36,053 bases of DNA from Paenarthrobacter sp. CM16 (GTDB taxonomy: Bacteria > Actinomycetota > Actinomycetes > Actinomycetales > Micrococcaceae). The translations under genes were made by a program, and so were the position numbers. Under the pieces are notes generated by a model that saw only the letters and a program-made list of their open reading frames with translations, ran no database searches and had not been told where the DNA came from. Of the stretch, positions 1 to 36,053 are shown piece by piece; positions within the stretch are counted from its first letter, which is position 1, and the number at the start of each line of letters is the position of its first letter. Location of the stretch: the NCBI RefSeq assembly GCF_013179505.1, contig NZ_JABMCX010000005.1, positions 1-36,053 on the forward strand, written 5' to 3'.

Positions 1-1615
1 GGTGGTTGGAGGTGGGTCCGGGCACTACCCGGCGTTCGCCGGACTGGTCGGGCCAGGTCTGGCCACAGGTTCAGCCTGCGGAAACATGTTCGCTTCCCCG
101 GCAGCCGGTCAGGTGTACCGCGTGGCCAAGGCCGCCAACGCCGGCGGGGGAGTCCTGCTCAGCTACGGCAACTACGCCGGTGATGTCCTGCACTTCGGTC
201 AGGCGCAGCTCCGGCTCAATGCGGAGGGCATCGAAACCCGAACCGTCACAGTCACTGATGACATTGCCAGCGCGCCGATCGAGCACATCGAAAAGCGCCG
301 GGGCATCGCGGGCGACCTCACGGTCTTCAAGATCGCCGGAGCCGCCGCCGAAGCGGGACTGGACCTTGACGACGTCGAGCGTTTGGCGATCAAGACCAAC
401 TACCGGACGCGGTCCCTGGGGGTGGCCTTTGACGGGTGCACGCTCCCGGGCGCCAAGGATCCGCTGTTCCACGTCCCTGCCGGGCAGATGTCGCTGGGAC
501 TGGGAATTCATGGCGAGCCGGGTATTTCCGAGCACCCCATGCCCACCGCCTCAGAACTGGCGGACCTCCTGGTCTCGAAGCTTCTCGATGACAAGCCGGA
601 GGACGCGGGGAACCGTGTAGTAGCAATTGTCAACGGTCTTGGCACCGTGAAGTACGACGAACTCTTCCTCCTGTTCGGCAAGGTCGAGAAGCTGCTGACA
701 GCTGCGGGCCTCACCGTTGTGGAGCCCGAATGCGGCGAGCTGGTGACCAGCCTGGACATGTCCGGACTCTCACTGACGCTGCTCTGGCTGGACGAGGAAC
801 TTGAGCAGTACTGGGCCGCGCCGGCTGACACTCCCGCATTCCGCAAGGGCAGCATGGCACCCCGTGCAGCTCGCGCTGAGACAGCAATCGACGACGCCGA
901 AACCGCCGACGTCGAACAGCCAACCCCCGCAGCGGCTGAACTCGGGCGGCAGGCCGTGGCCATCCTCGCCCAGGTGCGCGACGTCGTGATCGAACACGAA
1001 GAGGAACTCGGGAAGCTGGACGCGATCGCCGGCGACGGGGACCACGGCATTGGTATGCGGCGCGGTGTCGATGCAGCAGCTGCCGCCGGCGAAACAGCCT
1101 CCGGTGCCTCCGCCGCGCGGGTCCTGACTGCAGCCGGGGAAGCGTGGAGCGAACGCGCCGGCGGGACATCCGGGGCTCTATGGGGTTCGGCGGTGATCGC
1201 TGCCGGGTTGTCGCTGGGCAACCGTGAAAGCTATACCTCAGAGGATGCGGCCGCCGCGGTCGAGGCCTTCGTCCGCGCCATCACCGAACTCGGCAAAGCC
1301 GATCCGGGGGACAAGACCATGGTGGATGCGCTCCTGCCGTTCCGGGACACCTTCCTCACGGAGCTCGACGGCGGAACTCCAGTCGACCGGGCCCTGGCCG
1401 TTGCCGCCGCGGCCGCCGAGTCCGCAGCAGCAAAGACAGCTGAACTGCGCCCGCTCAAGGGCCGGGCGCGTCCCCTCGCGGAAAAGAGCATCGGCCACCC
1501 TGATCCGGGGGCGGTCTCCTTCGGACTGATTACCTCGAGGATCTCGCAATTCATCGATTCACAACTGGCGCCCGCTTCCTCAGCGGCAGCGGCAGGAAAT
1601 GGAGCACAAGCATGA
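1..1615 (+). CDS. lerK: DhaK-DhaL fused ketose kinase, probable L-erythrulose kinase (5' partial)
   Basis: This cytoplasmic kinase of the dihydroxyacetone-kinase family phosphorylates a short ketose with ATP. The gene is open to the left edge, and about 45-50 N-terminal residues are missing judging by family architecture. The visible protein has the DhaK motif GGGSGH at residues 3-8 and [10 protein letters not shown] around residue 170, whose His forms the covalent hemiaminal with the substrate carbonyl. A linker follows near residues 280-310. The DhaL ATP-binding domain carries GDGDHG (344-349), TSGALWG and GHPDPGA. The stop overlaps the next ATG by 4 bases, so it is translationally coupled to the RpiB-like isomerase. 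An RpiB-type and a TIM-type isomerase in the same operon match the L-erythrulose route known from Mycobacterium smegmatis. A true dihydroxyacetone kinase is the alternative. Family assignment is very firm; the substrate is inferred from context. Confidence 0.9.
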
Positions 1616-2094
1616 GCAACAACCAAGGCTGGCGCATCGTCGTCGGCAACGACGAGGCCGGCGTCGAGTACAAGCAGGCACTCGTAGCGTTGCTGGAAGC
1701 AGACCCGCGCGTGGCATCGGTGACCGATGTCGGCGTCGGATTCAATGATTCCACGGCCTACCCGCACGTGGCCGTTGACGCCGCCCGCAAAGTGGCCGAG
1801 GGCGAAGCGGACAGGGCACTCTTGATCTGCGGCACCGGACTCGGGGTGGCCATCGCGGCCAACAAGGTTCCCGGAATCCGCGCCGTCACAGCCCATGACA
1901 GCTACTCAGTGGAACGGTCAGTGTTGAGCAACAACGCCCAGGTCCTGACGCTCGGCCAGCGCGTTATCGGCTTGGAACTGGCCAAAAAGCTTGTAGGGGA
2001 GTGGCTGAACCACCGCTTCGACCACACCTCATCTTCCGCCGCCAAGGTGGACGCCATCTGCTCGTACGAGCCCGACTACACAAAGGCAGTCTGA
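1612..2094 (+). CDS. derI: RpiB/LacAB-family sugar-phosphate isomerase, probable D-erythrulose-4-phosphate isomerase
   Basis: This cytoplasmic aldose-ketose isomerase has 160 residues, the normal RpiB size. The motif [14 protein letters not shown] holds the catalytic-base Cys (residue 73), and TAHD gives the ring-opening His near residue 95. [13 protein letters not shown] near residues 106-118 is the usual family signature. It starts in an ATGA overlap with the kinase stop. RpiB proper interconverts ribose-5-P and ribulose-5-P. In tetritol pathways (DerI in mycobacteria, EryI in Brucella) the same fold converts D-erythrulose-4-P to D-erythrose-4-P, which enters the pentose-phosphate pathway. 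Context with a DAK-type kinase and a TIM-like isomerase favours that role. The family call is seen in the sequence; the substrate is inferred. Confidence 0.9.
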
Positions 2095-2096
2095 AC

Positions 2097-3095
2097 ATGA
2101 CCATTCCTGAAGCTCCTGCAGCATCTGAAAGCACGGTGCCCGCCGCGGCCCGGAAGATCGCCGTCGTCGGCTCCGGCTACATGGGCGGCGGCATCGCCCA
2201 GGTGCTGGCGCTGGGTGGTGCGCGGGTTGCACTCGCCGATGTCTCTGCCGAAATCGCGCAGAAGAACTTCGACCGCTTGCTGGTGGAATCGGACCAGTTC
2301 ATCGCCGACGGACTCTTCCCTGAAGGCTCCACCGAGATCCTGAAGCAGAATCTGTGGGCCGCCAAGGACATCGAGGAAGCGGTGGCCGACGCTGACTTCA
2401 TCGAAGAATGCGTGCCCGAGGTCTTGGAAATCAAGCACCAAACACTGGCCCGGATCAGCGCTGCGGCCCGCCCGGATGCCGTGATCGGTTCCAACACGTC
2501 CACCATTTCCATCGCTTCGCTCGCTGAAGCTGTCGCCCTTCCCGAGCGCTTCCTGGGGGTGCACTTCTCCAACCCGTCACCCTTCATCCCCGGCGTCGAG
2601 ATCATCCCCCACGCTGAAACCTCTGCGGCAACGGTAGCGGCGTCGCGCGAGCTGGTGCACGCGGCCGGCAAGCAGACCGCCGTCGTCAAGGACGTCACCG
2701 GTTTTGTCCTGAACCGCTTGCAGTACGCGCTGTTCCACGAGGCAGCGCAGTTGGTGGAGCAAGGGATCGCAACAGCGGACGACGTCGACACCCTGGTGCG
2801 TACGACGTTCGGCTTCCGCTTGCCCTTCTTCGGTCCGTTCGCGATTGCGGACATGGCCGGTTTGGATGTCTACAACTTCTGCTACAAGTCCCTGCAGACC
2901 GGGTTCCCGGAACGCTTCGCGACGCCGAAGATCCTCTCCGACCTGGTCGAAGCAGGCAAACTCGGCACCAAGACCGGCGCGGGCTTCCTCAACGTGCCTG
3001 CTGAGCGGACCCCGGAACTTATCGCCTACCGCAACAAGGCCTACGTCGCTATGCAGAAGCTCATTGAAGAGCTCGGCCCGGCCCCCATCAACTAA
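2097..3095 (+). CDS. 3-hydroxyacyl-CoA-dehydrogenase-like NAD(P) oxidoreductase of unknown substrate
   Basis: The protein has 332 residues. The start is the ATG two bases after the preceding stop; an upstream in-frame ATG at 2001 lies wholly inside the isomerase gene and is rejected. The Rossmann motif GSGYMGGGIA is at residues 25-34. GSNTSTISI gives the conserved Ser-Asn pair near 132-134, and GVHFSNP with VEII supplies the catalytic His (about 156) and Glu (about 168). A C-terminal 3HCDH helical domain follows. The family includes 3-hydroxybutyryl-CoA dehydrogenase, but also L-gulonate 3-dehydrogenase and carnitine 3-dehydrogenase, which act on small non-CoA hydroxy acids. At 332 residues it is longer than typical FadB2/Hbd (about 280). 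No other fatty-acid gene is nearby, so a C4 polyol, ketose or sugar-acid substrate is more plausible than acyl-CoA. That is inference. Confidence 0.88.
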   Translation: MTIPEAPAASESTVPAAARKIAVVGSGYMGGGIAQVLALGGARVALADVSAEIAQKNFDRLLVESDQFIADGLFPEGSTEILKQNLWAAKDIEEAVADADFIEECVPEVLEIKHQTLARISAAARPDAVIGSNTSTISIASLAEAVALPERFLGVHFSNPSPFIPGVEIIPHAETSAATVAASRELVHAAGKQTAVVKDVTGFVLNRLQYALFHEAAQLVEQGIATADDVDTLVRTTFGFRLPFFGPFAIADMAGLDVYNFCYKSLQTGFPERFATPKILSDLVEAGKLGTKTGAGFLNVPAERTPELIAYRNKAYVAMQKLIEELGPAPIN

Positions 3096-3116
3096 TTCCC
3101 TTCAGGAGAAGAACCT

Positions 3117-3881
3117 ATGACTTTCCCCGCAGAACGCACAGCAATTGTCACCGGCGCCGTTTCCGAACGAGGCATCGGCCGGGCCACCGTCAACTACCTT
3201 GCCGCGCAGGGTTGGAACATCGGCATCATCGATCTGGATGACGCCGCCTGCAAGATTGCCGCGAAGGAAATCGCCGCAGAGTATGGCGTGCAGGCTCACG
3301 GTGTTGGCGCAAATGTTGCCAGTGAGGCCGAGGTCCGTGCAGCCATCGACGAACTCGAGGCCGAGTTGCCGCAGATCGTCGCACTGGCCAATGTTGCCGG
3401 CGTCAGCTCGCCCGTTGGCTACCTTGAGCTGGAACCCGCCGAATGGGACCGTGTCCTGAACATCAACCTCAATGGCGTCCACTACGCCACCCGCCGCGTG
3501 GCAGAGTCCATGGTCAAGAACCGGATCGGCCGCATCGTGAACATCTCCTCCGTCTCTGCCCAGCGCGGTGGCGGAACGTTCTCCAAAACCCCCTACTCCG
3601 TGGCCAAGGCAGGGGTGATCGGACTGACCCGGGCAACGGCCCGTGAACTGGGAGAGTACGACATCACCGTCAACGCCATTTCTCCCGGCCCCATCGACAC
3701 CGACATCATGGGCGGAACCCTGAGCCAGGAACGCAAGGATGAGCTCACCAAGGACCTTGTGGTGAACCGCGTGGGCTCCACCCGGGACATCGCCGCCGCC
3801 ATCGCCTTCCTCATCAGCGAAGACTCCGGGTACATCTCCGGGCAGACGCTGAATGTGGACGGCGGACTGTACATGCACTAG
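3117..3881 (+). CDS. SDR-family oxidoreductase, candidate threitol/polyol dehydrogenase
   Basis: This classical short-chain dehydrogenase has 254 residues and acts in the cytoplasm with NAD(P). It shows the cofactor-binding TGAVSERGIG (12-21), the NVAG structural motif, and active-site Ser (144/145), Tyr160 and Lys164 in the YSVAK signature. ISPGPIDTD follows, and the SGQTLNVDGG end is typical. AGGAG lies 9 bases before the ATG. The position between the oxidoreductase and transporter genes of the tetrulose operon suggests it oxidises a tetritol such as D-threitol, L-threitol or erythritol to an erythrulose, as DthD/GolD-type SDRs do. Substrate and stereochemistry cannot be read from the sequence. 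Confidence 0.92.
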   Translation: MTFPAERTAIVTGAVSERGIGRATVNYLAAQGWNIGIIDLDDAACKIAAKEIAAEYGVQAHGVGANVASEAEVRAAIDELEAELPQIVALANVAGVSSPVGYLELEPAEWDRVLNINLNGVHYATRRVAESMVKNRIGRIVNISSVSAQRGGGTFSKTPYSVAKAGVIGLTRATARELGEYDITVNAISPGPIDTDIMGGTLSQERKDELTKDLVVNRVGSTRDIAAAIAFLISEDSGYISGQTLNVDGGLYMH

Positions 3882-3891
3882 GCGCATCTCC

Positions 3892-3984
3892 ATGAAGACC
3901 TGGACACGAGAACGCAAGATCTACCTGGCCGTGGGCGTCCTCGCCTGCGCAGTGGGCATGGTGCTCATTTTCTTCCCGCGCTGA
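3892..3984 (+). CDS. Possible 30-residue single-pass membrane microprotein
   Basis: This short frame lies in the gap between the SDR and transporter genes, ATG at 3892 to TGA at 3982-3984. The product begins MKTWTRERK, a strongly basic head. It is followed by one uninterrupted hydrophobic stretch of about 19 residues ending IFFPR. Basic head plus one helix plus a short basic tail is what a small inner-membrane protein looks like, with the head predicted in the cytoplasm. It lies 10 bases after the SDR stop and about 70 bases before the MFS start, and may be translated by coupling because no strong Shine-Dalgarno is visible. Partnership with the adjacent transporter is a guess. A chance frame is the alternative. 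Confidence 0.45.
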   Translation: MKTWTRERKIYLAVGVLACAVGMVLIFFPR

Positions 3985-4051
3985 CCCGCGGCTGTCCGCG
4001 GCTGAATGTGCCGCATTACCTCATCTTCCTGTCACTCAAAGAGGAGTTTCA

Positions 4052-5401
4052 ATGTCTGTTGCCACCAATTCCACCAAGGAGTTGCTGGATACGCCGGTCC
4101 TCAAATCGGCCATTTCCAAGGCGTCCCGGCGACTCATGCCAATGCTCGTCATCTTGTACGTGGTGGCTTTCCTTGACCGCACCAACGTGGGCTTCGCCGA
4201 AGCAGCGCTGGAAGTGGACAGGGGCATCACCGCCGGTGCTTACGCCTTGGGCGCCGGTATCTTCTTCATTGGCTACGCCTTGTTCGAGATTCCCAGCAAC
4301 CTGCTGCTCACCAAGTTCGGTGCCAAGGTGTGGCTGGCCCGCATCGCCATTACGTGGGGCATCGTCTCGGCGTGCTTCGCGTTCGTCCAGGGCGAGACCT
4401 CCTTCATCATCCTGCGGTTCCTGCTCGGTGTGACGGAGGCCGGACTGTTCCCGGGCGTCATCATGTTCCTGGCAGCCTGGTTCCCCAATAAAGTCCGCGT
4501 GAAGATGTTCGCCATTTTCTACCTGGCACAGCCGTTCTCCCAGATGATGGGTGCACCCCTGTCCGGCTGGCTGATCAACATCGGTGACCAGGTTCCGGGT
4601 GTTGCAGGCTGGCAGGTCATGTTCTTCGTTGAGGGCATGCTGGCCGTCCTGGCAGGTATCGCCGCGTACTTCTTCCTCATCAACAGCCCCCAGGATGCCA
4701 AGTTCCTGACCAAGGAAGAGAAACGGGCGTTGTCCGATGTCATGGCCTTGGAGGACACCGTGAAGGAAGAAACGGGTCCCCGCGGCGTCCTGGCCTCCAT
4801 GCGCAATGGCCGGGTCTGGTACTTCACCGTCATCTACTTCTGCCTGCAGGTAGCGGTGTACGGCGTCACGTTCTACCTGCCGCAACAGGTGGCGCAGCTG
4901 ACCGGCCAAAAGGTGGGTATCGCCGTCGGCCTCCTCGCGGCCATCCCGTGGTTCGTCGGCATCTTCGCCTGCTACTTCATCGGCAAGGCGGCCAACACCG
5001 TGGCGCGGCGCCGCCGCTGGGGCACAGCGCTGTTCATCTCCACGGGCTTGTGCATCTTCGGCTCTGCCTGGGCAGGGGCAAACCAGCTGCCGGCACTTGG
5101 CATCATCTTCATCACCCTGGCGGTGTGCAGCTTCCTGTCCACCGGTCCTATCTGTTGGTCATATCCCACCGCGTTCCTCACCGGAACAGCAGCGGCTGCC
5201 GGCATCGGACTGATCAACTCCCTCGGGAACCTGGGCGGGTTCGTGGCGCCGATCCTGCGCACCACGGTCAACCAGGTCACGGCCTCGGACACCGGCACCA
5301 TGGGTGTCTACGCCTTGGGCGTGCTGCCTTTCGTCGCCGCTCTGCTGATGTTCGGCACCAAGCGCTTCAGCAACAAGGCCGACGAGCTGCTGGGAAAGTA
5401 G
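4052..5401 (+). CDS. MFS transporter, ACS (anion:cation symporter)-like, probable tetritol/tetrulose permease
   Basis: This 449-residue inner-membrane protein has about twelve hydrophobic segments. The first loop carries FLDRTNVGFAEAAL, typical of the ACS/ExuT-like branch of the major facilitator superfamily. IPSNLLLTKFGAKVWL follows transmembrane segment 2, and a charged central cytoplasmic loop lies around residues 205-250. GAGGAG sits a few bases upstream of the ATG. It lies inside the kinase-isomerase-dehydrogenase operon, so it is the likely uptake system for the pathway's substrate. ACS members often carry sugar acids, which would fit if the true substrate is a C4 acid rather than a polyol. 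Specificity is inferred. Confidence 0.92.
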   Translation: MSVATNSTKELLDTPVLKSAISKASRRLMPMLVILYVVAFLDRTNVGFAEAALEVDRGITAGAYALGAGIFFIGYALFEIPSNLLLTKFGAKVWLARIAITWGIVSACFAFVQGETSFIILRFLLGVTEAGLFPGVIMFLAAWFPNKVRVKMFAIFYLAQPFSQMMGAPLSGWLINIGDQVPGVAGWQVMFFVEGMLAVLAGIAAYFFLINSPQDAKFLTKEEKRALSDVMALEDTVKEETGPRGVLASMRNGRVWYFTVIYFCLQVAVYGVTFYLPQQVAQLTGQKVGIAVGLLAAIPWFVGIFACYFIGKAANTVARRRRWGTALFISTGLCIFGSAWAGANQLPALGIIFITLAVCSFLSTGPICWSYPTAFLTGTAAAAGIGLINSLGNLGGFVAPILRTTVNQVTASDTGTMGVYALGVLPFVAALLMFGTKRFSNKADELLGK

Positions 5402-5405
5402 ACCG

Positions 5406-6215
5406 GTGAATCGTTCTGTTCCCTACAACGCGGACACTGTGTTGGTTGGCGTCAGCACCAAGATGTACATGGGCTACGCGCACAGCCTGGAGTGGTTGGA
5501 GCAGTTGGTGGCAGAAGTGGACGCCCGTCCGGCCCTTGCGGCCGGGCGGGTGGTCCCGTTTGTCATTCCTTCCTTCCCGGTATTGCCGGCGGCGGCGCGG
5601 ATGGTGGAGGGCACCCCGTTGGTGCTGGGCGGGCAGAACTGCGGTTGGTCTGACGGGCCGTGGACGGGCGAAGTATCACCGTCCATGCTCGCTGAATTGG
5701 GAGTGGGACTCGTAGAGATCGGTCACGCTGAGCGGCGGCGCCACTTCGCCGAGGATGAGGCAATGATTGCGCTCAAGGTCAGTGCCGCCGTCGACGTCGG
5801 TCTGACGCCGCTGCTGTGCGTGGGGGAGAGCGAAATCCTGGAACCGGAAGCCGCAGCGGAAACGGTATTCGGACAGGTGAAAGCAGCTGTCTCGGGCGAC
5901 TGGTCCGTTGCATCGCAGCTGGTCATTGCCTACGAGCCCGTGTGGGCCATCGGTGCCCCGGAACCTGCCTCGGCCTCCTACGTTTCGCTGGTGGTGCGCG
6001 CGCTCCGGGCCTCCCTGGACCGCCACGGGCTCTCCGGGATGCGCATCATTTACGGCGGTTCAGCGAAGCCGGGCTTGTTGCCGCAACTGGACGGGGTTTC
6101 AGGACTCTTCCTTGGCCGCTTTGCTCATGACGCAGCCAACTTCGGCAGGGTCTTGGACGAAGCCTTGAGTTTTTGTACAGCAGATGCCCCTAAGACGCCC
6201 TCTAAAGGGCATTAG
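5406..6215 (+). CDS. lerI: Triosephosphate-isomerase-like enzyme, probable L-erythrulose-1-phosphate isomerase
   Basis: This 269-residue TIM-barrel protein starts with GTG four bases after the MFS stop. Catalytic features are Lys19 in VSTKMYMG, His107 in IGHAERR, Glu177 in AYEPVWAIG and the phosphate-binding YGGSAKPG. In canonical TpiA the catalytic Asn sits two residues before the Lys and the His motif reads GHSERR. Here the Asn position is Ser and the motif is GHAERR. Such divergent TIMs (LerI in mycobacteria, EryH in Brucella) isomerise L-erythrulose-1-P to D-erythrulose-4-P, the step between the kinase and the RpiB-like enzyme of this operon. The last codons lie inside a long palindrome and overlap the convergent helicase gene. 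A spare TpiA is the alternative. Confidence 0.88.
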   Translation: MNRSVPYNADTVLVGVSTKMYMGYAHSLEWLEQLVAEVDARPALAAGRVVPFVIPSFPVLPAAARMVEGTPLVLGGQNCGWSDGPWTGEVSPSMLAELGVGLVEIGHAERRRHFAEDEAMIALKVSAAVDVGLTPLLCVGESEILEPEAAAETVFGQVKAAVSGDWSVASQLVIAYEPVWAIGAPEPASASYVSLVVRALRASLDRHGLSGMRIIYGGSAKPGLLPQLDGVSGLFLGRFAHDAANFGRVLDEALSFCTADAPKTPSKGH

Positions 6216-6229
6216 GTGTACAAAAACTC
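6167..6229. terminator. Long palindrome at the overlapping ends of two convergent genes, probable bidirectional terminator
   Basis: Perfect 13-bp arms GAGTTTTTGTACA (6167-6179) and TGTACAAAAACTC (6217-6229) enclose a second, imperfect stem (ATGCCCCT at 6184-6191, AGGGCAT at 6206-6212). An alternative inner hairpin GCCCT/AGGGC is possible. Because each arm has a T-run and its complement, the structure works as a terminator in both directions. It includes the last codons of both convergent genes. Confidence 0.8.
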
Positions 6230-9200
6230 CGCTGGCAGAGGGCCACGAAGCCTCCCAGGTTCTCGAGGCCCTCGGGATGTGTCGGCAGGTAGTTGGTCAG
6301 CTCCGGCGAACGCACGACGACGGCACGCCACTGACCGCGCGAGACCGCCACATTGATCCTGTTTCGGGACAGCAGGAACTCCATGCCGCGGGGGACTTCT
6401 CCTGCGGCCGAGGCAGCCATGGAAACGATGACGACCGGCGCTTCCTGGCCCTGGAACTTGTCCACGGTACCTACCCGCACGTTCCCGAGGCCGGCGGACC
6501 GCAGTTCATGTTTGATGAGCTGGACCTGGGCGTTGTACGCCGCGACCACCAGGATGTCAGTCTCTTCGAGGGGACGGCGTTCCGGAGAGTCCGAAGGGTC
6601 CAGCCAGTTCAGGCCCAGGTGGGCCTGAACTTGCCGGCCTACTTCAACAGCTTCTTCAGGTGAGGCAGTGGAGTTGGCCGTGTGCGGGACGTAGATGCAA
6701 GAGATCCCGGGGCTTGCCCCTTCCAGTTCACGCAGGGCAGCAGCCGGGGCGGCCGCCAACCTGTTGTCATAGGAGAGTTCGGAAACTGCGCCGCACAGCT
6801 CCGGGTGCATCCGCCAGGACATTGCCAGGAAGTAACCCAGGTGGGACGGCAACGTGTTGTAGCCATCGGACAACCAACCCAGCGCCGATTCGTCAACGGG
6901 CTCGGGGTGCTTGCCCTGGGTGACCTGCGGAAGCTGTTGGGGGTCACCGAGCAGCAGGAGCCTCCGGGCAGCCCGGCTGACAGCCATGGTGTTGGCCAAC
7001 GAGAACTGTCCCGCTTCGTCGATGACCAGGAGATCGAGCGATCCGGCGGGGACTTCCTTGCCCACCATGGTCCACGCGGTGCCGCCGATCAGGGCGCCAC
7101 CCGGTTTGGCCAAGAGTTCCTCCACGTCGCCTTTGGCACAGTTGGTCCACGGAACAGGATCGTTGTGTTTGACGTCCTTGGCTACCAGATGGGGATCGAC
7201 GCCCGCTTTTTCCACGGCAGCGCAGAGCATGTTCTCCACTACCGCGTGGGACTGGGCCACGACTCCCACCTTCCACCCCTCGGCCACCAGCCTGGCCAGT
7301 ACGTGGGCGCCCACATAAGTCTTGCCGCTGCCTGGCGGACCCTGAACGGCAAGGTAAGAGCGGTCCAGGTCCTTGACTGCGGCAGTGATGGCCTCGATGT
7401 AGCCATCCGGCCCGGAAGGAACTGCCGGAAGGCCCGCCAGGGTGCCCAGTCGGGGCGGAATCCGGCGGACAAGGTCCAGGGCAGGATCTTTGGGCCAGGA
7501 AGGCAGCGCAGCACGGAGCTTCGTGGCCAACGCAGCCAAGGCAGCCCTTTGCCCGGTGGTCTGAATCGGGCTGTCAGGGGTCAGGGCCATAGGAGTTTGG
7601 CTGAATTCCGTTGAGTCATTGCGCAGCTTCTCCACGATGGTGACTGACTCGAAGTCGCCGTCTTCGCCTACCTCGATCACCTCGGTTCCGCCCCACCCTG
7701 CACGGCCGAGGACCGAGGACTCCTTGGAAGCCAGGGCGTCCGGAAGCGGGGACTGGTACATCCGGAAATACTTCTTGCCCGGGTCCAATCCCGCACCGTC
7801 ACCGGAGCGGCCCAGCAGTTTCACTTTCCGTGCGGGGTTGCTGCGAGGCGTGGGTTTGGCCCAGTCCTGCAGCAACTCGGCGTGATCCACGACGAACAGA
7901 TCACGCGACTCTTCCCACTGTGACGTTGGCTTTTCCAGGTGGTCGAAGTGCCCCCACCAATGCTGTTTGTCCTCGCGACGGTGATACCCCACTCCTGCGG
8001 CGACGATGCCGATGGCCCGGGAATCGGATGAGGACTGTTCCTCTTCGGGCAGCCCGGCTACGTAATCGAACAGAGCCTTCTCCTCGGGCGGTGCCTCGTA
8101 CTTTTCAGGCTCGGTGTCCGGGCGGACGTCGTCCTCCACAGGGCCGCCGGGAACAATGGAACGCTCGGCAGCCCGGGCCAGCAACCAGTTGCGCAGCTCC
8201 AGGGTGGACAGGCAGTCGTACTCGTTGTAATCCCGGATGCCTTCGAGAATGGCCGCAGCCTGTGCTGCCTGGCCGGTATCCCTGGCCGTGCAGTAGTCCG
8301 CGTAGGCAACCACGGACGCGCCGGCGTCGGTGACTTCCCCCGAGCGTAGGTGCCGGCCCATGTACAGGGGCTCGAGTTTCTTAATGCTGTAGGAATTTTC
8401 GGAGACACGGATGCTGTGCCTGACCGTGTCATAAAGATCCACCAGGACACCTTGGCGCAGGAGGTCGTCGACGGCGGTTTCGCCCACTACATGTGTCAGG
8501 GAGAGGTTGCGCAATGCCGTTTTTTCGTAGGCAGCGTAGTGGTATATGTGCATGCCGGGGTATAGGGCACGGCGCTGGGCCACGTAGTCGAGGAAGTCTA
8601 CAAACGCCGAGCCCTCCTCCGCGCGTGAGTGCGCCCAGAAAGGCCGGAAGACGGGAGGGGCGCCGGGTTCAGGAGGGTTCTCGATGACCCCAAAGAGGTA
8701 CTCAAGCCCCCATTTACCAGTGGCTGGATCCTGCCACAGGGGATCGCCCTCGAAGTCGAAGAAGATGTCGCCCGGGTCCGGGGCGGGAAGCCTGGCGAGG
8801 GTGTTCTCCGGCAGCACGTTGTAACTGATGGCCTTGGCTTCTCCGCTCTTGTCCGCGTACTCGACAGTGCCGTCCGGGGTTCCGGTGCCCGTTTGCAGTT
8901 GGGCTTGCTCACGGAGCCGAAGCAGCGTGGGGTCTCCAACCGCCGGGAGGGCTGCCAGCTGGTCAATGGTGGTGATTCCGGCTTCCATCAGCTTCTTGCG
9001 ACGACTGATCCGCATGCCCGCCACCATAAGGAGATCCCGGTGCAGCTGGACCTGTTCGGCGCAGTAATCGCAGCGGCCGCACGCCGAATACCGGGAGTCG
9101 CCCCATTCCACCGGGGCACCGGCAAGGACGTGTGCCGCGGTCATGCCGAGGAAGCGTTCCCGGCGTTCCTTGAAGACCGGGAGGATTTGGGACAACGGGT

Positions 9201-9777
9201 GATCGCTGTGGACGCCGTTGCCCAGCACCAAAGTGACGGTGGGGTCCGGCGTCGTGCCCGCCTTCATGAGCTGGTCCCCGTAGGCGGTGAGTTGCAGGAG
9301 GGCCGTGACCTTGGCATGGCGTGCCAGCTTGGTGTCGAACACCGCATAGAGCCCACCCTGCTGCTTGACCAGGAAGTCCGAACGCCCGTGGAATTGGCCG
9401 TCGAAGAACGCCGCTTGGAACACTACGTCCGCTCCGGATCGCAGGGCGTCGATGGATTCCCTGTGCTTGGCCGAGAGGGTGGCGCGGTCCATGGCAGTGG
9501 CGGGGACGACGTCGTAAACGCCCTTCCCGGAGGCCGCATCCCAGTGCCCAAACGCTGCCACGAACTCGTCCAGGACCCGATGCTCATGGACATCGCCAAG
9601 GGCGGCGGTACGTTCCAGCATGGCGTCTGCGGCGAAGTCGGGTTTGGGCGAACGGCCGAGTTTTTCGTCGAGTTTGCGGAGCAGCTGGTACTCGCAGGTG
9701 GCCGCGATAACGAGGTCGCTGGCGGAGAACACCAGGTCCTGCGGGGCGCCTGCTGTCTCCGGATCGAGAAAGAACAC
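6202..9777 (-). CDS. RecB-like nuclease / SF1 helicase fusion (TM0106 family)
   Basis: This large cytoplasmic DNA- or RNA-processing protein has about 1191 residues. The N-terminal RecB/PD-(D/E)XK-like region shows GRSDF and VFDTK near residues 130-155. A CGRCDYC cluster near residue 235, with an earlier Cys in the ATCEYQLL segment, suggests an iron-sulfur site. IFFDFEGDP near residue 338 begins an RNase-H-like domain. The C-terminal third is a Dna2/Upf1-like helicase: Walker A GPPGSGKT near 815, DEAGQF near 919, GDPQQLPQ, VDKFQGQE and NVAVSRG. The GTG at 9777 follows GGAAGG and fits the FLDPE family start; an in-frame TTG at 9858 is possible. It is divergent from the cytosine deaminase. Roles in repair or defence are only inferred. 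Confidence 0.9.
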   Translation of the reverse strand: MFFLDPETAGAPQDLVFSASDLVIAATCEYQLLRKLDEKLGRSPKPDFAADAMLERTAALGDVHEHRVLDEFVAAFGHWDAASGKGVYDVVPATAMDRATLSAKHRESIDALRSGADVVFQAAFFDGQFHGRSDFLVKQQGGLYAVFDTKLARHAKVTALLQLTAYGDQLMKAGTTPDPTVTLVLGNGVHSDHPLSQILPVFKERRERFLGMTAAHVLAGAPVEWGDSRYSACGRCDYCAEQVQLHRDLLMVAGMRISRRKKLMEAGITTIDQLAALPAVGDPTLLRLREQAQLQTGTGTPDGTVEYADKSGEAKAISYNVLPENTLARLPAPDPGDIFFDFEGDPLWQDPATGKWGLEYLFGVIENPPEPGAPPVFRPFWAHSRAEEGSAFVDFLDYVAQRRALYPGMHIYHYAAYEKTALRNLSLTHVVGETAVDDLLRQGVLVDLYDTVRHSIRVSENSYSIKKLEPLYMGRHLRSGEVTDAGASVVAYADYCTARDTGQAAQAAAILEGIRDYNEYDCLSTLELRNWLLARAAERSIVPGGPVEDDVRPDTEPEKYEAPPEEKALFDYVAGLPEEEQSSSDSRAIGIVAAGVGYHRREDKQHWWGHFDHLEKPTSQWEESRDLFVVDHAELLQDWAKPTPRSNPARKVKLLGRSGDGAGLDPGKKYFRMYQSPLPDALASKESSVLGRAGWGGTEVIEVGEDGDFESVTIVEKLRNDSTEFSQTPMALTPDSPIQTTGQRAALAALATKLRAALPSWPKDPALDLVRRIPPRLGTLAGLPAVPSGPDGYIEAITAAVKDLDRSYLAVQGPPGSGKTYVGAHVLARLVAEGWKVGVVAQSHAVVENMLCAAVEKAGVDPHLVAKDVKHNDPVPWTNCAKGDVEELLAKPGGALIGGTAWTMVGKEVPAGSLDLLVIDEAGQFSLANTMAVSRAARRLLLLGDPQQLPQVTQGKHPEPVDESALGWLSDGYNTLPSHLGYFLAMSWRMHPELCGAVSELSYDNRLAAAPAAALRELEGASPGISCIYVPHTANSTASPEEAVEVGRQVQAHLGLNWLDPSDSPERRPLEETDILVVAAYNAQVQLIKHELRSAGLGNVRVGTVDKFQGQEAPVVIVSMAASAAGEVPRGMEFLLSRNRINVAVSRGQWRAVVVRSPELTNYLPTHPEGLENLGGFVALCQRSFCTPNAL

Positions 9778-9888
9778 AGCGACCCACCTTCCTTCCACGC
9801 CGGTTGAAATCCTTAAAGCCAAGCTATCAGCGGGCCCTGACAAAATAGCTTCCGGCAAAACAAGGTCCGGCCGCTTTAGACTGCACCC

Positions 9889-10338
9889 ATGAGCGATTCA
9901 GCCCCCATGGACCCGGCTTTCGAAGCCGCCTACCAAGCCGCGCAAAAGAGCCTCAGCGAGGGCGGGATCCCCATTGGGGCCGCTTTGGCCCGCCACGGCG
10001 AGGTGGTGGCGAGCGGCCATAATGAGCGTGTCCAGCACGGCGACCCGATCGCGCACGGCGAGATGTCCGCGCTCAGGGCCGCCGGACGGCAAAAGACCTA
10101 CCGCGACACTACGCTCTACACCACCCTGGCACCCTGCGCGATGTGCACCGGAACCATCATCCAGTTCAAGATCCCGCGGGTAGTAGTGGGCGAAGCCGAA
10201 ACCTTCCCCGGCGAATTCGACCTCCTGCGCTCACGCGGGGTGGAGGTGGTGGTCCTGGACGATCCCCGCTGTGTGGAGATGATGCACACGTTCCAGGACG
10301 AGCACCCTGAGCTGTGGGCAGAGGACATCGCGGAATAG
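9889..10338 (+). CDS. Cytosine deaminase of the yeast Fcy1 (CDA-fold) type
   Basis: This zinc-dependent nucleobase deaminase has 149 residues. AHGE gives the Zn ligand His56 and proton-shuttle Glu58, and PCAMC gives Zn ligands Cys83 and Cys86. GGIPIGAAL, DTTLYTTLAPC and the acidic tail ending WAEDIAE resemble, from memory, the yeast cytosine deaminase rather than tRNA adenosine deaminase or guanine deaminase. Most bacteria use the unrelated amidohydrolase CodA for this reaction. It likely converts cytosine to uracil plus ammonia in pyrimidine salvage. The gene stands alone, divergent from the helicase fusion and convergent with the metzincin-like gene. Another small pyrimidine or pterin substrate is possible. 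Confidence 0.85.
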   Translation: MSDSAPMDPAFEAAYQAAQKSLSEGGIPIGAALARHGEVVASGHNERVQHGDPIAHGEMSALRAAGRQKTYRDTTLYTTLAPCAMCTGTIIQFKIPRVVVGEAETFPGEFDLLRSRGVEVVVLDDPRCVEMMHTFQDEHPELWAEDIAE

Positions 10339-10349
10339 CCATCAGCCAG

Positions 10350-12536
10350 CTAGCCATCCGACGGCTTTTTGGCGGACTTCCTCGGAGCCGCCCGGCGGGA
10401 ACGGGTGGCCGGAGTGGAGGGCATCAGATCCTTCACCTGTGCCAGCACTGCGGACTTGGCGCCGCGGCGGCCTAAATCCTTGACGAGGATCTCAACCTCG
10501 GAGGTGGCGGCCGCGCGGTTGTCCGCCTTCGCGTGAAGTTCCGTGCGCAGTTCCACCAGGCCTCGGTAGGCCAGGTTGCCCGCGGCGCCCGCTGATTGCT
10601 GGTAACTGGCCAAACCAGCGTCAGTCAGCGCCAGTGCCCGCTGGGGATCAGCACTGTGGTGCTTGACCATCTTGTCCTCCTTTCTGCGATAGAAGTCATC
10701 TCCTACGGACTGCGCGACGGCGGTGGCCGCCTTGACGCCCAAAGGCTCACCTCCGAACCGATCGGCAGCCTCGGTCAACGCGTCCAACCCCTTTTCCAAG
10801 TACGGCGACATGGACCCCTCAAAGGCCAAGGTCAGGCCCACTTCCCGGGTGAAGAACTCCGGAGCGAAACGGTCCTCTTCCCTGGTGACGGGAAAACCGA
10901 CCCGCAGCGGCAAGGTGTTCGAAGCCTGCACAATACCGTCCGTGGAATAGACGGCGCGGACCAGGTATTGGCCGGGCTCGTCGAAAGCGAAGCCTTCCAC
11001 GCCGTAGGCAAGCTGGACCAGTTGGCTGTAGCGATCACTGCCATCTTCATCGCCCATCGGTGCCGGCGCCAGCGTGACCATCTCCGGGAGGCCGTAGAAG
11101 CAGACCACCGATTCGTGCAGCACTACCGTCCCGTTGGGCTTTTGAATGAAGACGGTGGTGTTGCCGTAACGGGGATCGAGGCGGCCATCCACCGGGAGAG
11201 GGACGTCAGTGGTGTTGCGCAACCTGAACTCGATGGACACAGGTTCCATGTAGTCGAAGTGGGTCTTCGCGGCGAGGGTCAATTCAACGTCGCTGCCCGG
11301 CCCGGAAACCGTCATGGCGCCGGCAGGGGCTTCCAAGTGGCCTCCGGAAGCCCATGGGTCGCCGCCCATGATCACGGCGGCGCGGTCTCCGTGGCGCATA
11401 TGGAGGAGTTCGTCGTCGTCAAAGCGGAAGCGGAAGTTGCCCCAGAAAGCATCAGTGCCGTTGCGTTGATCGTATTTCCAGTCGTAGTTCATCCAGGACA
11501 GGGAATCGGGGCGGGCCTTGTCCCAGGCGTGCAGGAAATTGAAGGCATGCCCGGCCTCGTGGACCCAGGTGTAGAGGAAGTGGCGCATGGCCCACGCCTG
11601 ATCCTGGGTCACCGCATTGGTGACGAGGTTGGTGAACCAGGAGTGGTTCCGGAAGACCGCAAAACCCTGGCGGTCCGGTCCCCGGCCTGCGCCGCCAAAG
11701 CCGGCAGCGGCGTCGAACATGATGCCACCCACGCCCGCGGAGTCGAAGATCCCGGCCTGGATGCCCCACATATTCCAGGCAGGCCAGCCCGAGTTGTACT
11801 TGCCGAAGGAGGTCTCCATGGCGTCGTGCAGCTCACCAACGTTCCAGGAGGCGAAGCCTGCGGCGCTGTCATCAATCACCGTGTGGACTGGATCCACGGT
11901 GACTGAGATCCCTGCGTCCTTGTACGAGGACTCAATGGTGATGGTCCTGTTGGCGAGGCCCGCCGGGCGGTTGTTGTGGGAGTGGGTGTTGTAGAGGGGG
12001 ACTTTGGGTTCGATGTCCACCGACGTGCAGTAGTCCAGTTCCAGGTTCATGTCACGGAAAGCCTCGGAGCGGTAGGAGCAGGCATAAAGCTGTCCAAGGA
12101 TCCCGCCGGCGGTAAATGCAGCAACAGCCCCGGTAATTGTTCCGTGGGCCCAGGACACCACAATGTCCACGGTGGTGGCAGGGTGGCTTCCCTTCCAAAA
12201 GCGGAGGGTTCCTGAGATACGCACCTCGGTATCTGTGAAAATGACGGCGGGTGTGTCTACAATCCAGGACTCCACGTACGTCTTCACCAGCTGGTTCACA
12301 CCGGCGACCTTGACGAAACGGGTGGTGTAGAAATCGCCGCTGACCTTGTTCATGACCGGCGACTCGACGTCGTCGGCGTCGATATCCAAACGCAGGTCCA
12401 AGGCACTTCCGATCGGGCCGGGAGAGCCTTGGAACCCTTCATAGCGCCCGCTGACAGCGGCGGGCCGGCGGCAACTCGAAGAATCGGCGGAAGCGGCAGG
12501 GGCGTAGTTGGTGGTGGGGACGGTGGGGGTGTCCAT
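10350..12536 (-). CDS. Metzincin-like zinc metalloprotease-domain protein without a visible signal peptide
   Basis: The protein has 728 residues with the start at the ATG at 12536, preceded by GAGGAAG; the frame stays open upstream to 12764, but that extension looks non-coding. Near residue 326 is HEAGHAFNFLH, matching the HExxHxxxxxH zinc spacing of metzincins except that the usual Gly is Asn. About 20 residues later, SWMNY resembles a Met-turn. The remainder is beta-rich, with a helical Ala/Lys-rich tail ending in a basic segment (RSRRAAPRKSAKK). No secretion signal or membrane segment is evident, which is odd for a metzincin. I do not recognise the full-length family. Peptidase activity is suggested by the motif only, and substrate and location are unknown. 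Confidence 0.85.
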   Translation of the reverse strand: MDTPTVPTTNYAPAASADSSSCRRPAAVSGRYEGFQGSPGPIGSALDLRLDIDADDVESPVMNKVSGDFYTTRFVKVAGVNQLVKTYVESWIVDTPAVIFTDTEVRISGTLRFWKGSHPATTVDIVVSWAHGTITGAVAAFTAGGILGQLYACSYRSEAFRDMNLELDYCTSVDIEPKVPLYNTHSHNNRPAGLANRTITIESSYKDAGISVTVDPVHTVIDDSAAGFASWNVGELHDAMETSFGKYNSGWPAWNMWGIQAGIFDSAGVGGIMFDAAAGFGGAGRGPDRQGFAVFRNHSWFTNLVTNAVTQDQAWAMRHFLYTWVHEAGHAFNFLHAWDKARPDSLSWMNYDWKYDQRNGTDAFWGNFRFRFDDDELLHMRHGDRAAVIMGGDPWASGGHLEAPAGAMTVSGPGSDVELTLAAKTHFDYMEPVSIEFRLRNTTDVPLPVDGRLDPRYGNTTVFIQKPNGTVVLHESVVCFYGLPEMVTLAPAPMGDEDGSDRYSQLVQLAYGVEGFAFDEPGQYLVRAVYSTDGIVQASNTLPLRVGFPVTREEDRFAPEFFTREVGLTLAFEGSMSPYLEKGLDALTEAADRFGGEPLGVKAATAVAQSVGDDFYRRKEDKMVKHHSADPQRALALTDAGLASYQQSAGAAGNLAYRGLVELRTELHAKADNRAAATSEVEILVKDLGRRGAKSAVLAQVKDLMPSTPATRSRRAAPRKSAKKPSDG

Positions 12537-12886
12537 CAGGGGATCTTCCTCGCTCTGCAAACAGTCAAGATAAGCGTTCGCCCGCGCCCTTTCGGGCAGA
12601 GGCGGCAAGACGGTCCGGGGGCGGGGCGGATGCGAGTGATGAGGCTCGGATGAGCTCGGATGAGCTTGGATGGCCAGTGCCCGGAGGCCGTGTGTAACCC
12701 AGACCGACGATACTCCAGCGAATGGACTATAACTAGGGAAACTCAACAAAATCTTGGTCTTCAAAGGCTCCCGCTGATCTTCTCAGCAGTACCGGCCGGG
12801 CGTAGGCTGGCATCATCGGCGCCCGGAGCCGAAGGACTCGTGCCGAAGGCCCCACGTCGATCACCCCAATCGATGAAGGAGGACCC
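12537..12886. other. Divergent intergenic region between metzincin-like and CBS genes
   Basis: These 350 bases hold no convincing gene. Three 10-bp near-repeats lie at 12641-12670. A minus-strand TATAGT at about 12727-12732 could be a -10 for the metzincin-like gene, but no good -35 is visible. The CBS Shine-Dalgarno (AAGGAGG) lies just before 12887. Nothing else stands out. Confidence 0.5.
12641..12670. repeat. Short decamer tandem repeat
   Basis: Three consecutive 10-bp units read GAGGCTCGGA, TGAGCTCGGA and TGAGCTTGGA. The period equals about one helical turn, so the same face is repeated, as in some cooperative protein sites. It may equally be neutral slippage. Confidence 0.6.
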
Positions 12887-13321
12887 ATGAGTGCCGTACG
12901 TGAATTCATGACCACGGATGCGCAGTGCATCGCGGAGGATAAAACTCTCCAGGAAGCCGCCATGCTGATGAGGGATCTGGACTGCGGTTCACTTCCCATC
13001 TGCGGCAGCGACGGCAAGCTCACCGGCTTCATCACCGACCGCGACATCGTGGTCAAGTGTTTGGCCGAAGGCAAGGATGCCCGCGAAGTCCTTGCCCGCG
13101 AGCTCGCCACCGGCAAGCCGTACTGGGTGGACGCCGATGCCTCCGTGGACGAGGCCGTCACCATGATGGAGGAACGTCAAGTACGCCGCCTGCCCGTCAT
13201 CAGCGACCACAAGCTGGTAGGCATCATCAGCCAAGGCGATATTGCCCGCAACCACTATGCCGAACAGCGCCTCGGCGAAATGGTGGAGCACATCTCCGCC
13301 AAGGAGCGCATGTCCCACTGA
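12887..13321 (+). CDS. Tandem CBS-domain protein
   Basis: This soluble 144-residue protein is built almost entirely of two CBS motifs, one near residues 8-60 and one near 75-130. The repeated patterns are LPICGSDGKLTGFITDRDI and LPVISDHKLVGIISQGDIA. A CBS pair binds adenosine nucleotides such as AMP, ATP or SAM and usually senses energy or redox state. Stand-alone pairs of this kind are common in actinobacteria and some are stress- or dormancy-linked. AAGGAGG lies 6 bases before the ATG, so translation is probably strong. It is monocistronic and ends in a hairpin shared with the convergent small gene. The ligand and partner protein are unknown. Confidence 0.92.
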   Translation: MSAVREFMTTDAQCIAEDKTLQEAAMLMRDLDCGSLPICGSDGKLTGFITDRDIVVKCLAEGKDAREVLARELATGKPYWVDADASVDEAVTMMEERQVRRLPVISDHKLVGIISQGDIARNHYAEQRLGEMVEHISAKERMSH

Positions 13322-13343
13322 GGACGAGCACCCAATCCAGCCG

Positions 13344-13377
13344 CCGCGAGGCCCTCTTTTAGAGGAAGGCCTCGCGG
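13344..13377. terminator. Bidirectional terminator hairpin between CBS and orphan genes
   Basis: Perfect 10-bp arms CCGCGAGGCC (13344-13353) and GGCCTCGCGG (13368-13377) surround a loop that can pair further (CCTCT with AGAGG), leaving a short T-run. The right arm also encodes the last codons of the minus-strand gene, so the terminator is partly inside coding sequence. Confidence 0.75.
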
Positions 13378-13655
13378 CCCGTTCCTTCACGCATGACGAG
13401 TTCGCCTTCTTCGATGGAGACGATCAGGCTCTTCGGTTTTCCCACGAGCTTCCTCGTTGCGCTAAGTTTCCGGCTCCTTACTTCCACTCCTACAGTGGCG
13501 CCCTTCGCGGGCAGTTCCACGGTGACTTCATCGGCCATCCCCAGAAGCATCTTGGTGGAGATGCCACGCTCGGACGCGGCTTCCTTGCCGTTGACGGTCA
13601 CGGTCACGTCGTCGGAATCAAACCCGTCCTGAAGGATGATCAGCAGTTCCTGCAT
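13359..13655 (-). CDS. Small acidic hypothetical protein
   Basis: The protein has 98 residues, starting at the ATG at 13655 (MQELLIILQDGFD). I do not recognise a family. It has no Cys, signal peptide or membrane segment. The pattern of short hydrophobic beta-like strands (VTVTVNGKEA, VTVELPAKGATVGVEV, SLIVSIEEGELVM) separated by charged turns suggests a small all-beta fold. It is convergent with the CBS gene and divergent from tex, with 88 bases between its start and the tex start. The last codons lie in a terminator stem. Codon use looks like its neighbours, so it is probably a real gene. Confidence 0.7.
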   Translation of the reverse strand: MQELLIILQDGFDSDDVTVTVNGKEAASERGISTKMLLGMADEVTVELPAKGATVGVEVRSRKLSATRKLVGKPKSLIVSIEEGELVMREGTGREAFL

Positions 13656-13743
13656 GCTCCAACTACAGCACTAACAGCGCCCGCGGCATAGGCCTTCGTG
13701 GTACCTGCCTTCGGAAACTGTCGGCCGGGTGAGGCAAACTGTC

Positions 13744-16131
13744 ATGGTGACTTCAAATCTCCAACACCAGTCCGTCGACTCCGCCATCCATGCCCAGATC
13801 GCCGCCGAACTCGGCGTCAAGGCCTGGCAAGTCAAAGCCGCGGTGGAACTGCTCGACGCCGGATCCACCGTCCCCTTCATCGCCCGCTACCGCAAGGAAG
13901 TCACCGGGACGCTCGATGACACCCAGCTGCGCGACCTCGAGGAACGGCTCAGATACCTGCGTGAGCTCGAAGAACGGCGCAAGGCTGTCCTGGAGGCAAT
14001 TGCCGCCCAAGGCAAGCTGACCCCGGAACTGGAAGCCGCCGTCGTCGGGGCCGATACCAAGGCGCGCCTGGAGGACATCTACCTCCCCTTCAAATCCAAG
14101 CGCCGTACCAAAGCCCAGATCGCCCGGGAAGCCGGGCTGGAGCCGTTGGCCGATGTCCTGCTGGCCAACCCGCACCTGGACCCCGCCACCGAGGCCGCCA
14201 AGTACCTGAACGCCGAGCACTCCATCGACGACGCCGCAGCGGCGCTCGCAGGAGCCCGCGCCATCCTGGTGGAGCGCGTCGGGCAGGACGCCGACCTCGC
14301 CGAGGACCTGCGCGAACGGCTCTGGAAGCAGGGCCGCATGGTGTCGCGGGTCAAGAAGGGCATGGAGGCTGAGGGCCAGAAGTTCAAGGACTACTTCGAA
14401 TTCACGCAGGTGCCCGCCGGAATGCCGTCTCACCGAGTGCTGGCGCTGTTGCGTGGTGAAAAGGACGGTGTCCTTGAGCTGGACCTCGCCGAATCAGACC
14501 CCGCCGACGACGACGCCCTGGCCGCCGCCCGCGGTAAGTACGAAAACGCTGTGGCCAAGTGCCTCGGCGTCTCCCAACAAGGGCGGCCCGCTGATACGTG
14601 GCTGATGCAGACCGCGCAGCTCGCGTGGCGGGGCCGTATCCTGGACCGGCTGACCACCGATCTTCGCGGACGCATGTTTGCCGACGCCGAAGATGAAGCG
14701 GTTCGGGTCTTTGCCGCCAACCTGCGCGATGTCCTGCTGGCCGCACCTGCCGGCAACCGGGCCACGCTGGGCCTGGACCCCGGACTCCGGACCGGCGTGA
14801 AAGTGGCTGTGGTGGACGGCACCGGCAAAGTGGTCACCACGGACACCATCTACCCGCACGCGCCGGCTAAAAAGTGGGACGAAGCCCTGGCCACCCTGGG
14901 CCGGCTCGCCAAGCAGTACAACGTGGAACTGGTGGCGATCGGCAACGGAACAGCCTCACGCGAAACGGACAAGCTGGCCACCGAGCTCATCAAATCCCTC
15001 GAAGCTGCCGGTTCCAAGGGAATCCAGAAGCTGGTGGTGTCCGAAGCCGGAGCGTCCGTGTACTCGGCCTCTGCCCTGGCGGCTTCCGAACTCCCGGGGA
15101 TGGATGTCTCCTTGCGAGGAGCAGTGTCCATTGCCCGGCGTCTCCAGGACCCCTTGGCCGAACTGGTCAAGATCGAGCCAAAGTCCATCGGCGTGGGTCA
15201 GTACCAGCACGACGTCACTGCAGCGAAGCTGGACCGTTCTCTGGATGCCGTGGTGGAGGACTGCGTGAACGCCGTGGGCGTGGACGTCAACACAGCGTCT
15301 CCGGCGTTGCTAAGCCGGGTTGCCGGTGTGGGGCCTTTGCTGAGCGAAAACATTGTGGCGTATCGGAACGAGAATGGGCCGTTCGCCAAGCGCAGTGACC
15401 TCAAGAAAGTGCCCAGGCTGGGCGCCAAAGCGTTCGAACAGTGCGCCGGCTTCCTCCGCATTACCGGGGGAGCGGAGCCGTTGGACGCTTCCAGCGTGCA
15501 CCCGGAGGCATACTCCGTGGCCCGCAAGATCCTGGTAGCGGCCGGCGGCGGTCCCGCTACTTCCCTGGATCCGCAGGCCTTTGTGGACGGCACCTTCGGC
15601 CTGCCCACCGTCAAGGACATCATGTCCGAACTGGAAAAGCCGGGGCGCGATCCCCGTCCTGCTTTCAAGGCGGCATCGTTCTCTGAGGGCATCGAGAAGA
15701 TCTCCGACCTCAAGCCCGGCATGATCCTTGAGGGGACAGTCACCAACGTGGCAGCGTTCGGGGCGTTCGTGGACGTGGGAGTGCATCAGGACGGCCTGGT
15801 CCACGTGTCCGCCCTGTCCAACAAGTTCGTTTCCGATCCCCGCGAAATCGTGAAATCCGGCCAAGTGGTCCGGGTCAAGGTCCTGGAGGCCGACCCCGAA
15901 CGGAAGCGGATCTCCCTGACTTTGAGGCTCGACGACGAACCCGGCACTGCAGGCGTACGCGGCCCGGGCGGGCGTGCTTCGGGCGAGGGCGCTTCGGGTG
16001 GCAGGACTTCGGGCGGGCAACGTGGGGGCCAGCCCGGCCAACGCGGTGGTCAGCCCGGGCAACGTTGGGGGCCAGCCCGGCCAGCGCGGTGGTCAGCCCG
16101 GGCAAGGGGCGCCGCGGCAGGGACAGAGTGA
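13744..16131 (+). CDS. tex: Tex-family RNA-binding transcription accessory protein, C-terminal tail frameshifted
   Basis: This is a cytoplasmic nucleic-acid-binding protein that acts with RNA polymerase in bacteria where it has been studied. From the N-terminus it has the helical Tex domain (PFIARYRKE), a YqgF/RNase-H-like domain beginning LGLDPGLRTGVKVAVVD, two helix-hairpin-helix segments (VAGVGPLLSENIVAYR, VPRLGAKAFEQCAGF) and an S1 domain (ILEGTVTNVAAFGAFVDVG). An RGG/QPGQ-rich disordered tail ends the protein. ATG 13744 with GTGAGG upstream is preferred over GTG 13729. Within the tail the second 42-bp repeat has one extra T (16065/16066). The frame therefore ends at 16131 with a WGPARPARW-like tail, while the family-typical ending AEALRRAGLGK lies in another frame and stops at 16234. 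The core domains are intact. Confidence 0.93.
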   Translation: MVTSNLQHQSVDSAIHAQIAAELGVKAWQVKAAVELLDAGSTVPFIARYRKEVTGTLDDTQLRDLEERLRYLRELEERRKAVLEAIAAQGKLTPELEAAVVGADTKARLEDIYLPFKSKRRTKAQIAREAGLEPLADVLLANPHLDPATEAAKYLNAEHSIDDAAAALAGARAILVERVGQDADLAEDLRERLWKQGRMVSRVKKGMEAEGQKFKDYFEFTQVPAGMPSHRVLALLRGEKDGVLELDLAESDPADDDALAAARGKYENAVAKCLGVSQQGRPADTWLMQTAQLAWRGRILDRLTTDLRGRMFADAEDEAVRVFAANLRDVLLAAPAGNRATLGLDPGLRTGVKVAVVDGTGKVVTTDTIYPHAPAKKWDEALATLGRLAKQYNVELVAIGNGTASRETDKLATELIKSLEAAGSKGIQKLVVSEAGASVYSASALAASELPGMDVSLRGAVSIARRLQDPLAELVKIEPKSIGVGQYQHDVTAAKLDRSLDAVVEDCVNAVGVDVNTASPALLSRVAGVGPLLSENIVAYRNENGPFAKRSDLKKVPRLGAKAFEQCAGFLRITGGAEPLDASSVHPEAYSVARKILVAAGGGPATSLDPQAFVDGTFGLPTVKDIMSELEKPGRDPRPAFKAASFSEGIEKISDLKPGMILEGTVTNVAAFGAFVDVGVHQDGLVHVSALSNKFVSDPREIVKSGQVVRVKVLEADPERKRISLTLRLDDEPGTAGVRGPGGRASGEGASGGRTSGGQRGGQPGQRGGQPGQRWGPARPARWSARARGAAAGTE
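16021..16105 (+). repeat. 42-bp tandem repeat in the tex tail, second copy with a 1-base insertion
   Basis: Unit 1 (16021-16062, 42 bp) begins CGTGGGGGCCAGCC; unit 2 (16063-16105, 43 bp) begins CGTTGGGGGCCAGCC. The units are otherwise almost identical and encode RGGQPGQ repeats. The single extra T moves the frame and removes the normal C-terminus. Confidence 0.9.
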
Positions 16132-16272
16132 TCGCGGGCAGGGCGGCTCGCGGCAAGGAAGGCCCCAGCAGTCCCCGGAACCCGCGAACACTGCCATGGC
16201 AGAAGCTCTCCGCCGGGCCGGACTCGGGAAGTAGCGCCGGACTCGGGAAATTACTGCGGCCGCGCAGGCCAC

Positions 16273-16336
16273 GAATCCCCGCCTTGTTCGCCTGAAAGGC
16301 CGCACTACGGTGAGTCGGGCGAACCAGGGCGGGTTC
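16273..16336. repeat. Intergenic 64-bp palindromic repeat, copy A
   Basis: This is an imperfect inverted repeat whose left arm starts GAATCCCCGCCTTGTTCGCC and right arm ends GGGCGAACCAGGGCGGGTTC. The centre reads AGGCCGCACTACGGTGAG. It sits between the convergent tex and alpha/beta-hydrolase genes and could terminate both. It aligns along its whole length with the copy at 17787. Confidence 0.8.
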
Positions 16337-16352
16337 GTCCGGTGCACGTGGG

Positions 16353-17393
16353 CTACAAACCCGCGGTCCTGGCTTCCCACAACACTGCATCCGTAGGCTG
16401 CAAAGCCATGGGAAGCCAGCGCCCGATCCGTGCGAAGGCCTCCCTTCGGATGGGTTCGGGTGACAGGAAGATGTCGTGGAAGGCGTTCGGAAGCCGGCTG
16501 ATACTGACGGTGTCCGCCAAGGACAGTGAGCGGTGGGCCACGGCGTCCACGTTGAGGGCGACGTCGGCAGTGAGTGCATCAGCGGACCACTTGGGCTGCA
16601 GGTAGCTCTTGTCCGAGAGCAGCACGAGCACTGGGACGTCGATCCCCAAGCCTGCCGCGACGGTGGCTTGACCGCGGAAGACGGCGTCGAGGAAGGCCGG
16701 GGTGATGGGGAAGCCCCGGTCCGGCCGCCACTCGAGGTTGTAGTCCCATTCGCCGTCGAGGGTGGCAGACACAGCGCGGGTATAGATGCCCGGATCTACT
16801 GGCGGCAGTGGCGCCAAGGGGTGGAGACGGGCGTGCAGCCCCACCAGGGGAGCGATCGCGCGCCGGCCGAGCTCGGTCGCCTGGAATTCCAGCCAGGGAC
16901 TGTTGAGGATCAAGGCCGACGCCGTTCCAGGATGGCGGGCAGCCCACAGGCTGAGCGTGAGTCCGCCGGTGGAGTGGCCCAGCAGAATGAGCGGCCGATC
17001 CTCGCCGGGAACACCGGAGCGGCCCATGGCTGAGAGGGCAGCCTCGATGTCGGCGTCGTAATCGCTAAGGCTGGTGACGAAGCCCGGGACGAGCCCCGGG
17101 CTCAGGCTGCGGCCGTAGTTGTGCAGGTCCAGGGCGTAGAAGCGTGCACCGGCCCGGTGCCAGAATTCGGCCACGTGGCGTTGGAAGAAGTAGTCGGACC
17201 AGCCGTGGACGTAGAGGACATCGGCGTCGAAGCCAGGCCCGTCCGCAGCGTCCAGCCACGGGGCGTCGTCGCCCAACTCCTTAGTGCCAGCGCCGAGGTA
17301 CCTGACCAAGGTGGCGACAGCACCGTCGTCGAGCTCCAGCGTTTGTTGCTCAAAGCCGTCACCAAGGATGTCCGGGATCCACGGCCGGGTCAT
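16353..17393 (-). CDS. Alpha/beta hydrolase (lysophospholipase/esterase-like)
   Basis: This 346-residue protein has an alpha/beta-hydrolase fold. The nucleophile elbow GHSTGG (Ser) is near the middle, an oxyanion-region segment LYVHGWSDYFFQ lies before it, and the probable catalytic His is in LPNAFHDIF near the C-terminus. There is no signal peptide, so it should be cytoplasmic. I chose ATG 17393: it overlaps the DUF1622 gene's TGA by 4 bases (ATGA), with AAGGAA upstream, so the two are translationally coupled. An in-frame start at 17414 would lie deeper in the neighbour. Similarity is to the monoacylglycerol-lipase/lysophospholipase group. A lipid or ester substrate is likely but not proved. 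Confidence 0.9.
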   Translation of the reverse strand: MTRPWIPDILGDGFEQQTLELDDGAVATLVRYLGAGTKELGDDAPWLDAADGPGFDADVLYVHGWSDYFFQRHVAEFWHRAGARFYALDLHNYGRSLSPGLVPGFVTSLSDYDADIEAALSAMGRSGVPGEDRPLILLGHSTGGLTLSLWAARHPGTASALILNSPWLEFQATELGRRAIAPLVGLHARLHPLAPLPPVDPGIYTRAVSATLDGEWDYNLEWRPDRGFPITPAFLDAVFRGQATVAAGLGIDVPVLVLLSDKSYLQPKWSADALTADVALNVDAVAHRSLSLADTVSISRLPNAFHDIFLSPEPIRREAFARIGRWLPMALQPTDAVLWEARTAGL

Positions 17394-17752
17394 GCTTCCT
17401 TTTCCTTCTGCCAAGGCCAGCGGCCGGTGATTTCCAGCTCGAGGGAGAAGCTCAGGAAGGTCCGGATGAGCACAATGATGGCCAGGACTCCGACGCTCTC
17501 GAATGTGGGAGTGACAGCGACGGTGCGGATGATGTCGGCGGCCACCAAGAGCTCCAGGCCCAGCAGTATGGACCTGCCCAGCAGTTGCCGGTAGGAGCGG
17601 TACGGAGAGAAGGGAGCCAAGCCACGGGCCCGTTTGGGCTGGTACCCGCGAAGGGCCATTGGAACCGAAACCAAGGCTCCGACTACCATGACTGCCACTC
17701 CGGCAAAGTCCATGTACCGGCCGACTTCTTCAATGATGTGCTGGAAATCCAT
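17390..17752 (-). CDS. DUF1622 family membrane protein
   Basis: This 120-residue protein has three hydrophobic segments: one near residues 16-34, one around GRSILLGLELLVAADIIRTV and one around VGVLAIIVLIRTFLSFSLE. The last two match the DUF1622 signature as I know it. It is an inner-membrane protein of unknown function. It is the first gene of a two-gene unit with the alpha/beta hydrolase, overlapping by 4 bases, so a membrane-lipid-linked role for the pair is possible. The upstream 100 bases hold a palindromic repeat that belongs to the gene before it. Confidence 0.9.
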   Translation of the reverse strand: MDFQHIIEEVGRYMDFAGVAVMVVGALVSVPMALRGYQPKRARGLAPFSPYRSYRQLLGRSILLGLELLVAADIIRTVAVTPTFESVGVLAIIVLIRTFLSFSLELEITGRWPWQKEKEA

Positions 17753-17786
17753 GAAACTCCCTGCCTAGGTGCGGGCTACCGCCGTC

Positions 17787-17850
17787 GAATCCTGGCCTTG
17801 TTCCCCTGTCAGGCCGCATTACGGTGTGACAGGCGAACAAGGCCGGGTTC
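17787..17850. repeat. Intergenic 64-bp palindromic repeat, copy B
   Basis: The left arm GAATCCTGGCCTTGTTCCCC pairs almost perfectly with the right arm AGGCGAACAAGGCCGGGTTC. The centre is AGGCCGCATTACGGTGTG. It lies 4 bases beyond the stop of the minus-strand MSMEG_6728-type gene, where it can act as that gene's terminator, and upstream of the DUF1622 gene. Confidence 0.85.
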
Positions 17851-17854
17851 CAAG

Positions 17855-18766
17855 CTACAGCGCAGGCGCCGGGACCGGGAAGAACACCCGGGGATCCTGC
17901 AGGAGCGCGGGGTAGTCGAAGTCCGAGCGCTTGATCACGTTGGTGACCTCGAAGTTGCGGGCAAAGCGGCCATCCACCGTGATGGGCCGGCCTTGGATCA
18001 GGCCGACAGCGAACGTTTGTCCGCCGTCGAACGGAATGGCCAGCTCTGTCTTGCCAGGCAAGGTGTTGAAGGCCTGTTCCTGTGCCTGGCGCTTCCGTGT
18101 GGGCTTCTTCTCGCGGGGCGCCACCGGACGCTTTTTGGGACCGCCCACTTGGCGGCGGGACTTCTCCTCGGCGTACACAAACTGGTATTCGTCGGGGTCC
18201 GCGGGGGCTGCCTTGGCCTTGCCGTGCGGCGGCATGCTGACGGTGGTGAGCTGCTCCGGGCGGAGGTCTTCGACGTTGGAGCGCAGGATCAGGAGGCGAT
18301 CCTCTTCAGGGTCCACCGGGTGGAACTCGTGCTTGGGCTCAGGCCACACATATTCCAGTTTTTCCTCGGTGCCGGGAAAAATCTGTGCGTAGTGCTTGGG
18401 ATCCTTGCTGAGCAGCTTGGAGCGGTGGCTGAGGTGCAGGTCCTCGTGACCGAGCCACGGCGGCATGACGATCCGGGAGGCATAGTCCGGGTGGGCTGCC
18501 TGCGGGGCGAACTCCGCGATGTTCGCGCGCGTGTTGTCCGGGTGGCCGCGTTCCATCCATTCGTCGGCCATGGCCAGGCCGTACATGGTGAGTGCCGGGA
18601 CGTGGCCCATCCACATGCGCACGGCGGGGTGAGACTGCCAACCGTACTCCGGGATCACCAATGCGCGGAGGACCTGGAGTGCTTCGACGCGCTGCTTGCC
18701 GAGCCTTGAAGTGTCGAGGGCTTTGGCACTCTCACGGAAATCGGCGAAGGGGAGGAAAGTCTGCAT
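17855..18766 (-). CDS. MSMEG_6728-family protein (pyrimidine-dimer glycosylase-like N-terminus)
   Basis: This 303-residue protein starts at ATG 18766 with AAAGG upstream and begins MQTFLPFADFRESAKALD. The N-terminal 130 residues (LGKQRVEALQVLRAL, WQSHPAVRMWMGH) resemble the T4 endonuclease V-like Pyr_excise superfamily and the actinobacterial MSMEG_6728 family. The second half is charged, with a basic stretch (RRQVGGPKKRPVAPREKKP) and a C-terminal globular segment near residues 255-300. A DNA-repair role is an inference from fold resemblance only. It ends just before a palindromic repeat and is divergent from the deaminase gene, with 83 bases shared for both promoters. Confidence 0.85.
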   Translation of the reverse strand: MQTFLPFADFRESAKALDTSRLGKQRVEALQVLRALVIPEYGWQSHPAVRMWMGHVPALTMYGLAMADEWMERGHPDNTRANIAEFAPQAAHPDYASRIVMPPWLGHEDLHLSHRSKLLSKDPKHYAQIFPGTEEKLEYVWPEPKHEFHPVDPEEDRLLILRSNVEDLRPEQLTTVSMPPHGKAKAAPADPDEYQFVYAEEKSRRQVGGPKKRPVAPREKKPTRKRQAQEQAFNTLPGKTELAIPFDGGQTFAVGLIQGRPITVDGRFARNFEVTNVIKRSDFDYPALLQDPRVFFPVPAPAL

Positions 18767-18849
18767 CCTTTCAGTTTGAGGGTGCCGGGAGTGAGAACCA
18801 AGTTGAGTGCTCCGGGACACGTGCCATTGTTGGGGCCTAGAGTTGCAGG

Positions 18850-19881
18850 GTGGAAACTTTTGACGAGAAAACTGTCACCACGGCGCCCCCGGTTGCCGAA
18901 CTGCACCTGCACATCGAAGGGACTCTCGAGCCAGAGCTGATCTTTGCCCTGGCTGAACGTAACGGCATCGAGCTGCCGTACCAAGACATCGCCGAACTCC
19001 GGGAAAAGTATGAATTCACGGACCTGCAATCCTTCCTGGACCTGTATTACGCCAACATGGCTGTGCTGCAGACGGAGCAGGATTTCACGGACATGACGCG
19101 TGCCTACCTGAAGCGGGCTGCCGCCGGGGGAGTGCGCCACGCGGAAATCATGATGGACCCCCAGGCCCACGTCTCCCGGGGTGTTGCGCTGGAGACCTGT
19201 GTCAACGGCGTGGCCAACGCCCTGGCCACTTCAGAGGAAGACTTCGGCGTCTCTACCCTCCTCATCGCAGCGTTCCTGCGGGACATGTCCGAGGACTCAG
19301 CCTTGGAGGTATTGGACCAACTTATTGCCATGCACGCACCGATTGCGGGCATCGGGCTGGACTCCGCAGAGGTGGGCAATCCGCCGTCGAAATTTGAGCG
19401 CCTGTACCAGCGCGCCGGCGAGGCCGGGCTGCGCAGGATCGCCCATGCGGGCGAAGAAGGCCCCGCCAGTTACATCACCGAGGCGTTGGACGTGCTGCAC
19501 GTCGAGCGGATCGATCACGGTATCCGCTGCATGGAGGACACCGACGTGGTGCAGCGGCTGGTTGCCGAGCAAGTCCCGCTGACTGTGTGCCCCCTGTCCA
19601 ACGTGAGGCTCCGCGCCGTGGACAAACTGGCCGACCACCCGCTGCCTGAAATGCTCGCCATCGGCTTGAACGTCTGCGTGAACTCGGACGATCCCGCCTA
19701 CTTCGGCGGTTATGTGGACGACAACTATAAGCAGTTGGTCAAGGTCCTGGAATTCTCCGTGCCGGAGCAGGCCACGTTGGCTGCCAACTCCATCCGTTCC
19801 TCGTTCGCCAGCGATGCCCGCAAAGCGGTGCTGCTGGATGAGGTCACCGAGTGGGTAAAGTCCTCCGTGACGCCCGCCTGA
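18850..19881 (+). CDS. Adenine deaminase-type member of the adenosine deaminase family
   Basis: This 343-residue cytoplasmic zinc amidohydrolase starts with GTG. Metal ligands are the HLHIEG pair (His19, His21), the AHAGEEG His with its catalytic Glu, and NSDDPAYFGGY with the C-terminal Asp. The segments GLDSAEVGNPPSKF, RIDHGIRCMEDT and VCPLSNVRLRAV are characteristic, to my knowledge, of the Aah1/bacterial adenine deaminase branch rather than true adenosine deaminase. It should convert adenine to hypoxanthine. A nucleoside hydrolase that releases free bases is encoded 6 kb away, consistent with base-level salvage. The adenosine-versus-adenine preference is inferred from motifs. Confidence 0.9.
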   Translation: METFDEKTVTTAPPVAELHLHIEGTLEPELIFALAERNGIELPYQDIAELREKYEFTDLQSFLDLYYANMAVLQTEQDFTDMTRAYLKRAAAGGVRHAEIMMDPQAHVSRGVALETCVNGVANALATSEEDFGVSTLLIAAFLRDMSEDSALEVLDQLIAMHAPIAGIGLDSAEVGNPPSKFERLYQRAGEAGLRRIAHAGEEGPASYITEALDVLHVERIDHGIRCMEDTDVVQRLVAEQVPLTVCPLSNVRLRAVDKLADHPLPEMLAIGLNVCVNSDDPAYFGGYVDDNYKQLVKVLEFSVPEQATLAANSIRSSFASDARKAVLLDEVTEWVKSSVTPA

Positions 19882-20028
19882 AAGCCGCCAGCTGAGACCT
19901 GTACATCACTTGCCGTGTCCCGAATGTCACACTCGGTCACGACACACGGTGTTTACCTTCTGCAGTCGCGGGAATTAACAATTCATTGGCAAACTGCAAA
20001 GAGAGTATTCACCCGTTGAAGGAGAAGC
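19882..20028 (+). promoter_or_regulatory. Leader of the H1-like/X25 gene
   Basis: The 147-base spacer holds CCGTGTC and GACACACGG facing each other, a small GAATT-AAC-AATTC palindrome at 19972-19984, and TTTACC about 16 bases before ATTAAC as a weak promoter candidate. AAGGAG precedes the ATG at 20029. None of these is decisive. Confidence 0.35.
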
Positions 20029-20937
20029 ATGGGCGCGAACACCGCCGAGAACACCAACCTTCGTCTGAAGGCCGTACTGGACATCCTCGCTGAAAGCGTG
20101 TGGTCCGAGACAACCCTCAACGCCGGCGAAGTCCTGGCCGAAGCGATCGTCCGCGTACCTTTCAATGATCACGAGGCCGAACTGCTCAGTGGCGGCATCC
20201 CGCGTGGGCACAAGACCCTGACGTCGGCATCGGCCAAGCTGGTCAAGGCCGGCTGGTTGGTCAAGGGCCGTTCGGGCTGGACCATTCCGGAGGACGGCTT
20301 GCGTGCCACCGTGGCCTTCCCGGATGCGGCAGCTTTCGGAGCAGCGCTCGACGCCGGAACGCCGGTTCCAGCCGATGTGGCCGTTCCGACGGCCCCGCCG
20401 GTGAAGCCCGCGGCGAAGAAGGCAGCTACAAAGCGGGCTGCAGCCAAAAAGGCAACCGATCCCGCGGTCGCCGCAACCGACGTCGCGGAACCAAAGGTTG
20501 CAGCAGCAAAGGTGTCCGCGCCCAGGGCCAGGGCCGCTACAGCCAAGGCTGCGCCCGCGGAGAAGGCTGCGGCACCGAAGAAAACCACGCGTAAGGCGCC
20601 GGCCAAGGCAGCGGCGAGTCCCGCCGTCGAAACCTTGCCGCAGCCGGACGCGGTGGCGGTGGCCGGGGACTTCAACAAGATCATGGGTGCTCCCGAAGAT
20701 TGGGCGCCGCAGTACGACGAAGCGCAGATGGAGTTCAACCCGCTGGTTCAGGTGTGGACCATCACTGCTGAACTTCCTGCAGGTTTTTACACGTACAAGA
20801 TCGCGCTGAACCGTTCGTGGGATGAGAACTACGGTGCGTTCGGTGCCCGTGATGGCGCCAACCATGAGTTGAACCACGACGGCGGCCCCGTCACCATCAC
20901 GTACAGCCACGCTACGCGGGACATCGTAGTCAGCTAA
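20029..20937 (+). CDS. Chimeric protein: helical/wing N-domain, histone-H1-like Ala/Lys linker, C-terminal X25 domain
   Basis: This 302-residue protein has no signal peptide. Residues 1-100 form a mostly helical domain with a wing-like end (LVKAGWLVKGRSGWTIPEDG). Residues 125-200 are a low-complexity Ala/Lys/Pro tract with AAKKAATKRAAAKKA-type repeats, as in histone H1-like bacterial nucleoid proteins. Residues 205-302 (AVAGDFN, MGAPEDWAPQYDEAQM, WTITAELPAGFYTYKIALN, HDGGPVTITY) match the X25 beta-sandwich found in pullulanases and amylases. The layout suggests a DNA- or RNA-binding protein with a carbohydrate-binding-like module, which is unusual. A palindromic repeat follows its stop. Function is unknown; this is a domain-level description. 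Confidence 0.85.
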   Translation: MGANTAENTNLRLKAVLDILAESVWSETTLNAGEVLAEAIVRVPFNDHEAELLSGGIPRGHKTLTSASAKLVKAGWLVKGRSGWTIPEDGLRATVAFPDAAAFGAALDAGTPVPADVAVPTAPPVKPAAKKAATKRAAAKKATDPAVAATDVAEPKVAAAKVSAPRARAATAKAAPAEKAAAPKKTTRKAPAKAAASPAVETLPQPDAVAVAGDFNKIMGAPEDWAPQYDEAQMEFNPLVQVWTITAELPAGFYTYKIALNRSWDENYGAFGARDGANHELNHDGGPVTITYSHATRDIVVS

Positions 20938-20952
20938 GTTCCTTTGCCGGTT

Positions 20953-21020
20953 CGAAACCTGCCCTTGTTCGCCCTGCGAGCCGTTGAACGGTGAGCGGGA
21001 CGGACAAGGGCGGGTTTTCG
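20953..21020. repeat. Intergenic palindromic repeat, copy C (divergent member)
   Basis: The left arm CGAAACCTGCCCTTGTTCGC pairs with the right arm ending GGACAAGGGCGGGTTTTCG. The centre is GAGCCGTTGAACGGTGAG, sharing GCCG and ACGGTGAG with copies A and B. It lies 15 bases after the H1-like/X25 gene's stop and 13 bases before the acylphosphatase ATG. Confidence 0.78.
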
Positions 21021-21033
21021 TTAAGGTGGTTCC

Positions 21034-21318
21034 ATGACTGACGAAGCCCAGCGCGTCACTGCCCGCATCACCGGCCTTGTCCAAGGCGTGGGTTTCCGCT
21101 ATTGGACTGCCCGGAAAGCCGACGAGCTGGGGCTGAGGGGCACGGTCCGGAACAGCCTTGACGGCTCCGTGGAGTTGGTGGCGGAGGGCAATGCCGCCGA
21201 CGTGGACCGCATAGTGAAATGGCTCCACTCCACCCGCGCGCCCGGCCGCGTGGAGAATGCTGACGTTGAGCTCTCCGAAACAACAGGGGAGTTCAGCGAC
21301 TTCCGGATTGTCGACTAG
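21034..21318 (+). CDS. acyP: Acylphosphatase
   Basis: This small cytoplasmic enzyme of 94 residues hydrolyses carboxyl-phosphate bonds of acylphosphates. The motif GLVQGVGFRYWTARKA holds the phosphate-binding loop and catalytic Arg. GTVRNSLDGSVELVAEG holds the catalytic Asn (VRN) and the typical strand. AAGGTGG precedes the ATG. The length and order match the ferredoxin-like acylphosphatase fold. It is the last plus-strand gene before the toxin-antitoxin pair. It is a housekeeping enzyme with no clear link to its neighbours. Confidence 0.95.
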   Translation: MTDEAQRVTARITGLVQGVGFRYWTARKADELGLRGTVRNSLDGSVELVAEGNAADVDRIVKWLHSTRAPGRVENADVELSETTGEFSDFRIVD

Positions 21319-21322
21319 CGGG

Positions 21323-21724
21323 TCAGTGGCTGCTACGCCCCGGCGACGTGGTGTTCAGGCCTGACTCTGTAGCGGCCAGAAGCAGTTCATGGTCATAAGC
21401 AACCAACGTGTCGGTCTGGAGCCGAATAGCTGTCGACAAATGAATGGCATCCGCGCTGCGAAGTTGTCCCGGAAGGGCAGCTGCATACATGAGATCTGAT
21501 CGGGTTACGTCCACCAGATTGATGCCAGCCAAAACGGCATTGACAACGTCGAACGGCATGTTCCTGCGACGGGCCGCGCAGTGAAGCTCTGTGTAGAGGA
21601 GCATGGAGGCCACCAGGTGGCCTCCGGAGGCTGCTACCTCTACCAAGTAGGCGGCAGCGGCCGAGGACTCGCGTTCATTGACCACCAACTTCATGGCGGC
21701 CGAAGTGTCGACGTAGGTGATCAC
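21323..21724 (-). CDS. vapC: PIN-domain toxin (VapC-like)
   Basis: This 133-residue PIN-domain ribonuclease is predicted to be Mg-dependent. The acidic cluster is visible: Asp6 in YVDTSA, Glu46 in LLYTELH, Asp92 in RSADAIH and Asp111 in VAYDHELL. In characterised VapC toxins this domain cuts tRNA or rRNA until neutralised by its antitoxin. The GTG start at 21724 overlaps the antitoxin's TGA by 4 bases, the usual coupled type II order with antitoxin first. The RNA target cannot be read from the sequence. It ends 5 bases from the convergent acylphosphatase stop. Confidence 0.92.
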   Translation of the reverse strand: MITYVDTSAAMKLVVNERESSAAAAYLVEVAASGGHLVASMLLYTELHCAARRRNMPFDVVNAVLAGINLVDVTRSDLMYAAALPGQLRSADAIHLSTAIRLQTDTLVAYDHELLLAATESGLNTTSPGRSSH

Positions 21725-21987
21725 CGATCGCCACGCAGATCGGCCAGGAGCTCGGCTGTGGTCATGTCGCTGCTGATGCGAGGCAGAAGAGTGAAGTCCA
21801 CAGGCGACTCACTGGCGGGCCGGACGCTGCCTGCTTGGAGCAGCCGCTCAAAAGGCGAAGCTGATGGAGGAATAAGGGTAGCCGTCACCTCGCCATTGTT
21901 GGTGACGTCAATGACTTCCCCATTCTTGACCCGTTCCAGAATCTTACTGCTCTGGTTGCGTAGCTCCCGGTGCGGAATGGTTGTCAT
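21721..21987 (-). CDS. Phd/YefM-type antitoxin
   Basis: This 88-residue antitoxin starts at ATG 21987, preceded by GGAGG at 7 bases; an upstream in-frame start at 22014 is rejected because it would lack a ribosome site. The N-terminal MTTIPHRELRNQSSKILERVKNG-type segment is the Phd/YefM DNA-binding and dimerisation domain. ATLIPPSASPFERLLQAG follows, and the acidic tail MTTAELLADLRGDR should wrap the toxin. It is expected to repress its own operon together with the toxin. It overlaps the PIN toxin gene by 4 bases. Confidence 0.9.
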   Translation of the reverse strand: MTTIPHRELRNQSSKILERVKNGEVIDVTNNGEVTATLIPPSASPFERLLQAGSVRPASESPVDFTLLPRISSDMTTAELLADLRGDR

Positions 21988-21997
21988 GTTTTGCCTC

Positions 21998-22013
21998 CGT
22001 AGCAATCGTAGCA
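21998..22013. promoter_or_regulatory. Direct repeat before the toxin-antitoxin operon
   Basis: CGTAGCA occurs at 21998-22004 and again at 22007-22013, 9 bases apart, just upstream of the antitoxin Shine-Dalgarno. It is placed where autoregulatory operators of Phd-type systems usually lie. Short repeats can be chance. Confidence 0.35.
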
Positions 22014-22031
22014 CGCAGTTTTTGGATCCCC

Positions 22032-22916
22032 TCAGGCGGGCCGGCCAACAGAACTTGTCGCCTCGATGTAATGCTCCAGCGGCTTCAGGGCAGGCTGCGA
22101 GGCGCTGTCCCTGACGGCGTCGGCACCAACTGCATTGGCTGCAGCGAGGGCGTGTGTGTACTCAAGACCGGACGTCAGTGCCAGGACCAGCGCGGCACAG
22201 AAGGCGTCCCCGGCTCCGATGGTGTTGGCAATGTCGTTCACCCGCAGGGCCGGAGCCTCGGCGACCCGTTCGCCCTCGACAAAGATGGCCGAACCGTCGC
22301 CACCGTAAGTCACGGCAACCAGCGGAGCGTCGCGAAGGGCGGGGATCAGCTCATACTCCGTCTCGTTCACGATCACCAGGTCACAGAGCTCCAGAAGTCC
22401 GGGAATGAGCGGTGCGGCAGGGGCGGCGTTCAGGGCAAAGAAACCCGATGTGCGGCGGGCAGTTTCGAGCACCACGTCCTGGTCCACTTCGAGCTGGCAG
22501 AGGACTGCCTCGTTGTCGGCGAACAAGACGCCCTCCACGCTCACCGTCGCGTTGGCGCCGGGGCACACCATAATTTGGTTCTCCCCCTCGCTGTCCACCA
22601 GTACCAGCGCAGTGCCAGTTGCCGCGTCAACCCGGGCAATGTCCTGGACGTCGACGCCGGCACCCGCCATCGCGCTGATGAGGCCGAGCCCGGCGTCGTC
22701 CTGGCCTACAGCCCCCACCATGCGGGAGGAACCTGCAAGCCGGGCCGCGGCCACGGCTTGGTTGGCGCCTTTTCCGCCGGGCTGTTGGCGGAGAATACCG
22801 CCGCCCACTGTTTCACCGGGGGAGGGGAGCCGGGTGGCTGTGGCGGTGATGTCGAGGTTGATGCTGCCCACGACGGTCAGGGACGAGGGCGCGGCAGACT
22901 GAAGGGACGTGCTCAT
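22032..22916 (-). CDS. rbsK: Ribokinase (PfkB family)
   Basis: This 294-residue cytoplasmic kinase makes ribose-5-phosphate from ribose and ATP. It shows the N-terminal GSINLDITA, the PfkB signature GGKGANQAVAAARL, VNETEYEL and the C-terminal ANTIGAGDAFCAALVLAL, which contains the catalytic Asp and anion hole. It is 33 bases downstream of the GntR regulator on the same strand, and the nucleoside carrier and hydrolase are divergent from that regulator. The hydrolase releases ribose, which this enzyme would trap, completing the salvage route. Another sugar of the PfkB range is possible, but ribose fits the neighbours. Confidence 0.92.
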   Translation of the reverse strand: MSTSLQSAAPSSLTVVGSINLDITATATRLPSPGETVGGGILRQQPGGKGANQAVAAARLAGSSRMVGAVGQDDAGLGLISAMAGAGVDVQDIARVDAATGTALVLVDSEGENQIMVCPGANATVSVEGVLFADNEAVLCQLEVDQDVVLETARRTSGFFALNAAPAAPLIPGLLELCDLVIVNETEYELIPALRDAPLVAVTYGGDGSAIFVEGERVAEAPALRVNDIANTIGAGDAFCAALVLALTSGLEYTHALAAANAVGADAVRDSASQPALKPLEHYIEATSSVGRPA

Positions 22917-22949
22917 GGAAGGTCCTTTACGGAAGTTCGGGGAGGGAAA

Positions 22950-23723
22950 TCAGGAGGATTGGATGACGGAGAGGTGGCCGGCTTTGGCAGCCACCAGGCA
23001 TTTGGCGAGGTAGAAAGCATTGCCGTTGCGGCGGACGTATTGGGTGAGGACCAGTACGGGGTCGGACGGTCGCAGTCCCAGCAACTTTGCACGGCTGGGT
23101 CCGGCGGTGCTGAGGCTGATCTGGCATTCGCCGGGGCCAAGGGCTGCGCCCGGGAGGCCGCTGAGGACTTCCAGCAGCGTTGAGGCGGAGAGTGTGGGAG
23201 CTTCTGCGGCCTCGGCGAGGGCTTCGGCTTCCGGTATGCCTTGGGCCACGTTTTCCTGCAGGTGGGCAACGGGTTCGCCGTTGCGGATGAGCACGCTTTC
23301 CCAGAACCACACGTCCTCGTCGGGCTGGACGCCAATGCCTGGTGCCACGAATTCCGACGCCGGTTGTTTGATGGCCGCTACCCGTTTGACCTGGATGTCT
23401 TGCTCGGTTCCGCCAAGGAGTTGATCCAACGGGCGGATGTGTTCAATGCCGATCCGGGGGAGGGAGTCGGCAACAAAGCGGCCCACTCCGCGTCGTGCCC
23501 GGGTGAGGCCGTCTTCTTCGAGCAGCATCAGCGCTTCCCGGATCACGGTTCGGCTGACGTCCATCATGGAGCCCAGTTCCGTCTCTGTGGGGAGCAGGGA
23601 CCCCGGCGGCAGGACTTTGGTCCGGATGGCTTCGGCGATGCGCGAGTAGGCTGCTACGCGCAAAGGCTGCCCGGGCTGGGCGGCGATGGGTCGTGACAGG
23701 AACTGGACGGCGTTGTCGGTCAA
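22950..23723 (-). CDS. GntR-family (HutC/UTRA-type) transcriptional regulator
   Basis: The protein has 257 residues. The N-terminal winged helix-turn-helix (LRVAAYSRIAEAIRTKVLPPG, TETELGSMMDVSRTVIREAL) is a clear GntR DNA-binding domain. The C-terminal half, about 85-257, resembles a UTRA effector domain that binds small sugars or metabolites. The start appears to be TTG at 23723 with TGAGG upstream. It is divergent from the MFS carrier and upstream of ribokinase, so it probably controls both directions from the 135-base spacer. The likely signal is a nucleoside, ribose or a ribose phosphate. The effector is inferred. Confidence 0.92.
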   Translation of the reverse strand: MTDNAVQFLSRPIAAQPGQPLRVAAYSRIAEAIRTKVLPPGSLLPTETELGSMMDVSRTVIREALMLLEEDGLTRARRGVGRFVADSLPRIGIEHIRPLDQLLGGTEQDIQVKRVAAIKQPASEFVAPGIGVQPDEDVWFWESVLIRNGEPVAHLQENVAQGIPEAEALAEAAEAPTLSASTLLEVLSGLPGAALGPGECQISLSTAGPSRAKLLGLRPSDPVLVLTQYVRRNGNAFYLAKCLVAAKAGHLSVIQSS

Positions 23724-23858
23724 GGGTGCCTCACTTGAGATGGGTTACGGACACTGTACCGGATGACAGTGATAGGTTGCACAAGCTCGTAATACATGCT
23801 TGTATAACAACTCACATCTCGTGGCGCCGCCCCGCGCCCTCGGACAAAGGAGTTTGAT
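23724..23858. promoter_or_regulatory. Divergent control region of the nucleoside module, candidate GntR operators
   Basis: The spacer contains CACTGT-N8-ACAGTG (23752-23771) and TTGTATAACAA (23800-23810), which has TTGT/ACAA arms and a GT-ATA-AC core of the kind GntR/HutC proteins bind. TTGCAC at 23777 could be a -35 for the carrier gene, but the spacing to TATAAC (23803) is long. AGGAG precedes the GTG at 23859. Confidence 0.5.
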
Positions 23859-25343
23859 GTGAACATCCCCACCGCGGCAGGACCCCAGGCTGAAGATTCG
23901 CAGACGGCAGACGCGCTTGCTGCAGACCCGCAGGCCCTGTCAGCAACGGAAACACCAGCCTCGAAAGCGGACGAAAGTCGCTTCCACGGCAAAGCCGCCG
24001 CGCTGCTGATCACTACGCTGGTCCTGGCAGTGCTGGCCTTCCAGCTCAATGCCAGCATGATCACCCCCGCGCTGCCCCACATCGGTTCCTTCTTCGGAGA
24101 AACTCCGGAAGCAGTGGCCCAAGTGCAGTCAATGTTCTTCCTGGCCGGCGCCATCGCCGGCCCTGTGATCGGACGGTGGAGCGACTTCATCGGACGCCGC
24201 AACGCACTCCTCCTGGTCCTGGCCATCATGGGTGCGGGAACCGTGCTGTGCATCTTCGCACCCACCTTGCCGTTGCTGGTCACGGGCCGCTTTATGCAGG
24301 GCGTCTCCAGCGCCATCTTTGCGCTCTCCTACATTGTTCTCAACGAGTACCTGCCCGCCCGGCTCTTTGGTACGTCCATCGGCATCATCGCGGCCATCAA
24401 CGGCGGCGTTGGCGGGGTGGATGGCTACTTCGGCGGGCTCATGGCCGAGATCCTGGGCTTCCAGTCGATCTTTGTTGCCGTCCTGGTCCTGGCCGCGATC
24501 GCCGTCGTGTGCGTCATCAAAGTGGTTCCCGGCGGAAAATCCGCTGTCGCTCCCGGCCGGATGGACTGGTGGGGCGCAGGCTCGCTGTCGGTGTTCCTGG
24601 TCTTCATCACCTACTTCGTGTCCACGGGCTCCTCGGCCGGCTGGACGTCACCTGCAGCACTAGGCCTGCTTGCGGGCAGCATCGCTTCCTTCACCGCCTT
24701 TTGGCTCATCGAGAAGAAGCGCGAAACGCCGCTGGTTGCCGTCCACCATCTTCGCTCCCGCCAGGTTTGGCCGGTCATTGCCACTACCGTGCTGACACTC
24801 GCCGGAATCTTCGCCATCATCAACTTCACCGTGGTGCTCCTGAGCCAGGACAAGGCGAACGGCTTTGGCCTTTCCGCATCTGTTGCCGCCCTGCTGTTCC
24901 TCACACCTGCAGCACTCATCGGCGTCTTCGCCGCACCGCTGGCCGGCTGGATCGCCGACCGCCGCGGCTGGATCAAGACCGTCCGCGTCGGCACCGCCAC
25001 CAGCCTTGCCTGCGCAATCGTCGCTGCACTGTTCTCGCACAACCAGGTGGCTGTCCTCATAGCCATCGCCGCTCTGGGCATCTTCTACAACGGCTTCTTC
25101 CTCACCGCCATCAACGGCCTGTCCGTGCTGCTCTCGCCCAAGGAAGCGCCCGCAGCATTGCCGGGAATCAACGGGGCCTCGTTCGGCATCGGGGCGAGTC
25201 TCGGCGTCGTGATCGTGGCTCCCTTCGCGGGCCAGGGCACCGCTGCCGGATACTCCACAGCCCTCTGGATTTCGGTGTCCATCACGGCACTTGCCTTCGT
25301 CGTCAGCCTCTTCATCGCGGCACCTAAGGGCGAAAAGATCTAA
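23859..25343 (+). CDS. MFS transporter, probable nucleoside/purine uptake
   Basis: This 494-residue integral membrane protein belongs to the major facilitator superfamily. It has a hydrophilic N-terminal tail of about 45 residues, then the signature GRWSDFIGRRNALLL between the second and third helices, and twelve or more hydrophobic segments. WIADRRGW sits in the matching loop of the second half. GTG 23859 with AAAGGAG is the start. It is divergent from the GntR regulator and followed after 94 bases by nucleoside hydrolase. It is therefore the likely carrier of the nucleoside substrate. The 14-helix drug-efflux-like branch is the alternative by sequence style, and specificity is inferred from the operon. 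Confidence 0.9.
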   Translation: MNIPTAAGPQAEDSQTADALAADPQALSATETPASKADESRFHGKAAALLITTLVLAVLAFQLNASMITPALPHIGSFFGETPEAVAQVQSMFFLAGAIAGPVIGRWSDFIGRRNALLLVLAIMGAGTVLCIFAPTLPLLVTGRFMQGVSSAIFALSYIVLNEYLPARLFGTSIGIIAAINGGVGGVDGYFGGLMAEILGFQSIFVAVLVLAAIAVVCVIKVVPGGKSAVAPGRMDWWGAGSLSVFLVFITYFVSTGSSAGWTSPAALGLLAGSIASFTAFWLIEKKRETPLVAVHHLRSRQVWPVIATTVLTLAGIFAIINFTVVLLSQDKANGFGLSASVAALLFLTPAALIGVFAAPLAGWIADRRGWIKTVRVGTATSLACAIVAALFSHNQVAVLIAIAALGIFYNGFFLTAINGLSVLLSPKEAPAALPGINGASFGIGASLGVVIVAPFAGQGTAAGYSTALWISVSITALAFVVSLFIAAPKGEKI

Positions 25344-25437
25344 CGCACGACGCCGGCACCAGGCTTAGGCGCTTGGCGCGCCCCACACCCCACTCCGCAC
25401 ACCAAGCAGTCAGCTACACCTGAAACGAGAGACCACC

Positions 25438-26439
25438 ATGACCCAGTCCGCACCCTTCTTCCTCGACTGCGATACCGGCATTGACGACGCCCTCGCCCTG
25501 GCCTACCTCCTGGCCTCCCCGCGGGCTGACCTCGTGGGCATCGGCACAGTGAGCGGCAACGTCAGTGCTGCCGGGGGCGCCAGGAACACCCTGGACCTGC
25601 TGAACCTGGCCGGCCACCCGGACATTCCGGTGGCGGTCGGTGCGCACGATCCCCAGGTTGGTACTTTCCACGGCGGCGCCCCGCACGTCCACGGTGACAA
25701 CGGCATCGGCGGGGTGGACCTCGTTCCCTCCCACCGCGAACCCGTCACGGCCACTGCGGCGGAACTGTTGGTCCAGTTGGCGCACCGGTATGCGGGGGAG
25801 TTGCGCCTCGTGGCCATCGGCCCGCTGACCAACATAGCCGAAGCCTTGCGGTTGGAACCCAGGCTTCCTGAACTGATCGCCGAGGTCACCATCATGGGTG
25901 GGGCGGCGCTGGCTCCCGGAAACATCACGCCGGTTGCCGAGGCCAACATTGCCAACGACCCCGAGGCTGCCGCCGAGGTCCTGGCTGCGGACTGGAACGT
26001 GACGCTGGTACCCCTGGATGTCACCATGACCAACGTGCTGGAGGAAAACCACCGCCAGGAACTGCTCGCCACCGAGCACCCGGTCTCGCAGGCACTGGGT
26101 GAAATGCTGGGCTATTACTTCGGCTTCTACGTCGATATTTTCGGCCGGGCGTGCTCTGCCATGCACGATCCCCTTGCTGCGGCCATCGCCGTCCAGGGAG
26201 TTGAACTCACAGTTGCGCCAACCGTCCGCGTCCAGGTGGACACCACCAACGGACCGGGCCGCGGCCAGACAGTGTGCGATCTCCGGGGACTCTATGCCGG
26301 GTACCCGGATCAGCGTGGCGCGCGTTGCCGCGTGGTCTTGGAAATCGGCGAGGACTTCGCGCCTCATTTGTTGGGAACCTTGCAGGCGGCCTGGCTTACG
26401 GAATCTGAAGCAATGAGGGCAGTGGAACCCGTCGCCTGA
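25438..26439 (+). CDS. Inosine-uridine-type nucleoside hydrolase
   Basis: This 333-residue enzyme cleaves the N-glycosidic bond of ribonucleosides to a free base and ribose. It carries the Ca-binding DCDTGIDDALAL (residues 10-21, with Asp10, Asp12, Asp16 and Asp17). GNVSAAGGARNTL and GPLTNIAEAL follow, VTIMGGAAL and EANIANDPEAA line the ribose site, and MHDPLAAAIAV supplies the C-terminal His-Asp pair. The motif DTGIDD replaces the more common DPGIDD. It follows the MFS carrier on the same strand and likely shares its promoter. With ribokinase it turns nucleosides into base plus ribose-5-P. Base preference (purine versus pyrimidine) cannot be told. Confidence 0.94.
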   Translation: MTQSAPFFLDCDTGIDDALALAYLLASPRADLVGIGTVSGNVSAAGGARNTLDLLNLAGHPDIPVAVGAHDPQVGTFHGGAPHVHGDNGIGGVDLVPSHREPVTATAAELLVQLAHRYAGELRLVAIGPLTNIAEALRLEPRLPELIAEVTIMGGAALAPGNITPVAEANIANDPEAAAEVLAADWNVTLVPLDVTMTNVLEENHRQELLATEHPVSQALGEMLGYYFGFYVDIFGRACSAMHDPLAAAIAVQGVELTVAPTVRVQVDTTNGPGRGQTVCDLRGLYAGYPDQRGARCRVVLEIGEDFAPHLLGTLQAAWLTESEAMRAVEPVA

Positions 26440-26458
26440 CTGGCGGAAGAGTGATGAG

Positions 26459-26494
26459 GACGACGACGGCGGCAGCGGCCCGCCGTCGTCGTTC
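26459..26494. terminator. Bidirectional GC-rich terminator hairpin
   Basis: GACGACGACGGCGG (26459-26472) pairs with CCGCCGTCGTCGTTC (26480-26494), 13-14 base pairs with a short loop. It lies 20 bases after the nucleoside hydrolase stop and 29 bases before the end of the convergent ArsR-SRPBCC gene. A short T-run follows at 26498. Confidence 0.8.
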
Positions 26495-26522
26495 GCCTTT
26501 AAGCGGCTGGTATCCAGGCTGC

Positions 26523-27275
26523 CTACGCGTACATGAGCGAGCCGGGGGTGGTGAGGGTTTCGCCGGTTTCCAGCCAGGTCTTGAGGCCGGAGAGGATCAT
26601 GGGCCAGCCGCCGTAGAGTTGGTCGTTTGCGCCTTCGCGGAGCTGATCGTGCGTGACGGTCAGGTGGCAGGAGTCGCCCACAGCTTCGATCTCCCAAGTG
26701 ATGCGCGACGTACCCTCGGCCTTCACGTCTTCGCCCCAGAGTGCCCGCATGGTTTGGACGAGCCGGCGTGGGGGATCAACCTCGATGTTCTCGCCCTCGC
26801 CCAGCGGAGCATCGGCTTTGGGGTTCCGCATTTCGAAGCGGCTGCCTGGCGTCCAATCCGAGCTCAGCGTGTTCCCGAACTGGTACTTGCTGCGGATCTC
26901 GCTATTGGTGATGGCTTCCCAGAGCCGCTCCGGGGTGGTCTTGATGTAAATCTCGAAGATCTTTTCCATGGGACTTTCCAATCTGGATTTGAGGTCGCTG
27001 AGGGCAGCGGCCCATGGTTCTGCATATTTACTCACCCAGCGGTCGTGGATGAGACGGATGGGTACCGGGTTCAGGAAGTGCAGCTTTTCGCGCCCCCGAC
27101 GGCGGGTGACCACCAACCCTGCATCCTCGAGCAGCTTGAGGTGCTTGGCGATGCCGAAACGGGTCATCTCGAACCGGGCTCCCAAAGCGGAGGCAGACTG
27201 GCCGTCCTCGCGGAACAGTTCATCCAGCAATTCCCTGCGGGTGGGGTCTGCCAAGGCCTTGAACACGGTGTCCAT
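26523..27275 (-). CDS. ArsR-family winged-helix repressor fused to an SRPBCC (AHSA1/START-like) domain
   Basis: This 250-residue one-component regulator starts at ATG 27275; the frame stays open to 27548 but that part is a GC-rich repeat. Residues 1-90 are an ArsR-type winged helix (FKALADPTRRELLDELF, MTRFGIAKHLKLLEDAGLV, RRRGREKLHFLNP). There are no paired Cys of the metal-sensing kind, so metal sensing is unlikely. From about residue 104 an SRPBCC hydrophobic-ligand fold follows (MEKIFEIYIKTTPERLWEAIT, TPGSRFEMRNP, WPMILSGLKTWLE). The fusion could sense a small hydrophobic ligand. The promoter contains a perfect palindrome, suggesting autoregulation. It is convergent with nucleoside hydrolase and has no obvious target gene beside it. 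Confidence 0.92.
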   Translation of the reverse strand: MDTVFKALADPTRRELLDELFREDGQSASALGARFEMTRFGIAKHLKLLEDAGLVVTRRRGREKLHFLNPVPIRLIHDRWVSKYAEPWAAALSDLKSRLESPMEKIFEIYIKTTPERLWEAITNSEIRSKYQFGNTLSSDWTPGSRFEMRNPKADAPLGEGENIEVDPPRRLVQTMRALWGEDVKAEGTSRITWEIEAVGDSCHLTVTHDQLREGANDQLYGGWPMILSGLKTWLETGETLTTPGSLMYA

Positions 27276-27281
27276 GGAGTC

Positions 27282-27311
27282 AGAATAGGTGACCTTTTGG
27301 TCACGTGTCAA
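27282..27311 (-). promoter_or_regulatory. ArsR-SRPBCC promoter with operator, probably leaderless
   Basis: On the minus strand a perfect TTGACA (27311-27306) is followed by an 18-base spacer and TATTCT (27287-27282). The spacer contains the perfect palindrome GTGACC-AAAA-GGTCAC (27304-27289). The A of the start codon lies 7 bases past the -10, where transcription should begin, so the mRNA would lack a leader. Confidence 0.8.
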
Positions 27312-27333
27312 CGGGTTCACGGACTGGTCCTTG

Positions 27334-27457
27334 TGCGTGGGAAGCGTGCGGGACGGCGCGGCGAGATCGCGGGAAGCGTGTGGGGGTGGCTCGGCGAGAT
27401 CGTGGGAAGCGTGCGGGGGTGGCGCGGCGAGATCGTGGGAAGCGTGTGAGATCGCCG
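27334..27457. repeat. 33-bp minisatellite
   Basis: Three 33-bp units start at 27359, 27392 and 27425, each beginning CGGCGAGATCG and containing GGGAAGCGTG. A partial unit lies before them from 27334. The units are contiguous with no spacers, and 33 is a multiple of three, so it keeps frames open on both strands. Confidence 0.85.
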
Positions 27458-27503
27458 TTCGTGTCCCAGTGATTCCGAGGGCTTCCCGCGAACTCGGCAT
27501 GCG

Positions 27504-27554
27504 CCCGGCGGCATAGCTTGCCCGGCGGCGTAGCTTGCCCGGCGGCATAGCTGC
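27504..27554. repeat. 17-bp minisatellite
   Basis: Three units start at 27504, 27521 and 27538, each based on CCCGGCGGCATAGCTTG. The middle copy has GTAG for ATAG, and the third is degenerate at its end. Confidence 0.85.
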
Positions 27555-27587
27555 CCACCTGAGCCGGGTGGCTACGACCCGACGTGG

Positions 27588-27775
27588 TTCCGATAGTTTC
27601 CATGAAGAGTCGGAAACTTAACTGAATTCAGGTTCATTTACACCCGTCGTTACTGCGATCCAACGGCCCGAAACCCCGCCAATCCCGTGGCCACACCTTA
27701 TTTTTCGTGTCTCCAGGTTACTCGGGGGTTTCCGATACTCACCTGTTGTTATTGCGTAAACTTTACGATAGTTTC
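27588..27775 (+). promoter_or_regulatory. Repeated operator-like words and candidate promoter of the GH42 operon
   Basis: The 10-mer CGATAGTTTC occurs exactly at 27591-27600 and 27766-27775. TTCCGATA occurs at 27588 and 27730. AGTTTCC (27595-27601) and GGAAACT (27612-27618) form a perfect inverted repeat with a 10-base spacer. A candidate promoter TTGTTA (27746) and TAGTTT (27769), 17 bases apart, overlaps the second 10-mer, as expected for repression. Confidence 0.5.
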
Positions 27776-27831
27776 TCTGTGTGATGTGCGTCGCACTGTG
27801 GTTCAGGGCGACGAAGGCCGAGTGAAGGACA

Positions 27832-29910
27832 ATGATGACCATCCACCCTGAGGACTTGCGGACAGCCGAGGTGCGGCTGCGGCAACTGCACCAACGAATA
27901 GGCGGGATAGCCTACGGCGGGGATTACAACCCCGAGCAATGGCCCCGTGAAGTGTGGCTCGAGGACGCCAAGCTCATGCAACAGGCCGGGGTAAACCTGG
28001 TGACCTTGGCGGTCTTCTCTTGGAGCCGGCTGGAAACCAGCGACGACGTTTTTGATTTCGGCTGGCTGGATGACGTCATGGACCTCATGCACTCTCACGG
28101 CATCGGCGTGGATCTGGCAACACCGGACGCCGTACCGCCGGCCTGGTTGGTGGAGCAGCACCCGGACATCATGCCGGAGCGGCCGGACGGGAGCATCTTC
28201 GGATTCGGATCCAGGCAGCACTTTGACGTCTCCCACCCGGTATACCGGGCCAAGTCACTGGCGCTGGCGGAGAAGATGGCCGAGCGCTACGCCAGCCATC
28301 CTGCACTGCGGATGTGGCACGTCGGCAACGAATACGGGCCTGTGTCCTACGGTCCCTGGGCGGAGAAAGCGTTCCGCGAATGGCTCCAGCAGAAGTATTC
28401 GTCGTTGGATGAGCTCAACCAGGCCTGGAGCACCACGGTCTGGGGCCAGATCTACACCGACTGGAACCAGGTCCGCGTCCCTGCCCAACCCCGCACTTGG
28501 TCCAACCCGTCACGACGCCTGGACTTCCACCGCTTCACCTCGGACAGCATGCTGGAGCATTTCAAGGCCGAGCGGGATGTCCTCCGCCGGCACAGCCCTG
28601 ACCTGCCGATCGTCACCAACTTCATGCGCTTTTACAAGACCAACGACTACTGGGCGTGGGCGGCCGAGGAAGACGCAGCAGCGCTGGACATTTACCCGGA
28701 CCCGCGGGAGGAAGACGCGCACATTGCGGCGGCGCTGAACTTCGATCTCATGCGTTCACTCCGTCACGGCCAGCCGTGGATGGTGATGGAGCAAGCTACC
28801 GGCGCGGTCAGCCAGTGGTCCGTCAACGTCTCCAAACTTCCCGGCAAGATGCGCCTCGGCTCGTACCAGGCCATAGCCCAGGGCGCTGATTCCATCCTGT
28901 TCTTCCAGTGGCGCCAGGCCAAGGGCGGCACGGAGCGTTACCACTCGGCCATGGTGAACCATGCCGGACCCAACACCCGGATTTTCCGGGAAGTCTGCGA
29001 GCTCGGCCAGGAACTGAAGTCCCTCGGAGATCTGACGGGCACCAGGTCCGCTGCCAAGGTGGGCATCGTGTTCGATTGGGATTGCTGGTGGGCCTTGGAG
29101 CTCGGCAACTCACCGAGATCGGACCTGAACTATGCGGAGGAAGTGCTGCGCTTCTATCGGCCACTGTTCGATGCCAACATCACCGTTGATTTCGTCAACG
29201 CCAACAGCGACCTTTCCGGGTACACCCTGGTGATCATGCCGGCGTCGTACCTGCTGACTGATGACGCCGCCGACCGGTTTGAGAACTACGTGTCCGACGG
29301 CGGACGGCTGGTGGTCTCCTATCTTTCGGGCATCGTGGACCAGGACAACACCATCCGGCTGGGTGGCTACCCCGGGGCATTGAGGAACGTCCTGGGCGCG
29401 TGGAGCGAGGAAATGCACCCGCTCGCCGGAGCGGATGAGCAAGTAAAGCTCTCAACGTCCGACGGCGGTACCTCCTCCGCGAGTTACTGGACCGAGCACC
29501 TGCACGCTGAAGCGGCGGAGGTCCTGGCCAGCTACTCCTCGGGCCGCCTCGCCGGCACCCCGGCCGTCACCCTTAACTCCTTTGGACGCGGCACCGCACT
29601 GTACGTCTCGGCCCGTGTTGATGACGGATTGCTGAACCAGCTACTCAAGGACCAACTCCGGGCGGCCGGGGTGGAGCCGGAACTGAAAACGCCCGCGGGA
29701 GTCCAGGTCCGGCGTCGTACTGGCACCACAGCTGACGGCACCGCCGGAAGTTTCCTCCTGGTGCTCAACCACAACGACGCTCCGTCCAGTGTGGACGTGC
29801 TCGACGGCGGCACGGACCGCCTCAGCGGACGCGCGGTCAGCGGGCTGGTTGAGCTCCCTGCCAACGGTGTCCTGATCCTGGACGAAACTGCGGGACGGGC
29901 GGCGGACTGA
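27832..29910 (+). CDS. Beta-galactosidase, glycoside hydrolase family 42
   Basis: The protein has 692 residues, the usual GH42 length, and no signal peptide, so hydrolysis is cytoplasmic. It opens with GGDYNPEQWP, a hallmark of the family. The acid/base Glu167 is in HVGNEYG and the nucleophile Glu320 in VMEQATG. The trimerisation domain (from about 390) and a small C-terminal beta domain follow. It cleaves terminal beta-galactosyl units from imported oligosaccharides. AAGGA lies just before ATG 27832, with an alternative ATG three bases on. Its stop overlaps the first permease gene by one base (TGATG), so it leads an operon with a CUT1 transporter. Beta-galacto-oligosaccharides from galactan are a likely substrate. 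Alpha-L-arabinopyranosidase activity is known in some relatives. Confidence 0.94.
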   Translation: MMTIHPEDLRTAEVRLRQLHQRIGGIAYGGDYNPEQWPREVWLEDAKLMQQAGVNLVTLAVFSWSRLETSDDVFDFGWLDDVMDLMHSHGIGVDLATPDAVPPAWLVEQHPDIMPERPDGSIFGFGSRQHFDVSHPVYRAKSLALAEKMAERYASHPALRMWHVGNEYGPVSYGPWAEKAFREWLQQKYSSLDELNQAWSTTVWGQIYTDWNQVRVPAQPRTWSNPSRRLDFHRFTSDSMLEHFKAERDVLRRHSPDLPIVTNFMRFYKTNDYWAWAAEEDAAALDIYPDPREEDAHIAAALNFDLMRSLRHGQPWMVMEQATGAVSQWSVNVSKLPGKMRLGSYQAIAQGADSILFFQWRQAKGGTERYHSAMVNHAGPNTRIFREVCELGQELKSLGDLTGTRSAAKVGIVFDWDCWWALELGNSPRSDLNYAEEVLRFYRPLFDANITVDFVNANSDLSGYTLVIMPASYLLTDDAADRFENYVSDGGRLVVSYLSGIVDQDNTIRLGGYPGALRNVLGAWSEEMHPLAGADEQVKLSTSDGGTSSASYWTEHLHAEAAEVLASYSSGRLAGTPAVTLNSFGRGTALYVSARVDDGLLNQLLKDQLRAAGVEPELKTPAGVQVRRRTGTTADGTAGSFLLVLNHNDAPSSVDVLDGGTDRLSGRAVSGLVELPANGVLILDETAGRAAD

Positions 29911-30890
29911 TGGCACTACGACTCGATGTTCCGCCCAAGGCAGTGGCCGGCCCCGAACCGGGCACCGGCAAGAAGCGCCGCGACAAGCCCGGAAGCTGGA
30001 AACTGGCCCTCAAACGCGACTGGCGCCTGTACACGTTGCTGGCGCTGCCCCTGCTGTACCTGCTGATCTTCAGGTATTTGCCCATGGCCGGGAACGTGAT
30101 TGCCTTCCGGCAGTTCCAGCCCGGCGGCAGCATCTTCGGCGAGAAGTGGGTGGGTTTCAAGTACATCACCCTGTTCATCAACGATCCCAGCTTCTGGCAG
30201 GCCTTCCAGAACACCATCATCCTGGGTGTCCTGACCCTGGTGTTCTGCTTCCCGATGCCCATCATCTTCGCCCTGATGCTCAACGAGCTGAGATCGCAGA
30301 AGTTCAAGAAGTTCGTCCAGACCGTGGCCTACCTGCCGCACTTCATGTCCGTGGTGATCATCGCCGGCATGATCCTGCAGAACTTCTCCATGACCGGCAC
30401 GGTCAACCAGATCGCGGAATCGTTGTTCGGAACCACCGTGAACTTCACGCAGGATCCGGGCTGGTTCCGCCCCATGTACATCAGCTCCGAGGTGTGGCAA
30501 ACCATGGGCTGGGGCGCCATCCTCTATCTTGCAGCGCTGACACGGGTGGATGAATCCCTGTACGAGGCAGCCAGGATCGACGGCGCCAACCGCTGGCAAC
30601 AGACCTGGCACGTGACCCTCCCGGCCATCAGGCCAACCATCATCACCTTGCTGATCCTGAACATCGGCACATTCATGGCGGTGGGCTTTGAGAAGATCCT
30701 CCTCATCTACAACCCGCTCAACTACGCAACCTCAGACGTCATCTCCACCTACCTGTACCGGGTAGGCCTGGAATCCAGCAACTTCAGCTACGCGGCCGCA
30801 ATCGGAATGTTCGAATCCGTCATCGGCCTCACGCTGATCCTCTCAGCGAACGCGATCTCCAAGCGCCTCGCAGGAACGAGCCTGTGGTGA
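29910..30890 (+). CDS. Carbohydrate ABC transporter permease (LplB-like)
   Basis: This 326-residue inner-membrane protein has six hydrophobic segments after a basic cytoplasmic head of about 40 residues. The EAA loop that contacts the ATPase is YEAARIDGANRWQQTWHVTLP, near residues 215-235. The LLALPLLYLLIFRYLPMAGN start and the GFEKILLIYNPL segment are typical of the LplB/YtcP-type CUT1 branch for complex oligosaccharides. It is coupled to the GH42 gene by a one-base overlap and to the second permease by a few bases. No ATPase gene lies in the operon. Confidence 0.93.
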   Translation: MALRLDVPPKAVAGPEPGTGKKRRDKPGSWKLALKRDWRLYTLLALPLLYLLIFRYLPMAGNVIAFRQFQPGGSIFGEKWVGFKYITLFINDPSFWQAFQNTIILGVLTLVFCFPMPIIFALMLNELRSQKFKKFVQTVAYLPHFMSVVIIAGMILQNFSMTGTVNQIAESLFGTTVNFTQDPGWFRPMYISSEVWQTMGWGAILYLAALTRVDESLYEAARIDGANRWQQTWHVTLPAIRPTIITLLILNIGTFMAVGFEKILLIYNPLNYATSDVISTYLYRVGLESSNFSYAAAIGMFESVIGLTLILSANAISKRLAGTSLW

Positions 30891-31816
30891 ACAAAACAGC
30901 TACTGCGATCAAGGGCGGCGCAGCCCAAGGGGTCCTGATAAAGGACATGAAAGTCTCCCGTGCCATGCGCATCTTCCGGGCGTTCAACCTGGTGTTCCTG
31001 CTGCTGGTGGTCTTCCTGACCGTGTACCCGTTCCTGAACATCATTGCCCAGTCGTTCTCCAGCGAAGGCTTCATCAACGCGGGGCAGGTCAACCTGTTTC
31101 CCATGGGCTTCAATACGGAGACGTACAAGCTGATCCTGGCCGACTCCACGTTCTGGAACAACTACGGCAACACCGTCCTGTACACCGTGGTGGCGACGGC
31201 CATCTCCATGGTCCTCACTACTGCATTCGCGTACGCCATTGCCAAGAAGGACCTCAAAGGAAGGAGCGTCTTCATTGGCCTGGCCGTGTTCACCATGTTC
31301 TTCAACGGCGGCCTGATTCCCAACTACGTGCTCATCAGTTCTTTGGGCATGCGGGACTCCATCTGGGCTGTGGTGCTGCCGAACGCCATCAGCGTGTTCA
31401 ACCTGCTCATCATGAAGTCCTTCTTCGAGAACATGCCGCGCGAACTGGAAGAAGCAGCATCGATTGACGGCCTCACGCAATACGGGGTGCTGTTCCGGGT
31501 GGTGCTGCCGCTCAGCAAGGCGATCGTGGCCACCATGGTCCTGTTCTACGCCGTTGCCAACTGGAACTCCTGGTTCCAAGCCTTCCTCTACCTCGACAAT
31601 CCTGACCTTTTCCCGGTCACCATTTACCTGCGCAACATGATCGCCGGAGTCACCACAGCGGGCTCAGCCGGCGGAACAGCGGAGAACGTCGGCCAGATCG
31701 CCGCCAACATCCAATCGGTCACCATCGTCCTGACCGTCATCCCCATCCTTTGCGTCTACCCCTTCGTGCAGAAGTACTTCTTCTCGGGCGTCATGCTCGG
31801 TTCCGTCAAGGAATAA
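30884..31816 (+). CDS. Carbohydrate ABC transporter permease (LplC/YtcP-like)
   Basis: This 310-residue second permease of the importer starts GTG with an AGGA a few bases upstream; the in-frame GTG at 30887 is equally plausible. It has about six membrane segments: RIFRAFNLVFLLLVVFLTVY is the first, and the C-terminal VLTVIPILCVYPFVQKYF is the last. The EAA loop reads ELEEAASIDGLTQYGVLFRVVLP. It pairs with the upstream LplB-like protein, overlapping its gene by 7 bases, and the binding-protein gene follows 20 bases later. Together they form the membrane channel for a CUT1 sugar importer. Confidence 0.93.
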   Translation: MVNKTATAIKGGAAQGVLIKDMKVSRAMRIFRAFNLVFLLLVVFLTVYPFLNIIAQSFSSEGFINAGQVNLFPMGFNTETYKLILADSTFWNNYGNTVLYTVVATAISMVLTTAFAYAIAKKDLKGRSVFIGLAVFTMFFNGGLIPNYVLISSLGMRDSIWAVVLPNAISVFNLLIMKSFFENMPRELEEAASIDGLTQYGVLFRVVLPLSKAIVATMVLFYAVANWNSWFQAFLYLDNPDLFPVTIYLRNMIAGVTTAGSAGGTAENVGQIAANIQSVTIVLTVIPILCVYPFVQKYFFSGVMLGSVKE

Positions 31817-31836
31817 CCCTTATGAAAGGACATCCA

Positions 31837-33471
31837 ATGATCCACAAACCTGAGCTCCGGAGACGAGATTTTCTTGGACTCGCATCCGTTGTCACCATCG
31901 GACTCATGCTGACCAGTTGCGACGCCGAGACCACCGAAAAGGTGGACACCTCCAAGTCCCGCAACGGTGCGATGGACAGCTTCGGCGTCGGTGACACGTT
32001 CAAGGCGACGGTGCCGCTGACGTTCACGTTCCTGTTCTCCGACCAGCCGACCTACCCGTACAAGAAGGACTGGCTGCTGTTCACCAAAATGGCCAGTGAC
32101 AACAACGTCACCCTGGAACCCACCATCGTGCCCAACAGCGACTACGAGCAAAAGCGCAGCCTGCTCATCAGCTCCGGCAGTGCCCCGGAAATCATCGCCA
32201 AAACCTACCCGGGACAGGAAGCGGCGTTCGTTTCCGCCGGGGCCGTCCTGCCCGTCAGCGACTATGTTGACCTGATGCCGCACTTCCAGGAAAAGGTGAA
32301 GAAGTGGAAGCTCGAGCCCGAGATTGAAGGACTGACCCAGGAAGACGGCAAGTACTACGTCCTCCCGGGCCTCCACGAGGAACTCTGGCCCGACTACTCC
32401 CTGTGCTTCCGCAAGGATGTGCTGAAAAAGGAAGGCCTCGAGGAGCCCACAACGTGGGACGAGTTCCGGGAAGTCCTGCGCTCGCTGAAGAAGGCCTACC
32501 CTGACGTGGTGCCCTACTCCGACCGGTTCAAGGGCGACAGTGTCCTGAACATCTCCAGTGCGGCTTTCGGGACGCAGGCCGGGTGGGGACTAGTGGACGG
32601 CCTGCAGTTCGATGAGGACAAGAAGGAGTTCGGCTTCGCCGCCGGTTCGGACAAGTTCAAGGACCTGGTGACCTACTTCAATTCGCTGGTTTCCGAGGGC
32701 CTGATGGACCCCGAAAGCTTCACCCAGACCGACGATTCAGCCATCCAAAAGTTTGTGTCCGGCAAGTCGTTCGTCATCAGCGCCAACTCCCAGAATGTCA
32801 TTACCTACCGCACCTCCATGGAGCAGTCCCTGGGCAAGGGCAACTTCGAGATCGGCAAGATCACGGTTCCCGGAGGCCCGGAAGGTGACGTTATTGGGGG
32901 AACCCGGCTGGAGAACGGCATCATGCTGAACTCCTCCGTGAAGGACAAGGACAGCTTTGTGGCACTCATCCAGTACATCGACTGGTTGTTCTACAGCGAC
33001 GCCGGACAGGAGTTCAGCAAGTGGGGTGTGGAGGGAACCACATTCACCAAGTCCGGAGGCAAACGTCAGCTCGCCTCCGACATCAACTTCCAGGGCCTCA
33101 ACCCCGCAGGCACCAAAGATCTCCGGGTGGAGTACGGCTTCTCCGGTGGCAACTTCGCCTACGGTGGCGCCACGGAACTGTTGCACTCCACGTTCAATGA
33201 GGAGGAGCTGGCGTTCCAGGAAGCCATGAAGTCCAAGAAGCCGCGCCCCGTGCCCCCGCCCGTGCCGTTCAACGATATTGACCGGGAACAGGCAACCCTG
33301 GCTTTGACCCCGCTGAAGGACCACGTCAAACAGAACACCCTCAAGTTCATCACCGGACAGCGTGCCCTCAGTGAGTTCGACGCTTACGTCAAGGAGCTCG
33401 ACAGCAAGGGCCAGAGCAAATACGTGGAGCTGGCCAATAAGGCATACAAAGCCTACGCGGACAAGAAGTAG
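31837..33471 (+). CDS. Extracellular sugar-binding lipoprotein with Tat-type signal (LplA-like)
   Basis: This 544-residue solute-binding protein belongs to the large CUT1/LplA class. The start is ATG 31837 with AAAGGA upstream; the longer in-frame extension to 31750 lies inside the permease gene. The signal has the twin-arginine motif RRRDFLGLA and ends in the lipobox LTSC, so the mature protein should be a lipid-anchored, Tat-exported protein. FLFSDQPTYPYKKDW begins the binding domain, and TWDEFREVLRSLKKAYP is the typical motif. It delivers oligosaccharide to the two permeases encoded just upstream. Galactosides are the inferred ligand because of GH42. Confidence 0.93.
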   Translation: MIHKPELRRRDFLGLASVVTIGLMLTSCDAETTEKVDTSKSRNGAMDSFGVGDTFKATVPLTFTFLFSDQPTYPYKKDWLLFTKMASDNNVTLEPTIVPNSDYEQKRSLLISSGSAPEIIAKTYPGQEAAFVSAGAVLPVSDYVDLMPHFQEKVKKWKLEPEIEGLTQEDGKYYVLPGLHEELWPDYSLCFRKDVLKKEGLEEPTTWDEFREVLRSLKKAYPDVVPYSDRFKGDSVLNISSAAFGTQAGWGLVDGLQFDEDKKEFGFAAGSDKFKDLVTYFNSLVSEGLMDPESFTQTDDSAIQKFVSGKSFVISANSQNVITYRTSMEQSLGKGNFEIGKITVPGGPEGDVIGGTRLENGIMLNSSVKDKDSFVALIQYIDWLFYSDAGQEFSKWGVEGTTFTKSGGKRQLASDINFQGLNPAGTKDLRVEYGFSGGNFAYGGATELLHSTFNEEELAFQEAMKSKKPRPVPPPVPFNDIDREQATLALTPLKDHVKQNTLKFITGQRALSEFDAYVKELDSKGQSKYVELANKAYKAYADKK

Positions 33472-33479
33472 CTCTCCTG

Positions 33480-34214
33480 ATGGCTGCGAAGGAGGCACAG
33501 TACGGTTCCGGTCCCTTATTCAGGGTGGCCGGGGTTGTGTACGGGGTCATGGTGGGCGGGGCATTGCTGGTGCTGGCCAACGTGCTGGTGGTGCTCATGC
33601 CCTTGCTGTCCGGGCTGGTGGGTCCTGCCGCCTTGTTGGGTTTCGTGCTGGTGGGCCCGTCAGTAGTGGCTTCCTGCTACGCCTTTAACCGACTTATCGC
33701 CGGGGCGGACACGGGGGTGTTCCACGACTTCTTGAAGTCGTACCGGAGCAACTTTGGCCAGGCCTTAGTGGTCTGGCTGCCCTACGCAGCCCTCCTTGCA
33801 GTCGTCGTCGCGAATCTCACCAGCCTGCCGGGCAGCAACCTTCAAACTGTTGCTGCCCGGATCGGGCTGGTGGGGCTCGGCCTCGTGGTGAGTACAGCTG
33901 CTGTTCACGCGATGCTGTTGCTGGCCCGCTTCAATTTCCGGAGCGTGGACATCTATAGGCTGTCGATCTACAGCATTGGAGCCCGGAGACGGGTGGCCCT
34001 CGGGAACCTAGGGATCCTCTTTGTTGCGGGGTTCGTGCTGATCTCCACCAGCGTGTGGTTGCTGCTGTTTGTGGGCGGCCTGATCCTTTACCTGTTGTGC
34101 TTGAACTCCCGACCGCTACTGGCGTTGGTAGAGGAACGGTTTACCGTGGCTGCAGACGGTTGCCCAGCCGGCTCCCCGGCCGGTTCCCCGGCCGGTTCCT
34201 CACCGGTGGCCTAA
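33480..34214 (+). CDS. DUF624 YesL-like membrane protein
   Basis: This 244-residue membrane protein has about five or six hydrophobic helices. It starts 8 bases after the binding-protein stop without a clear Shine-Dalgarno, so it may rely on coupling. GPAALLGFVLVGPSVVASCYAFNRLI and a charged loop DTGVFHDFLKSYRSNFGQAL resemble the YesL/DUF624 family, which is regularly found beside LplABC-type importers and has an unknown role. The C-terminal CPAGSPAGSPAGSSPVA tail is encoded by a 12-bp GC-rich tandem repeat (about 34168-34200) that can form a hairpin. The gene overlaps the convergent amidohydrolase by 4 bases. Confidence 0.85.
   Translation: MAAKEAQYGSGPLFRVAGVVYGVMVGGALLVLANVLVVLMPLLSGLVGPAALLGFVLVGPSVVASCYAFNRLIAGADTGVFHDFLKSYRSNFGQALVVWLPYAALLAVVVANLTSLPGSNLQTVAARIGLVGLGLVVSTAAVHAMLLLARFNFRSVDIYRLSIYSIGARRRVALGNLGILFVAGFVLISTSVWLLLFVGGLILYLLCLNSRPLLALVEERFTVAADGCPAGSPAGSPAGSSPVA
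34168..34200. repeat. 12-bp GC-rich tandem repeat in the yesL-like tail
   Basis: CCGGCCGGTTCC occurs twice after a partial unit and encodes the SPAG repeats. Each unit is self-complementary (CCGGCCGG), so it may also serve as the operon's terminator hairpin. Confidence 0.65.
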
Positions 34215-35548
34215 AGGCTGGTGCGCACCACAACACCTTGGGCGATCACTGTGCTGACCTTTTCCAGGGCCGAACCATCGGTCAGGGGATCTGAATCCAC
34301 CACCACCACGTCCGCCATGGAGCCGCGGACCAAGCGACCAACATTCTCGCCACGGCCCAGCAAACGTGCCGCATTGATGGTGGCTGCCTGCAAAGCTTCC
34401 AGGGGTGTCAGTCCTGCTTCGGCAAGCAAACGCGCTTCGGTGCCAATGGGCGTCACATCCGTTCCGAAGGAATCGGTGCCGGCCACGATCGTCACTCCAG
34501 CGTCCTTGGCCGCCCGTACGGCGGCCTGAAGGATGGGCGTGTACTCGGTTCCGCGCGCGGCCAGGATGGGGTTGGCGGAGCGGGCCATACTGGTAATGGC
34601 GTCCATGGTGGGTGTGAAGAAGGTACCGCGCCGGGCCATTTCCTGGATGGTCTTTTCCGTCATGAAGACGCCGTGCTCAATGCTGCGAACCCCGGCCCGT
34701 ACAGCGCCGTCGATTCCTTCGGCACTGTAGGCGTGGCAGAGGACACCAGCTCCCTTGGCGGCCTTGACGATCGCTCCGAGCTGGTCCACGTTGTAGACCA
34801 ACTCGCGGGGATCCTGTTCAGGAAGGCCAGCCCGCGGATTAGCGCGTGTTTTGATGACTTCGGCGCCCCGTTTGAGGTTGATGCGGGTGAGGTACGCGAG
34901 GTCCTGCGGCTCCTTCACACCACCGCTGAGAGTTGCCAGTGGCGCCAAGTCCGGATCAGCCAAAAGTGAATCCCCTTGATCCGGTGAGATAAACAGTCCC
35001 GCCGGCGTCATCCTCGGTGAGAGACCAGGCGCCCACGATGGCAGGGCGGCGAGGGCAATGTCCTGGTAAAACGTGCTCGAACCGCTGCGTACGCTGGTGG
35101 CTCCGCCTTGCAGGAGGGCTCGGGCATCGGCCAGAGCGTTGGCGTGGACGTGGGCATCGACGAGTCCCGGGAGGACCCATTTCCCCGTGGCGTTGAGTTT
35201 GCGGGCACGGTTCGCGACTGCGGCAACAGCCTTGCGCGTTTCGTCCCGGGTCCCGACGGCGGCGACCTTGCCGCCGTCGAGCACTACCACTCCATCGGCC
35301 ACAGCATCGCCGGTTTTTGGGTCCACGACGGTTCCGCCCTCGATGATGAGCGCTTGGGTGGTCAATGGCCGGCCCGGGTAGTTTGGAGCCGACTGCGTGT
35401 TGTCGGCGTGGGCAGCCGGCGCTGAAGCGAGCTGCGCGGCAATGCCGGCCACGGAGATTCCGGCCAATGCTGCAGCTCCGGCGAGGATGCCACGGCGGGG
35501 CAACTGACCCTCGGGTTTGGGTGCTGAGGTGTGATCGTGAAGGCACAT
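34211..35548 (-). CDS. Tat-exported metal-dependent amidohydrolase (imidazolonepropionase/prolidase-like)
   Basis: This 445-residue secreted enzyme has a twin-arginine signal: QLPRRGILAGAAALAG, a hydrophobic stretch and an AHA cleavage site near residue 48. The mature part has an N-terminal strand region (ALIIEGGTVVDPKTG), VDAHVHANA with the first two metal-binding His, and EVIKTRANP with a candidate bridging Lys. HAYS and SIEHGVF give further His ligands, and TDSFG gives the metal/catalytic Asp. This order fits the Xaa-Pro dipeptidase/imidazolonepropionase group of amidohydrolases. AGGAG lies 8 bases before ATG 35548. Two TTGGTATNCCA sites lie upstream. The substrate (peptide, lactam or organophosphate-like) cannot be told. 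Confidence 0.9.
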   Translation of the reverse strand: MCLHDHTSAPKPEGQLPRRGILAGAAALAGISVAGIAAQLASAPAAHADNTQSAPNYPGRPLTTQALIIEGGTVVDPKTGDAVADGVVVLDGGKVAAVGTRDETRKAVAAVANRARKLNATGKWVLPGLVDAHVHANALADARALLQGGATSVRSGSSTFYQDIALAALPSWAPGLSPRMTPAGLFISPDQGDSLLADPDLAPLATLSGGVKEPQDLAYLTRINLKRGAEVIKTRANPRAGLPEQDPRELVYNVDQLGAIVKAAKGAGVLCHAYSAEGIDGAVRAGVRSIEHGVFMTEKTIQEMARRGTFFTPTMDAITSMARSANPILAARGTEYTPILQAAVRAAKDAGVTIVAGTDSFGTDVTPIGTEARLLAEAGLTPLEALQAATINAARLLGRGENVGRLVRGSMADVVVVDSDPLTDGSALEKVSTVIAQGVVVRTSL

Positions 35549-35930
35549 GATTGGGCTCCTGGGGAACGAACTGCCTGGCCGCTACTTGCCTGCGGCTATG
35601 GGTTTGGTATTCCAGAGTGCCTTAGTCCTGATACGTGATGCAAGTAATATCTGCAACTTGCTCTCTTGAGTTTTTGGCTTGGTATGCCAAAGAGCAGCAC
35701 TCCGAGGCACCGGTCCCTCTCATCGCCGGCTTCGGTGCAGGCTTCTAGCAGCGTGCGGTTGATCTTGTACGCCGGCGCCCCGCTGGTCTCCGCGGTGGCA
35801 TCCGCAGGGCGCATATCGCGGGCACGGGGAAGCGGCCCGAAAGCAAACATCGCATCGCTGGCCCTCCCAAAATTCGACCCCCAAAAGTTCACGCTCACCC
35901 AAGATCGCGGCGCATCCCGTGCAAAACCCT
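35549..35930. other. Upstream region of the amidohydrolase gene
   Basis: These 382 bases carry two TTGGTATNCCA motifs, a low-GC stretch near 35630-35680 likely to hold the amidohydrolase promoter on the minus strand, and a GC-rich part (35700-35930). An open minus-strand frame through the latter looks partly protein-like, but no start, ribosome site or family is recognisable. It may be a decayed gene remnant. Confidence 0.5.
35604..35690. promoter_or_regulatory. Pair of TTGGTATNCCA operator-like sites
   Basis: TTGGTATTCCA (35604-35614) and TTGGTATGCCAA (35679-35690) share the core of FadR-subfamily GntR operators such as UxuR/ExuR (TTGGTATACCAA). They are 75 bases apart, centre to centre about seven helical turns, which would allow looping. 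The second is flanked by TTTGGC/GCCAAA arms. Confidence 0.5.
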
Positions 35931-36053
35931 TTATGTTCTGTGGGGTGTGTGGTGGTGGTTGCGTCGGGGTGTTTGTTGGGGGTCGATGTGGGGTGGGGGG
36001 ATGAACCATGGGACGCCGGTTGTCATGTCGATGCGCCATTGTTCTTTGTGGAT
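35931..36053 (-). CDS. DUF222/HNH endonuclease family protein, C-terminal 40 codons (5' cut by window edge)
   Basis: The right edge of the window is coding on the minus strand. The frame runs from 36053 to a TAA at 35933-35931 and gives a tail with HKEQWRIDMTTGVPWFIPPP, then HIDPQQTPRRN and a His-rich end. The GVPWFIPP followed by IDPxQxPRRN ending is, to my knowledge, the standard C-terminus of the DUF222-HNH proteins that occur in many copies in Arthrobacter and other actinobacteria. Only the end is visible, so neither the HNH motif nor the start can be checked. These proteins are often linked to mobile DNA or nuclease activity of unknown purpose. Confidence 0.75.
   Translation of the reverse strand: MHKEQWRIDMTTGVPWFIPPPHIDPQQTPRRNHHHTPHRT

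Follow-up and report, generated by a model that had tools for sequence, protein, structure and literature searches.

The three palindromes singled out by a first-pass annotation in the window (the whole analyzed stretch of 36,053 nucleotides from Paenarthrobacter sp. CM16) belong to a family of long hairpins, old and present in few copies, that stand just behind gene ends in Arthrobacter-group soil bacteria. These hairpins probably function as intrinsic transcription terminators; the transcript ends are deduced from sequence features, namely the position at gene ends, compensatory pairing, vertical inheritance, the strand bias at site C, and a U-tract behind cysN. The copies, A, B, and C, and their neighbors are arranged thus:

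13744..16131, + strand: tex-like gene, upstream of copy A
16270..16339, + strand: copy A, a 70-nt family element (hairpin) in the gap where tex (+) and the alpha/beta hydrolase gene (−) converge
16353..17393, − strand: alpha/beta hydrolase gene, 3' end toward copy A
17390..17752, − strand: DUF1622 gene, downstream of copy B
17784..17853, + strand: copy B, a 70-nt family element adjoining the − strand glycosylase-like gene at its stop and oriented opposite to it
17855..18766, − strand: pyrimidine dimer glycosylase-like gene (Pyr_excise), 3' end toward copy B
20029..20937, + strand: X25-domain gene, with copy C at its 3' end
20951..21020, + strand: copy C, a 70-nt family element in the gap between the X25-domain and acylphosphatase genes, sense orientation
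21022..21027, + strand: TAAGGT, immediately after copy C; may be the −10 element of a leaderless promoter for acylphosphatase
21034..21318, + strand: acylphosphatase gene, downstream of copy C

The coordinates originally assigned to the three palindromes were accurate to within one or two bases, and the three are related: they align over 68 columns and form stable + strand hairpins (A, −46.6; B, −49.2; C, −54.2 kcal/mol; 0/200 shuffles reach any of these values). On the − strand, B and C again fold beyond all 200 shuffles, whereas A does not (9/200 shuffles fold at least as well). Such stable G+C-rich hairpins are as expected of an intrinsic terminator. The conserved frame first described is largely present, except that the right arm of copy C reads GACGGAC instead of GGCGAAC. 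All three copies do lie directly behind a gene, and the one between convergent genes is copy A; the tex-like gene on its + strand side shows an apparent frame shift near its 3' end, with the relatives' genes ending at the position equivalent to 16234. Copy B follows the stop codon of the pyrimidine dimer glycosylase-like gene (− strand) at a distance of 4 nt, and hence, in the usual orientation of the family, is antisense to both of its neighbors. Copy C is flanked by two + strand genes, and the TAAGGT motif immediately behind it, which has similar counterparts in related loci, might represent the −10 element of a leaderless acylphosphatase promoter; a sigma-70 scan of the region around this motif returned no promoter. 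A search of the whole window against Rfam at the gathering score yielded 0 matches.

A fixed sequence pattern recovers only A, B, and C from the genome, whereas covariance models match more. A model built from these three copies alone (R1) detected nine further genomic places at E≤1e-3, and an enlarged model (R2) brought the total at the same threshold to at least 19. Fifteen of the latter were in the R2 seed and match it by construction, leaving the nine non-seed R1 places as the independent figure (one of them, C18:8420, is weak under R2, E=0.009). Beyond this genome, a sample of 150 genomes from the GTDB genus contained relatives in 78. As only part of the candidates was scored (150/2679 at first look in the CM16 genome under R2; 33 per sampled genome), the copy numbers are lower bounds. 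Matches were found in just 2/120 genomes sampled from the family, both from within the same GTDB genus. R1 matches in two genomes that belong to the same order but to other families (best E=0.002 and 0.05) were weak and by eye not family-like; six of the nine hits of one pattern search were likewise rejected by eye. A sister form in other genomes retains the core, in some cases with one change, around a different centre. The original proposal of a dispersed family is thus upheld by the covariance searches of genome and genus it had called for, together with a bias to gene 3' ends and compensatory changes. The available text of open-licence publications on Arthrobacter palindromes and terminators offered no description of this hairpin family.

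Genomic context was read for 17 of the 19 CM16 places (all but C390 and C290:1687) and for 60 stretches of ten genomes taken from the top of the genus match list, with neighboring genes called by a purpose-made codon-usage script. This provided 89 copies in 11 genomes, hand-picked from 176 match rows with the best strand for each, of which 35 are convergent, 49 tandem, 3 divergent, and 2 inside called genes. Thus, 84 of the 89 lie behind a gene, while the remaining 5 are divergent or within called genes (both of the latter from CM16). Among the 84 copies in convergent or tandem position, 73 start ≤30 nt from a stop codon, directly behind the gene as an intrinsic terminator should be; random placement in gaps ≥60 bp gives only 18% as close, with 37% of placements divergent. 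Counted by site, 15 of 21 are close behind the stop.

The pairing of these hairpins is maintained by compensatory changes. In an alignment of 35 sequences 81.2% of cells are paired, and double changes occur in 17 of 27 pairs (13.5 pairs in shuffles, with 12/500 reaching 17), amounting to 83 double-change cells as against 41 in shuffles and 31–46 when slid. The result is similar on 18 orthologues of site C; RNAalifold predicts only 13 of the 27 pairs from the 35-sequence alignment.

In the outer stem of site C the transcribed strand displays 27 G-U against 4 C-A cells, and the sense strand folds better in 15/18. A general strand bias over tandem sites is not demonstrable: among 14 such sites, the model strand is the sense strand at 10 of 13 decided ones (p=0.09, not significant) and G-U prevails over A-C at 9/13 (p=0.27, not significant). 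The copy behind cysN is followed by UUUUCUUUUU, a canonical U-tract, and four relatives have this tract or a close variant of it; the site averages 8.9 U in 10 nt over nine copies, and a family hairpin also occurs behind cysN in four genomes (L050 and L176–L178) whose CysN proteins are 88–91% alike. This tract deprives the earlier argument, that terminators conserve pairing and not the loop, of its force in excluding a terminator. Averaged across the 14 tandem sites, there are 3.3 U in the first 10 nt past the stem, compared to ~2.0 from intergenic composition, dropping to ~2.9 if cysN is set aside. Evidence against the terminator interpretation comes from the seven of these 14 sites with ≤2.0 U, which is no more than background, from the non-significant strand bias over tandem sites, from the small number of pairs predicted by RNAalifold, from the 5 divergent or intragenic copies, from the antisense placement of copy B, and from a standard U-rich terminator scan that called none of A, B, and C (it called 1 site elsewhere, with 3.6 expected).

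Sequence comparison further indicates that the family copies are old and inherited by descent. Among the 15 Paenarthrobacter-clade loci (L074–L087 and L139, grouped by adenosine deaminase identity, several being named Arthrobacter sp.), 13 share the copy at site C by descent, and sites A and B appear to be ancestral, their copies having been lost more than once. The empty sites in L074, L075, L077, and L139 are too diverged for a target-site duplication to be read. Likeness between copies from different sites averages 60%, as against 27% for shuffled sequence, which argues for a common origin of elements at unrelated gene ends. No different-site pair exceeds 80% within a genome, and the within-genome excess identity (mean 0.0056, se 0.0025; positive in 48/94 site pairs) leaves room for next to no gene conversion between copies.

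In other Arthrobacter, some of these gene ends are occupied by palindromes of different families. This comparison across the genus is based on 20-kb stretches and on hairpins with a called gene on both sides, those dropped being uncounted. Several near copies of such a family may be found within one 20-kb stretch, and in relatives the corresponding sites are empty, hold a collapsed remnant, or are occupied by another family. Palindrome family IR2 (ACGGCGGCAGC..) has no exact copy in the CM16 genome.

Terminator function requires no conserved core sequence, and a terminator role alone does not explain the unusually conserved sequence of this family. The annotation had described conservation in arms and loop; with more copies aligned, this stands for the arm core and an apical CCG/CGG stem, and fails for the middle stem, which is variable. 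In the core columns the likeness between different sites (0.84) nearly equals that between orthologues (0.86), whereas it falls in the outer arm (0.65 vs 0.85) and the middle stem (0.40 vs 0.59). The CTTGTTCG arm thus appears conserved beyond the needs of pairing, as had been claimed, with a part of this conservation owed to ascertainment: the other-site copies were gathered with core-containing models, which inflates it. At site C, located by synteny, the 5' arm CCCTTGTTCG is nonetheless almost invariant (the alignment omits L080, with an expanded tip, and L077 and L139, with no hit).

These observations could tentatively be read as the mark of a putative sequence-specific protein, binding DNA or RNA, that recognizes TTGTTCG...CGAACAA at gene ends, such as a termination, RNA-processing, or nucleoid factor, a role compatible with a terminator. 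The retention of the core by the sister form despite another centre points the same way. Outside the Paenarthrobacter clade, however, 59 orthologous ends of the X25 gene were compared and none has the exact core within 110 nt, indicating that this gene end generally does not need it. That the repeated core represents paired DNA-uptake signals doubling as terminators, as in Neisseria and Haemophilus, is highly improbable. The resemblance lies in a short conserved core in inverted pairs, often tail-to-tail (PMC1852404, available text), but uptake signals would abound as singles, and CTTGTTCG is found outside the elements just 3 times in 304,711 bases (15 loci), fewer than the 8 of a reversed control.

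The common origin of the copies could also reflect a selfish or domesticated palindrome, REP-like or MITE-like, that was copied into gene 3' ends and whose terminator activity is secondary. We consider this rather unlikely. Four pairs of copies within 5 kb, where 0.34 are expected for 19 copies, suit such an element, as does the clustered and shifting distribution of the other palindrome families of the genus; yet three of the four pairs are formed by A, B, and C themselves, the very basis on which the finding was chosen, which weakens the point. REP elements are linked with RAYT (Y1) transposases, and PF01797, the transposase profile that the search covered, had no match in the CM16 genome at E≤0.01 (0/1), with 6/14 control genomes positive. 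The REP/RAYT origin suggested by the annotation was therefore rejected: besides the missing PF01797 match, there are ~19 copies (a lower bound) rather than hundreds, ~60% alike with next to no homogenization, at sites common by descent. The foot of the 89-copy consensus is cgaaTCC, lacking a GTAG or CGTC tag. A plasmid origin was dismissed as the stretch around copy B has no plasmid match at E≤0.01, and a phage origin as no palindrome was visible on inspection of the three places in viral contigs that matched the pattern.

Under the favored terminator interpretation, RNA polymerase would transcribe the gene end and about 10–20 nt more, whereupon the RNA would fold into a hairpin of ~27 pairs that stops transcription, at convergent positions for both strands. 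The common sequence of the copies is best explained by an ancient dispersal from one ancestral terminator, which would predate the split of the Paenarthrobacter species and after which purifying selection would have acted on the CTTGTTCG/CGAACAAG core. A more speculative extension is that several clade-specific families of long palindromes in the Arthrobacter group spread through the genome and become established as terminators at gene 3' ends, where they are gained and lost over time. A given gene end would then hold one family in one species and another family, or a collapsed remnant, in the next; the family in the window might be an old member of this set, with some factor recognizing its core. 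With a terminator-like family of recognizable sequence, a model could serve to annotate where some transcripts of these soil bacteria end, and the conserved core gives a handle for seeking its reader. The family may also be a natural example of terminators that originate when entire palindromes disperse and that replace one another at a given gene end.

Among known systems, the family shares with REP/RAYT elements the dispersal of intergenic palindromes in a genome, but differs in its ~19 copies (a lower bound), the lack of a Y1 match, and the absence of the GTAG/CGTC tags by which REPs are described (PMC3733652, available text). The RepRanger genome table of putative REPs includes Arthrobacter livingstonensis, for which the final two count columns read 5,512 and 705; the accessible text lists such numbers without describing an Arthrobacter sequence family (PMC12306157). 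Repeated stem-loop families, some proposed as terminators, have been surveyed in bacteria, the high-GC Gram-positives in the accessible portion of that survey being Corynebacterium and Mycobacterium (PMC2267715). The USS/DUS terminators of Pasteurellaceae and Neisseria likewise build stems from a conserved short sequence in inverted pairs and are enriched between convergent genes, as far as the available text describes them (PMC1852404); unlike them, the present family has no excess of single cores and comprises a 57–70 nt unit with a conserved apical stem. The terminators mapped by Term-seq in Streptomyces are, in the accessible text, similarly long stable hairpins behind gene ends with 3–4 U in the first 10 nt (PMC12207403), but in the CM16 genome ~19 or more places carry members of a single sequence family that has a conserved core.

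The three 70-nt hairpins of the window lie where the first-pass annotation had placed them, resemble one another as it described, and sit behind genes, with one between convergent genes:

16270..16339: hairpin A (site A), in a convergent gap
17784..17853: hairpin B (site B), after a − strand gene
20951..21020: hairpin C (site C), between two + strand genes

Folding energies on the + strand are −46.6 (A), −49.2 (B), and −54.2 kcal/mol (C), and 0/200 dinucleotide shuffles are as stable as A, B, or C; on the − strand B and C are again exceptional and A is unexceptional (9/200 shuffles equal or better). The neighboring genes are identified by Pfam as tex and those for alpha/beta hydrolase, DUF1622, pyrimidine-dimer glycosylase-like, adenosine deaminase, X25-domain, and acylphosphatase proteins; the whole window has no Rfam family match at gathering scores. 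The tex frame stops at 16131, and relatives run on to RAGLGK-stop, found here in another frame at 16232-16234 (window 16100-16234), owing either to an error in the draft assembly or to a frameshift within a G/Q-rich repeat. Directly after hairpin C (window 21022-21033), TAAGGT stands six bases ahead of the acylphosphatase ATG as a possible leaderless promoter adjoining a putative terminator; a similar TAGGGT precedes this ATG in the related locus L077, where hairpin C is lost.

A covariance model with only A, B, and C as its seed recovers nine other distinct places in this genome at E<=1e-3, as the first-pass proposal of a dispersed family anticipated, and an enlarged model of 35 copies recovers 19, of which 15 belonged to its own seed. 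Across the GTDB genus, matches at E<=3e-4 occur in 78 of the 150 genomes sampled, and six (G000, G047, G048, G079, G089, and G150) have at least 26 matching rows; as both strands are counted, this corresponds to lower bounds of about 13-17 places per genome. A sample of 120 genomes from the taxonomic family contains 2 matching genomes under strict filters, both of the window's genus. The exact core pair pattern, insensitive enough to miss this genome itself, matches in 9/396 genomes of the order; by eye, three of these, in the genus, resemble the family and the remaining six do not.

We infer that the window family functions as terminators, a known kind of element. Among 89 copies read in context (17 in this genome and 72 in ten others, with genes called by our own script), 49 are tandem, 35 convergent, 3 divergent, and 2 inside genes, and in 73/84 the distance from a gene end to the start of the arm is at most 30 nt (median 19 nt); random placement in gaps of at least 60 bp in 15 related loci puts 18% within 30 nt and 37% in divergent gaps. 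These places represent 25 orthologous sites (11 tandem, 10 convergent, 2 divergent, 2 inside), with the median distance to the gene end within 30 nt at 15/21. Were the DNA palindrome alone relevant, G-U and A-C cells would be expected about equally on the transcribed strand; the site C outer stem has 27 G-U vs 4 C-A cells, and in 15 of the 18 site C sequences the sense strand gives the more stable fold, the relatives being non-independent in both counts. The same strand trend at 14 tandem sites is not significant, and three tandem sites, B included, are in antisense orientation. The copy behind cysN (identified by NCBIfam CysN), nearly identical across nine of the 11 genomes examined, is followed in this genome by a canonical tail, TTTTCTTTTT, and these nine copies average 8.9 U in 10 nt. 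Behind the cysN orthologues of L050 and L176-L178 (CysN 88-91% alike; loci that entered the sample via the models) lies a sister hairpin that shares the core, has a different centre, and is followed by other genes, indicating that the hairpin is tied to the end of the upstream gene. Tails are weak at A, B, and C, all of which a strict terminator scan missed; U content is no higher than background at 7/14 tandem sites.

The first unusual feature of the family is a conserved core beyond what pairing explains. The consensus reads cgaaTCCCGCcCTTGTTCGc - variable middle - CGCCGTtctACGGcG - variable middle - CGAACAAGGGCGGGaTTcGt, and identity between sites vs within orthologues is 0.84 vs 0.86 in the core (positions 14-21/51-58), the former value being biased upward because the core is part of the search models, 0.65 vs 0.85 in the outer arm, 0.40 vs 0.59 in the middle stem, and 0.65 vs 0.76 in the apical stem. 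At site C, located by synteny and less subject to this bias, the CCCTTGTTCG arm is near-invariant. With more copies aligned, the conservation in arms and loop originally described narrows to the arm core and the apical CCG/CGG stem and does not extend to the middle stem. Compensatory changes, named at the outset as support for a structured element, appear both in the 35-sequence alignment (83 double-change cells vs 41 in shuffles) and in 18 site C orthologues (26 vs 13); RNAalifold on its own calls only 13 pairs from the 35 sequences, and middle stem pairing is poorly preserved.

Site C is present in 13/15 loci of the Paenarthrobacter clade; of the two exceptions, L077 has a short gap that retains a promoter-like TTAGGGT, and in L139 a remnant is left. 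In the 13 loci where the genes flanking site A are adjacent, the element occurs in L076, L079, and L080; L084 has it as well, behind tex. At site B, L076 and L079 have the element, out of 12 loci. Holders of sites A and B are scattered on a four-gene tree, a pattern that seems to fit old presence with repeated loss better than recent gain. Site B of the window retains CCGCCGTCG; a second palindrome, intact beside the element in L079, has a matching end. Mean identity is 76% for orthologues and 60% for different sites, within and between genomes alike, vs 27% for shuffles, and the closest within-genome copy pair reaches 80%; these levels point to a common origin of the copies and spread before the split of these species, with no sign of present copying or homogenisation. 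In L080 (P. aurescens TC1 record, 12089-12218), the site C hairpin tip is enlarged by five to six copies of the 9-base repeat GGTTTGAAC, suggesting that growth at the apex is tolerated.

The second unusual feature is that clade-specific palindrome families share gene ends. Outside the Paenarthrobacter clade, the exact core is found within 110 nt of the X25 gene end in 0/59 loci, and 37 of these 59 ends carry a different stretch of 40-70 nt that folds at about −40 kcal/mol or lower, a count without shuffle control in which some stretches may run into the following gene. Scanned de novo, the window and 80 loci yielded 180 long hairpins, of which 166 are non-coding, though the sequence is 87% coding; just 6 are divergent. 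No hairpin came from ten shuffled loci, against 25 from the real ones. They form 49 sequence families at a threshold never reached in 3000 null comparisons, five of which, under coarse single-linkage site grouping, occur at more than one site and together hold 90/166. Other palindrome families include:

Window 6169-6227: second family of this genome, fixed length of 59 bp, GTTTTTGTACAGC..GCTGTACAAAAAC
L089-L142: family P, CAACTAGGTAGC... (also written CAACTAGGTAGCAGT..GTCGTTTTGAGCCCTCAAAACGAC..), mostly behind genes, in Arthrobacter and Pseudarthrobacter
L124 10982-15427, L146 12698-17711, L148 11979-18982: clusters of family Q, GCAACGCGGGGTCACTT..., three to four copies per 4-7 kb

An exact-pattern search of the genome gives 10 copies of the second family, and 0 for the reversed control; the seven examined either overlap a gene end or begin no more than about 10 nt from one, and the U-run lies in the 5' arm and the A-run in the 3' arm, a layout opposite to that of a terminator tail. 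Family P is represented in 17 loci, with 23 copies distributed over 6 sites. Family Q (14 copies, 6 sites, 5 loci), with four copies within about 5 kb in L124 and likewise in L146, has some copies between divergent genes or far from gene ends. At one convergent site Q is found in L124 and L145, and L118, with flanking proteins 98% and 95% alike to those of L124, carries a different palindrome next to an apparent collapsed remnant of Q; at another, L148 has Q and L134 a stub only. Clustered in places, and present, absent, or collapsed at one site in near relatives, Q has the look of a REP-like family that is younger and perhaps active. These comparisons indicate turnover of palindromes from different families at a single gene end, with loss apparently through internal deletion. 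At site A in two loci of the Paenarthrobacter clade, L082 (7539; GGGGTCACTTATGGCCCAT..) and L083 (7508-7628), a Q-like palindrome stands in place of the window family.

The window family seems to be an old instance, now settled, of such palindrome turnover at gene ends. The combination of long hairpins with weak tails, as at A, B, and C, has likewise been reported for terminators of Streptomyces (PMC12207403).
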